From positions 19,773,672-19,837,671 of the forward strand of contig JAQMRL010000015.1 of the NCBI GenBank assembly GCA_035578175.1: DNA of 64,000 nucleotides, in the 5' to 3' direction. A program made the translations under genes and the position numbers. Every line of letters begins with the position of its first letter. Within the stretch, counting starts at the first letter, position 1. This document shows, piece by piece, positions 1 through 64,000 of this stretch. The notes beneath the pieces are model-generated. The model was not told the DNA's origin, made no database searches, and saw nothing but the letters and a program-made list of their open reading frames with translations. This stretch comes from Catonia carolina (lineage: Eukaryota > Arthropoda > Insecta > Hemiptera > Achilidae).

Positions 1-1439
1 TGGAAAAAAATTATAAAGATGATTCAACGGATTTAAAAAATAATAAAATAAAAAATAAAGTAGATAAGAAACAACAGAAAAGAATTAAAAGTTATGAACA
101 ATATTCTCAAAGTATTCCTGAAAATAATTATAACAAAATTGACACTAGTCAAAACAATAAAAGAAATGGAGGAACAGATAATTATCATGATAATTCAGAT
201 TATAACACTGATTATAAAAATCATGAAAACAATAAAAATCAAAATGAAAGAATGAATGATGAAAATCAAGAATTGACTTATGAGAATCATGATAATGATA
301 ATAAAAATCAACAAAATTCAAATTCAAGAATGGAAAGATTTGATGATCAAGAACAATCATCAATACAGAATGGATCATTTCAAGATCAATATGAAAATGA
401 GCAAGATCATAAAGAAAATTATGAAGAATTGCCACATGAAGAAAATACACCGGAACAGGTTGAAAAATACGAAGAAAATCATGATATAAATCAAAACGAA
501 AATCATAATAACGTAGAAATACAAAACAATGAAATTAAAACTGATAAAGCGATAGATAAAATAAATGAAGATAAAAATGAAGATGAATATTCTGATTATG
601 AATATAAAGAACCGACCGAAGAAGAAATAAAACCAGAAGATGACAAACCGATATTTCCAAACTGGTATCCGAAACCACCGAAAAATTTCTTCGACCGTTT
701 ATTTGCACCAAAACCTACGACTACATCAACTGCAAAACCGGAATCTGAAGAATCATATAGACACCATCGTCGACATCGTCATCGTCATCACCATCATCAT
801 GAAGACGAAGAACAACCAAATCAAGAAGAAGAAGAAATAACTGAAAATATACAACAAGAACCTCCAACAGATCCAATCAATAATGATTATGAACAAAATA
901 ATGAGATGAACCAAGAAAAACCACCTCCAGGAATGTATTATCCGGTTATGAATCAACCACCATATCCAATGGATTATCCGCAACCATATTTTAATTATAC
1001 AACCATAACTAAAAGGAAAACATTTCAAAATGAAGAGGATTATGATAGTTTTGAAAAGTATTTAGCTAATAATGAATATAAGGATTCATATTACAATGAA
1101 AATCGTATCGGGAGTTCATCATATGAGGAATTTTTATCGAGAAATTACACTGATGATTATTATAAATATGGAAATTTTACAACGGAATACAATACGTATA
1201 ATACAACTGATCAATATTATGATATTAGTTCGTACAGTAGTAGTGATAATCAAACAGATATTACTTCATTTACAGAAGAATACACAACTACTAATAACAG
1301 TTACGAAAATACTGAACATGATGTAGATTTATATTTTACAGAAAATTTAAATGAGTTTTATAATTCTACTACAGATTTTCCAAATATTTTAGTAAATGAT
1401 ACAACAGAGATAACTGAAAATGCTCAGGATTATAATTAA
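1..1439 (+). CDS. Asn/Glu/Asp/Tyr-rich low-complexity protein, 3' exon (5' partial)
   Basis: The frame is open from the first complete codon (base 3) to the TAA at 1437-1439, giving at least 478 residues. The ATG at 252 is internal, so the true start lies left of the window, probably in an upstream exon. The N-terminal part is hydrophilic and dominated by Asn, Glu, Asp, Gln, Lys and Tyr. A Pro-rich stretch (about 640-720) is followed by a His/Arg tract (about 760-800), an acidic tract, and a Pro/Tyr segment (about 910-1000). The last third is Tyr/Ser/Thr/Asn-rich and holds about eight N-X-S/T sequons, which suggests an extracellular or secretory protein. No enzyme domain or membrane segment is visible in the part present. 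I do not recognise the family. The stop codon lies inside a target duplication made by an insertion starting at 1441, so the original 3' UTR has been displaced. Confidence 0.75.
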   Translation, partial: EKNYKDDSTDLKNNKIKNKVDKKQQKRIKSYEQYSQSIPENNYNKIDTSQNNKRNGGTDNYHDNSDYNTDYKNHENNKNQNERMNDENQELTYENHDNDNKNQQNSNSRMERFDDQEQSSIQNGSFQDQYENEQDHKENYEELPHEENTPEQVEKYEENHDINQNENHNNVEIQNNEIKTDKAIDKINEDKNEDEYSDYEYKEPTEEEIKPEDDKPIFPNWYPKPPKNFFDRLFAPKPTTTSTAKPESEESYRHHRRHRHRHHHHHEDEEQPNQEEEEITENIQQEPPTDPINNDYEQNNEMNQEKPPPGMYYPVMNQPPYPMDYPQPYFNYTTITKRKTFQNEEDYDSFEKYLANNEYKDSYYNENRIGSSSYEEFLSRNYTDDYYKYGNFTTEYNTYNTTDQYYDISSYSSSDNQTDITSFTEEYTTTNNSYENTEHDVDLYFTENLNEFYNSTTDFPNILVNDTTEITENAQDYN

Positions 1440-1440
1440 T

Positions 1441-2344
1441 GAATTTATATAATAATTTCACCAACTTTCTTTTTAAACTGCGTTACCTTTATTTTTATTC
1501 TTACTTACAGTGTTTCGGTGGATCAACCATCATCAGTGTAAATAAAAAAAATTGAAACCAAAAAATTTTATCTCACTTATTTGAATCCTGAATCCTGGTT
1601 GAGAGGGCTGAGAAGCCCTATGATGGCGACATCGTGTTAAGGAACACCTGGTCGCTCAGGGAACAATTTTACTGAATAATTGCAACCTCTTGAAATTTAG
1701 GGGGAATTTTATAGTTTAAAATTAGGAAATAGGATTCTGGCTCTTGCGGGATTGGGACTGGGACTTCAAAGGAGGTAATGTATTTTAAGAAGTTACTCGT
1801 GGATGAAAATTTATATTAAGGGACAAGTGGGTTTAAGAGCGGCTCTTTTCTTTTATTTTGTTTTTCAGTGGCCTTTTACAGTTATGTGGGAGTTTTATTG
1901 TTTTGGGGAGGGGAAGGCATCTCACTTATTTAAAGTTTACAGAAGATGATACATCTTCAGTCATTTGTATAAAACTGTTTTATACAGAATTAAAAAATGA
2001 AATTGAATAAAAAATTTTATCTCACTTATTTAAAATTTACAGAAGATGTATCATCTTCTGTAAATTTTAAATAAGTGAGATAAAATTTTTAATCTCCAAT
2101 AAGTGAGACAAATTTACAGAAGATGTATCATCTTCTGTAAATTTTAAATAAGTGAGATAAAATTTTTTGGTTTCAATTTTTTTATTTACTCTGATGATGG
2201 TGGATCCACCGAAACACATAAGTAAGAATAAAAATAAAGGTGACGCAGTTTAAAAAGAAGGTTGGTGAAATTATTATATAAATTCATTATATGAAATAGA
2301 AATAATTTCAAACTGCAGGATGCATTATAAAGATTTATTTTTGA
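1441..2344. mobile_element. Foldback-like insertion at the stop codon of the first gene
   Basis: The outer arms (about 1441-1580 and 2150-2288) are near-identical inverted copies; both contain CACCAAC...TTTCGGTGGATC on opposite strands. Between them lie about 430 bp of unrelated sequence and two internal palindromes. The insertion is bracketed by GATTATAATTAAT (1430-1442) and GATTATTATTAAT (about 2347-2359), a 13-bp near-perfect duplication. A duplicated copy of the gene tail at 4951-5001 has this site only once, uninterrupted. About 55 bp beyond the right arm are not matched on the left, so exact ends are uncertain. No transposase is present. An alternative is a local inverted duplication without transposition. 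Confidence 0.6.
2010..2090. repeat. Perfect palindrome, 39-nt arms
   Basis: Bases 2010-2048 are the exact reverse complement of 2052-2090, with a 3-nt spacer TAT. The arm contains TCTCACTTATTTAAAATTTA. A second, partly matching copy follows at 2100-2168, and a half copy lies at 1918-1955. All sit inside the foldback-like insertion. Confidence 0.9.
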
Positions 2345-2405
2345 ATGATTATTATTAATATTTAAAAAATGTATCTTGTTACTTTCTCTAGCCCTATATA
2401 TAGAA

Positions 2406-4012
2406 ACTGAAGTCACAAGATTGCCTTTTGCGTATGGATTGGCTGTGAGAAAGGGAAGTGAAAATATGACAGTGCTGCCAACCTCAACAGTAAGACACTA
2501 CTCGTACATTTCACTACCGTCAGTTTCTACATACATTTTGTAAGCTGTGGTTTAATCCGAAAAAATTTTCTTCAGAAACCTTATAAGAATTAAATGTGAC
2601 CTGTAATATTGCCTATAGTTAAATTACATGACTAGAAATGTTTGATTTACTGCAATTACCGGCTACCTTATTCCATTGGAACAAAATTTTCTACGAATGA
2701 ATTAGTACCTTCTTTACTATCGCTGTCACCAGTGTCTTCACTATCAGTCTCACTAGTATCTACGTAACCGTTTCCTTTATTTTACCAGGTGTCAACAAAA
2801 TTGTTGAAGAGTAGCTTCTTCACGTCTTTAATTTCCTTCTTTATTTTTCAAATGTGGAAAGAGAAACATCACAGTAGTTAGCCACTCGCTCATGGCTTTT
2901 GTTAGGAGGCATTGAAAGGCATTTTTGTTTAGTTTCAACGAAACAGCATTTTATTATACTGCATATTAGATTTCATTCAGCACTGTGAATAGCCTGCCCA
3001 CATTTTCGAGAAATTAAGATTTCTGTTTACTGTAACAAACAGTTATATTTGTACCTGTAAGGGACTGGCCGGGTGAAATAACTACACAGGTTATCAACTA
3101 CTATTATGTTTAATTAAACAACTAATTACATTGCTAATACTTAATTGTTTACCTACTGATCTTATTACTAGCCTATAACTACCCCTTAAACCTACGTTGG
3201 TTGGCCGGTCCCCGCCTATACCAGCCCAAACTGCCTTCGCCCTCAGTTCGGGGCTTTCCCGAACTTTTGCAAGTCGGGTAGCGCTTCACGAACGGGCTCG
3301 GTATCTGTTGGAGCTGGCAGACCACGGAGAGGATCGTACAACCAACCACTAAATCTAATTTATACACTACTTTTAGCCTACGTGGTTTCTGTCCATTACC
3401 AAATTTGAACACTAAGTTATAATATATAATTGTATAGAATATAGTACCTCGATATGGTCCTGTCCACCGGTCTTTAATTACGCACTACACACTTAATCTA
3501 AACCTTAACACTAAAAAGTCACACACCCGTACACACGATTGTTCTAAACACTACTCGACTAACTAACTGTTCACCCACTTTACCGCCCAACGCTTGTCCA
3601 CACCCGTACTATACAACTGTCCGTTCCTCACTGCCCTCTCCGTAGGCCTACTACACACCTGCAAGGGTTGGAATAGCAGACCCGTTATATCATTGTTCTC
3701 TTTTTGCCTGCTATCAACCCTCACACTCACATTCCACAGAGTTCACTTACCCGCCCACTCCTCACTTCGCTTATATCCTAAAAGTAAACCTATTTTAACT
3801 ATAACTAACCTAATGTACCGTATTAATCGGTACCTTACATACCGTTAACCTTAAAAGGTTCTGCGATATATTGTATATGCTCTGGGTATAGTATAAATTG
3901 TTATGTTTGTGTACTGAAATTAAAGCAGGCGTGCATGTGCACTGATGCTGTATCTACCTAACCGCTCGTTGCAAACAAGGGCAAACTCGTGACTCAAATG
4001 ACTATACCTAGA
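2406..4012 (-). mobile_element. tRNA-like repeat D, head-truncated, with two later insertions
   Basis: Read on the minus strand this matches the compact repeat at 35507-35900. Shared blocks are 2415-2520, about 3003-3056 and 3850-3998. The head with the tRNA-like boxes is missing here. Two blocks absent from the compact copy, about 2523-3002 and about 3057-3849, interrupt it. Confidence 0.6.
3057..3849. other. Unclassified insertion inside repeat D
   Basis: About 790 bp separate sequences that are contiguous in the 35.5-kb copy. The block is relatively GC-rich around 3195-3340. No terminal inverted repeat or coding similarity was recognised. Short open frames at 3179-3412 (-) and 3594-3848 (+) resemble no family I know. 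Confidence 0.35.
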
Positions 4013-4522
4013 TAAGGAAAGTATTGTTTTTATGTTGATTCTTTGAAATCAAGTTTCAACCAGAAATACATGTTTTCAGGGCCACCTGAACCAAAAAAAA
4101 AACATGTTTTTAGTGATTAATCTGGGTGTGAACAAAATATTTAAAGAACGAAATAGGATACGAAGTTGAAACTTGAAACTTAAGGAGGGTGCCTACCCAA
4201 AAAAAAATTTGTTTGAAGAAGTATGAAGCTAAGATTTTAAGTGATCATTGCGAAAACAAAGGAGAATGTATTGCAAAATTTTCATAATTCTGACTATCAC
4301 AACCCATTCCAAAAAAAGAGGAGTGAAAATTCAGAACTTCATGAAAATAATCATATCTCGGTTTAAATTTTCCCAATCAACTTGATTTAAAAACAATAAA
4401 AAGAGCATAAAATTATCTAGGGATGCTGGTATTGATTTATAAGATATATTTCCTCAGAAAATCTTTATTAATTTTTTATAAGATTTTTTTCTTTTTCAAA
4501 TTTTAAGATTTATGAAACATTT

Positions 4523-4875
4523 AACCCACCGAGTTGGCCTAGAGGTAAAGTCATCACCAAAATCAGCTGTTTAACAGCTGATTTTCAGGGATGAAGGTTC
4601 CTGGTTCAAATCCTAGTAAAGGTAGTTTCTTTTATACAGATTTGAGTGCTAGACAGTGGTTACTGGTGTATTTTGATGGTTAGGGTTCAATTAACCATAC
4701 TCTCTCAGGAATGGTCGGCCTGAGTCTGTACAAGATTATACATCATTTACTCATCATACATATCATCCTCATCTCATGGGGTGGGTGATGGGGGGTTGCT
4801 TATTGTTCTGAATTGAACAGATTGCAACATATACACATCGGGGTTAAACAAATAAATAAAAAATAAAAATAAATA
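4523..4875 (+). mobile_element. tRNA-derived SINE C, full length
   Basis: The head has an A-box-like TTGGCCTAGAGGTAA and a B box GGTTCAAATCC, the internal Pol III promoter of a tRNA-derived SINE. A palindrome (AATCAGCTG...CAGCTGATT) lies between them. The body ends near GAACAGATTGCAAC, followed by an A/T-rich tail. It is flanked by the direct repeat AAACATTT (4515-4522 and 4876-4883), consistent with LINE-driven insertion. This is the best-preserved copy in the window. Confidence 0.85.
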
Positions 4876-4950
4876 AAACATTTCTGTTTAGACTTACTAT
4901 TTAATAATCATACCCAGGTCCTTAGAGCAGAGTTACAACAGAGATACAAC

Positions 4951-5001
4951 ATAGATGACTGAAAATGCGCAGGATTATTATTAACATTTAAAAAATGTAT
5001 C
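4951..5001 (+). pseudogene. Duplicated 3' tail of the first gene (empty insertion site)
   Basis: The segment matches the end of the first gene (1393-1439): GATACAACA, ACTGAAAATGC and CAGGATTAT occur in the same order. The reading ends ...Ala-Gln-Asp-Tyr-Tyr-stop instead of ...Asp-Tyr-Asn-stop. It then runs directly into the sequence found at 2349-2404, without the foldback-like insertion. It is too short to be a gene and lies next to A-family sequence. Confidence 0.7.
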
Positions 5002-5222
5002 TTGTTACTTTCTCTAGCCCTGTATATAGAAGGAATGTATTGTTTTCATGTAGATTCTTTGAAATTAAATTTTTATCAGAAATACATGTTTTCAGGCTCA
5101 TTTGAATAAAAAAAAAACATATTTTTACTGATTGATCTGTGTCTGAACAAATAATCTGAAGAACAGAATAGCATACAAAGTTGAAATTTAGAACTTAAGG
5201 AGGGAGCCTACCCAAAAAAAAT
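5002..5222 (+). mobile_element. A-family repeat, 5' end only
   Basis: It starts ACTTTCTCTAGCC and ends in the same GGAGGG(A/T)GCCTACCC tail as the copy ending at 4217. It lacks the microsatellite and the 3' half. Confidence 0.65.
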
Positions 5223-5965
5223 CTTTTTTTAAGGGGGACTGTACTTTGTATCCGCCAATGTTAAATTTGCTATTTTTAGGTACATTTTGCATAGGATTGG
5301 TAAAAGATGGGGAAATGAAATTTTATACACTTATAGTTATTGAATTTCTCTAGACACTGACATTTTTTCAACTTAATCTGTTTGACCATGAAATTAAAAA
5401 CAAAATAACGAATAACATAGAATTTTTACAAATTTGTTTCTATTTTTTTTTTGCATCGGTATTATTAATTTTTGGAGTATCTGAGGACGTCATAAAAATG
5501 TCGGTGTATGTGCATGTAAGTTACAAGATGAATAACTGGTAAAAAATGGTTTTCGAGAAAAATGTACCTAAATGTCAAAAATCTAGATTTATAGGAAAAA
5601 GAAAAAACAAAAAGACACAAATAAAAAACAAAATGTACACAAACCAAGTAAATTTCCCGTCAACAGTCAGTCAGAAAGCTGAACCGACAGCTGAGTTTAT
5701 TAAAAACAGTAATGCAGATATTTTAAAAACCTAAAATTCCTTTACTCTAAAACAATCAGTATAAAATTATGAAAAATTTTCGTTCTTGTTGATATGATAA
5801 TTTGTCTGGATAAACCTGCTAAAAACTTAATTTTTTCATTTAAATCATTTTTTGATGTACTAATTTAATGTTTTTCTGGTAGATGTAGGTTTGAACTATT
5901 GAAAAACATAAAACACCAAAAATCGAAATTTTCACTCAAAACCATCATACAGTTTCCTATAAATA
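5223..5965. mobile_element. Possible relative of the TTAA element at 28.2 kb
   Basis: The left end TTTAAGGGGGACTGTA resembles the end of the 28.2-kb element (TTAAGGGGAGCAGACTG). A possible right end (ACAGTTTCCT, 5950-5959) is a poor inverse of it. Both elements contain GAAATTTT-CACA-like internal blocks. No good ORF is present. Remnants of an A-family end (GGGCAAGAAAAAGTAAAA) follow at about 6000. Confidence 0.25.
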
Positions 5966-6027
5966 TACTTTTTATATATTTTTTTCCTATTCGTATAGGG
6001 CAAGAAAAAGTAAAAGGAAATGAGTGA

Positions 6028-6105
6028 CAGAGAATCGAATGCGGACTCCTGGCATAGGAACAATTTGCACCGACCTCTACACTAACAAGTCGACTAAGTT
6101 AAATA
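6028..6105 (-). mobile_element. tRNA-like SINE head (degenerate)
   Basis: On the minus strand GTTAGTGTAGAGGTCGGTGC (A-box-like) is followed about 30 bp later by CATTCGATTCTC (B-box-like). No proper tRNA arms form. Confidence 0.4.
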
Positions 6106-6244
6106 TTAAATATTATAATTAGCAATATTATTGTAAGATAAAAGAAAAAGATGAATAATTTTTTGTTTAGAAATATACATCAACAACTTGGTTATTAGCG
6201 ACGAGTTTGAGATGAGGAACGGTTCGAAGGTTTAATAAATTTCT

Positions 6245-6317
6245 CAGACCCTAGCCGGGAATTGAACCTGGGACCTTCGATTTGGAGCGTAGCACGCTAA
6301 CCACTGGACCATGGAGG
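6245..6317 (-). mobile_element. tRNA-like SINE F head
   Basis: The minus strand reads TGGTCCAGTGGTTAGCGTGC (A box) and then AGGTTCAATTCC (B box) at tRNA-like spacing. The anticodon and acceptor stems do not pair, so this is a SINE head and not a working tRNA gene. Related heads occur at 11559, 32679 and 60190. Confidence 0.55.
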
Positions 6318-6319
6318 CA

Positions 6320-6769
6320 GCCAATATTAATATTGTTAAGGAAAAAATTGTAATTTACATTTTTCCAAATAATTTTGAGATAAACGTAGTTAAAATTTAA
6401 TAAAAATAAATAAAACTAGTGTTGGTAAAAGATTACGTGGAATGCTGACTAAAGAATTAAAATTTTTGTTAAAATTTTAATGATAATATTATATAATATT
6501 AAAAAAATTATGGGTAATTATTTCAAATATTAATAAAATTGATAATTAATAGTATAATGTAAACAAATTAAAGATACTGTAATTAATATTATTTATAAAA
6601 TACATTACTTCAGATTCCGATAACATTTCTAAGAAATACCAGTCTATAGTAAGAAGAAATAATAATAAAAATAAAAATAAAAACAAGAACGAGGGATTTC
6701 TATGACGCAGATGATACGATTATAATAAAACTTTGGCGGGGGTTAGAGAGTTCTTTGTATTTACTTCTC
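6320..6769. other. AT-rich 5' flank of the second gene
   Basis: No coding or repeat similarity was recognised apart from A/T runs and an A-rich tract at 6655-6690. Confidence 0.5.
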
Positions 6770-6854
6770 CCCACCCTTTTACTAGGAACGAACGAACAGC
6801 AACAGAGTGGGAAAGTTGTGAGCGGAGCCAGTTCAGTCTGGATCGATCGTGGCA
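6765..6854 (+). promoter_or_regulatory. 5' UTR with candidate splice acceptor and Inr-like site
   Basis: A pyrimidine-rich tract ending TTTTACTAG/G (AG at 6784-6785) would serve as a 3' splice site of a 5' UTR intron, placing 69 nt of leader before the ATG. Alternatively TTCAGTC (6832-6838) matches the arthropod initiator consensus. The two readings are mutually exclusive for the same transcript, and the sequence does not decide between them. No TATA box is seen at a suitable distance. Confidence 0.35.
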
Positions 6855-9098
6855 ATGAATAAGGTGTTTTTATTGTGCACGTTATGCATACTGCTAGTGT
6901 TATCGGTTTCGTTGATCGACGGAAAACGTTCCGGCGGGCGCGGTTCTGGTAGCGGTAGCAGTGGATTATTCGGTTCCAGAAGAAAACAACCTCAAACTTC
7001 TTCTAACAAGAAACAACAGCAACCTTCTAGAAATCATACGTCAGGCGGAAGTCATGGCGGTTCCAATCAACATTTCCTCGAAAACGAACGTCACCATGAT
7101 ACCAACAATAGAGGACATATCGGTTTCGAACAGTACGGCAAACCATCACAAACCAATCCTGGAATAGGATTCGGTGGTGCCAACAGACCATCAGCTCCTC
7201 CTTCAGGACAAGCTAATCAGGGTCTAGGTGGAGCATTCGGAGGATCAAATTACCCGGCTAAAACACAGAATACTCATGTACAATCTGCACCATACCCTAC
7301 GAACAACAATCCTGGAGGATTTGGAAATAATCCCGGAGGATTTGGAAATGCACCTGGTGGAATACACAACAATCAACCGGGTGGTTTCGGTTCGAATCCA
7401 GTAGGAGGAACACATCATCAACCGGGTGGTTTCGGCTCAAATCCTGCGGGAGGATATCATCAACCAGGAGGTTTCGGCTCAAACCCTGCTGGAGGATATC
7501 ATCAACCAGGAGGTATCGGTTCGAACCCTGCTGGAGGAACTCATTACAGCCAACCAACTGGTGGATTTGGACAACCTGGAGGACATTACAATCAACCAGC
7601 AGGAAGTTTTGGACAACCTGGAGGACATTACAATCAACCAGCAGGTGGTTTTGGACAACCTGGAGGACATTATAATCAACCAGCAGGTGGTTTTGGACAA
7701 AGTGGAGGACATTATAATCAACCTAATTATGGCGGTTCACATTACCCATCTGGAGGATACCCAGTAGGACAATCCGGTGGATTTGGAGGTCATCAGCAAT
7801 ATCCAAACTATGGAGGTGGACACAGTTATAATCCTGGTGGTTATGGTGGTTACAATCCTGGAGGATTTGGCGGCGGACATGGAGGTTACAATCCTGGTGG
7901 ATTCGGGGGCGGCAATTCGTTCGGTCATGGAGGTGGATATGGTGGCGGTGGATTCGGTGGTGGTGGATACGGAGGCGGTATGTACCCAGGAGGTTACAAA
8001 CAAAAAACTGGTCCGGGACTCGGAACTGGTTTACTTGGAGGTGCTGCCGCGGCTTTACCTCTTGGTTTATTATTAGGATACGGTCTTGGTTCCTCATTGT
8101 CTCCTTCACCGATGCACAACAACAACGATGCATTCAATACTTGGTTAAAACAACGAACAGAAGAAAAGAATAAAGAAATCGCAGCAACCAATGGAACAAT
8201 AGCGGCCAATGGAACAACGATTGTTACAGCCACAGGAGAAACAAGAACTGTGAACCAAACTGAACTCATCAGTCAAATCTTGAATGAAACTCAAATGTGT
8301 CCAGGAGGCGCTGGAATTTTGGATGCTTCATACCTGAATACTCTAGTACCTTGTAACATAACGGCAGTAGATTTCAACGCAGTTAATGTAACAGAACCAA
8401 TACAAGAAGACTGTAAATCTTTATCATTAACAGTGGTTCAAGTTAACACCGACACAAGTGAAAACAAAACAATGGTTTTACGTATAAAACAAAACAATGC
8501 GACCGGAACAAATGAGTTCGTTATTTTAACTTACGATTTAGAATTTGTTTCTTGTACCGCACCATTAAATAATCCGGATTCTAAAACATGTGAAACTAAA
8601 TCATTTTTGGCCGAACCTTCAAATATTTTGAACGAAACTTTAACATATCTTCGTACAACAAATGTATCCATTAGTCAATACAATACGACATTAAATTTGA
8701 ATAATGGTTGTGCAGAAGCAGGAGCTTGCGGTCCTGATAGTAAACAACCGAGAAATATAACATCAACTTATATAAACTTTTCAATTTTACCATTTTATCC
8801 AGCACATGTCATGATGTCTCAATGTATGATTTTTAAGACCAATTCATGCGATCCTTCATCGACAACTCCATGTGAAACTCCATTGATAACAACTTTGCAA
8901 ACGATTAATACCAACACAACTTTATCTAAATCTGATTTTGCTAATATAAATTTCGTTTTACATCAGTCGCAAGATATATTTTTGGCGTATTCACCGCCAT
9001 CACCGCCGCCTCCAAAATCACCTGAAGGAAATGCACCAGGTAGTTCAAGCTCCTACGCTGATGGTACCACTACACCTTCATCGGCAGCGCCCATTTGA
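6855..9098 (+). CDS. Secreted Gly-rich repeat protein with prion-like layout
   Basis: An uninterrupted 747-codon frame starts at ATG 6855; the preceding GTG at 6849 is not a plausible eukaryotic start, and the ATG has G at -3. Residues 1-23 form a signal peptide (Leu-rich core, break near Asp-Gly/Lys). A basic, Ser/Gly/Gln-rich segment follows. Residues about 150-380 carry two repeat tiers: units like QPGGFGSNPAGGYH, then four copies of FGQPGGHYNQPAGG, then Gly/Tyr repeats. Residues about 386-416 form a hydrophobic Gly/Ala/Leu segment with an AAAA core ending in GYGLGSSLS. The C-terminal third has 10 Cys (even number, disulfides possible) and about 14 N-glycosylation sequons, then a Pro/Ser/Thr stalk. 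The base composition is clearly richer in GC than the flanks and no repeats intrude, so it is probably under constraint. The gene family is not recognised; similarity to prion/Shadoo proteins is of layout only. Confidence 0.85.
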   Translation: MNKVFLLCTLCILLVLSVSLIDGKRSGGRGSGSGSSGLFGSRRKQPQTSSNKKQQQPSRNHTSGGSHGGSNQHFLENERHHDTNNRGHIGFEQYGKPSQTNPGIGFGGANRPSAPPSGQANQGLGGAFGGSNYPAKTQNTHVQSAPYPTNNNPGGFGNNPGGFGNAPGGIHNNQPGGFGSNPVGGTHHQPGGFGSNPAGGYHQPGGFGSNPAGGYHQPGGIGSNPAGGTHYSQPTGGFGQPGGHYNQPAGSFGQPGGHYNQPAGGFGQPGGHYNQPAGGFGQSGGHYNQPNYGGSHYPSGGYPVGQSGGFGGHQQYPNYGGGHSYNPGGYGGYNPGGFGGGHGGYNPGGFGGGNSFGHGGGYGGGGFGGGGYGGGMYPGGYKQKTGPGLGTGLLGGAAAALPLGLLLGYGLGSSLSPSPMHNNNDAFNTWLKQRTEEKNKEIAATNGTIAANGTTIVTATGETRTVNQTELISQILNETQMCPGGAGILDASYLNTLVPCNITAVDFNAVNVTEPIQEDCKSLSLTVVQVNTDTSENKTMVLRIKQNNATGTNEFVILTYDLEFVSCTAPLNNPDSKTCETKSFLAEPSNILNETLTYLRTTNVSISQYNTTLNLNNGCAEAGACGPDSKQPRNITSTYINFSILPFYPAHVMMSQCMIFKTNSCDPSSTTPCETPLITTLQTINTNTTLSKSDFANINFVLHQSQDIFLAYSPPSPPPPKSPEGNAPGSSSSYADGTTTPSSAAPI

Positions 9099-9176
9099 CA
9101 ATTAGCGCCCAGTAGTTCACTCCTACTGGGCATCACCTTGTTGCTGGCTACACACCTTTTCAACGCTATTAAGTAA
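9096..9176 (+). other. Putative stop read-through extension with GPI-type signal
   Basis: The stop TGA (9096-9098) is followed in frame by CAA TTA, matching the leaky-stop consensus stop-CARYYA known from tobamovirus-type and cellular read-through. The same frame stays open for 25 codons to TAA at 9174-9176. It encodes QLAPSSS followed by a Leu-rich hydrophobic run ending in FNAIK. A hydrophobic C-terminal tail after a Ser/Gly/Ala-rich stalk is what a GPI transamidase signal looks like. Codon composition across 9099-9173 is coding-like and changes abruptly to AT-rich sequence after the TAA. Alternatives: a recent nonsense allele, a base error, or a longer spliced product, since GTAAGT at 9173-9178 overlaps the second stop and resembles a splice donor. 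Confidence 0.6.
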
Positions 9177-9180
9177 GTCA

Positions 9181-9218
9181 TATTTTTATTATTTATTTAT
9201 TTATTTATTTATTTACGT
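9181..9218. repeat. (ATTT)n simple repeat
   Basis: About seven ATTT units lie directly downstream of the second gene, in its likely 3' UTR or intron. Confidence 0.85.
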
Positions 9219-9230
9219 GTTGTTAATTAG

Positions 9231-9334
9231 GTTAGCGGTTCTCAAACTTTTTTGGTGGCGTACCACTTAATTTGTCTTGACATGTTCCCGTACCACCAGT
9301 GGTTCTATCTCAAAATAATTATGTCTAAACGTGG
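9231..9334. mobile_element. hAT-like element fragment, split by a TTAA insertion
   Basis: AGCGGTTCTCAAACTTTTTT followed by a GGCGTACCAC block resembles the terminal repeat of arthropod hAT non-autonomous elements. The partner end was not found. Sequence after 9892 may be its continuation. Confidence 0.35.
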
Positions 9335-9338
9335 TTAA

Positions 9339-9887
9339 CCCTTTATAGGTCTTTGGTAAATATACTTACGACTAGCAATAAGGTCGATTTTTTTAAAAGA
9401 ATAAGCTATGCAGTTGAACCATACTGGCATTTTATGGTTTTATAGATATTCTCTGGTAAGTAGGCTATCCAAATTTTGAAATTAGTGCTCAGCGTCCATT
9501 TACTTCATGAGTTACACGAATGTGGTAAGGATTAATACCATTGTACCCAACCGTGCTGTTTTGTTGTTACTTTTGTACTGTACTTAGAAAATCCAAGTTT
9601 TTACCGGAAAGCAAGCATGAATGCTAATATAAAGTTAAGATAAGTTATTCTACACATTTTTCTGTTGTATAGTACTAAAGTTGTTTTAATAAGAATTATT
9701 ACCACTAAACATTATGTGATTCCTATTTCAATAAACGTTCCTTGGTAAGTATACTTACCACAGCTTAACAAAAAAAAAGAGGAATATCTTACTGTTTTGG
9801 CATTAAAAATACAATATTGAAATCCCTAAAAAAAAATTATTATTTTACACCATGTAATTTCCCCCCGTAGTATTGCCCTATAAAGGG
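9339..9887. mobile_element. TTAA-target (piggyBac-type) MITE 1
   Basis: The ends CCCTTTATAGG and CCTATAAAGGG are inverted repeats flanked by TTAA on both sides (9335-9338, 9888-9891), the target duplication typical of piggyBac-type elements. It is 549 bp long with no ORF. Confidence 0.65.
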
Positions 9888-9891
9888 TTAA

Positions 9892-10189
9892 GGGCACAGA
9901 AGAAGGGGAGGTGCGCGCGTATTCAGGATTCTTGCATTCAGGATTATAATATACAGATTCATAATTAATTTGTTTAGTTTATTTAAAGTTTATTAAACCG
10001 ACACTTTTTTTCACGTGGCCCCTAAATATTATAACCTGCTATCAAAATATATAACTGAACAGAATTAAATTAAATTTAAGAATGGAATACAGAAATTGAT
10101 AATTAATGTCAGAAGGGACAACATGGAAGTGATGCTAAATAAAACACAAAGTTAACTGTGAGATCACTTACCATATTTTTTGTGGTAAA
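9892..10189. other. No recognised feature
   Basis: AT-rich sequence with a short GC-rich patch (GGTGCGCGCG, about 9911). Nothing coding was recognised. Confidence 0.4.
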
Positions 10190-10191
10190 TA

Positions 10192-11281
10192 CAGTGGAAC
10201 CCCGCTAATCCGAAAACCCGCTTAATCCGAACCCGTTTTGACCCCCAAAAAATTAAAAAAATATTACATTAAAATAAAAAAATTTTACTTGCGGAAACAA
10301 AAAGTAGTATGAATTCAGTACTGTACATATTATGGATAGCGTACCACTACGCTATGGAGGCAATCACGTCAAATTTGTTGGGAAACACGGTAAAAAATAA
10401 AATAAACTAAATAAGTTTGTAAAACATTTCTGTAAGTTTTTTAATTTTTTCACAACAAAATTATATAATTTTTGTATTACTAATTTAGTAATTTGCCCAT
10501 AACGGACAAGTGGAGTGTCAAATTATTTACACTCACTCTGTTCGTTGCAGGGCTAAAATAAATAGTTCTGTTTCTTATCACATGGTCAGCCAATAATTTG
10601 ACTGAATCATTTAAGAACAGAAGAGGTAGAGGTGTAAAAGACACTAATCAGAGTTATCTCCTCTGAAAGTAATGAATTTCATTATACAGCCAGACCCTGT
10701 GGTGAATGAAGTGAAGGTGTCATTTGCAGAGTGGAAAATGTGCTTTTCAGAGGGCCCGGCATGCTGATAAGCGTACTTTTGCACTCAGTGAGGAAGGCAG
10801 TGGTAAACCACCTCACTCCTCGTTTTACTTAGTAAAACCTCTACAGGTTCAAACCAACCTTTTGGCTGATGACCTAAACAACAATTTAGTAATACAAATA
10901 TAATTTATAATAATTATATAATTTATAATTTAGCCGGCGACTGTCAATGACCTTCACGCTTGTAAACGAACAAAAACTATTGGAATCGCTGCGTCGGGCA
11001 GAGGGGCAGTTCTGTAGTTCGTAATTACTGTAGGTAGTGTTTTAAACATTTTTGTTTTTCTGTTTTAAATGGCTAGAGAAGTTTATTTAATTTTTTTAAT
11101 ACCTTTATCAGTATGTGGTTACTAGTTCAGTAGTCTATTAATGTTTCCAGCATTATGCCTAATATAACATGTAATAGGTACATTTTATAAATGTTTCTTG
11201 GAAAAACCCGGATAATCCGAACTTTCTGCCGATCCGAACGGGGTTCGGTCCCAATTAGTTCGGATTAGCGGGGTTGGACTG
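10192..11281. mobile_element. pogo/Tigger-like element 1, non-autonomous
   Basis: The terminal inverted repeats CAGTGGAACCCCGCTAATCC and, on the other strand, CAGTCCAACCCCGCTAATCC begin with CAGT and are flanked by TA, the pogo/Tigger signature. No transposase frame is left. A B element is nested inside. Without it the element would be about 700 bp. Confidence 0.75.
10493..10882 (+). mobile_element. B-family retroelement, full-length-like
   Basis: It begins near TTGCCCATAAC and ends GACCTAAACAACA. The 11-bp direct repeat AATTTAGTAAT flanks it (10482-10492, 10883-10893). There are no inverted ends and no ORF. A tRNA head is not evident, so the family is either an unusual SINE or the 3' end of a LINE. 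It is inserted in Tigger element 1. Confidence 0.75.
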
Positions 11282-11558
11282 TAGTTTAAAAAATTAGTGA
11301 AATAATGTTTTTTTTTTTACATATCCTGGCACATGGTTTTTTTAACCATAGTTGGACATGTCAATTTCTACAGCCTAGGTTATTAGAATGAATGTGATAA
11401 TAGTAGACAAATGGGTGTGTATATAATACACTTTAATATTAAAAATTGTATTATTTTATTTTGAAAATAAAGTAGGTATTATTTTTTAATAAATCGCATC
11501 TTCGTAATTATCGTTTATTATTGGGTATGGAACGTTATGTTTAGACTTGTAATTTCTA

Positions 11559-11629
11559 GACGTTAGGAATCGAACCCGGTACCTTCCGTTTTGTAGGCTA
11601 ACGCGTTAACCACTTCACCAAAGAGACGG
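11559..11629 (-). mobile_element. tRNA-like SINE head
   Basis: The minus strand has TGGTGAAGTGGTTAACGCGT (A box) and GGGTTCGATTCC (a good B box). The stems are too imperfect for a functional tRNA. Confidence 0.45.
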
Positions 11630-11779
11630 TCAGTTAATTATTTTTAATTTAAAAAAATATGATTTATTGATTAAAAAGCTAGCCTTCTAGAATGTTCCAG
11701 AAATTTCTAAACAGTTAACACAATAGCCTATTAAAAACATAAACATTAAGGAGTGTGAGTACAGTTATTTATAAAAAAG

Positions 11780-12610
11780 TCTGGTGTGAAACACTCACAC
11801 AACTTTCTCTTGCCAGTGCAAATAATGACCAATATAACCTAAAATTAGTAATAAAATATTAGAAATCAACTAACCTCAAAAAACATAACCTTATTTTAAT
11901 CATGAGTGAAAGACGCAAAATGAAAATCGACCTCAGTTTGGCTTAAAAATACGGATAATCACTCTTTCACGCTAAACTAGGCTCTGTAGAGAAAAATGCT
12001 CTAAATAAAAGTTTAGATCTTTTAACTTCCTGTTAATTTAATTATACACTTTTGTCGTAAAATGCATAATAAGGCTGAAATCTTTAAAAAATTGATTTTT
12101 TACACGTTTCGTGAGAAAATAAAACAGGAAATCGCTAATTACCGCTAAACTAAGCATTATACAAAAAAATGTTGGAAATAAAAGTTGTAGGATTTTAAAT
12201 TCTCTACAACTTTTATTACTGTATATAGCTAGGCTACATTTTTGCGCTAAAATGCATAATAAACCCACAATATTAAAAAACAATTTCTTTACGTGAAAAC
12301 AGCCTCTTCAAGAATTTAAGCAGACATGACGGCTACCCAATCTTGTAGAGTAATTATAAAAAATGAAGTAAATGAGGGATTTAAAAAAAAAAATCGTAGG
12401 ACCCGTTTTTGAAAAAAAACCCAAAAAAGTGAAAAATTACACAAATAAACTACTACTTCCGGTTGACCGATTTTGACGAAAATGTTCGTGTCGGGTCCGG
12501 TTGTGGTGTGTAACGTAAGTTTCAAGTTTCAAGTACGTACGAGTTACGTTCTTGAGAAATTCTGTTCACACACACACGCACACGCCCACGCACACGCGCA
12601 CGCGCGCGCG

Positions 12611-12651
<41 letters not shown>

Positions 12652-12784
12652 CAATCGCTAAAAACGTGTTTTTCTGGGTTCAGGGGGTTTGAAAACGTGT
12701 AGATCCGGTGAAAACTCGATTTCGAAAAATCGACATGAAAACAATTCTTTCCTTCCTATATATTCATATTGGGCAAGAGAAAGT
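11780..12784 (-). mobile_element. A-family repeat, full length
   Basis: It begins TCTGGTGTGAAACACTCACA (the stem-loop end in reverse) and ends GGCAAGAGAAAGT, lying between A runs. The microsatellite here is mixed CA/CG (12567-12648), the only copy besides 26.2 kb with long CG alternation. Confidence 0.8.
12567..12648. repeat. CA/CG dinucleotide microsatellite
   Basis: (CA)n with an internal CGCG block, inside the A element. Long CG alternation in an AT-rich genome is notable and could adopt Z-DNA. Confidence 0.9.
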
Positions 12785-13094
12785 AAAAATTGACATTGTC
12801 AAGCATTTTAATAATTGTTTCCTCAAGTATAATTTCAATTAAGTCTAGCGTTTATATTAAAATAAATAAAATTATGGAATACTCAGCAGATATTATTATC
12901 CTGTAGGCCTTATTATTCCGCAATAAACAATTGCGAAAAGTTTCCATGTGCAGAGTAGGTCGTGAAAGTACACTTAAGCCTACTTTCTACAAATAACGAA
13001 CAAGTCTTACAAAGAAGTACTACATTAAATATTATTTACGTATCTTCTGCCGGTGCTTTCTAAAGGCTCTCAAATTTTACACTTTAAAATCACC
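12785..13094. other. No recognised feature
   Basis: AT-rich; no repeat partner or coding signal was identified. Confidence 0.4.
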
Positions 13095-14361
13095 TCCGAT
13101 ATTAACTCACACGACTTTCTCTTTCCAATGAAATAATGAAAAACAACCTCATTTTATCGTGAGTGAATGACGCTAAATGAAAATCAAATTATGTAGGACT
13201 TAAAAATACAGAAAATCACTGAATAGCGCTAAACTAGATTCTGCAGAAAAAAATACTGGAAAGAAAACTTGTAGGTTTTTAAAATTTTCAATAAATTTGA
13301 TTATAAACATTTTGTCGTAAAATTAAAACTAAGGTCGAGATTTTAAAAAAAAATCATTTTTTACAGATTTTCATGATAAAAATACAGAAAATAACTAATT
13401 GACGCTAAACGAGGTCTTGTTTAAAACAATTGTCGAAATAAAAGTTGTCGGTTTTTTTTAATTTACTACAACTTTGATTATATGTTCGCTTTTGCCCAAA
13501 AATGGATAATTATTATGTTCACAATTAAAAAAATGAAACATTTTTACCACGAGAGCACTGATCCAAGAATTTCAGCAGACGTAGAGCTTACCCCATTTTG
13601 TACAGCGTAAAAAATGTAGTAAATGAGGCGATTTTAAAGAAAATCGTAGAGGCCGTTTTCGAGAAAATCGCTAAAAAACGAAATATTTCAGGAATAAACT
13701 GTTCCGGTTGACCGATTTTAGTAAAAATTGTATGTAGGTTCACCTAGTGGCCTCTAACTTAAGTTTAAAGTTTCAACTTCGTACGCAATTCCGTTTTTGA
13801 GATATTTTGTTCACACAAATACCAATCGGTAAAAACAAATTTTTGGTTCACGGGGCTTGAAAACGTGTATTTCCTGTTGTGTTGTTTAGGTCATCAGCCG
13901 AAAGGCTGGTTTGAACCTGTAGAGGTTTTACTAAGTAAAACGAGGAGTGAGGTGGTTTACAATTGCCTTCCTCACTGAGTGGAAAAGTACGCTTATCAGC
14001 ATGCCGCGCCCTCTGAAAAGCACATATTTTTCACTCTGCAAATGAGGCCTTCACTTCATTCACCGCAGGGTCTGGCTGTATAATGAAATTCATTACGTTC
14101 AGAGGAGATAACTCTGATTAGTGTCTTTTACACCTCTACCTCTTCTGTTCTTAAATGATTCGGTCATTTAATTGGTTGACCATGTGATAAGAAACAGAAC
14201 TATTTATTTTAGCCGTGCAACTAACAGATTGAGTGTAAATAATTTGACACTCCACCTGTCTGTTATGGGCAGGGTGCATTTCCTATGAAAATTAACTTCG
14301 ATAAAATCTACATGAAACAATACTTTTCTTCCCAATAAATTCATATTGGGTGAAAGAAAAT
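13095..14361 (-). mobile_element. A-family repeat, old copy split by a B element
   Basis: It is diverged from the consensus and the microsatellite is reduced to CACACAAA. The sequence breaks at 13875 and resumes at 14274 (TGCATTTCCT...), on either side of a nested B element. Confidence 0.7.
13876..14273 (-). mobile_element. B-family retroelement, full-length-like
   Basis: It starts with the tail end GTTGTGTTGTTTAGGTC and ends CTGTTATGGGC. The flanking GTATTTCCT / GCATTTCCT is a target duplication with one mismatch. Confidence 0.7.
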
Positions 14362-15163
14362 AAAAAAGGAAATCTGCTTCATTAAAGTTAGGTACCATAA
14401 ATTTTTAATCCCAATTATCACTACACTTAAAGTTGCGACATAAAATTATATTGTGCATACAACGCTGAAATAAACACATGTTGCATCTAATACATTCACA
14501 CTAAAATGCGACATCAAATAACAATAAAGAACAGTTTATTCATATTGATCGAATTACTTTACTTTTTATGGGATGTTAGCATGTGTTTTACATAACAGAC
14601 ACAATTGTATATAGTACATTGTGTCGTTTTCGTGCAGGTAAAATTCTTTTTTTTATTAAATTCTAAAATGAAACCTGTTGAAGAAAATCAATAAAATAAT
14701 ACAGTAGTTTATTTCAGCTGTTTATTCAACATTTTATTTATAATGTTTAACCACGAAAAGAAATTTAACAGAATTATAAATTAAATAGTTTATCAATTCT
14801 ATAAATTAATTTCACTTCTAAATAGTTATTTAAACAAATAATATTATAGTACGTATTAATAAATAAATTACAGAAAATTTTAAAAATTAATAAATTACAG
14901 TACGGTTTACTGAAGCCTGTGTAAGGTAACGTTAAAAACTGAAACCGCAGTTTTATGGGCACGCTCTGTGTAATCTGGGGCGTGCCCCCTCTGGTTATAG
15001 TACAGTCGTTGTTCGCCAGTAAGTTTAACACGAAATAATTCGGATGTCCGTCAAGTCTGGGTTCGTATGTTCTGCTTAAACGTGTAATCTCCTCTCTCGC
15101 TGAGTTAAGTCCTAGTTCTTTTTAGATGTATCTGTTTCGTACCATGGTATCCTAAAACCAGTT
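14362..15163. other. No recognised feature
   Basis: Mostly AT-rich. A more complex patch at about 14910-15120 (GGGCACGCTC...GGGGCGTGCCCC) contains a short stem. No family was assigned. Confidence 0.4.
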
Positions 15164-15938
15164 CGTATATATAGAAAGGAAAGTATTGTTTTCATGTCGA
15201 TTTTTCGAAATCGAGTTTTCACCGGATCTATACGTTTTCAGACCCCCTGAACCCAAAAAACATGTTTTTAGCGATTGGTCTGTGTGTGTGTCTGTGTGTG
15301 TGTGTGTGTGTATACAAAATATCTCAAGAACGGAACATCGTACGAACTTGAAACTTAAGTTACATACCACTACCGGACCCGACACGAACATTTTCATCAA
15401 AATCGGTCGACCGGAAGTGGGAGTTTATTCGTATAATTTTTCACTTTTTTGTAATTTTCTCAAAAACTGGTCCTACGATTTTTTTTAAAATCGCCTGGTT
15501 TACTCAATTTTTTATTCTCTACAAGATAGGGTAGGCGTCATGTTTGCTGAAATTCTGCGTGAGGCTGTTTTTACGTAAAAACATTTTCTTTTTAAGATTG
15601 CGGCTTTAATATGCATTTTAGCGCAAAACGTTATATAATAAAAGTTGTAGAGAATTTAAAAACCTACAACTTTTATTTAAAACATTTTTTTTATAACGCT
15701 TAGTTTAGCGGTAATTTGCGATTTTCTGTTTTTTTCTCACGAAAACGTGAGAAAAATCGATTTTTTTAACATTTCGGCCTTAGTATGCATTTTACGACAA
15801 AAGTGTATATAATTAAATTTATAAAAAATTAAAAGATCTACAACTTTTATTTAGAGCATTTTTCTCTACAGAGCCTAGTTTTGAGAGAAAGAGTGATTTT
15901 CCGTATTTCTAAGCCAAACTGAGTACGATTTTCATTGT
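15164..15938 (+). mobile_element. A-family repeat, 3'-truncated
   Basis: It lacks the first few bases and everything after GAGTACGATTTTCATT. It faces the reverse copy beginning at 16009, with only about 70 bp between them. Confidence 0.75.
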
Positions 15939-16008
15939 ATGATATAAATGTTCCGTATTTTAAAATGGTGGTAAAATTGTGAAAATTCGACTATCATAAG
16001 TTTAAAAA

Positions 16009-16946
16009 TCTGGTGTGAAACACTCACACAACTTTCTCTTGCCAGTGCAAATAGTTAACAATAAACCTAACATTAGTAATAAAACATTAGAAATAACCAA
16101 AGAAACTAACCTCAAAAACATAACCTTATTTTAATCATGAGTGAAAGACGCAAAATGAAAATCGTACTCAGTTTGGCTTAGAAATACGGAAAATCACTCT
16201 TTCTCTCTAAACTAGGCTCTGTAGAGAAAAATGCTCTAAATAAAAGTTGTAGATCTTTTAAATTCTATAAATTTAATTATATACTGTTTTGTCGTAAAAT
16301 GCATACTAAGGCCGAAATGTTAAAAAAATCGATTTTTCTCACGTTTTCGTGAGAAAAAAAACAGAAAATCGCAAATTACCGCTAAACTAAGCGTTATAAA
16401 AAAAATGTTTTAAATAAAAGTTGTAGGTTTTTAAATTCTCTACAACTTTTATTATATAACGTTTTGCGCTAAAATGCATATTAAAGCCGTAATCTTTAAA
16501 AAAAACTATGTTTTTACGTGAAAATAGCCTCACCCAGAATTTCAGCAAACATGACGCCTACCCTATCTTGTAGAGAATAAAAAATTGAGTAAACCAGGCG
16601 ATTTTAAAAAAAATCGTAGGACCAGTTTTTGAGAAAATTGCAAAAAAGTGAAAAATTATACGAATAAACTCCCACTTCCGGTCGACCAATTTTGATGAAA
16701 ATGTTCGTGTCGGGTCCGGTAGTGGTATGTAACTTAAGTTTCAAGTTTCAAGTTCGTACGATGTTCCGTTCTTGAGATATTTTGTATACACACACACACA
16801 CACACACACACAGACCAATCGCTAAAAACATGTTTTTTGGGTTCAGGGGGTCTGAAAACGTATAGATCCGGTGAAAACTCGATTTCGAAAAATCGACATG
16901 AAAACAATACTTTCCTTCCTATATATTCATATAGGCAAGAGAAAGT
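16009..16946 (-). mobile_element. A-family repeat, full length
   Basis: Complete from TCTGGTGTGAAAC to GGCAAGAGAAAGT, lying between A runs. It contains a CA microsatellite at 16790-16812. With the previous copy it makes an inverted pair spanning 1.8 kb. Confidence 0.8.
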
Positions 16947-17131
16947 AAAAAAATTATATTTTCTGAAATATAACATGCTTGTACTCTTTCAAAATTTTTG
17001 TTTTTTTTATGTATTGGTTGACGTGATTCCATGATTTTTACTGTTTAGTGGAATGTTTTTTTTTCATTCAGCACTCATTACCTTTTGGGTCAACTGGATT
17101 AACACAATAGTCGGAGGTAATTTTTTTTTTG

Positions 17132-17375
17132 TAATCCCTAATATGTGTACGTTGCAATCTGTTTAATTTTGAACAATAAGCAACCCTATGACCCAATGAG
17201 ATGAGGATGATATGTAAGACGTGTTAATGAGGTGTAATCTTGTACAGACTCAGGTCGACCATTCCTGAGAGAGCATGGTTAATTGAACCCCAACCATCAA
17301 AGGACACCGGTAACCACTATCTAGCATTCAAATCCTTATAAAAGTAACTACCATTACTAGGATTTGAACCAGGAA
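17132..17375 (-). mobile_element. tRNA-derived SINE C, head lost
   Basis: The SINE C body from the ATCCCTAATATGTGTACG tail to TTTGAACCAGG (B box) is present. The A-box half and the palindrome are missing. Confidence 0.75.
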
Positions 17376-17876
17376 AGTAAATTTTAAACACATTTTCCTC
17401 CGAGTAAGATTAAGAATTGGCTGGTTTATGACATCTATTGTTAGTTTATCATTCCTACAATATTTACTTAACAAGTGTTTCTTAATGAGTCATGCTTTAT
17501 TACTTTTCTTGACAATTGACGATAATAAAAAGAGTACGTAAACAGTTTTATGTATAAATTACCATTATATTATAATAGTGTACTATTTAATTACAAGGCT
17601 TAACGACGTCTTTTAATTATTTTCTCATGTTACGGTTGATTATTTTATTATACGTTACACAATAATCAGTAAGAGTTTTGTTACAAAGTTCAACTGAAGC
17701 TATGGTGAATCATTGCTTTGGGTTTCATATGACGGATGGTGTTTTTATTTTGTGATTTCATGGAATTGTCAAAGCTCAAGTTGTCACTTAGTCATTGCTC
17801 AACTTTTCCTTATTTAATCCTCCTAATTTAGACTAATCAGTTTTATCTTGTAATGTCCTACACTCCGTTTTGTAGT
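17376..17876. other. No recognised feature
   Basis: AT-rich intergenic sequence; no convincing coding or repeat signal. Confidence 0.4.
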
Positions 17877-17877
17877 A

Positions 17878-18518
17878 CGAGGGTTATCCAGAAAATAACC
17901 TCCGTTTGAAATAAAAAGTAAACGAGTGAAGATACAAAACTCGTACATATTAAAACTACAGTTTTTCTCTATTTTTCGACATAGTCGCCAAACAGATTTA
18001 AGCACTTGTCGTACCTTGGAACAGTCTTTGAAATACCCTCTGCATAAAAATCTGCCGCCTGTGAATGTAGCCAACCATTCACGGCGTTTTGAAGCTCTTC
18101 GTCATTGGCGAACCGCTGAGATGCAAGCCACCGCTTCATGTTCGGGAACAGGTGAAAGTCACTAGGAGCCAAGTCCGGGCTGTATGGGAGATGATCGAAA
18201 ACGTCCCATTTAAACTTGGCCAAAAGTTCATTTGTTCTTCGAGCTGTATTAGGGCGAGCGTTGTCATGCACAAACACAACACCACGTGTCAGAAGGCCAC
18301 GATGCTTGTTTTGGGTCGCTCTTCTTAGTCTGTTTAAAGTTTCACAGTAGACAGCAGAAGTGATAGTCGTTCCTCGTTCCATAAAATCAACGAGTAAGAT
18401 GAGAAAGATGTTGTGTTTGTGAGAAACTGTAGTTTTAATACGTATATAATAAAGTTTTTGTATCTTAACTCGTTTACTTTTTATTTCAAAACGGAGGTTA
18501 TTTTCTGGAATACCCTTG
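17878..18518. mobile_element. mariner element 1, internally deleted
   Basis: The ends carry inverted repeats of about 55 bp (AGAAAATAACCTCCGTTT and its inverse, continuing into AAAAAGTAAACGAGT). TA dinucleotides flank both sides. At 641 bp it is half the length of an autonomous mariner. The missing part is the N-terminal DNA-binding half of the transposase. Confidence 0.85.
17969..18391 (-). pseudogene. mariner transposase, catalytic C-terminal fragment
   Basis: The frame reads to a natural stop at 17969. It has HDNARP with the second catalytic Asp and SPDLAPSDFHLF with the third, 34 residues between them, which is the D34D spacing of mariner. The helix-turn-helix region and first Asp are absent. 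Residues upstream of about 18391 on this strand are not transposase, so no functional enzyme can be made. Confidence 0.85.
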
Positions 18519-18534
18519 TATATACCCTTTTTGG

Positions 18535-18605
18535 AGTCGACCTGACCGTGAATCAAATCCGGGACCCCTTATGTAGAAACCAGTTACGCTGATCTCTGCA
18601 CCAAA
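18535..18605 (-). mobile_element. tRNA-like SINE head (degenerate)
   Basis: The minus strand has a B-box-like GGATTTGATTC and an A-box-like TTTGGTGCAGAGATCAGCG. It adjoins the mariner element. Confidence 0.35.
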
Positions 18606-19295
18606 TATTATGCCAATTTTTTCGGAGTTTGGAAAGATGGGTTTATAAATCAGAATTTTTCATAGGATTTTATTAAAATATTAGACTATTATAAATCAAT
18701 TCATGAAATTGTTTACACATTCGTTGAAATGTAGAAAAAAATAGGTACTTATAAATTATACGAAGTAAATTTTGTAAGAATATTCTAGTCTGAACAAAAA
18801 TGGAAATGTTTTAGTAATACAATAAGCAGTAATTTCTCAGATGTTTTTGTGACGTCATAAACGTTGGTATGACGATCAATAAAAGGAGTTTAAAAATAGT
18901 ATTGTTACTTGTAGTTACCAATAAACAAGGATTTTCTTTACTTGTTGCAATATATTACGACATGTTCACGATTAACAATTTTCACGTCAAATTATTACAA
19001 AAATATATCGAGGGATTGTATTACCGTGTTGTGGAAATTTTTCAACTCTCTCTCACCGATGACACCAAACTTGTGTTTTATTTTAAACAGTCACCTAATT
19101 GGAACTTATCGTTATGTCGAAGTTTTGGATGGTTAACATATTAAATATTTACGGATATACTGTAATACCAAAGCCTAGTTCGATTGGGATCTGGATATAA
19201 CAATTAATAAACAAACTTTCTATAAATGCCTTTAACGTTAATGACGTTAACTTACAGCTCATCCCGGCTTTGCGGGTATAAATTTTGTTTATACC
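18606..19295. other. No recognised feature
   Basis: AT-rich. A 91-codon open frame at 18869-19144 has no recognisable domain and is not supported as a gene. Confidence 0.4.
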
Positions 19296-19885
19296 CGCCT
19301 ATTTTACTCAATTTTTTATTCTCTACAAGATAGGGTAGGCGCCATGTTTGCTGAAATTCTCGGTGAGGCTGTTTTCACGTAAAAACGTTGTTTTTTAATA
19401 TTACGGCTTTAATATAAATTTTAGCGCAAAAACTTATATAATAAAAGTTGTAGAGAATTTAAAAACCTACAACTTCTGTTTCAAACATTTTTTTGTATAA
19501 CGCTTAGTTTAGCGGTAATTTGCGATTTTCTGTTTTTTTTTCTCACGAAAACGTGAGAAAAATCGATTTTTTTAACATTTCGGTCTTAGCATGCATTTTA
19601 CGACAAAAGTGTATATAATAAAAGTTATAGAAAATTAAAAGATCTACAACTTTTGTTTAGAGCATTTTTCTCTACAGAGCCTAGTTTAGCGTGAAAGCGT
19701 GATTTTCCGTATTTTTAAGCCAAACTGATTTCGATTGTCATTTTGCGTCATTCACTCATGATTAAAATAAGGATATGTTTTTGAGGTTAGTTTTTGTTTA
19801 TTTCTAATATTTTATTAATAATGTTAGGTTTATTATTAATTATTTGCATTGGCAAGAGAAAGTTGTGTGAGTGTTTCACAGCAGA
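19296..19885 (+). mobile_element. A-family repeat, 5'-truncated
   Basis: It begins inside the element (CCCGCCTATTTTACTC) downstream of the microsatellite and reaches the 3' stem-loop (TGTGTGAGTGTTTCACA). The final bases are slightly altered (GCAGA). Confidence 0.75.
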
Positions 19886-19903
19886 TTTTTAAATGCACTA
19901 TTG

Positions 19904-20620
19904 GTAACACCTTCAGCCATCTACCTCGTCCGATACTTAATAAACAAATAATTATTGGTTTAAGGGTTAAACACCATTACAACCCCTTATGGGTACATTT
20001 TTGTAATAGTTAAGATTTAATTCTTTTATACTATACGTAAAATCTTGACCGAGTTTCAGACATATAACTCATACGTACTTGAGTAACTGTAAATATTGGT
20101 TTAAGCGTTGAAGACCCTTTTCAACCCCTTACGGGTAAATTTTTGAAATCTTTAGGTGTATTTTTTTAGTGCCACTATGCGTAGAAACATCACCGAGTTT
20201 CAGCCAACTAACTCGTCCAGAACTTAGTAAACAATAAATATTGGTTAAAGGGTTGGACACCTTTTCAACTTTTTAGGGGTAGGCTACATTTTGGAAATTG
20301 TTAAGGGGTATTTTTTAAATTGCACTATAAATAACATCACCGAAATCCAGCCATCTGACTCATCTGGGGAACTTAATAAAAAATTACTATTAGTTTAAGG
20401 GTTGAACACCACTTTTATTCCCTTAGGGGTACATTTTGGAAATGGTTGAAAGGTAATTTTTGTAGTTGAACAATAATTAATATCTCCACCGAGTTTCAGT
20501 CATCTAGCTTATCCGGAACTTAGTAAACGGAAAATATCGGTTTAAGGGTTGAACTCTTTTCAATCTAATGTTTAACTTTTATATTTACGTTAAAAAGAAT
20601 AATCCATCCAAATTTCAGCT
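19904..20620. repeat. Tandem repeat, period about 145 bp, about 5 copies
   Basis: CCGAGTTTCAG-like blocks recur at about 19904, 20048, 20191, 20338, 20487 and, weakly, 20608. Each is followed by ACTTAGTAAAC, GGTTTAAGGGTTG and ACCCCTTA-GGGTAC blocks in the same order. Copies are diverged from one another, so the array is old. Confidence 0.75.
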
Positions 20621-21679
20621 TTCAAGCTATTGTGCAAGTAGGAGAAATAGTAATGAGTCAGTCAGTCAGTCAGGGCTTCCCATTTATGTATGTGTACAGA
20701 TTAATAATTCAAAACGCCTTTTCATCAACCGGACTGTGCTTGCAACCATTGAATTTTAAGTGAAAGTTAAGATAGTTAAAGTATTTTTCAATGAAATATA
20801 ATTGAAATTATTGGCATTTACTTATTGCGCAGGTAGGAAATTGTTTGTCTCCTTCGTTTTGAGGACAAATTCATAACAACAACCACCTTGAAAAGGCAGT
20901 TTAGTTCGTCGCTTCTATAAAAGGTGTTCAGTTTTGTTGTTTTTTTACAATATTTTATGATGAACCGTATGTTAGTCCTACAATAAAAAAGTGAATTGAC
21001 GGTCTAGTAAACTCAGCAGTGTTGCCAACTTAGTATTTTACACCAGACTATAAAATAAGTAAATAAAACGGTAAATTACACTAACTTCTAGAAGCTAGTA
21101 GACTACTAATTTGTTTTAGTAATTTTTCAAAATTACATTTTTAAGTTGTATTTTAAACAAAAATAAACATAAAGTAATAAAAAAATTAAAAATTTTACAA
21201 CTTCTTTGTGTAATATTTTTCTACGCAACGCCAAGGGTGTGGTGGAGTGGGAACGCGTAGTTCCCACACTGGTTTTTCCACAATTTAATATAAAATAAAA
21301 TATGTTTTTTAAGCTGTTATTTTTGGATATTGATTCACATATCTTAAAAGTTTTAGCATTCGCACTCTAAAAACTGTATGACTACAGAAGTGCACAACGC
21401 TTACTTAAGCAATAGCTTATGATCTTTATTTTTTTCAAAAAACTGCGATAAAATCCCCTCCTTCTTACCAATTATTATTTGTGCTTTGATTCCACAATTT
21501 GCGCCTGTCTGATTATTCAGAAGGTGGTGTCTGTTCCGTTAAATATGTTGGAATGAAAATATTGACTTTATTCTTCGCTGGGATAAATTCGAACAAGTTT
21601 TTTGCCAAAAATCAGGAAAATAATCTGATTTTCAAGTAGTTGAGAGAAGTATTTGATCAAGGAACGTCAAACTGTATCT
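20621..21679. other. Mostly unassigned AT-rich sequence
   Basis: It contains (AGTC)4 at about 20655-20672. Otherwise no repeat partner or gene was identified. Confidence 0.4.
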
Positions 21680-21728
21680 TCTTAAAAACGGCTCCAACGA
21701 TTTTTTAAATGCCTCAATTTACTACATA

Positions 21729-22666
21729 CGAGGTGTGGCTATTAAATAACGAGACTAACGTAAAACAATTTATTTTTACTTTATACATAATCACTTATTG
21801 TCACCTTCAATATACACTCCTTCTCTATCCCTACACCGCTCCATGCGAATTTTCCATTGTTGGAAACAGTGCTGGAAGTCATCTTCTGTCAGCTCCTTCA
21901 GGACACGTGCCGATCAAAAGTGTTTGAAATGAAGCTCGCAAAAATGTTTGTACTGACACTTTGTACGCGATTGAAAATGACCCAAATTTTTTGGAAACGA
22001 TAATAACATTAGATGAAACGTGGTTTTTTATTTATGATCCGGAAACGAAGCACCAATCCATGCACTGGTAGAGCCGAACTTCACCGGAACCAAAAAAGCT
22101 CGAAGGAGCAAGTCAAAATTTAAAGCAATGATGATTGTTTTTTTTTTGATATCCATGGGATTGTGTATTTTTACTGGGTTCCTGAAGGTCAAACAATTAA
22201 TCAATATTACTACCTTGAGGTACTTTCTAAACAACGTAAAAGAGTAAGGAAAAAACGCCCCGATATGTGGAAGGACAAATCATGGGTTCTCCACCAAGAT
22301 AATGCGCCAGCTCATTCCGCGTTATCTGTCAAGAGGTTCCTAGCTAAGTACAGCATCTCAGTGTTAGAACATCCACGTTATTCACCAGATCTTGCATCAT
22401 GTGACTTCTGTCTGTTCCCTAAGGTGAAATCTGCATTAAAAGGAGCAAGATTTGAGTCTGTGGAAGCTGTTAAAGAGAAAGCGGCACGTGCCTGAAGGAG
22501 CTGATAGAAAATGACTTCCAGCACTGTTTCCAACAATGGAAAATTCGCACGGAGCGTTGTAGGGTTAGAGAAGGAGTGTATATTGAAGGTGACAATAAGT
22601 GATTATATATAAAATAAAAATAAAATTTTTATAACGTCAGTCTCGTTATTTAAGAGCCACACCTCG
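21729..22666. mobile_element. mariner element 2 with long inverted ends
   Basis: The ends CGAGGTGTGGCTATTAAATA and its inverse are flanked by TA. Inverted similarity extends about 180 bp inward on each side (to about 21909 and from about 22480), far longer than the roughly 30 bp usual for mariner. A pseudogene fills the middle. Confidence 0.85.
21990..22495 (+). pseudogene. mariner transposase, broken
   Basis: LDETW, with the first catalytic Asp, is followed by an in-frame stop at about 22072 and a frameshift in the T run near 22145. The frame then continues (22163-22495) with HQDNAPAHSA (second Asp) and SPDLASCDFCLFP (third Asp), again spaced D34D. The N-terminal DNA-binding domain is missing. 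Confidence 0.85.
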
Positions 22667-23221
22667 TATTTACGCTCTACAAAATAGGATATACGCCGTG
22701 TCTGCTGAAATTCGTAGGCAGGCTGTGGTTTCGTGGTAAAAAGGCTTTTTTAAGATTGCGGATTTAATATGTATTTTAGGGCAAACGCGTATATTTTTGA
22801 AGTTGCAGAAAATTTAAAAACGTACAACGTTATTATAAAAATTTTTCTTGATGCCTAGTTTTTTTCTTAATGCTTAATTTCTTTTTTTTAATGCTTAATT
22901 TAGCGTCAATTAATGAATTTGTGTATTTTTCTCATTAGAATCGGTAAAAAACTGGATTTTTGAGATTAAGGTCTTTCTATGCATTAACGACAAAAGTGTA
23001 GCTGATTGATCAAAGTTATAGAAAATTATAAAAACTAAATTTTATTTCAAGAATTTTTTTCTACAGAGGTTAGTTTAGCATCAGTTAGTGCTATTTTACG
23101 TATTTTTAAGTTTTATGGAGGTTGATTTTCATTTTGCGTCATTCACTTATGATTAAAATTAGGTTATATTTTTCATTATTTACATTGGCAAGAGAAAGTC
23201 CTGTGAGTGTTTCCCACCAGA

Positions 23222-24031
23222 TTTATAATACAAAATATTGTAGGATTTGTGAATAAAATAATGTTTTTATGTACGCGAAACAAAGGGAGAGGATATTGCT
23301 ATAAAATAATACATATAATAATAAATAAATACATTTTGACTTGGCATTTTGACGTGGTTGCGATTTGGCAGTATAAAATATAATGTTAGTCGATTACCAT
23401 AATACGGGTGAGTGGAAAATTGACGAAATAAAAAGATGTAGAAAGTTTCCAGTACAATGACCTCGTTCGTGCTTCTACTACCTCTTTGTTACTCCACTAA
23501 ACAATAATTTAGCTTATCAATAGGTAGTTCGTAGAGTAGTAATTTTCATCAAATTATTATATACAGAGTGTTCAGAAAGACTTCATCTAGTGTCTTTCAA
23601 ACAACATTAAAAATATAAGACTATTATAGGTCAACGCAGAATAAAATGAGATAAATTTTGATGTAAAGTATACTGAAATCCGACTAATAGTTTTGGAGAT
23701 GCAAGGGTTTAAACTCGGGTGTCTATAATTATGAAACTGATAGTAGGTACATGGTTGTGCCCTCGCACCATGATTGTCAATTTGTGTGAATAGTAATTTC
23801 ATTATGTAATATGCTTCTTTTGTTTTTGTTTATGTAATCTGTTTAATGGGAAATAAAATGTATTTATTTATTTAATTTATCTGTTCTATTCTATACTACG
23901 ATGTATTGTACTGTGCAAACAGGTGTCGGGTACGGGGTACAGTACCGCCCTGCAATAAATTCTTTTATTTATTTACTCTATGCTTTTATAAAAAAAATTG
24001 AGAATTATTTACGGAGCAGATATCTAAAAAA
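23222..24031. other. Mostly unassigned
   Basis: TATACAGAGTGTTCAGAAAG at about 23563 resembles the end of a Tc1/mariner-type element, but no partner end was found. The remainder is AT-rich. Confidence 0.35.
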
Positions 24032-25370
24032 TCTGGTGTATAACACTCGTACAACTGTCTGTTGCCAATGTAGATAATGTACAATGTAACCTATGTTTAA
24101 TCATGAGTGAACGATGTAAAATCAAAAAACATAACCTAATTTCATGAGTCAATGACGCTAAATAAAAATCAACTTCTGTTGGACTTAAAATACGGAAAAT
24201 ACCTAATAGAAGTTAAACTAAACTTGTACAAAAAATGCTCTAAATAAATATTATAGGTTTGTCGTAAAATGCAAAAGTCGCAATCTTAAAAATTCAATTT
24301 TTTACCGATTTTAATAAACAAAATACGGAAAATCGCTAATTGACACTAAAGTAAGCATTGTAGAAAAAAATTGAAATAAAAGTTCCTATCTTCGACCAAT
24401 ATGGAGCTATGCTAGTCAGCTTTACTGCTGTACAAAACCATCGGTATTAGCAAAAATTCAGCGTTTCCTATCAAAGTTTTTACGGAGGATAGTTAACGCC
24501 CCTATTATGTAACCAATAAAACGCTACACTCAGACGTAAACGTACCCTACATAAATGACGTTTTCTTAAAACTCTATACAAAATTTAGGAAGAAACTCGT
24601 GAACCACCATAACCCATTGATCTAAAATCTGGCTACGCAGACTCTCCCAAACAATCCAATAAAACGGCTAAAACGTCAATGGAGCCGGGACCTCATCTAT
24701 TAACGTAGTACTGTAATTGACTATCCATTACAGTGTTCTAAATACTACACTTATATTTTCACGTCGGAGTTCTGTCACTGGACTGTGTCACGTTTATTTA
24801 TCATGTTAATTTTTTCCAAATTTTGTATTATCACATTCACTGATTGTTTCCAACAGATTGTGAGTTTCCTAAATAGAAAAAAAAGTTATGGCATTTTTAA
24901 TTTCCTATAACATTAAAATTATATTATACAATTTAGCCATAAAATGCATAAGGGTGCAATATAAAAATAATTTTAATTTAACAGCTTAACCCTCCCCACG
25001 AATTTCAGCTGACATTCCACGTACCCTATTTTATAAAAAACAAAAAATGTAAATAAAACGATTTCAAACAAAATCGTAGGAACCGTTTTTGAATAAACGT
25101 AAAACATTGAAAAATTGCACAAACCTACTACTTCCAGTTGATTGCATTTTTATGAAAATGTTCGCGTCAGTGCTCCACTGATGTTACCGAACCTATCAAA
25201 GTTTCAACTTCGTATGATAATCCGTTCTTAAGTTTTTGTTCACACACACTTCCTTACACAAATAACTATCACTAAAAACATGTTTTCTTGGATTCAGGAG
25301 TTCAGCCTGGCAATATGTATTTCCAGTAAAAACAGTATTTTTCTTCTCTATAATTATATTCGTGCAAGAT
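24032..25370 (-). mobile_element. A-family repeat, diverged, split by a LINE fragment
   Basis: It starts TCTGGTGTATAACACTCGTA and ends at about 25370 (CGTGCAAGAT). The microsatellite is nearly gone. About 400 bp of LINE sequence interrupt it from about 24385. Confidence 0.6.
24385..24790 (+). pseudogene. jockey-like LINE reverse transcriptase, C-terminal remnant
   Basis: Conceptual reading with several stops and shifts gives KIQRF-SK-LRRIVNAP, then TL-like and VP-like blocks, then QSNKTAKTSMEPG. These are weak matches to the C-terminal tail of jockey-clade ORF2 products. No intact domain remains. Confidence 0.45.
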
Positions 25371-25376
25371 TTTTTA

Positions 25377-25713
25377 TTTATTTTTTTAAATATTTTATTC
25401 CTAATTTGTGTTCGTTGAAATCTGTTCAATTCAGAACAATAAGCAACCCCATGACCCAATGATATGAGGATGATGTGTATGACGTGTAAATGAGGTGTAG
25501 TCTTGTACAGACCCAGGCCGACCATTCCTGAGAGAGTATTTTTAATTGAATCTCAATCATCAAAGTACACCAGTAACCACTATCTAGTATTCAAATCCGT
25601 ATAAAAGTAATCTTTACTAGGTTTTGAACCAGGAACCTTCGTCTCCAAAAATCAGCTGTTAAACAGCTGATTTTGGCGACGACTTTACCTGTAGACCAAA
25701 CCGGTGCGTTTCA
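25377..25713 (-). mobile_element. tRNA-derived SINE C, full length
   Basis: It runs from the tail (ATTCCTAATTTGTGTTCG) through the body, B box (TTTGAACCAGGAACC), palindrome and A-box region (TTACCTGTAGACCAA). Confidence 0.8.
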
Positions 25714-26115
25714 TGCAAGATAAAGTAAAAAATAAATAATTAGGGTTTTCCAATAATTAAATATAATGTAGATTATAGTCTAATAAATAAAAAAAATCTT
25801 AAGATGTGTTTTTTTGGATGTGGTTTTTCTTTTCTTCGCAATACTTTAACAGTCTCTCTGAAAGACGATTTCTGAGTTGTTTTTTTTTAAATAGATGATA
25901 GTTTAAAAAGTTCATTATGCAACTGAGAAGTTTATTTTTAGTTGTCCAACTTTAGCAATCTTGGCACTTCCGTTGGCTTTCACAAATATATATTTTTGGC
26001 GTTTGGTTTGTTTACAGTTTTACAGTTGTTGTTCATTTACAGTTGTTATACACGTAGGTCAAATATAATGTAACTGAAATATAAAAAATTACTACTTTTC
26101 TGTATTTAATTTTTT
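25714..26115. other. No recognised feature
   Basis: AT-rich; nothing assigned. Confidence 0.4.
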
Positions 26116-27095
26116 AATTTCTATTGCCTATATGAATATATAGGAAGGAAGTATTGTTTTCATGTAGATTTTTCAAAATTGAGTTTTCACCGGACTACAC
26201 GTTTTCAGACTCCCTGTACCCAAAAAACATGTTTTTAACTATTAGTCTGTGTGTGCGTGCGTGCGTGCGTGCGCGCGCGCACGCGTGTGTGCGCGCGCGC
26301 GCACGCGTGTGTGTGAGAACAGAATATCTTGAGAACGGAACTTCGTACGAACTTGAAACTTGAAACTTAAGTTACATGCCCCTACCGGACGCGACACGAA
26401 CGTTTTCATCAAAATCAGTCAACCGAAAGTAGTAGTTTATTCGTGTAATTTTTCACTTTTTTGCCTTTTCTCAAAAACTGGTCCTACGATTTCTTTAAAA
26501 ATCGCCTCATTCACTTAATTTTTTATGCTCTACAAGATAGGGTAGGCGCCATGTTCGCTGAAATTCTTGGTGAAGCTGTTTTCACGTAAAAAAATTGTTG
26601 TTTTTTAAGATTGCGGCGTTATTATGCATTTTAGGGCAAAAAATATATAATAAAAAGTTGTAGACAATTTAAAATTCTACAACTTTTATTTCAAACATTT
26701 TTTTGTATAACGCTTAGTTTAGCGATAATTATGGATTTTCTTTTTTTTCTAACGAAAACGTGTGAAAAATCGATATTTTCAAGATTTTGGCCTTAGTATG
26801 GATTTTACGACAAAAATTGTATATAATTAAATTTATAGGAAATTAAAAGATTTACAACTTTTATTAAGAGCATTTTTCTGCACAGAGCCTAGTTTAGCGT
26901 GAAATAGTAATTTTCCTTATTTTTAAGCCAAACTGAGGTTGATTTTCATTTTGCGGCTTTCACACATGATTAAAATTAGGTTATGTTTATTGAGGTTAAT
27001 TTTTTGTTTATTTCTAATGTTTTATTACTAACGCTGGGTTTATTGTTAATTATTTGCATTGGCAAGAGAAAGTTGTGTGAGTGTTTCACGCCAGA
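26116..27095 (+). mobile_element. A-family repeat, full length
   Basis: It has a mixed TG/CG microsatellite at 26246-26315 containing CGCGCGCGCACGCG. The 3' end GTGAGTGTTTCACGCCAGA is one base off the usual stem. Confidence 0.8.
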
Positions 27096-27117
27096 TTTTT
27101 TTAAAAATATTTTGTTT

Positions 27118-27215
27118 GTGGCCTCTGGAGTAGTACAATCGGTCAGCTGATAGAAAGTTGCTGTGAATTGTTAAGTAACATCGGTTGTTTAAGCGATTTT
27201 AAATGGTAACTAGAT
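27118..27215 (+). mobile_element. tRNA-like SINE E, fragment
   Basis: TGGCCTCTGGAGTAGTACAA, AAAGTTGCTG and GTTAAGTAACATCGGTTG align in order with the element at 51553-51794. The B-box half is not recognisable here. Confidence 0.5.
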
Positions 27216-27479
27216 GATCTGACGATGAGACAGCAATCAAAATGGGTGATTCAAAATAGATAACAATGAATTATGAAGTTTCTTTTTAACTAGGCCTGTC
27301 ATAAGTTCCGATCAGAGCTCGTGGGGATGATCCCCCCCCCCCGTTTTATAAGGGTAAAAATTTAAATAATTATTCTATTTTAACCATCAAAACTATGAGT
27401 TATAAAAAAAACAATTCGTACAAATCTTGTTATCTTATTACGTAATTATATTTCCTTTAATTTATCTAATTAATAAAAA

Positions 27480-28160
27480 TATGGTGTGAAACACTCACAC
27501 GACTTTCTCTTACGAATGTAAATAATAAAAATAATAACCTATGTTTAATCATGAATGAATGATGCTAAATGAGAATCAACCTCGTTAGGACTTAAAAATA
27601 TAAAAAATCACTGTATACGCTGTAGAAAAAAATGCTTGAAATAAAGTTGTAGGTTTGTTAATTTTCTATAACTTTTATTATTACACTTTTGTCATAAAAT
27701 GAATATTGAGGCCGCAATCTTATAGAATCCCTTTTGTTCACTAATTTTAATGAGCAAAATTCAAAAAAAAACACTTATTGACGTTAAACTAAGCGTTGTA
27801 GAAAAAAGGTTTATATAAAAGTTGTAGTTCTTTTAATGTTTTACATTTTTGGTAATACATTTTTGTTGAAAAATGCTTAATGAGGCCACAATCGTAAAAG
27901 AGAAGTACCACGCGAATAATTTACCCTCGAAGCACAGCCCTCCACAACTCCAAAAACCACAGCCACTCCACAGCCCTCCAAAAACTCCAGCAGATATTGT
28001 TTACCCTATCTTGTAGAGCATAAAAAAATGTAGAAAAAGAGATAATTTTAAACAAAATTGCAGGAGCCGTTTTTGAAAAAAAATTAAAAATCGCACGAAG
28101 AAACTGCATTACTTCCAGTTGACCGATTTTGATAAAAATCTTCTTGTCGGATCACCTACT
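27480..28160 (-). mobile_element. A-family repeat, diverged, truncated by a TTAA element
   Basis: It begins GGTGTGAAACACTCACACGA. It reads to TTGATAAAAATCTTCTTGTCGG, where the TTAA element interrupts. A foreign CA/CC-rich patch (about 27925-27990) replaces part of the consensus. Confidence 0.65.
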
Positions 28161-28164
28161 TTAA

Positions 28165-28914
28165 GGGGAGCAGACTGATTTTAATAAAAAAATATTAATT
28201 TTTCAATTTTACCATAATTGATGGTTCGTTTTCCCCTATTTTAATTGATATAACACGACATTGGTTGCTTTTTCTGTTAAAAAAATTGTGTTTTTACGTT
28301 GGTGGGGTACGTAATGTTTATTTAGAAAATTTTTCATGTTTTTCATTCTTGTAAATTGGGATTAATATAATCACATTACTGCTTTAACATTATGAAGACT
28401 GCGTTCAAATAAAGGCAATAATTTCAAGAACGGATAGGAATCAGCTGTAACGTGATATAAATATTGGTGTGTTTTTCTTTGGAAGTTAACTCCAATTGGC
28501 AATAATATGTTTTTTTGCGGTATGCTTTTACTATATCCGCATTTTCCGCATTTTTATTTTTTGACTTTAGGTACACTTATTTCAGGAACCATCCCAAATA
28601 GGAGTGTGAAATTTTGCACACTACATTTTAGTACTAAGGTGTGTATTTACTCCAGAGGTATTTCAAAAATTTTGGAGTTTTTATTTTTTGGGTGTTTTTT
28701 TTATAAAAAAATGTAGGCTATATTTGAACATTTTTCAAAAAAAAATCATTTTTAGTATCGATAAAGATAAATGAAAAATCTCTGGTACAAATTTGTAAAA
28801 AGGTACTGTAGATAGGTGTGCCAAAGCTCAGCTGTGTAGCTTTAACGGTTCCTACAAAAAATCTACCTAAGTTAGTATTGCAGGTATAGAGATAATGAAA
28901 TTGGTCTGCTCCCC
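28165..28914. mobile_element. TTAA-target (piggyBac-type) MITE 2
   Basis: The ends GGGGAGCAGAC and GTCTGCTCCCC are perfect inverted repeats flanked by TTAA (28161-28164, 28915-28918). It is 750 bp long and has no transposase frame. Confidence 0.75.
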
Positions 28915-28918
28915 TTAA

Positions 28919-29000
28919 TTTATAATTATATTTATGACTAAATATAAATTACATTTTTTATTATTTACATTGACAAGTCGTGTAAGTGTTTCACACCAGA
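28919..29000 (+). mobile_element. A-family repeat, 3' end only
   Basis: TTTACATTGACAAGTCGTGT and GTGTTTCACACCAGA mark the 3' end in the opposite orientation to the copy left of the MITE, so the two flanks are not one interrupted element. Confidence 0.6.
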
Positions 29001-29443
29001 TTTTTATTTTAATTTTCCGATCTAAACTACTAAATAAACCGTTAAAACTGAAGTAAAAAGGAACAAAATTATCCTGGAATAAATAGTCAATTATGTGTAC
29101 ACCGATTCATTTTAGTGGTTTTGTAAATTAGTCTAACAATTTAATTTTTATTGAAAAAATCATAAAAAAGAAATTATTTGTGGTAAGTTTCTTTTCATTT
29201 TGAGTACCGATTTAATTAGTGGTATATATTTTAAGTCATTTGTGGTTTCTTTTGCATAGGATTCATGGATGAGCATGTCCAACGGTACTTTAGTCATTGT
29301 ATTTACAATGTTTTGTAGAGCTTAACAATACATACAATACCCACATCATTTTAATGATTTTTCATGGTTTTTGTACGAATAAGAAAATAAATCATTCCTT
29401 TTATTTTATCATTTCTTGTAGAGGTTTCGGGTATGCTGTTTTT
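29001..29443. other. No recognised feature
   Basis: AT-rich; nothing assigned. Confidence 0.4.
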
Positions 29444-29574
29444 ACTTTCTCTTGCCTATATGAATATATAGGAAGGAAAGTATTGTTTTCATGTCGATTT
29501 TTCGAAATCGAGTTTTCACCGGATCTATACGTTTTCAGACCCCCTGAACCCAAAAAACATGTTTTTAGCGATTG

Positions 29575-29606
<32 letters not shown>

Positions 29607-30407
29607 CTGTGTGTGTGTGTGTCTGTGTGTGAACAGAATATCTCAAGAACGGAACATCGTACGAACTTGAAACTTGAAACTTAAGTTACATACCACTACC
29701 GGACGCGACACGAACATTTTCATCAAAATCGGTCAACCGGAAGTAGTAGTTTATTCGTATAATTTTTCAGTTTTTTGCGATTTTCTCAAAAACTGGTCCT
29801 ACGATTTTTTTTAAAATCGCCTATTTTACTCAATTTTTGATTCTCTACAAGATAGGGTAGGCGCCATGTTTGCTGAAATTCTCGGTGAGGCTGTTTTCAC
29901 GTAAAAACGTTGTTTTTTTAAGATTACGGCTTTAATATAAATTTTAGCGCAAAAACTTATATAATAAAAGTTGTAGAGAATTTAAAAACCTACAACTTCT
30001 GTTTCAAACATTTTTTTGTATGACGCTTAGTTTAGCAGTAATTAGCGATTTTCTGATTTTTTCTCACGAAAACGTGTGAAAAATCGATTTTTTTTAGATT
30101 TTGGCCTTAGTATGCATTTTACGACAAAAGTGTATATAACCAAATTTATAAAAAATTAAAAGATCTACAACTTTTATTAAGAGCATTTTTCTCTAAAGAG
30201 CCTAGTTTAGAGAGAAAGAGTGATTTTCCGTATTTTTAAACCAAACTGAGTTCGAATTTCATTTTGCGTGTTTCACTCATGATTGAAATATGGTTATATT
30301 TTTGAGATTAGTTGTTTGTTTATTTCTAATGTTTTATTACTAATGTTAGGTTTATTGTTAATTATTTATATTGGCAAGAGAAAGTTGTGTGAGTGTTTCA
30401 CACCAGA
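29444..30407 (+). mobile_element. A-family repeat, full length (reference copy)
   Basis: This copy shows the family's parts in order: 5' end ACTTTCTCTTGCC; a short inverted repeat TATATGAATATATAGG; a conserved block to about 29570; a TG microsatellite (29577-29629); then AT-rich sequence with a hairpin (ATAAAAGTTGTAG ... CTACAACTT, 29962-30000). GGCAAGAGAAAGT (inverse of the 5' end) is followed by the stem-loop GTGTGAGTGTTTCACAC and the terminus CAGA. The flanks are T runs on both sides. There is no coding frame. The layout matches non-autonomous Helentron-type elements (HINE, such as DINE-1); the classification is inferred from structure alone. Confidence 0.8.
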
Positions 30408-30424
30408 TTTTTTTCTTTTTTAAG

Positions 30425-30850
30425 CTCCTATTGGAGCACTATATCAATTTTCAGTCTTTAGCGAATCGTTTGATTTGTTTTCTTCTATTCCACATCTTTT
30501 TCATATTTCTCAGATCTGACCCTCCTCTGCTCGTCAGTTATGTAATATTGTCAAACTTTTCTGGTAATCAGAGACAATCGAATATTTGGTTTGTTGAGTA
30601 TTAGTCCATCTTCTCGTCTCAGAATCATGTTGTACGTTATCCCTAGAGTATTCAGATCGTTGTTCATCTCCTATAGACAGCCATTCTGTGATTTGTATTC
30701 CATGAGCTGATTGAGAAGTTTCTTGACGATCCTTGTTTATGGTATCCCGATTAAGTGGCTGAAGAATGCTAATCGTCTTTTTCTCATTGTGTCTGCTATC
30801 TGTTTGTTTTCTTAGTATATTGTATTGTTGGTCACAAGCCATCATTCCCC
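30425..30850 (-). pseudogene. LINE ORF2 C-terminal remnant
   Basis: A minus-strand conceptual translation gives MRKRRLAFFSHLIGIP-TRIVKKL and, further on, TDEQRRVRSEKYEK. This resembles the C-terminal tail of insect non-LTR retrotransposon ORF2 ('RRLAFFGHL' type). Several stops and frame changes are present. Confidence 0.5.
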
Positions 30851-31030
30851 GTAGGAAAATTTTAAAGTAATTAATAATTTTTATCATAGAATATTTTCTT
30901 AGCTAGTAACTCAATTTCTGTTATTGTATTATTCTTTTTTTTGGTTTTACGTTTAATTTTTATCCAATTCAAGGTTAATTTAAATAGCAATGGTTAAAGC
31001 TAAAAATGAGGGTTGAAAACATGTCTTACA

Positions 31031-31108
31031 TGATCAATAATCGAACCTGGGACAACCTTCATAGAAGTCAGTTAGACTAACCACCACATCAATGGGCCAG
31101 TCGATTTT
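31031..31108 (-). mobile_element. tRNA-like SINE head (degenerate)
   Basis: The minus strand has GTGGTGGTTAGTCTAACTGA (A-box-like) and CCAGGTTCGATTATT (B box). Confidence 0.4.
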
Positions 31109-31136
31109 AATATGCATAATGTTAATTATTATTATT

Positions 31137-31427
31137 ATTTTTTAATCCTTAATATGCGTACGTTGCAATCTGTTCAATTTAGAACAATAAGCAACTCCAT
31201 GATCCAATGAGATGACGATAATATCTATGACGTATGAATGAGGTCTTGTACGGACTTAAGCCGACCGTTCCTGAGAAAGTACACACCGGTTACCACTGTC
31301 TTGTATTCCAATCCGTATAAAAGTAACTACCTTTACTAGAATTTGAACCAGAAACCCTCGTTTCCTAAAATCAGCTGTTAAACAGCTGACATGCGGTGAT
31401 GACTTTACCTCTAGACCAACCTGGTGG
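31137..31427 (-). mobile_element. tRNA-derived SINE C, near full length
   Basis: All parts are present, with an internal deletion of about 35 bp after GTACACACCGG compared with the 4.5-kb copy. Confidence 0.75.
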
Positions 31428-31437
31428 GTAATTATTT

Positions 31438-31745
31438 GTTTTTTTTTTTGCGGATAGGCCGTGAAGGCCGCGCATTAAGGAAAACACACTCATTTTTCTC
31501 ACTGTTCCTCTGATCTTTTCTTCCTTTTTTATAGCCTTTCTCTTTCTTCCTTGGGTTGGTTCATTTCCAATTCTGGTTCTGTCTTTCTCTAGTGTATTCT
31601 CTACCCTCAGACTTAGTTCTAAAACCAGCTTTATCAAAAAAATCGGATTCCTGTATTTCAAAATGATCTATCTCTTTTTTAATTTTCATCAACGTCTCTT
31701 TTAACTCATAAATTTGGTTAAAAATCAGTTTCTTAAGTCTGCTCT
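31438..31745 (-). pseudogene. Possible LINE 3' end with poly(A)
   Basis: On the minus strand a Lys/Arg/Glu-rich frame ends near a poly(A) run (31440-31451 as T on +). Its composition is like the basic C-terminus of LINE ORF2, but no diagnostic motif was found. Confidence 0.3.
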
Positions 31746-31747
31746 TA

Positions 31748-32078
31748 ACCCACCGGGTTGATCTAGGCATAACAATATCCGCGAGTTAGCTGTGCGCTAA
31801 CAGCTGATTTCGGAGATGAAGTTCCATGGTTTAAATCCCAGTAAAGTTAGTAACTTTTACACGAATTTGAATACTAGACAGTGGTTACCAGTGTACTTTG
31901 ATAGTTGGGGTTCAATTAACCATACCTCTAAGGAATGGTCGGCCTGAGTCTGTACAAGACTACACCTCAAATACAAGTCAAACATATTATCCTCGTCTCA
32001 TTGGGTCATGGGGTTGCTTATTGTTCTTAAATTGAACAGATTGCGACGCTGACATTAGGGATTAAAAACAAAACTTCT
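31748..32078 (+). mobile_element. tRNA-derived SINE C, near full length
   Basis: ACCCACCGGGTTGATCTAGG starts the head. The palindrome is degraded to GCTGTGCGCTAACAGCTG, and the B box is GGTTTAAATCC. It faces the copy at 31137, with about 320 bp between them. Confidence 0.75.
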
Positions 32079-32670
32079 GCTCTCCATTCTCAGCTTGCTT
32101 CAAAACAATTTTATTCATCTTTTAACAATCGTTTTCTCTAATATCTCGATGCAATCGAAATGGTTTTTATTCGATTCTTTCTTTATAACCTGATTCTCTC
32201 TGAGAGAGTCATGAGTTTTTCTGAGAATATCTCGTTCTGTTTGTTTTAGTAACTTAATTTTCCCTTTTTTTAATAAGCTGGTTTACTCAGTAAAATTTAT
32301 TTAGAATTTAAGAAAATAATTTTCTTTAACATCGAATATATTACAATTTAATTCACCTATAAAATGTTTTTATAGATGAATTATTTCAAAAGATAATAAA
32401 ACAGTTGGGCTCCGACAAGTAGTCGCCGGGATGGCCTGAATTGCTTTTGTTTCGATCGACTGTACAGTCACGTGTTATCTTAAAGGGTAGTTCCAGATTT
32501 TCCTGAAGTGGGAGAACCTATAAAAGTAGGCTAGACTAAAATTTTATGCTTGTAGTGGAAACTTAATTTTCCAGATCATTTGAGTCTGAAACTGCTAAGA
32601 AAACTATTAAAATACTAGGCTATTCTATAATTATCGTAGATGTACGAGTGTATAAAATTAAATTCAAAAT
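32079..32670. other. No recognised feature
   Basis: AT-rich; nothing assigned. Confidence 0.4.
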
Positions 32671-32678
32671 AATACAAA

Positions 32679-32746
32679 TGGTCCAGTGGTTAGCGTGCTG
32701 CTATTAAAAAATGAGGTTCCAGGTTCGATTCCCAGCTAGGATCTAA
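32679..32746 (+). mobile_element. tRNA-like SINE F head
   Basis: TGGTCCAGTGGTTAGCGTGC (A box) and AGGTTCGATTCC (perfect B box) lie at tRNA spacing. It is very close to the inverted copy at 6245. The acceptor arm does not pair. Confidence 0.55.
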
Positions 32747-33029
32747 AGAATTATTACATATTCAAACCCATTGTTATTTAACCTAAATGAGTCGATACTC
32801 ACAAAAATGATGATGGATTTTAAACAAAAAATAAATAAAATATGCAATTCCAAAAATAATTCATTCAGCGTACAAAAATAAAAAAATATATGTTTTATAA
32901 GCACATTACCGGTAAACCGGTTAAAAACAGGGTAGCTTATAGATGTAAATTTCAGTATCTCCTACTAATTTTTTAATAAAAATTCAGAAAAAGGAATCAA
33001 GGCTGGAAAGGAGAAGCTTTTGTTTTGTA

Positions 33030-33877
33030 TGTTGTTGTTTATGTATGTTTACAGCCGAAGGGTGATTTGAACTTCTAGAGGCTGTAATTAGTAAAACGAG
33101 AAGTGAGATGGTTTACCATTGCTTTCCTCACTGAGTAGAAAAGTATACATATCACCATGCCAAGCCCTCTGAAAAGCATCTACTTTTCATTCTACACATG
33201 ACACCTTCATGCACCACAGGGTCTGACTGTATTATAAAATTGGATCTTTTCTGTTATCCCCCCCCAACACATTTTTTCACATTTTTTAAATATTTCGTAT
33301 GCAACCTTACAGTATTTTTAATGATAAAACCGGAAAAAATATTTAAAAAAATCCTACAGCAATATTCTTCAAGTTAAGTTTAAATATAGGTAGGTTAAAT
33401 ACATTGTTTTTTCTCAATATTGTTACTGTATGTAATAACGAAATATAAACTTATTATTGAGTGTATGACATCATTAAATAAATTAATTTAACATAATTAC
33501 ATTAAATATTATTAAATAATTTAACGATTTCTATAAACAGGTTAAGATTAACTTGAAAAATATTGATATACGATTTCTTTAAATATTTTTCCCGTTTTTG
33601 TCGTTAAAAATACTATAAGATTACCTACATACGAGATATTAAAAAATGTGAAAATTTATGGTGCGGGGGGGAAGTAACAGAAAAGACCAATAAATTCATT
33701 ACTCTGAGAGGAGATAACTGTGATTTGTGTCTATTATTTCTCTACCTCTTCTGTTCATAAATACTTCAGTCATATAATTGGCTAACCATGTGATTAGAAA
33801 CACAACTATTTTTTGTAGCCCTGGAACTAGTAAATCGAGTAAAAATAATTTTACACCCTATCTGAGTGTTATGGAGA
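33030..33877 (-). mobile_element. B-family retroelement, old copy split by a MITE
   Basis: The tail part (33030-33233) and head part (33697-33877) are collinear with other B copies once the 447-bp MITE is removed. It is more diverged than the other copies. Confidence 0.7.
33242..33688. mobile_element. MITE with long inverted ends (hAT-like target size)
   Basis: GGATCTTTTCTGTTA then a C run faces a G run then TAACAGAAAAGACC. Inverted similarity continues more than 100 bp inward (TTTTCACATTTTTTAA, CGTATG). It is flanked by ATAAAATT and AATAAATT, an imperfect 8-bp duplication inside the B element. Confidence 0.65.
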
Positions 33878-34379
33878 AATTGTTTGGTGTATAACATTTA
33901 TATTTTTCCGTTTTGTAATATCTGAAATAGAGTTCTTCGGACAACGGACTTTTACATGGCGATTACTAGAATGGTAAATTTATTTTATAGCTTCTGTCAA
34001 TGGGTGATTTATTTTACGTTAATACATGATTGATCTTTCAGAATAGCGTGACAAACATTCTATATCTCTTTGTATCAAAACATGGCTAATTATTTATTTA
34101 TTGTTAACCTTGAATTTTATTAACTGAACACTGGACGATGAGAACGGTAATAAATATTTTCAAATTTTAGTCATGGTACATAAATTTAGTCCTCGAGAAA
34201 AGCTTTTAATGTAGATCGAATTTACTGCAGTTATTATTGAAGTTATTCAATTTTTTTTTATTCTTCATGACTTTACTTTTGTCTAAGGTCTGATGAAATT
34301 TTTTATCCTATGAAAATTAAATACTCTAATTTCAACTGATAATTGCGTAATTTACGCATAAGTGCGTAAAAGGTCTCCC

Positions 34380-34690
34380 ACCGTTTTCAGCCCCGTCCAC
34401 TGCTTGAGAGATCTTTCCTTCTATTTTCAGCTGTAGCAGTTGTGATATTTTGGATTACGTAATATGAATCCTAGATATACGGTTTTCCTGCGTTTGACGT
34501 GGGTCAACAGTTCTCGGTCTCTTCCCACCAGCCTTAGAACTTCTTCATTCGATTTCTTAGCTGTCCTCGGTATTTTAAAATATCCTGCGAGTCGTCCAAA
34601 AAGACGAAAAGCGATTCGTCCTTCTAAGTTGTTTATAGTAGCTGCCTTCACAGTCCAGCCGTCCATGCTATATAACAACACCGACCAGAC
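34380..34690 (-). pseudogene. LINE ORF2 C-terminal remnant
   Basis: The minus frame reads MDGWTVKAATINNLE, KIPRTAKKSNEEVLRLVGR and ELLTHVKRRKTVYLGFILRN. This is the conserved C-terminal segment of insect LINE ORF2 ('GWT-K', 'WT-K-TNEEVLRR', 'KRRK-YLGHI-R'). It is too short for the polymerase domain. Confidence 0.75.
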
Positions 34691-34699
34691 GTAACACCT

Positions 34700-35504
34700 T
34701 ACAAATCTTAGTTTAAGCTACATAATTAGGAACTAATTATGCCTCCTAATCCCGAATTTGATTCAGAAATCCTCATTGTCAGATAAAGCCAGTATATCTG
34801 ACAATTACATCACGGGCCGGCCGAGAATTATTAATGAATTTGTAGACGAAATTATGAATCAGTGAAGACTTATACATTTTTACAGATAGGAGTAAAATAA
34901 TCACTAGAAAATTAATAAATATAACTACGCACAATTCAGAAATTTTTCCTAAAAGAAAAATTAAATTATACAAATAAATAAATAAAAAATAACCCGCCAG
35001 ATTTATTTTGTACCACATTTACAACAACATTAAGGTGTGGCGATCTTAAAAGTAGGTTAGGCTATTAAATAACAAATTCATACAAACAAAATTCTTTTAG
35101 CTATAGACTCAAATAGTAACCAAAAAATTTAATTGTCTCTAATCAATCTCCTCCCCCAAACCAAAATAAAAAAACGAAAAAATGGAACCTTGAATCAAAA
35201 TAATACAATGATTACTATGGTTTTATTAGTTTTTGTTTTTAGTAGCTAACCTTGAAAAAATTTTGAGACATAGTAGTTATATTAATTAGCCTATATTAAT
35301 CTATGTAGTGTATTTTTTCTATTTAAGGTTCACAATGTTGTTCTGATACAAATCTAACAGTAGAAACATTTTATTCATATAATGCGCATTATTAAATTTT
35401 GTTAAAATTAAGTCTCTTTTTGATGTTTACAAATTGATCAGATTTTAAAATAAAAAATAAGTTTAACTTGTTCTTATGTTAAATAATCTTATTTAATAAA
35501 TTAT
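34700..35504. other. No recognised feature
   Basis: AT-rich. GAATTTGATTCAGAAATCC at about 34755 is a possible decayed B box. Nothing else was assigned. Confidence 0.35.
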
Positions 35505-35506
35505 AC

Positions 35507-35900
35507 CTACCCAGTTGGTCTAGTGGGAATTGGTTTGCTTGCACAGCAGAAATACAGCAGTCACTTGGGTCACGAGTTTGCCCTTGTTTGCAACGAGTGG
35601 TAAAGGGGGAAAAGCATCAGTGCGCGTGCGCGACTGCTTTAATTTCAGTTCGACAAACATAACAACTTATACTATATTCAGAGCATATTGTACAGTATAT
35701 CGCGGAACCTGTACGAATATAACTTTTTGTTACCGTAAACAGAAATATTGGTTTCTCGAAAAAAGTGAAATGTACGAATAGTGTCTCACTGTTAAAGTTG
35801 GCAGCGCTTCAAATTTTCACTTCCCTTCCTCACAGACCATCTATACGCAAAAGGCAATCTCGTAATTTCAGTATCTTTACCTTCCCACCTATAGTTCGCC
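35507..35900 (+). mobile_element. tRNA-like repeat D, compact copy
   Basis: The head ACCCAGTTGGTCTAGTGGGA resembles a tRNA A-box region, and GGGTCACGAGTTTG sits where a B box is expected. The body ends near AATCTCGTAATTTCAG. This copy is uninterrupted and serves as reference for the split copy at 2406-4012. Confidence 0.55.
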
Positions 35901-36683
35901 TAAAGGCATAGACCCGGAGGCCGTTCCTAAGAACACTCAATTGTAATCTTTTGACGGCGACTGTTACCTTAATTAAACTTAAAATTAAGTTAATAAATAT
36001 AAGTTCGAGGGCGAGCTGGAGCCAGGTTCACCGACCTGGGGAGCGCGCAACTTTCTCGTCCCGAGAAAGCCTCTTGGTGATCTAAAGCATCCATTATCAG
36101 ACCTATGAAAAGAGGAGGGTCCTAACAGTAAAATTAACACTTGATACTATCCGTACGCACACGCATTATTAACTTAATTCAGAACCTTCCCGTAACAATA
36201 CTATTTCGAAACGGCTCGGTAACATTAATTAAATTTAGTCTTCTTCATCTCAGCAAGTATAAGGCCCTCAGCCTCTTACGTCACACAATGAAATTTGGTC
36301 TTTTCGCCTTTTCTTTGGTCGAACCAGATTCCTTCAACCCTTAAGCTGATACTGATACTCTTCACTTCGTCGTGGAAGTCTCGTCCCCTCCATACGTCTC
36401 ACATGATTCCATCAATTCTATCTACCGGGTGTTCCACGGAATTTGAACCATAGGGAAATAGCATTGATTTTCATAAGTTTTTTAAATATTTTCTTCCTAC
36501 GAATAAATGAAAACTTGTTATTATCAGGAATCATTAGAAAATGTTTAGATCTTTTAAAAAATATCACTTTTAAAAAATATTTAAAGATACATTTTAAGCT
36601 GTATTTTAGCTTAAATACAGAAATACATAAATTTGTAGCAGTTTTCTATTTAAGTACTGTAAATTATATCAACCTGAAAAAAA
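35901..36683. other. Unclassified, relatively GC-rich segment
   Basis: It contains two tight stems: CCAGGTTCACCGACCTGG (36013-36030) and CTTTCTCGTCCCGAGAAAG (36050-36068). An 85-bp block at 36150-36235 recurs at 43874-43960. No gene was recognised. Confidence 0.35.
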
Positions 36684-37622
36684 TCTGGTGTGAAACACTC
36701 ACACAACTTTCTCTTGCCAATGCAAATAATTAATAATAAACCTAACATTATTAATAAAATATTAAAAATAAACAACAACTAACCTCAAAAACATAACCTT
36801 ATTTTAATCATGAGTGGAAGACGCAAAATGAAAATCGAACTCAATTTGGCTTAAAAAAAACGGAAAATCACACTTTCACGCTAAACTAGGCTCTGTAGAG
36901 AAAAATTCTCTAAACAAAAGTTGTAGATCTTTTAATTTTCTATAACTTTTATTATATACACTTTTGTCGCAAAATGCATACTAAGACCGAAATGTTAAAA
37001 AAATCGATTTTTCTCACGTTTTCGTGAGAAAAAAAAACAGAAAATCGCAAATTACCGCTAAACTAAGCGTTATACAAAAAATGTTTGAAACAGAAGTTGT
37101 AGGTTTTTAAATTCTCTACAACTTTTATTATATAAGTTTTTGCGCTGAAATTTATATTAAAGCCGTAATCTTAAAAAAACAACGTTTTTACGTGAAAACA
37201 GCCTCACCGAGAATTTCAGCAAACATGGCGCCTACCCTATCTTGTAGAGAATAAAAAATTGAGTAAAATAGGCGATTTTAAAAAAAATCGTAGGACCAGT
37301 TTTTGAGAAAATCGCAAAAAACTGAAAAATTATACGAATAAACTACTACTTCCGGTTGACCGATTTTGATGAAAATGTTCGTGTCGCGTCCGGTAGTGGT
37401 ATGTAACTTAAGTTTCAAGTTTCAAGTTCGTACGATGTTCCGTTCTGGAGATATTCTGTTCACACACACACACACAGACACACACACAGACCAATCGCTA
37501 AAAACATGTTTTTTGGATTCAGGGGGTCTGAAAACGTATAGATCCGGTGAAAACTCGATTTCGAAAAATCGACATGAAAACAATACTTTCCTTCCTATAT
37601 ATTCATATAGGCAAGAGAAAGT
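36684..37622 (-). mobile_element. A-family repeat, full length
   Basis: Complete at both ends between A runs. It is close to the reference copy and has only a short microsatellite (37463-37489). Confidence 0.8.
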
Positions 37623-37681
37623 AAAAATATTGGAAATATTTTTTCAACTAAATTTACAATACTTAAATATAAAATGGTTAC

Positions 37682-37784
37682 ATAGAGAAGGAGTGTATAT
37701 TGAAGGTGACAATAAGTGATTATGTATGAAACAAAAATAAAAATTTTTACAACGTCAGTCTCGTTATTTAATAGCCACACCTCG
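37682..37784. mobile_element. Solo right end of mariner 2 family
   Basis: GAGAAGGAGTGTATATTGAA through AATAGCCACACCTCG is nearly identical to the right end of the element at 21729-22666, followed by TA. The rest of the element is absent. Confidence 0.75.
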
Positions 37785-38036
37785 TATACGTGCAGTCTGA
37801 TACTTTCTCAAACAATCTCCTGAGTGGAAAATGGTAGATGGAATCAAAATAAACCACCGTTTCTGCTAGTTTTGATCTCCGAGAATTCCTGTTTTAAATA
37901 TTTCATTCATCGGAAACTATTAACCTTGTTCAGTACACACCACTTTATACAATACACAATTTCTTACAAAAAAAAACGATATTTATTCTCTTAATTTTTT
38001 CCAGAATACCATGTTATAATGTCACAATTTTCCCTC

Positions 38037-38133
38037 GTGTTGTTTAGGTCATCATCCAAAAGGCTGGTTTGAACCTGTAGAGGTTTAACTAAGTAAAACG
38101 AGGAGTGAGGTGGTTCCCATTTCCTTCCTCACT
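38037..38133 (-). mobile_element. B-family retroelement, 5'-truncated (97 bp)
   Basis: Only the tail end is present. The 11-bp direct repeat AATTTTCCCTC flanks it perfectly (38026-38036, 38134-38144). Confidence 0.85.
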
Positions 38134-38191
38134 AATTTTCCCTCAATGATTGTAAAGCACTATTCCCTATGCATATGGAGGGACTGATTAA

Positions 38192-38757
38192 CACGTTGAC
38201 TGCCGCACTAAATTTTGTGACACTTACAGCGGGGCCATCGTACTTTTGTTTTATTTTTCACATTTTATTCCTTTTTCTTCTTATTTACTTCATTTATTAA
38301 TTAAAATAATAACAGCTATTTTTTTTTGTAAAATTAAGTTTTGACACACTTTTGGGTCACATGGCCTGCTGGAATGATTTTACATTTCAGAGCCATGTGA
38401 CTCATTTTTGCGTCACAATAAAAAAGTAATAAACATAATTGTGTTTAGTTGCAAAGTATTTTAGATTATTTCTTTCAACCAAAATAAGCAAAAGAAATAA
38501 TAAAATTTAAAATAATAGCTACATTCCAGTACAGGACAACAAGGAAAACTACCTGTATACGAAATATCCTATTATTTGAAAAATACCAACTATTTAAACA
38601 GTCTTAAGGGTATAATGTCACTCTCTGAAGCTGTGGCTTTTGAAACCACAAAACACGGCTTAAAAATCACTCATGTACTGTGACTCATTTTTGATGCACA
38701 TGGCCCATTTTTAAAGACAACTGTGACAAATATTTGGGTCACGTAGCAGTCAACGTG
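38192..38757. mobile_element. TTAA-target (piggyBac-type) MITE 3
   Basis: The ends CACGTTGACTGC and GCAGTCAACGTG are perfect inverses with TTAA on both sides (38188-38191, 38758-38761). Internal GGGTCACATGGCC / GTGACTCATTTTTG blocks recur. There is no ORF. Confidence 0.75.
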
Positions 38758-38761
38758 TTAA

Positions 38762-39112
38762 TTCAGATTTCCACTGTAATTGTACGTATCAACTCGTATA
38801 TTCATGCAACCGTGCCAGTATGCAAATAACATAGTAATTTGGTAAAAATTACTTTCAGTACTTAAAAAAAATTTAATAATAATCTTTATATGAAGGTGAA
38901 GGTCATTAAAAATACTACCCTGATATTAAATGAAGTAATGTACACGAATTTATTTTAAAGGTTACATTAATGACAAACATACTATCTTATTGTTTGATTT
39001 GTTTCTGTCAGTGATAACCTAATTACATAATACTTATGAATTTTAATGAGAGCATAGTACAGACTAATTTTTATATGTTTAATTTGGTGAATATTATTTG
39101 TTAGATTTTTTT
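38762..39112. other. No recognised feature
   Basis: AT-rich; nothing assigned. Confidence 0.4.
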
Positions 39113-39244
39113 ACTTTCTCTTGCCTATATGAATAAAAATAGAAAGGAAAGTATTGTTTTCATGTCGATTTTAAGAAATCGAGTTTCACCGGATCTACAC
39201 GTTTGCAGACCACCTGAACCCAAAAAACATGTTTTTAGCGATTG

Positions 39245-39307
<63 letters not shown>

Positions 39308-40082
39308 TGTGTGTGTACAAAATATCTCAAGAACGGAACATTGTACGAACTTGAAACTTGAAACTTAAGTTACATACCACTACCGGACCCGACACGAACA
39401 TTTTCATCAAAATCGGTCAACCGGAAGTAGTAGTTTATTCGTGAAATTTTTCACTTCTTTGCGATTTTCTCAAAAACTGGTCCTACGATTTTTTTAAAAA
39501 ATCGCCGGGTTTACTCAATTTTTTATTCTCTACAAGATAGGGTAGGCGCCATGTTTGCTGAAATTCTTGGTGAGGCTATTTTTACGTAAAAAAAGTGTTT
39601 TTTAAGATTACGGCTTTAATATGTATAATAGCGCAAAAATTTGAATAATAAAAAATGTAGAGAATCTACAACTTTTATTTCCAACATTTTTTGTATAACG
39701 CTTAGTTTAGAGGTAATTAGCGATTTTCTGTTTTTTTCTCACGTGTGAAAATGTGTGAAAAATCGATTTTTTAAGATTTCGGCCTTAGTATGAATTTTAT
39801 GACAAAAGTGTATATAATTAAATTTATAGAAAATTAAAAGATCTACAACTTTTATTCATAGCATTTTTCTCTACAGTGCCTAGTTAGCGTGAAAAAGTGA
39901 TTTTCCGTATTTTTAAGGCAAACTGTGGTGGATTTTCATTTTGCGTCTTTCACTCATGATTAAAATAAGGTTATTGAGGTTAGTTTTTTGTTTATTTCTA
40001 ATGTTTTATTACTAATGTTAGGTTTATTGGCACTAATTATGTGCACTGGCAAGAGAAAGTTGTGTGAGTGTTTCACACCAGA
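39113..40082 (+). mobile_element. A-family repeat, full length
   Basis: Both ends are intact between T runs. The microsatellite is a nearly pure (TG)n at 39247-39317. Confidence 0.8.
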
Positions 40083-40444
40083 TTTTTTTTTTAAATTTTT
40101 TACAGGCCGACTTTGTTCTTTTATTTATTTATTTATTTACTTATGTAAAGTTGCATCTGTTTGTCAGATAGTTATTAAGACGGTACCCTAAACTTAAATA
40201 CCCTAAAACTCTAATATGAACCTCATTGTAGATTTAAATTTTTGGTGTTAACTTCCTTTTGTAACATTAGTTCCCGCGCTTTGTTTTTTTCAAAGCTTGT
40301 GCTTAAAGTGCAATCCATGTTCTTACAGGATATGTTTGTAATAAATGATAAACAAATTTCTTTTGAACTTATAAAATTATTTATTGGCAAAATAATAAAT
40401 TATAATAAATTTTTACACTTAGTATTAAAATACCTAAATTTAAT

Positions 40445-40783
40445 TAAACTAGGGTTAGCGCCATTTCCGCTGAAATTCACGGGGGGGGGGGAGTGTTGGG
40501 CTTTTGTGATAACAATTATTAATTTTTAAAATTGCGGCCTTAATATCCATTTTAGGACAAAAATGTATAATTTAAGTTGTAGAAAATATAAAAAAAATAC
40601 TACAACTTTTATTTGTAGCGATTTTTCATACAGAGCCTAATTTAGCGTCAATTAGGTTGTGAATTTCCGTATATTTATGTTCTACAGAAGTTGATTTTCA
40701 TTTTGCGACATTCACTCATGAATAAAATTAGTTTATAATTTTAATTATTTACATTTGCAAGAGAAAGTCGTGAGTGTTTCAGG
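40445..40783 (+). mobile_element. A-family repeat, 5'-truncated and diverged
   Basis: Collinear from AGGGTTAGCGCCATTTCCGC to GCAAGAGAAAGTCGTGAGTG. A G run at 40482-40491 is private to this copy. Confidence 0.6.
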
Positions 40784-41184
40784 CAAAATATTTAAAAATT
40801 ATTCAGTGTTATTATTAGATCGTATTTCTTTCTTCCTCTGGTGATTCACACTTATTTCAACAAAATTCCTGTCTGTAGTAGCTACTAATTTATTTAATTT
40901 GTATAGTTATGGTTTGCTTTTATCGTGTAAGGTTGTTTAAAAAGTTAAAGTTTTAAGTTAAGTTTTCCGTGAAGCGCATTCTTTGATTGGGGGATTACTA
41001 GTAAAATTATAAAGTTACTTTACGTGACAAAACATCCATAAATGATGAAATCAGATTCGAATAATCAGGGATCTAACGTTGGCCTACTTCGTTTATTTTT
41101 CCATGAATCTCTTTAGCCTTATGCATCTCTATGGAATAAAACTGTTGACATACCGATAAAAAATTTTCAACATCACATCTCTTT

Positions 41185-41562
41185 GTTGGTTAGGTCATCA
41201 AAAGGCTGGGTTGAACATCTAGTGGCTTTACTTAATAAAACGAGGAGTAGGTGGTTTACCAATGCCTTCTTCACTAAGTGGAAAACTATGCTTATCAGCA
41301 TGCCAGGCCCAATAAAAAGCATCTACTTTCCACCCTGCAAATGACACCTTCACTGCATTCACCACAGGGGATGGGTGTATAATGAAATGGATTACTCTCA
41401 GAGAAGATAACTCTGATTAGTGTCTTTTACACCTCTACCTCTTCTGTTCTTAAATGATTCAGTCATTTAATTGGCTGACCATGTGATAAGAAATAGAACT
41501 ATTTTTTGTAATTAGGAGATTGAGTGCTAATAATTTAACTCTCCACTTGCCTGTTATTTGCT
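41185..41562 (-). mobile_element. B-family retroelement, near full length
   Basis: It runs from GTTGGTTAGGTCATCAAAAG to CCACTTGCCTGTTA with scattered small deletions. No clear target duplication is visible. Confidence 0.7.
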
Positions 41563-42205
41563 ATCAGAACTCTCTTTTCTAGGTTAATTAAATTCTTTAA
41601 AAGTACTTTCTATTATGTGATTACTGCACCTTTCACATCGTATACCAGGTGACGTGATGTAGAGCACACATCTATTTATCTCTTCATCAAACGCCCGTAT
41701 TTACCAGAAAGTGAATCATGAATGTTTACTGTAGGTGTAATAGACGTCATGTAACTTAAAATGGTTTAGTGACGTAGATTACTCCTCAGTAACAATATTT
41801 CAACATGCATTATTTTCTTTATGAGCAAATATGGTCACCACAACTGGATTGTTCACTTACTTAACATTTATTCGAATAATATTCATATTCTATTTTTGTG
41901 AACGATATTTTTAAATAAAATTTTTACCAAACACATAAATGATAGTACATTTTTAACTTAATTACTTGATTTTTCTCAAATTTTATTTTTATAATTAATT
42001 ATTTTTACTGATTTTTGATCCTGTGTCTGTAATAACGTAAATTTCTTAAATTATGTATAACTGTTGGTTGTGTTTCTTTTAAACTTTCATTTTAATATCT
42101 AATCTTCGGTTCGTTCACGATCTGGGTATAAAAAATAACTAATAGACTTTCTTTAAAAATACAACAATTATTTATTGACATGATTAATAATTATTAATTT
42201 TATTA
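41563..42205. other. No recognised feature
   Basis: AT-rich; nothing assigned. Confidence 0.4.
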
Positions 42206-42215
42206 AACTTAGACT

Positions 42216-42572
42216 CACTTAATCAGTTCATTGCAGGGCTAAAATAAATAGTTCTGTTTCTTATCACATGGTCAGCCAATAAAATGTCTGAATCATTTAA
42301 CTATCAGAAGAGGTAAAGGTGCAAAAGACACTAATCATAGTTGTCTCCTCTAAAAGTAATGAAGTTCATTATACAGCCAGACTTTGTGGTGAATGAAGTG
42401 AAGGTGTCATTTGCCGAGTGGAAAATATGTGCTTTTCAGAGGGCCCGGCGTGCTGATAAGCGTACTTTTCCACTCAGTTTGGAAGGAAATTTTAAATCAC
42501 CTCACTTTTCGATTTACTTAGTAAAACCTCTACAGGTTCAAACCAGCCTTCCGGGTGATGACCTGAACAACT
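42216..42572 (+). mobile_element. B-family retroelement, slightly 5'-truncated
   Basis: It starts within the head (TTCATTGCAGGGC) and ends GACCTGAACAACTA. The direct repeat AACTTAGACT flanks it (42206-42215, 42573-42582). Confidence 0.8.
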
Positions 42573-42623
42573 AACTTAGACTAAGTTACTAACAAATACA
42601 ATTAAATTACTTCAATTAAATTA

Positions 42624-43756
42624 CAGTAAAACCTCTCTAATTCGTCACTCTCTAATTCATCACCTTCTATAATTCGTCAGCCCTCCCTAGTTCATTATAG
42701 GAAAATATTTCTGCAGAGTTTGATATTTTCCGAAAATGAAACGCAGGTTCAAGAATTTTGGAAAAGTATACAATCAAAGATGCTATATATAACATATCAC
42801 AAGCATGGCATAACATTTTGAAAACAACACTTAAGTCTTGTTGGAACAATCTGTGGGCTGACCGAGAAGAAACTAGTAGCATCCGTTCCCGTTCTTACAA
42901 TGAAACAAACAATGTCTTATCAGAATTAAAAGAAGTGTGCCAGAGTATACCTGTGACTAAAAATATTACCGACGAGGAATTAGTTGAGTGGATAGAGCAA
43001 GATGCTAACGAACTTGGGTATGAGATTTTAAGTGACAAAGAAATTGTGGCCTACGTTCAAAACAAAGATTCACCTGTTGAGGAAGATAGCAACGAAGAAT
43101 ATGTTTCAAGCCCTGAAAATATTGGTACGAATCGAGAAATAGAAGGAATGCTGACGAAGTGCATCGAATGGTATGAGAGACAGAAAGAAGCAGAGTTATC
43201 AAAATTAATTGTAATACGACAAATTCGCCAGTTGGCTGTGGAAAAAGAAAAGAACTCGTAGGTAGAAAAGAAGATAACCCACTTTTTCAAGAAATAAATT
43301 TGGCATTTTACATACATACATATTAGTGTAATTAAGTAACGTTTTGTAAATTTTAATGTGATTTTTTGTAGTGTTAAGTGATACATAGTTAAAGATTCGT
43401 TTCATCGATTTTGCAAATGTATACTTTTTCGATTGTAATTTTATATTCGGTAACGTGTACTGTGTTTTGCGTTCTACAAATTATAAAATGTAAGTACAAC
43501 CATGTACAGAATTTCTGAAGTAGTATAAAACTAGATACGTAGACTAATACAAATTTACTGTAGTTACAGGACTTAGAATTACTTATTGTGTTTATCGTTA
43601 ATGTAAGTTTCATTTATGTAATTCGACTTCTATGGAACTAATGTACGTACGAGTATGTTATTTATTAACCGTTCATAGCAAATTCCGTAATTCGTCACTT
43701 TCTGTATTTCGTCACTCCTTCGGTCCCGAACGAGACGAATTAGAGAGGTTCCACTG
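42624..43756. mobile_element. pogo/Tigger-like element 2
   Basis: The ends CAGTAAAACCTCTCTAATTC and the inverse of CAGTGGAACCTCTCTAATTC are flanked by TA. A 5'-deleted transposase frame lies in the middle. At 1133 bp it is well short of an autonomous Tigger. Confidence 0.85.
42740..43261 (+). pseudogene. Tigger/jerky-type transposase, C-terminal fragment
   Basis: The open frame from 42740 to TAG at 43259-43261 carries KYTIKDAIYNISQAW and LKSCWNNLW. These match the region just after the DDE domain of pogo/Tigger and JRK-type proteins, followed by an acidic C-terminal tail. The CENP-B-like helix-turn-helix and the DDE catalytic core are missing. The frame itself is unbroken, which suggests a young deletion. 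Confidence 0.8.
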
Positions 43757-43873
43757 TAATTACAAAACTTAAGCTTAAACTAAATTATAATATAATTAGA
43801 GATCCTGAATCTCAACAATCAAAACAATTTTAGATTTACATCTCTACAACAACTTGTGTCACAGCTACTTCGT

Positions 43874-43960
43874 GTACGCACACACACTATTAACATAATT
43901 CAGAACCGGTCCCTTAACGATACTATTTTGAACGGCCCGTCAACATTTTTCATTACTGCA
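43874..43960 (+). repeat. Short dispersed repeat shared with 36150-36235
   Basis: GTACGCACAC, ATTCAGAACC and CGATACTATTT-like blocks occur in the same order in both places, with moderate divergence. The class is unknown. Confidence 0.4.
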
Positions 43961-44429
43961 TGACTAAATGAGACTCTTATGAAATACTCCATTTATGGAA
44001 AATTTAGCACCATTATATAATTTAGTACCTTATCGTCTCCTCATAAACCAACGTGTACCGGGCTACATACAAATTAATTTGTGTTATTAATTTTTATATT
44101 TTATCCTAAAAGTATAATTTTTTTTTGAATGATCGGATTATAATAATTTAAACTTGACATGCTTTCTGGAACACTTTTGTTGTAAAATCATCGATTTTTC
44201 ACATAAGGTATTAAGAGACCTATGATTTTCATGTCAAACATTTTTTCTACAACGCTTTACTAACGGGTGATTCAAAAAGAGCGCCGGTTTTTAAACGGCT
44301 GGTAAATTTTTGTTTATCGGTTGGCAACATTGTTAGACCTCATTTCTATTTCGGAGAACATTCCGATTGACGATTCAGTTGTAGTTTCTCTTGTTCGCAG
44401 TGTAGTACTCTCGCAGTCTGTGTCTAACC

Positions 44430-44849
44430 ATGGAGAAGTTTACTATTGCACAACGAGTGTTAATCGTCAAAACATTTTACCAGAGTGGAGAGAGTTATGC
44501 GGCTACTGTCAGGCGACTTCGCGGTACTCTAGGACGTAATGAAGCACCGAATGAATCAACAGTTCGCAGGCTCATGAAAAAGTTTTTTGAGACGGGTTCA
44601 ACAGTCGACCTTAAAAGTTCTGGACGTCGTCGTTCTGGCCGAACTGAGCAGAACGTTGCGTTGGTTCGTGACAGTGTGGCTGTTAGCCCAGCAAAATCAA
44701 TACGTCGCCGTTCTCAACAATTGGGTTTACGATGTTCTTCTGTACGGAGAATTCTTCGGTACGATCTCCAATATCACCCGTATAAAATTCAGTTGACGCA
44801 ACATTTGAAAGTGGCAGACCACCAGAAGAGACGACAGTTTGTTGACTAG
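44430..44849 (+). pseudogene. mariner-like transposase, N-terminal DNA-binding part
   Basis: ATG at 44430 opens 139 codons: MEKFTIAQRVLIVKTFYQSG is the first helix-turn-helix. RNEAPNESTVRRLMKKFFETG and the following RRRSGRTEQ linker lead into a second helix-turn-helix (SIRRRSQQLGLRCSSVRRIL). It stops at TAG 44847-44849, right at the deletion junction. The family is the insect mariner-like group with this tandem HTH. DNA binding could in principle survive, but catalysis could not. Confidence 0.8.
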
Positions 44850-44868
44850 GTATTGAGAAAACGGCAGG

Positions 44869-45111
44869 ATGATGGCACCTTCGCAAACAAAATTGACGCC
44901 TTGTGACTTTCATCTTTGGGGTCATCTGAAGTCATTGGTGTATGCCAATAAACCCCGAAACATCAATGACTTGAAGGAGGAAATTCGACGGGTTATCGGG
45001 CAAATGGAAGTCGAAACTTATCGTGCAGTAATATCCAATTTCATGGACAGAGTTGATGCGTGCCAGCGCAGTAGAGGAGAACACATGCATGACATCATTT
45101 TTCATACATAA
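44869..45111 (+). pseudogene. mariner-like transposase, C-terminal tail
   Basis: TPCDFHLWGHLKSLVYANKP carries the third catalytic residue; NINDLKEEIRRVIGQ and the C-terminus follow to TAA at 45109-45111. It is in a different frame from the N-terminal part. The first two catalytic residues are deleted. Confidence 0.85.
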
Positions 45112-45849
45112 AATCGGAAGGTAAGATGAACTTGTTGATGTATTTATTTTCAGTTTTTCAATAAGATAAATCTCTTAATTTGATATATCAAAACCGGCGC
45201 TCTTTTTGAATCACCCTATAGTTTAGCGTCAATTAGTGATTTTATGTTTTAATAATTTAAATCGGCAATAAAGTGGGATTTTTTAAGATTGTGGCCTTAC
45301 TACGCATTTACGATAAAAGTGTAGGCCTATATAATGTGTGTAATGTAATGAAAGTTATAGGAAATTAAAAAACTTACAACTCTTATTACAAGTATATTTT
45401 TCTACAGAGCCTAGTTTAGCGTCAAAAAGTGATTTTCCGTATGTTAAAGACCTATTGAGGTTGATTTTCATTTAGCGTCATCATTTTTCATGACTAAACA
45501 TGGGCTATATCTTTCGTTATTTAGGCCTACATTGACTAGAGAAAGAGTGTGATTGTTACATACCAGATTTCTTTATTCATTTTCCTTGTGTAATTTTTTT
45601 ACAAAAATTTAAAATTTTTAAAATAGCGAAGTCCTTGACTACGGTAATAAATACGTAAAAGGAAGATACTCATTTACATGTTCTTTTTTTTAATGTGTGT
45701 TCTATATAAATAGATAAATAATAATCTAAATGACATTGAGTATTTTATAGCAGTGTTCAAATAACTTGACAGTAATATAGATTTTGATCGGTGGGGGGGG
45801 GGGATGATTTGTTAATGTTAAAAACAAAGAATATTTATGGCTCGTTTTT

Positions 45850-45992
45850 ACTTTCTCTTGCCTCTATGAATATAGAGGAAGAAAAGTATTGTTTTCATGT
45901 TGATTTTAAGAAATTGAGTTTTCACCGGATATGCTCGTTTTCAGACCCCTTGAACCAAAAAAAAAAACAACACTTTTTAGCGATTGTTATGT

Positions 45993-46033
<41 letters not shown>

Positions 46034-46763
46034 CAAAATATCTTAAGAATGGAATATCGTACGAAGTTGAAACTTGAAACTTAAGTTAACTACTACTTGA
46101 AACTTTAAGTACTACTAGAGAACATGACACGAATATTGTCATCAAAATCGGTCAACCGTAAATATTATTCGTGTAATGTTTCACTTTTTTACGAGTTTCT
46201 CAAAAACGGTTTTTTTTAAATTTTTTTTTTAATTCCCTCATGTACTGCATTTTTTACGCTTTAAAATATAGGTAGGCGTCATGTCTGCTGAAATTCTTGG
46301 AGAGGCTTTGCTCTTGAAGAAAAAAAATGTTTTTTTTTAAGACTGCGGCCTTAATATGCATTTTACGGAAAAATGTATATAAATAAAGTTGTAGATGTTT
46401 ATTTTAGCGGTAATTAGTGATTTTCTATTTTTTTCATGAAAATCTGTAAAACAATAGATTTTTTAAGATTGCGGCTTTAGTATGCATTTTACTACAAAAG
46501 TATATATACTCAACTTTATAGGAAATTAAATGATCTACAACTTTTATTTTAAGCATTTTTCTCTACAGAGTAGTTTAGCGTGAAAGAGTGATTTTCCGTA
46601 TTATTAAGCCAAACTAAGTTTGGTTTTCATTTTGCATCATTCACTCACGATTAAAATTAGGTTATGTTTTTGTAGGTACTTTTTTTGTTCATTTCTAATG
46701 TTTGGGTGTATTGTTCATAATGTATATTGTTAAGAAAAAGTCGTGTCAGTGTTTCACACCAGA
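45850..46763 (+). mobile_element. A-family repeat, near full length
   Basis: It starts ACTTTCTCTTGCC and ends TGTTTCACACCAGA, lying between T runs. There is a TG microsatellite at 45990-46031 and an internal deletion near 46390. Confidence 0.75.
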
Positions 46764-47040
46764 TTTTTAATAAAACGTTGTCTATTAAGCCTACATGTTA
46801 TGATAGAATGATTAAAACGGAAATTTGTGGGTTTAAGGAGATTTTAAACCAGTGTTTTTAGTAAAATTAATTTGTTGTCAAGCTATTTTAATGCTACTAT
46901 ATAAATTTGTTATAATTACACGGAAATTAAAGTTATGTAGGTGTATTGTGTTAGCATATAATGAATACTGATAGTGTTATTATAATGTAGTACAAATTTC
47001 AAAAGTGAAAAATTATTGACAATATTTAATATGCAATGCA

Positions 47041-47783
47041 TTGCTCAATGCATTTGTATTTGCGGATGACGTGTGGATCATACAGGATAGTGAAGATGAG
47101 CTTCAAAGAGCAGTTTATGTTTTAAATGATTTATGCAAAAAGTATAATTTACGAATTTCGGTTACTAAATCAAAGGTTATGACATTCAGAGGGAAGTATC
47201 CCACTCGTTCGAAGCTTGTTTTAGACAATGTAGTATTAGATCAAGTGTCTCACTATAACTATCTGGGCTGCGATGCGAGCTTTGATCGGGACTTGGATGT
47301 CGAAAATGAAATAAATAAATTTCAAGCTATTTGTGGTACCATATACAGGACAGATGCTATGTCCTATCCGTACTGTACAATGGGATGGAGGCTTGGACAA
47401 TGAAGAAGATTGATGAAAAGAGACTGGATGCATTTGAAATGTGGCTGTACCGGCGAATTCTGAGGATTTCATGGGTGGAAAAGATGACGAATGTGGAGGT
47501 GTTGAGACGTATGCATAAAGAAAGAGAAGTACTATTAAAAGTGAAGAAAAGAAAATTATTGTATATGGGACATGTCATGAGGGGAGAAGAAAATAAAATA
47601 TTACAAGTGATTGTCCAGGGGAAAATCCAAGGAAAGAGATCCTTGGGAAGAAGACGAAAATCCTGGCTGAAAAACCTAAGAGATTGGTATGGTTGCAGCA
47701 ACAACGAATTGTTTAGGGCTGTGACATCAAAGATAAAAATCGCTCTGATGATTGCCAACCTTCGAAGCGGAGATGGCACCTGA
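47041..47783 (+). pseudogene. LINE reverse transcriptase, C-terminal half, frameshifted
   Basis: The first frame (47041-47403) has LNAFVFADDVW, the FADD catalytic box of non-LTR reverse transcriptases, then ISVTKSKVM and YNYLGC of the thumb. A frameshift near 47340 leads to the second frame, ending at TGA 47781-47783. That frame has GMEAWTMKKIDEKRLDAFEM, LYRRILRISW and RRKSWLKNLRDWYG, typical of insect LINE ORF2 C-termini. The 5' two thirds (endonuclease, fingers) are absent, as expected from 5' truncation. GAAGAAGAA follows immediately. Confidence 0.85.
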
Positions 47784-47794
47784 AGAAGAAGATA

Positions 47795-48262
47795 CAGGAC
47801 ATTGGGTAACAGAGCTAGAACAGAGAGAGTAGTGAAGTTCTACAAGGTAATGGCAGCCCCAGTCCTTGATGGAAGTGAGTCATGGGTTACCACAAAACGC
47901 CAAGAAAGTCGAATCCAAGCAGCTGAAATGAGGTTTTTAAGAAGGGTGAAGGGCTTCTCCTGGCTGGATCTAATACATAACGAGAAAGTTAGATCCGAGT
48001 TGGGTGTATTTAGCTTGAATGAAAAAGTGGAGGAGTGCCGGAATCAATGGAGGTAACATTTGGAACGGATGCCAGAGGAGAAAATACCTTTAAAAGTGAC
48101 GAAATATGTTCCAGTTGGAAGAAGGGAGATGGGAAGACCTCGAAGAAGATGGCAGTAGTCGAGATGTACGGGCTGGAGTGTCTCGTGTTTGTGTAGACGT
48201 ACAGGATGGTTTGTGAGTTGGGAACAGGCTTATGCCTAATCCTTGATCGTAAGAAGAAGAAG
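47795..48262 (+). pseudogene. Second LINE ORF2 C-terminal fragment
   Basis: YKVMAAPVLDGSESWVTTKR, ESRIQAAEMRFLRRVKGFSW and, after a TAA at 48054-48056, RMPEEKIPLKV and VGRREMGRPRRRWQ. It is a different LINE lineage from the preceding fragment, in the same orientation, and ends in an AAGAAGAAGAAG tail at about 48250. It begins right where the previous fragment ends. Confidence 0.8.
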
Positions 48263-48343
48263 ACGTAATATACTGAGGCTACACCTTTTGGTCCTTTTCG
48301 TGGCCAACTCTTTAAACGTAGAATTAGTTGATCGCGCGATATT

Positions 48344-48581
48344 ACTTTCTCTTCCCTATAAATGAATACTCAAAGAAAGAAAATGTTGTTTTCATATCGA
48401 CTTTTTGAAATCGAGTTGAAATCGAAGTTCTACAACTTCGATTTTCATTTGGCGTTATTCACTTTTAATTAAATTTATGTTTTGTTTTTTATTTTACATT
48501 GTTTACTTATGATTAAATATAAGTTACATTGATCATTATTTACATTAGCTAGAGAAATTCGTATAAGTGTTCCACACCAGA
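48344..48581 (+). mobile_element. A-family repeat, internally deleted
   Basis: Both ends are present (ACTTTCTCTTCCC; GTTCCACACCAGA). The middle, including the microsatellite, is gone: ATCGAGTT joins directly to the TTCTACAACTT region. Confidence 0.7.
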
Positions 48582-49385
48582 TTGTTTTAGTTTAGTTTTT
48601 TACCATTGGATATCTTTGAGTAGTCAATTGAAGTTAAATTAGAATTTTTGATCAGTTTTTCGATAGAAATTTAGTGCCATAATTTCTGTTGTAATTTTCA
48701 GTATAATTCTTTTCTAAACCTAGTTCTCTGGTATGACTCCCGGTTGTAATTTCTTTTCAGTAATTTCCGTACTGTATCACTCTTTTTGTTTTGTCGTTCA
48801 ACCAATTTTTTTTGGCTGTTCAGCAAAACATATAGAAGTTATTCGACCGTTTAATAAAACTACTGCAATAATGTTAGCTTTTTTTTATATATACATTTTT
48901 ATTCCTCAATTTTTTGTTCGAATCGGTGGATTGTTTTAAGTTTTGGTTCTACGAGATTTCACTCTTAATATTTTTCTAAAATTTAATTTTAAACATCATG
49001 AATAGGTTACAAGAATTCTTTTGTTATGTCGCATGTAACTTATCTCGTATATAAATCATAATGCGTAAGCTTACCCAGAAATGAACATAACAATAAAAAG
49101 ATAAAGATTTATAGTCATATTTTTGATAAGAAAATAATTAGCTACTTTAGAATATAAAATAATTAAGATAACATTTAACTACCGTAAAATATGATTAATA
49201 AATTTTTTTATTTTTCATAACTTATGCTGAATAATAACATAGATTTTATTAATAGGTTAATTAATTGTTATGCTGATTAATAAATTGAATTATTAATAAT
49301 TAATAAAACTAATTATGTTCGATTAGTCATAAATACTCCTTTAAATTAAACTATATTAGCGTTTAGACATGTCTAAAATCACTGT
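48582..49385. other. No recognised feature
   Basis: AT-rich; no repeat partner or gene was identified. Confidence 0.4.
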
Positions 49386-49389
49386 AGTA

Positions 49390-50033
49390 GGGGGGTCTGT
49401 CATGAAGGTGACAGACCCATTACATGTGATGGGGAAACTATTAATAAAGTCCAAGATTATGTTTATTTGGGACAAAATACACGCCTTGAACGGGGAGGTG
49501 TTAAAGAAGAGGCAAAGCGAAGAGTGAAATTGGGATGGGCAGCTTTTGCAAAATTGAGAGGAGTACTGAATAGTAAAATAAGCAGAGAAAACAAAGCTAG
49601 GATCTTCAATCAGTGTATCACTCCAGTAATGATATATGGTTCAGAAACGTGGCCGCTAACAAAAGAGATTGTATACCAAATGCAAAAAACGCAGAGAGCT
49701 ATGGAAAGATCTATTCTGGGTGTCAGGCTGAGAGATAGAAAGATGAATGAATGGATAAGATCCCAGACTGGCCTGGAGGATTTTGGCAGGGCGATGGCTA
49801 GAGGCAAATGGAGATGGGCGGGACGCGTGGCGAGAATGGAACCAGAGAGATGGGCAAGGAGGATCCTTGATTGGCGACCATATGATGGAAGAAGATCAAG
49901 GGGAAGGCCGGAGAGAAGATGGGAGGACGACATAAAGAGAACCGCTGGAGAGAGCTGGAGGAGGACGGCGCAGGACAGAGAAGAGTGGAGGAGTCATGAA
50001 GAGGCCTACATAGCTAGTATTTTAGCTTTGTAA
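49390..50033 (+). pseudogene. LINE reverse transcriptase, C-terminal part, unbroken frame
   Basis: From about 49420 the frame reads INKVQDYVYLGQN (thumb), then AKRRVKLGWAAFAKLRGVL, YGSETWPLTKE, RAMERSILGVRLRDRKMNEWIR, WRWAGRVARM and RPERRWEDDIKRTAGESW, to TAA... at 50031-50033. This is the well-known C-terminal segment of RTE-type/'endonuclease-reverse transcriptase' LINEs of insects. No stops or shifts occur over about 200 codons, and the base composition is much richer in GC than the surroundings. This fits a recent insertion. The polymerase core is missing. Confidence 0.85.
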
Positions 50034-50588
50034 AAAGGGCTAAAAAAAAGGGGGTCTGAAATTGCCCTATACGGAAAAAATCACTGCCCCTTTGTGATGG
50101 TGAAGATGAACACGTGTAATAAAGTTAGGATGTGTGTAATGTTACGGATGTAATTAATAGTAACGACAAATAAATCTTTAGAAAATTATGAGTTTTACCG
50201 GAAAAATGTTCAAATTTATTTTAAATTATATCTCTGACAAAAGTTTAACCTTGGTTATGAATAATTTTCCAGTGTTTTAAATAAAAATAACATTTAATGC
50301 AAAATTGTGCAAACAAAATGTGTGAGAATTGCTTATGTATAACAGAATTATTCTCACAGTATTAACTTTTACTTCAACCTGTTGCGAAAATGAATTGTTG
50401 CAGAAACATGTGAACGCCCTGATTTTTTCATTCAACATTAAAGAACTGAACTATTGTATTCTTGCATGAAAAATAAAATAATTTAAGAATTTGAAGGCAC
50501 AGTTAAACATTTCTTAGTTTTTCACTTTAGGACTTAACTTATCTTTTGGTTTCCTAATTTTTAGAAAGAGTTTGAAAGGCTTAATTTC
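50034..50588. other. No recognised feature beyond LINE 3' end
   Basis: The first 50 bp are probably the LINE 3' UTR (AAAAAAAAGGGGG). The remainder is AT-rich. Confidence 0.35.
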
Positions 50589-51285
50589 TTTTCGTAAAAC
50601 TCGTAGCTGCAAGTCAACTGTTTGAAAGCTGATGTTTGGGGACAAAGGTTCCATGGTTCGAATCCTAGATGAGGTATCTTTTATTAAAAGGATTCGGATA
50701 CTAGACAGTGGTTACTGATGTTCTTTGATGCTTAGGGTTCAATTAACCATAATTTCTGATTTTTTTACAAGACTACACCTCATTTACACGTGATACATAT
50801 CATTACTGCCCATAACAGAGAGATGGAGTGTCAAATTATTTACACTCAATTTGTTCATTGCAGGGCTAAAATAAATAGTTGTTTCTTATCACATGGTCAG
50901 CCAATTAAATGACTGAATCATTTAAAAACAGAAGAGGTAGAGGTATAAAAGACACTAATCAGAGTTATCTCCTCTGAAAGTAATGAATTTCATTGTACAG
51001 CCAGACCCTGTGGTGAATGAAGTGAAGGTGTCATTTACAGAGTGGAAAATATGTGCTTTTCAGAGGGCCCGGCATGCTGATAAGCGTACTTTTCTACTCA
51101 GTGAGGAAGGCGATGGTAAACCACCTCACTCCTCGTTTTACTTGGTAAAACCTCTACAGATTCAAACCAGCCTTTCGGCTGTTGACCTAAACAACAACAA
51201 CATATCATGCTCATCTCATTGTGTCATGAGGTTGCTTATTGTTCTTAAATTGAACAGATTGCAACATGCACACATTAGGGTTTTA
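50589..51285 (+). mobile_element. tRNA-derived SINE C, split by a B element
   Basis: A degraded head, B box GGTTCGAATCC and first body half reach ATACATATCAT. The second half (CATATCATGCTCATCTCATT...) resumes after the B element. Confidence 0.75.
50804..51199 (+). mobile_element. B-family retroelement, full-length-like
   Basis: It begins TACTGCCCATAACAG and ends CCTAAACAACAACA. The direct repeat ACATATCAT flanks it (50795-50803, 51200-51208). The host SINE provides the empty-site sequence. Confidence 0.85.
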
Positions 51286-51297
51286 AAATATTTTTTT

Positions 51298-51868
51298 TTA
51301 ATCCCTAATGTGTGAACGTTGTAATTTGTTCTCTTAAGAACAATAAGCAATTCCATGACTTAATGAGATGAGAGGATGATGCTTATGACATTTAAATGAG
51401 ATCTGATATAGACCCAGGCCTACCATTCCTGAGATGTGTGGTTAATTGAACCCCAATCATCAAAGCACTACACCGGTAATCACTGTCTAGTATTCAAATA
51501 CGTATAAAAACCTTTACTAGGATTTGAACCAGGAACCTTTATCTTCAAAAATCGGCCTTCGGGCCATCCCAGTCAGTCTGCTGGTAGAAGGTCGCTATTA
51601 TTTGTTAAGTAACACCAGTTGGGCAAGCGACTTTGTATGGTGGCCATCTGACAGCCATCCTTGGACAAACGCTACTGGGGGTCCCTGTTCAAATTCACGC
51701 CTAATCCACGACAAAATAATACAGCTAAAAGCAGCCATCAAATTGGGTAGTTGTCAATAATGTACTGGTAACAAATAAAAAAACTAAAAAAAATTCTTCG
51801 AAAATCAGCTGTTAAACAGCTGACTCGCGCCGAAGACTTCACGAGTACTTCTAGATCAACCCGGTGCA
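51298..51868 (-). mobile_element. tRNA-derived SINE C, split by SINE E
   Basis: The body and B box (TTTGAACCAGG) lie left of 51552. The palindrome and A-box end (AAAATCAGCTGTTAAACAGC) lie right of 51795. It is in head-to-head orientation with its left neighbour. Confidence 0.75.
51553..51794 (+). mobile_element. tRNA-like SINE E
   Basis: GGCCATCCCAGTCAGTCTGC opens the head. The B-box-like CCTGTTCAAATTCACGCC lies about 130 bp in, and an A-rich tail ends the element. It is bracketed by TCTTCAAAAATC and TTCTTCGAAAATC, a 12-13 bp duplication with one mismatch. Confidence 0.65.
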
Positions 51869-51894
51869 TTAGGGTTTAAAAATAGTATAGATTT

Positions 51895-52215
51895 TTTTTT
51901 TATTCCTAATTTGTGTACGTTACAATCTGTTCAATTCAGAACAATAAGCAACCCCATGACCCAATGAGATGAGGATGATGTGTATGACGTGTAAATGAGG
52001 TGTAGTCTTGTACAGACCCAGGCCGACCATTCCTGAGAGAGTATGGTTAATTGAACCCCAACCATCAAAGTACACCGGTAACCACTATCTAGTATTCAAA
52101 TTCGTATAAAAGTAACTATCTTTACTAGGATTTGAACCAGAAATCTTCGTCTCCGAAAATCAGCTGTTGAACAGCTGACTCGCGGCGACGACTTTACCTC
52201 TAGACCAACACGGTG
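51895..52215 (-). mobile_element. tRNA-derived SINE C, full length
   Basis: Tail, body, B box, palindrome variant (CAGCTGTTGAACAGCTG) and A-box end (TTACCTCTAGACCAA) are all present. Confidence 0.85.
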
Positions 52216-53123
52216 GGTTTATAGATTTAATTTACTGCATTTTTAAAAATGTAATTACGTTTTAATGTTAAAAAATAAACATTGTTTTATTATGGTTTCT
52301 TTGGTCTAATAAAGAAATGAAATTTTAATGGGAATTAAATGAATGCAGTCATCTCAGTTAATTAAGGCGTGGTATCTCTTGACATGTTTTTTTCTTTAGT
52401 TGTTTTTTATGTTATAATTTATGAAGGATAAGCATGTAATTTATGTTGAATCATATTCCACATTCCTCATAGCGTAGTAATTTAACCTTATTTGTTATTG
52501 TATCTCATTGGACGTACAATTACTAAGTACAAAAATAACATTGTTTATTATTTTATATTGTAATCATGTAGTGCTGCAACATGGTATTATCACATCCTTC
52601 GTTGTATAATGTCCTGTATACAAATTTAAAAACCCAAAAATACCTTAGGCCCCTTTTTAACGATCCACTCCACGCCACGCCACAGAAAATACATTGCGGC
52701 AGATACGGTCCACAGCGATTGCTGCCACTTTCTGCCACCTTGAGACACAAAAACCTTATCCACTCCCTGTCACTTTGTTTGTTTGTATTAGGTAATCTCA
52801 GAAACTACTGAACTGATTTTAAAAAATCTTTCATTATTGCATAGCTTAGAGCTTCCTGATCAATATAGGTTAATTTGCAACTTTAAGTAACTTTAATTAA
52901 GTGAGTTAAGCAACTCAAACTGTGACGATGTCGCATGTTTTAGTCCATCGGGTGCATAGCACATTTATTTTTTCTAAGTCCTCTGGGTGGGGTATTTTTT
53001 GTGCTAGAAACACGATTTAACTTTTATATTTCATAGAAAAACGTGAAGAATAACATTCGATTCCAAAAACATTAAGAATTCGGAAATATTAAAAATTTTA
53101 TTTATGTACTATATTTTCATTTA

Positions 53124-53946
53124 CAGAAATCCCTTGATATCCGCGGGTTTCGGTTATCCGCGGACTTTGTCCGTGGGCCTAAAACCTTAAAATACGTACG
53201 TAATCTCACCTTGTGTACACCGTACTTGGTGGGGAAGTCATACAATTCTGAAAACATGTGTTTGAATAAATGTTTTGGCGTCGTATCATGTTGAGTCACA
53301 CACTAGTATGGGGACGGCCGCCATAAGCCAAGCTAGATTTCTGCGTACTGTACGTAATGAGCGCATCACCAGGTACCGGGCCCCGCCAGTAACACCCCAC
53401 CCCACCGCCAAACGTACGTCCAGGCACCATACTGTAATTTCTCCGTACGTTTTCCTCCATGTGTCAGTCTAACTTCTTCGTACGTACGTACAGTTCTTTG
53501 TTTGTTTGACAATCCTGAAACGAAGCCAAGCATTTCTTCACAAACCATCAACGAAATCCTCAGCATGGCAACGCATTGGCTGACCACGTCATTGGAGACG
53601 GATCCCGTCATAGAAAGGGCCCTTTCAATCCAAAAGAGAACTCCAGGAGCTGATGATAACATAGAAGAAGTCCACAAGGAGTTTGAAAAGAAGAAGAAGC
53701 AAACAGCCTTAACTAACTATTTTAAAGGATTTTAAATTTTTTATGCGTACAGTACTGTATTTCTTAAATATTCATAAATTGTAATTATGGTAAAATGTTC
53801 ATAAAACTACTAAACACTTAAAACGACTACAGGACTTTTCCTTCAGAACCTAACTCCCTTCTTTTCGTTCATGTCATTATCAGTTCATATCATTATCCGC
53901 GGTAACCCTCCTGAACGTAACCCCCGCGGATACCGAGGGATTACTG
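53124..53946. mobile_element. pogo/Tigger-like element 3
   Basis: CAGAAATCCCTTGATATCCG and the inverse of CAGTAATCCCTCGGTATCCG are flanked by TA. At 823 bp it is internally deleted, with a transposase tail inside. Confidence 0.85.
53502..53735 (+). pseudogene. Tigger-type transposase, extreme C-terminus
   Basis: About 75 codons ending ...KKKKQTALTNYFKGF, TAA at 53733-53735. The short basic/aromatic ending (xTxLxxYFxxx) is common at the C-terminus of Tigger transposases. No catalytic residue is present. Confidence 0.6.
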
Positions 53947-53962
53947 TATTCAAAATTTTATT

Positions 53963-54991
<1,029 letters not shown>

Positions 54992-55124
54992 TTTTTTTTG
55001 TACTGTATTTCGTACATTTGTTTTCATTCGACAGGCAGTGAGTGAATGAGTCATATTTCCAGTGAGTCATAGCGAGTGGCGTGGGGTGGTGTAGCGTGGG
55101 GTGGATTGTTAAGAAGAGGCCTTA

Positions 55125-57020
55125 ATCATATTTAGGGTAATAACGAATTTTTTTTCTTTTGTTCCAGGTTGTGGTAAGCAGATGATAATCGTAAAATACC
55201 ATGGAAGAGCATGACAAAAGAAAATAACGAAAAAGTAGAACTACATAACATTGTGATAAATACACAATCTAAATAATTTTCATCTTACTTATACGCTTTC
55301 TTCTGAAACAATTCATTTTAAAATGTTATGCATCACCATGAATAAATCATGAACATTTTAACAAAAAAATTGAACAAATTATATAATATTTTTTTTATTT
55401 AACCTTAAGTTTCCAAAATATTATAATTTTTTTTTCATTTTAATTTGTGGGGCCAAATAATTTGAGTGTATTTAATGTTTTTACAAAATTGCTATTTTTA
55501 TTAGTTAAATTTTTTTTCAAAGTGTTTGATGAAAAATTATTTTTTAAGTCATTTTTATTTTAGTAGTAACTTACTGTTTTATTATTTAAAAAAAGCAAAT
55601 AAATTGCACTAATATTTTTGTAGTTATTATAGTATAACTTAGTTTATCCGTTTTTTTTAGATAATTTGAACAGATTTTTTTAACCAGAAATTTTTAATTA
55701 ATTAAAATTTTAAGTATAAATTCTTATATTTTTATAATTATGATTAATTTTTTTTTAAAAACCATCTAAATTTGTAATTTTTATGAAATTGCTTTATATT
55801 TAAATTTAATTTAATTTTGAATAATATTAATGTTTCCAACTTTACAATTTTCCTTTAATAGGAATTTTTTTTAACCGAAAATATATCCGGTATGGATAAA
55901 CAGAGTTATATTATACATTTATCAAAAAATTACATTAAATTACACTTACATGATTTAAATACATCACTTATTGCATTTATTATTACTTGTAAATACACAA
56001 TGTTTGTTTTTTATCTAAAAAATTTTGTGTCTTTTCGCTTTTTATTTTATATTTGTATAATGTTTACATGTTATTAAATGTTAAAAATAAATTTTATTCT
56101 TGTATAAATTTATGTTGTGATAATTTTTTATTATATTTAGTAGTAACTAAATCGTAGGAATTAATGAATAAAATTCAAATTTTTTTTTAGTAAATAACAA
56201 TTTTAGTATTAAAAATATAATAATTTTGATCGTTTTTGGGAAAATGTTTCATCTAAGTACCGACATTAAATTTTCCATTTAAGTTTAAACAATCTAGGTA
56301 GTATGGAAGCTAGATTTATGATGCAGTAAGCCATCGTCAATTCACGAAAACAGCATTTCCAAAGTTTTTACATCCATTAAAATTTTCTCAAGTTAAGTAC
56401 GTACCTAATAAAACTTTACATTTTTTTCTACTTGCATCCAGGAGACTCCAAAGGGAGTATAGGACATGTCAAGATAAAATTGATAAACTGGAAGTTTATC
56501 ACCAATGATAAAATCATCACTTACCACCAGAAAATTGTTTTTTCTACTGCTTACTTCAGTAGGCTTGTCATGAACCCTATTGAACCAAATATCACACAAA
56601 ATAAAAAATAAAAAAAATCAAACACAATGATAAATTCATCACTTACCAATCATTTTTTCCTGCTACTGCTTAACTCAATAGGCTTGTCATGAACCCCTTT
56701 GTATCAAATAGTACACAATATTTTGTTTAATTAGAAGTTAAATATTTTTCAATCAAAACTATTTAAAAAGGAATTCGTGCACACTGTAAAATGTTTCATC
56801 AATCAAATATTGTTTTAGATTTTTTTAAAATGACTTAAATTGTCACAACTTTTTAAACCTTGTGGCAATTTATTGATGTATTTTCTACCTGCATAAGTTG
56901 GTTTTTGTTCAAAAAATTTAGTGTTGTGATTAGCAACATAATAATCGATTCTGTTTCTTGTGTGTGGTTGTGAACATCTAAATTCTGTAAAAAGGTATTT
57001 TTCTTTACGTACATTATCAC
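55125..57020. other. Long AT-rich stretch, mostly unassigned
   Basis: No gene was recognised. A tandem duplication lies at 56503-56725. The minus-strand frame 56405-56599 (64 codons) crosses the first unit and has no recognised domain. Confidence 0.4.
56503..56725. repeat. Tandem duplication, period about 122 bp
   Basis: CAATGATAAAATCATCACTT (56503) and CAATGATAAATTCATCACTT (56625) start two units. Both continue through CTACTGCTTA and GGCTTGTCATGAACCC to a CACA(CA)AAT end. On the minus strand each unit carries TGGTAAGTGAT, a donor-like sequence. Confidence 0.8.
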
Positions 57021-57027
57021 TTCAAAA

Positions 57028-57237
57028 ATGTACAAAGAAGGAACTGTGAGCAATTTCAGCTCTTTAAATAGTGATCTGCATGAGGTAAGGTGGTTGACTC
57101 CCATCATACATGATGACTTACGAGTCCCTTACCTCAAGGACTCATTTCTAAACTTATACCATAGGTTCAGAGACAGACTTCAAAATCATAATAATACTGT
57201 TATAAGTAAACTCATAAATTTAGGTGTTAGGCTTTAA
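57028..57237 (+). pseudogene. Possible jockey-like LINE C-terminal remnant
   Basis: The frame contains HDDLRVPYLKDSFLNLYHRF, then RDRLQNHNNTVISKL. This resembles the last segment of jockey-clade ORF2 products ('VP--KE-I---Y--RL--H-N-L---L'). It has no catalytic domain, and the match is weak by eye. Confidence 0.45.
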
Positions 57238-57899
57238 AAAAAATCAATAAATTTCATAAAAAACGAATTTAATATAAAAATAATTAGTTTGTTAACTCGA
57301 AATCGAACACCTTTTGGTATTCGAATAAATAATTCCTACGATTTGTAAATTCATTAATAATTTTTGTATAAATAAATAAAAATAAAAATGTAAAATATTT
57401 TTTACATGGTGGTGGTATTTTTATTTGTATATTGTTTTGTATTTTATGTTGTATTTTTGTATTTGTATTTCTAATACAGTCATAAATAAATTAATACGTT
57501 TTGTATTTCAAATTGTGATATAATTATAATTTATAAGATAATTTGGTGACGGGTTATAATTATATTTTATGTAAATTTATATTCTTTTGTTTTAGTCTTT
57601 AAAGGATCAAATAAAAATTCATATTTTTATTTTTTGAAATTTCAATGAGGTTTAAAAGAAAAACTATAAATGTTTACAAGTACGAGGTCTGTTCAAAAAA
57701 TAACCGAACTTTTTGAATTACGCGCAAACAGGGATACTGTACTTAGCGACATGCAGTTGGCAGCACACTACTCTATGTCTTTCTTTATTAAACATATTAT
57801 TTTGGATTTTTGATATCTCATTTACTTTTCGTTGTGTTTTGTTTTTAGTACGACGTGTTTAAGTGCTAGTGACGATTTTTGTAATGTGAAATTTTTGTC

Positions 57900-58330
57900 A
57901 ACCCGTTGCGAACACTGCACTCTTGTTTCAATGCCGTAGCCGTAAACCCAGTTTTCGTCTCTGTTATGATCCTTTACCTGAATGTTGCATCATCATTGGC
58001 TTGTTCAAGAAGTTACCGACAAACTACCACACGATGTTCTTTTTGCTGTTCGGTCATCAAACGGGGAACAAACTTTGTTGCAACTCACAAACCAAGTTCA
58101 ATTTTTCAGTTAAAATTTCATGGTACGATCCAATTGAGATGCCAACCTCTTCTGAAAGTTCTCTGACAGTCAATCGGCGATTTACACCCACCAGATTATG
58201 GATTTTCCTAACTTGAGCTTGAGGAGAATCATCTCCTCAAGCTTGTTTCAAAAGTTGAAATGTTTCTGTGAAAGTTTTCCCCTGCTTCACGCGAAATTTC
58301 ACGTTGCACCTTTGCTCCCGAATTTCGCAC
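57900..58330 (-). pseudogene. mariner transposase, scrambled internal fragment
   Basis: The minus strand conceptually reads VRKIHNLVGVNRRLTVREL-EEVGIS (second HTH), then FVPRLMTEQQKEHR and RIITETKTGF, the region around the first catalytic Asp. Here that Asp is replaced in the ETKTG reading. Stops and a frameshift are present. The second and third catalytic Asp regions are missing. Confidence 0.65.
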
Positions 58331-58526
58331 ATTACAAAAATCGTCACTAGCACTTAAACACGTCGTACTAAAAATAGAACACCACGAAAATTAAATGAGA
58401 TGTCAACAATCCAAGAAAATGTGTTCACAAAAGGATTGACGCAGAACAGTGTGCCACCAACCGCACGTCGCTGAATATCTGCATTAGCGCGTAATTCATA
58501 AAGTTCGGTTATTTTTTGAACATACG

Positions 58527-59039
58527 CATGGGCGGGATCTGGGGGGGGCAAGGGGGGGCACTTGCCCCCCCAATATTCTACTGGTATACATTTTTAACCA
58601 AGTTAGTGTATCGAAAAAATAATTTTAGTCTAGCTATCATGGAAAATATTTTGAAGTTGACATTTTGGCGTCTTAAAGAATATTTCACAATCAATTTGTA
58701 TGTGCAATAAAAAAAAAGGTCCAATAAAAATGTGTTAATGGTTAAATAAGTTAATACTATTTTTTAACATTTAAAAACATTGTTATTGGACCATTTTAGA
58801 TCAATTTTAGGTTTACATCAATTGGGAGTTAAAATGACGTTTTAACGTTAAAATCCCAACAAAATTTACTTTTTAATTTAGCCTAAAAACAGCCCTAAAA
58901 TTGAGTTGAAGGCAATAAAAATCTCAAAATTTTCCGGGGGAGGTCCCCCGGACCCCCCCCTTGTGCTGGGGGGTATTCCATACCCCCCAGACCCCCCGGT
59001 ATTTGCCCCCCCAATGACTCCCGCCAAATCCCGCCAATG
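58527..59039. mobile_element. GC-run MITE inside the mariner end
   Basis: The 16-bp imperfect inverted ends CATGGGCGGGATCTGG and the inverse of CATTGGCGGGATTTGG are flanked by ACATACG (58520-58526, 59040-59046). G/C homopolymer runs (GGGGGGGGCAAGGGGGGG and later CCCCCC blocks) lie near both ends. No ORF. The 7-8 bp target size fits hAT- or P-type elements. Confidence 0.75.
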
Positions 59040-59051
59040 ACATACGTCGTA

Positions 59052-61110
59052 TTTTTTGAATCTTTAAAGGCTAAAATATTTGTTAAATCTTTCCCCTGTG
59101 ATCTTTTACTAATTCGTTTATGTTTCTTTTTAATATTATATGTATGTGTTTTATGTTTTGTTGGTAAGGTGTTGGTTGTAACGTGGTGATAACCAGTTTT
59201 GTAAATATTTACATCAAATTATTTCTATTTTTAATAATCTATTATTAGTTTATATAATATATATGTAATAAATATTAGATTAAATGTAGATTTATTATAT
59301 AATTTTCATATAGAAATGTACTATAGAATATAAATAATATTTTTAATCACATTGTTATACATTTTATATACTGTGATTCATAATTCAGTAAAATCGGTCT
59401 AAACTGGAAAAAAATATTCTAATAATATGGAAAAACTTTTAAATATATATATATATATATATAATTATGAGTTTTGTTTAATCTTATTTCGCTTGTAGAA
59501 TGTGTAGTCATCACGAAACCATCTGTTTAGTGGTATACCTATTTTCTTTTTCCCACCTGATCTATGTTAGTATACATGAATGAAAAATCCTTAGATTGAC
59601 TCACTCAATCATTTGTTTCGAAATGCCTAAATATAAAAGGCCGTGAATTTGAAATTTGGTATTTTCTATATATGTTTCATTGGAGGATTTTCAAAGTTAC
59701 CTGTCTTGTTTTAACCCATTATATCGAAACCGTATCATTGAATAATATTGATATTTATAAATTAGGGTTATGGTATATTTTAACTGTAGGGTAAACAATG
59801 AAAATAAATTGTTTTTCCATTTTATCAAAAGTTTGATAATTATCGATTACTGTGGGTTAATTAACAACGGGTTTGAGCATATTACGAAACCCAACCCCAA
59901 AAATCAAACACAAGACCTTCCGGTTTAAACGTTAGTATACACTTACCACTGCACCACGTAATCGGCTAATAAATATTTATTTTGGAACTCGAATGTATGT
60001 TACTTTGTATAAGACAAAATGATCTGTTCTGTGGAAATTATCTGGAGACACCAAGATAAACCAGGATTAAAACAACAAACCAAAAAAATTTATTACTTTT
60101 TTCAATTTCAAACGATTTTAAGGTTTCTGATTCTTAAAAAAAAATAATATTGTTGTCATCCATGATTTAATAATACGTGACCATTTCAGTAGTTCAGTGG
60201 TTAATGCACTACTTCCAGGTAAAAAGTTTCAGGTTTGATTCCCAGCTAGGGTCTAGAAATTTTAAGCTGTTTTAACCCAGTGGTTCATAAACCGTGGTAG
60301 TGTTATTAATGAATAAATTGGAGATTCAAATTGGTCAAACTTTTAAATAAAAATAACAGAGGTTTTTTGACAATTTTGTTTTAGAATACGCAAAAAATGG
60401 TAAACACACACAGGATTTTAAAAATATTGTAAAAGTCATACTAGATCAATTTATTATTTTACAATTTAAAAAATCTTTGAAGACGTGGCTTTCTCTTCTC
60501 CCACTACATTGCATCGATACTATTCCTGTACTATCAATCCAGTGATTAATCATCGCTGACGCTGCTCCCATTATCACAAAGGAGAAGTTAGAGTGGGGAA
60601 TTCTTCCCCAGTCTTTAGGTGGCGCATGAGTACAGAAAATTTTTTACTTTGTTTTCTGTTATAGAATTCCCTTTTAGACAAATTTTACTGTATTTTATAT
60701 GAATAAAAGTGCTTTAAATATTAATTAAATACGCTTTGCAAATACCGTCACGTTAAAAATATAACATTAATTACGTATATTTTTCTAAACGTTAATTTTT
60801 CACAAATATTTAATATTTTTACAAGTTTTCTTTTGTACGATTATTAACTTCAAACCAAAATGCAATCAGTGTTTGTGTCTTAAGGTATAACATTGTTATT
60901 ATTACTATTAAGTTAATAAATAGTGACTTTGTTTTTTAAGTTAATCCATTTTCAAATTCCATCCTACAAGTCAAATTATAATTATATGTGTGATAACTAT
61001 TATGTATTTGTAATATTTATGTAATTATTATATATTTAAAAAAATAAATAAAAACATATATGTAAGTGTTCTAATTCTGAAGGTGTTTTTATTTATTGGT
61101 TCCTATAACA
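59052..61110. other. AT-rich, mostly unassigned
   Basis: It contains (TA)n at 59445-59464, tRNA-like heads near 59900-59962 (-) and 60190-60262 (+), and otherwise nothing recognised. Confidence 0.4.
60190..60262 (+). mobile_element. tRNA-like SINE F head
   Basis: TAGTTCAGTGGTTAATGCAC (A box) and CAGGTTTGATTCCCAGCTAG (B box). The sequence after the B box (CCCAGCTAGGGTCTA) also follows the heads at 6245 and 32679. Confidence 0.5.
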
Positions 61111-61112
61111 CA

Positions 61113-61428
61113 GGGCTACAAAAAATAGTTCTGTTTCTTATTATATGTTCAGCCAAAATTATATAACTAAAGCATTTAAGAACAGAAGAGGTAGAAGTGT
61201 AAAAGACACTAGTCAGTGTTATCTCCTCTGAGAGTAATGAATTTCATTATACAGCCAGACCCTGTGGTGAATGAAGTGAAAGTGACACTTACAGGGTGGA
61301 AAGGTAAATGCCTTTCGGAGGGCCTGGCATGCTGATAAGCATAGGCTACTTTTTCACTCAGTGAGAGAGGCAATGAAACCACCTCACTCCTCTTGAGAAA
61401 TCAACCTTTCCGCTGACGACCTAAACAC
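61113..61428 (+). mobile_element. B-family retroelement, diverged
   Basis: It spans ACAGGGCTACAAAAAATAGT to GACGACCTAAACA, with a deletion before the tail. It is followed 20-30 bp later by an inverted copy. Confidence 0.7.
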
Positions 61429-61454
61429 TCCCATAACATAGTTTTTTTCAACAT

Positions 61455-61822
61455 TGAGATTTCAGAGATTGGTTTGAACCTCTTGGAGGCTTTACTAAGT
61501 AAAACGAGAAGTGAGATGGTTTACCAAGCCTTCATCACTGAGTGGAAAAGTATGCTTATCAGCATGCCAGGCCCTCTGAAAAGTATATTTTTTCCACTCT
61601 GCTAATGACACCTTCACTTCATTCATCATAGGGTCTGGCTGTATAATGAAATTCATTACTCTCAGAGCAGATAACGGTGACTAGTGTCTTTTACACCTCT
61701 ACCTCTTCTGTTCTTAAATATTTCGGTCGTTTAATCGGGTGACCATGTGATAAGAAACACAACTATTTTTTTGTAGCCGTGAAACTAGCAGATCGAGTGC
61801 AAATAATTTAACACTCCTGTCA
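61455..61822 (-). mobile_element. B-family retroelement, diverged
   Basis: It spans TTTGAACCTCTTGGAGGC to TTTAACACTCC. The tail lacks the GTTGTTTAGGTC part. It is tail-to-tail with its neighbour. Confidence 0.7.
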
Positions 61823-62134
61823 GTTGTCAACTAAACGTATCCACAGACTAGATAAACTATGCCTGTTAGAGATGTAAAACTAAAAACTTTTTGGTGTGGG
61901 TGAGTCTTACTTTGTATGTTAAGTACAGTTTGGAATAAATTAAATTGCTGGGGATACTAAATAAGTATTATGGGGTAAGATTTTTAAAAGATTTGAAACT
62001 GCAAAAAAGTGTGGGTACGAAGATAACTGCTGAATATAAAACCTATTTCAGCAAAATAAAATCTAAAATGATATAAACATAACACTTTGTTCTAGTTTTT
62101 GAGTAATCCTAATGATTTAATAACTGGAAACAAA
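61823..62134. other. No recognised feature
   Basis: AT-rich; nothing assigned. Confidence 0.4.
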
Positions 62135-63065
62135 TGGTTTGAAAGACTCACACGACTATTATGTATTGCTCATGTATGTAAATAATGAAAATTGTAACCT
62201 ACAAAATTGTAATTGTAATGTAATTGAAACCTACGTTTAATTCTTAGTAAATAATCTAAAATGAAAGAGAAACCTTTTTTTAATCATGAGTGAGCGACGC
62301 TAAATGAAAATCAACCTCTGTAGAACTTAAAAATATGGAAAATCATTAATTGACCCTAAAGTAATTTCTGCAGAAAAAATCTTGAAATGAAAGTTGTAAA
62401 TTCTTTAATTTCCTACAATTTTGATAACATACAGTTTTGTCGTTAAATGCATACTAAGGCCGCAATCAGAAAAATCCCATTTTTTACTGATTTTTATGAG
62501 AAAAATACAGAAAATCACTAATTGACTCTAAACTAAGCGTTGTTGAAAGAAATGCTTGAAATAAAAGTTGTAGGGTTTTCAATTTTCCTCAACTTTAATT
62601 ATATCCGCTATAATGCATATTAAGGCCGCAATCTTTAAAATACATAGAACACGAGAGAAGTAATTTCAGCAGACAGATCGCTTACCTTACCTTGTAGAGC
62701 ACAAGAAATAGTTACAGTTAATGAGGCGTTTTTTAAAAAATTCGTAGCCGTTTTTTGAGAAAGTAGCAAAACAGTAAAAAATTTCACGAATAAACTATTA
62801 CTTCCAATCGACCGATTTTGATGAAATTGTTTCTGTCGGATTTCCTAATGGTACCTAACTTAATTTCAAAGTTTCAAGTTTCCAAGTTCCAAATTTCCAA
62901 TTTTCTGTTTTCAAGATTTTTGTTCTCACACAGACTAATTACTAAAATAATGGTTTTTTTAAGTTTAGGGGCAATGAAAATGTCTACTTCCGGTGAAAAC
63001 TCGATATGGAAAAATTGACATGAAACAATACTTTCTTTCCCTTTACATATAGGGCAAGAGAAAAT
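62135..63065 (-). mobile_element. A-family repeat, diverged, full span
   Basis: It is collinear with the consensus from GACTCACACGACTATT to GGGCAAGAGAAAATA. The microsatellite is lost (TTCTCACACAGAC). Confidence 0.7.
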
Positions 63066-63177
63066 AAAACACAAAAAATAAAACATCAGTTAGAGAAAGT
63101 TTAATAGACTTCTTATTGGTTTTTAAAAAAGAATTTCTTGAACTTTCATAATTAAAAAGAGAAATAAATGAAATAAT

Positions 63178-63821
63178 TTAGAACTTCCGTAACTCGAATT
63201 TTCTATAATTCAATTTAATTTGGTTCCTTTGGATTTAATCGTTTAAATTAGCATCCATAACTCGAATTTTTGTAACTCGAACTTCTTGTTTGAAATTTTT
63301 TTAAAAATCCGAATTCTTTTCTGTTTTTAACGTACCGGTAAATGTTTTCTTAGCCTGGAATAGAACAAGGTGTATTAAACTGTCTGCAAGAATTAGTACG
63401 CGGGGAAAACTTTCCCATATCACACCTGATATCTCGAAGCATTACTGGTGTAATGCTCCGAGAAAATCAAATCAATTAGCGATGCAACATGATCATAAAA
63501 TTTAATGCCAGCAGTAGAAGAACTGTAATATTAAAAATCGCTCAAAGGAATCGTTCAAAGGTTATTTGTGATGAAAATACCACAGTTTCTAACTAAGACT
63601 GTTAAAATTTCAAGCAGTCAATATTAACTTCCCCTAATCAAAAGTTACAGCGCAGAAGATTAGTTTAATGCCATTAAAACAAAATTATTACTTAAATGTT
63701 TAACATTTATATTTAAAAATTAATCATAACTATAGTTTTGTTGTTCTGTATTTCGAATTTTCTTTAACTCGAATTAGTACCATATTTATTCCTTACGTGA
63801 TTCGAGTTATGGAAATTCAAC
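63178..63821. mobile_element. pogo/Tigger-like element 4, degenerate
   Basis: The right end in inverse reads CAGTTGAATTTCCATAACTC. The left end, which has lost CAGT, reads GAACTTCCGTAACTCGAA. Repeats of TAACTCGAA occur near both ends. The interior (about 63340-63600) has no open transposase frame. Confidence 0.55.
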
Positions 63822-64000
63822 TGAGCCAAAGCAGTCTTCAAAAGAGTGTTCGTAGAGGGGGATACCGACATGTATACTATATAGTTGGAAGGCAGGTCAT
63901 GGTCGACAGAGGCCGTTTCTAACCGTCAAACGGCAGCTGCTTTCCTTCTTCTCATGTACCGCAGTGCTGCAGTATATTTTGATGTACCACATGATGTCTG
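63822..64000. other. No recognised feature
   Basis: More GC than average, but no coding or repeat match was seen before the window ends. Confidence 0.3.

Follow-up and report, generated by a model that had tools for sequence, protein, structure and literature searches.

Stop codon readthrough is reported to be abundant in the Pancrustacea, insects included, and the function of most of the extensions it produces is described as unknown (Jungreis 2016, PMC5100048). Readthrough stops of flies and mosquitoes favor TGA with a following C, and a predicted 3′ RNA structure accompanies 9–10% of fly and mosquito readthrough transcripts, compared to <1% of others (PMC5100048). Signals reported in such extensions include nuclear, peroxisomal, prenylation, and transmembrane signals (Dunn 2013, PMC3840789), and the term GPI is absent from the main texts of PMC5100048 and PMC3840789. 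A UGA followed by CARYYA gave ~15% readthrough when placed in a reporter with the mammalian OPRL1 context, and two candidates with RNA structures showed little readthrough (Loughran 2014, PMC4132726); across PMC4132726 and PMC5100048, several hairpin-bearing candidates are reported with little readthrough in test systems. Leaky stops are also one engineered way to display and secrete antibodies simultaneously (PMC12101391).

We analyzed a 64,000-nucleotide stretch of Catonia carolina DNA (hereafter the window) containing a gene that invites comparison with each of these systems. With the fly and mosquito readthrough genes it has in common a TGA-C stop, a shared stop position, a predicted 3′ RNA structure within 100 nt, and a short C-terminal extension with what looks like a targeting signal; it differs from them in that its tail is GPI-like and in that, among the candidates scored in our searches, the gene was found in planthoppers only. 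On these likenesses, the window gene would appear to work like known insect readthrough. The tobamovirus-type context likewise consists of a stop followed by CARYYA, but there it is described as UAG-CARYYA in plant viruses such as Tobacco mosaic virus (PMC4132726), whereas here the stop is UGA, the gene is a cellular insect gene, and a hairpin lies adjacent. Closer in organism are hdc and kelch of Drosophila, insect genes whose readthrough is said to be stimulated by an RNA structure or stem-loop 3′ of the stop (PMC5100048, PMC4132726, PMC3022353). The engineered display designs resemble the arrangement proposed for the window gene in that a leaky stop separates the secreted protein from its membrane anchor, so that both forms are made; they are man-made, whereas the window gene is apparently natural. 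To our knowledge, the hdc and kelch extensions hold no membrane-anchor signals, unlike the anchor-like tail of the window gene. Finally, vertebrate prion protein and Shadoo are built from a signal peptide, Gly-rich repeats, a hydrophobic segment, a glycosylated part, and a GPI signal. By inspection, the window gene follows this order, with a signal-peptide-like N-terminus and a GPI-signal-like tail, but Pfam shows no sequence relation, and anchoring would be optional in the window gene.

By inspection, the first ORF of this gene (Table 1) encodes a secreted protein rich in Gly, Pro, Asn, and Gln, whose C-terminal, N-glycosylation-rich domain contains cysteine. A signal-peptide-like segment is followed by Gly/Pro/Asn/Gln-rich repeats, a hydrophobic segment, and then the N-glycosylation-rich domain.

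Table 1. Coordinates of features in and around the candidate readthrough gene; positions are counted from the first letter of the window
Feature	Position	Strand	Basis
First ORF, 747 codons, ATG to TGA	6855..9095	+	ATG start by inspection
Signal-peptide-like N-terminus	6855..6923	+	By eye; ortholog N-termini alike
Gly/Ala/Leu-rich hydrophobic segment, conserved, between repeats and C-terminal domain	8010..8099	+	Alignment
Possible 66-nt in-frame mini-intron, CAG/GTAGTT ... CAATTAG/CG	9040..9105	+	GT...AG pair
Conserved pre-stop block TTTPSSAAPI; candidate GPI omega region SSA	9066..9095	+	Alignment; SSA by eye
TGA stop, proposed readthrough site	9096..9098	+	Sequence; column common to Lycorma X1 and Laodelphax
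CAATTA, CARYYA readthrough hexamer	9099..9104	+	Sequence; exact fit to CARYYA
25-codon extension, uncharged hydrophobic end, GPI-signal-like	9099..9173	+	Sequence; similar tail in paralog L003
Perfect 9-bp stem, 9107-9115 with 9123-9131, 7-nt loop	9107..9131	+	Folding
GTAAGT, candidate splice donor overlapping TAA	9173..9178	+	7/9 donor consensus positions
TAA, second stop as read in genome	9174..9176	+	Sequence

A preliminary description of this DNA had pointed to a TGA followed in frame by CAA TTA, 25 sense codons in all, and then TAA, an arrangement that we confirmed at 9096–9176. It had also assigned the stop context to the CARYYA type, which CAATTA at 9099–9104 matches exactly. A leaky-stop context, i.e., TGA, a following C, and CARYYA, is therefore present in the window gene. 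The 25 sense codons, CAA and TTA included, encode QLAPSSSLLLGITLLLATHLFNAIK, with a Leu-rich core of 14 residues, LLLGITLLLATHLF, spanning 9120–9161. A GPI signal is laid out as an attachment site, a spacer, and a terminal hydrophobic stretch that no charged tail follows. The end of the extension is hydrophobic and uncharged by computation, the spacer and the SSA were recognized by eye, and inspection of what follows the hydrophobic core finds a single Lys and no basic or hydrophilic cytosolic segment. At 9173–9178, the G+C content drops from 47% to 20%, and since the GTAAGT at this place overlaps the TAA, the frame may in truth end in another exon, with a different tail end, if an intron starts at 9173.

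To place the stop in its family, we used protein searches, two of which scored the best 7995 and 7988 candidates by common words. Among the candidates scored, four relatives were found, in planthoppers only: Lycorma delicatula LOC142324204 X1 (P0001) and X2 (P0003), and proteins of Laodelphax striatellus (P0002) and Nilaparvata lugens (P0004). Lycorma X1 is 67% identical to the window protein, with 83% of the searched part covered, and the Laodelphax protein is 52% identical, with 74% covered. In the protein alignment, the two X1-type orthologs whose C-terminus is complete (P0001 and P0002) end exactly at the stop column of the window gene, the ends before the stop being KSSAVNI in Lycorma X1, KSSATTI in Laodelphax, and PSSAAPI in the window gene. 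Thus, a sense codon at this position, which the preliminary description had named as the case that would speak against its reading, was not observed in these orthologs, and the fact that both stop at the same column led us to reject a nonsense allele or an assembly error. Lycorma belongs to the Fulgoroidea and Laodelphax to the Delphacoidea, and a stop common to two superfamilies is an old stop rather than a local nonsense allele. The more distant, paralogous Lycorma X2 ends in SATSTNI, with its final Ile at the stop column in one of three alignments and gap-shifted in the other two, and backs the shared stop only loosely; the Nilaparvata protein is a truncated model and uninformative on this point. 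Searches at the DNA level in viral_contigs and genome_contigs confirmed no relative among 59 and 68 pattern matches, respectively.

Conservation is higher just upstream of the stop. Among the window gene, Lycorma X1, and Laodelphax, 7 of the 10 columns of the pre-stop block are invariant, compared to 5 of 26 in the preceding linker (Fisher p 0.007, with block boundaries set after looking). By inspection, this block, TTTxSSAxxI, resembles a GPI attachment site.

A search of the genome of the same insect (1.47 Gb, 142 contigs) gave one paralog, L003, ~107 kb away on the opposite strand. When Lycorma X2 was used as the genome query, it retrieved these two genes again; the only other match was weak (E 2.9), lay in an acidic ORF, and was taken for chance and not for a further paralog. 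The L003 frame has no stop at the equivalent place (...YTESAATTVNILPVTIVLMLIFSSSG, then TAA), and at about the place of the window stop it runs in frame into ...SAATTVNILPVTIVLMLIF, a GPI-like hydrophobic tail. By eye, the VNI of L003 matches the pre-stop VNI of Lycorma, while MAFFT, which opens gaps here, places the L003 NIL directly behind the stop column; under either alignment, the GPI-like tail would belong to the gene family. L003 would thus apparently be anchored constitutively. A donor-like AAG/GTAAGT lies a short way beyond the L003 stop. A six-row tree joined L003 with Lycorma X2 (89/93), with long branches flagged, but this grouping was lost once the partial Nilaparvata row was removed, and the tree is poorly resolved.

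No Pfam family, prion models included, matched the window protein at E up to 1, nor did any match the Laodelphax protein or L003 at that threshold; Lycorma X1 and X2 each had one unrelated Pfam match, below its cut-off. A profile search at E up to 1 yielded no solved relative. An AlphaFold2 model built from five sequences consisted mostly of beta strands at a mean pLDDT of 50.4, and Foldseek returned no PDB match at E 0.001 or better. Since its best match reached only 0.016, no claim is drawn from the predicted fold.

We then turned to the RNA downstream of the stop, where a hairpin that the preliminary description had not mentioned begins 8 nt after the TGA. The 37–40 nt following the TGA have a folding energy of −16.3 kcal/mol. 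None of 1000 dinucleotide shuffles was as stable for 9099–9138 (z −5.5) or for 9099–9170 (z −3.8), and 16 of 1000 were for 9099–9148 (z −2.6). For the 100 nt of 9084–9183, 16 of 200 shuffles were as stable and z was only −1.4, and this small excess places the stability signal in the hairpin itself. We also redrew the first 24 tail codons synonymously: with native usage, taken from the frames of the window gene and L003, 0 of 5000 resampled sequences reached −16.3 (mean −2.9, sd 2.05), and with uniform codon usage 15 of 5000 did. Three successive Leu at the loop end and 3′ arm of the hairpin are encoded by CTC, CTA, and CTG, which together make up 12 of the 84 Leu codons in the frames of the two genes. 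Within the gene, hairpin-level energy is confined to 12 of 2282 folding windows, all overlapping and each holding the hairpin. Over the + strand of the whole window, comparable stems (9 bp perfect, at least 5 G or C, loop of 3–10 nt) occur at seven distinct places, the hairpin included (15 overlapping starts). The hairpin loop has no exact complement of at least 4 nt in the next 100 nt with which a pseudoknot could form. At the equivalent place in L003 there is no hairpin (−1.3 kcal/mol), as would be expected if L003 needs no readthrough. The window gene is therefore predicted to carry a candidate stimulatory 3′ RNA structure, of a kind present in a minority of known readthrough genes.

To assess how often such features coincide, we surveyed the window together with twenty neighboring pieces, i.e., 262,000 bases of the insect's own genome on both strands (71 bases double-counted), which contained 9740 TGA triplets with sufficient downstream sequence. 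CARYYA directly followed 21 of these, 37 preceded an extension of 18–45 codons with an uncharged hydrophobic end, and the next 37 nt folded at −14 kcal/mol or lower in 35. Only one TGA of the 9740 combined at least two of the three features; it is the one at 9096, where all three are present. The combination is well above chance, although its rarity is somewhat flattered by cut-offs that were chosen knowing the window case. Such a tail follows so few TGAs (37 of 9740) that, without translation, its survival behind a shared stop would be difficult to account for, and the persistence of the GPI-like tail there argues for selection.

We consider it likely that programmed readthrough at 9096–9098 yields mostly a secreted protein and, to a lesser extent, a membrane-anchored and probably GPI-anchored one. 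Computation establishes the presence of all three cis elements, the position at which the stop is shared, and the tail of the paralog, whereas we infer readthrough and its level. Most ribosomes would terminate at the TGA and release the secreted protein, while the UGA, the CAAUUA, and the hairpin 8 nt downstream would favor readthrough by a fraction of ribosomes, which would insert an amino acid at the stop and add the 25-residue tail. This tail would complete a GPI signal, with the conserved SSA as attachment site, a spacer running across the stop, and a hydrophobic, uncharged end. We further infer GPI attachment, in which GPI transamidase would cut at the SSA. Since the cut precedes the stop position, whichever residue is inserted there would leave with the propeptide, and the mature protein would bear no trace of the event. 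How leaky the stop is would then determine how much protein is shed and how much stays tethered. The proposal in the preliminary description that one mRNA makes both a secreted and a GPI-anchored form is thus partly supported: the shared stop, the paralog tail, and the hairpin support it, whereas the choice of a GPI over a plain membrane anchor is one made by inspection.

Other explanations were weighed against this reading. Alternative splicing could produce both forms if some mRNAs lost an in-frame mini-intron, joining GNAP to APSSSLLLG... and removing the TGA, to give the GPI form, while the retained form ended at the TGA and was secreted. An in-frame GT...AG pair suited to this does exist, with donor CAGGTAGTT fitting 7 of 9 consensus positions and an acceptor ending in CAATTAG. 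However, the donor is mismatched at +4 and +5, the acceptor tract has 7 pyrimidines in 12, and on the + strand of the window 122 of 3772 GT and 1167 of 3154 AG score equally well or better, so that such a pair near the stop is unsurprising. Splicing would moreover delete the conserved TTTxSSAxxI block, and it leaves unexplained both the CARYYA hexamer and a hairpin encoded through synonymous codons; we regard it as unlikely. Recoding of the UGA by other means appears highly improbable, even though UGA is the codon used both in selenocysteine insertion and in A-to-I editing to UGG. Selenocysteine was rejected on finding no SECIS among the three Rfam matches (E up to 10) in 6500–12000. Against editing, no long duplex encloses the UGA when 9084–9183 is folded by prediction, and a 5′ G disfavors A-to-I editing.

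The paralog raises the question of whether the tail is a dead relic, i.e., an ancestral constitutive GPI tail, as in L003, that was cut off by a later stop in this lineage and has been decaying behind a protein that is secreted only. The tail is probably old, given that L003 carries it with no intervening stop. What speaks against decay is that the stop column is common to Lycorma X1 and Laodelphax, so that the tail would have had to keep an open frame and a hydrophobic character over a long time in the absence of selection; by chance, such a tail follows a TGA as seldom as the survey indicates (37/9740), and the hairpin and CARYYA would both be coincidences. A relic thus seems quite improbable. 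The nature of the anchor is a separate matter, and a type I transmembrane protein as the extended form, though improbable in our judgment, draws some support from the 14-residue Leu-rich core, which sequence alone cannot fully separate from a GPI signal, and from the GTAAGT at 9173, beyond which a cytosolic tail could follow if it is a used donor. The short core, the lack of a cytosolic segment, the SSA ahead of a spacer, and the similar design of L003, all judged by inspection, speak for GPI attachment instead. We rate the window gene as a strong candidate for a case in which programmed readthrough controls tethering to the membrane.

We lean, by a narrow measure, towards a more specific picture of this readthrough as a natural traceless switch, in which a leaky UGA, CARYYA, and a hairpin split a GPI signal, termination alone decides whether a planthopper-specific protein of prion-like layout is shed or tethered, anchor attachment removes the inserted residue, and a duplicate gene is hard-wired to the anchored form. 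The preliminary description had known of no case combining readthrough with a GPI anchor in an insect prion-like protein, and our literature search (titles and abstract openings, with few subscription papers) found none in which natural readthrough creates a GPI anchor. If confirmed, the window gene would be, as far as the literature searched extends, the first in which natural readthrough determines how much of a protein is secreted and how much is GPI-anchored, and it would offer a compact natural counterpart of the leaky-stop designs for antibody display and secretion. Its extension has a purpose that can apparently be read, that of a membrane anchor, and the seemingly anchored paralog provides a natural control.

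In the paralog of the window gene, L003, the hydrophobic tail is encoded without a preceding stop codon, and a splice donor of full consensus (AAG|GTAAGT) lies shortly 3' of the L003 stop codon. For the window gene itself, the sequence ahead of the coding exon suggests a 3' splice site, and this candidate site in turn suggests a non-coding exon upstream of the coding exon.

Among planthopper gene models, P0001 and P0003 (Lycorma delicatula X1 and X2) are annotated as isoforms of a single gene, LOC142324204. Since they share only 42% identity over 414 aligned columns despite this annotation, they look like two paralogous ORFs merged into one gene, perhaps because of non-coding exons in common. 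The Nilaparvata lugens relative P0004 carries the name NUP214-like, but it appears to be a member of the window-gene family whose model is truncated or chimeric and begins with an N-terminus unrelated to the family.

Two in-frame copies of a direct repeat, AGCGCCCA (window 9086-9093 and 9104-9111; 18 nt apart), flank the stop together with most of the CARYYA hexamer; the repeat may be a trace of duplication or may have arisen by chance. Elsewhere in the window lie fragments that match the mariner-type Pfam family Transposase_1, a match to the transposon-associated DUF4817, and a reverse-transcriptase fragment.

Coordinates of the window features and of the paralog
Feature	Position	Strand	Remark
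Pyrimidine-rich stretch, TAG at its end	window 6751-6785		ahead of coding exon
Paralog L003	L003:1342-3054 (C53:19890154-19891863)	minus	layout as in window gene
Pfam Transposase_1 match	window 17972-18568	minus	fragment
Pfam Transposase_1 match	window 22124-22492	plus	fragment
DUF4817	window 44406-44846	plus	helix-turn-helix
Reverse transcriptase	window 47020-47400	plus	fragment
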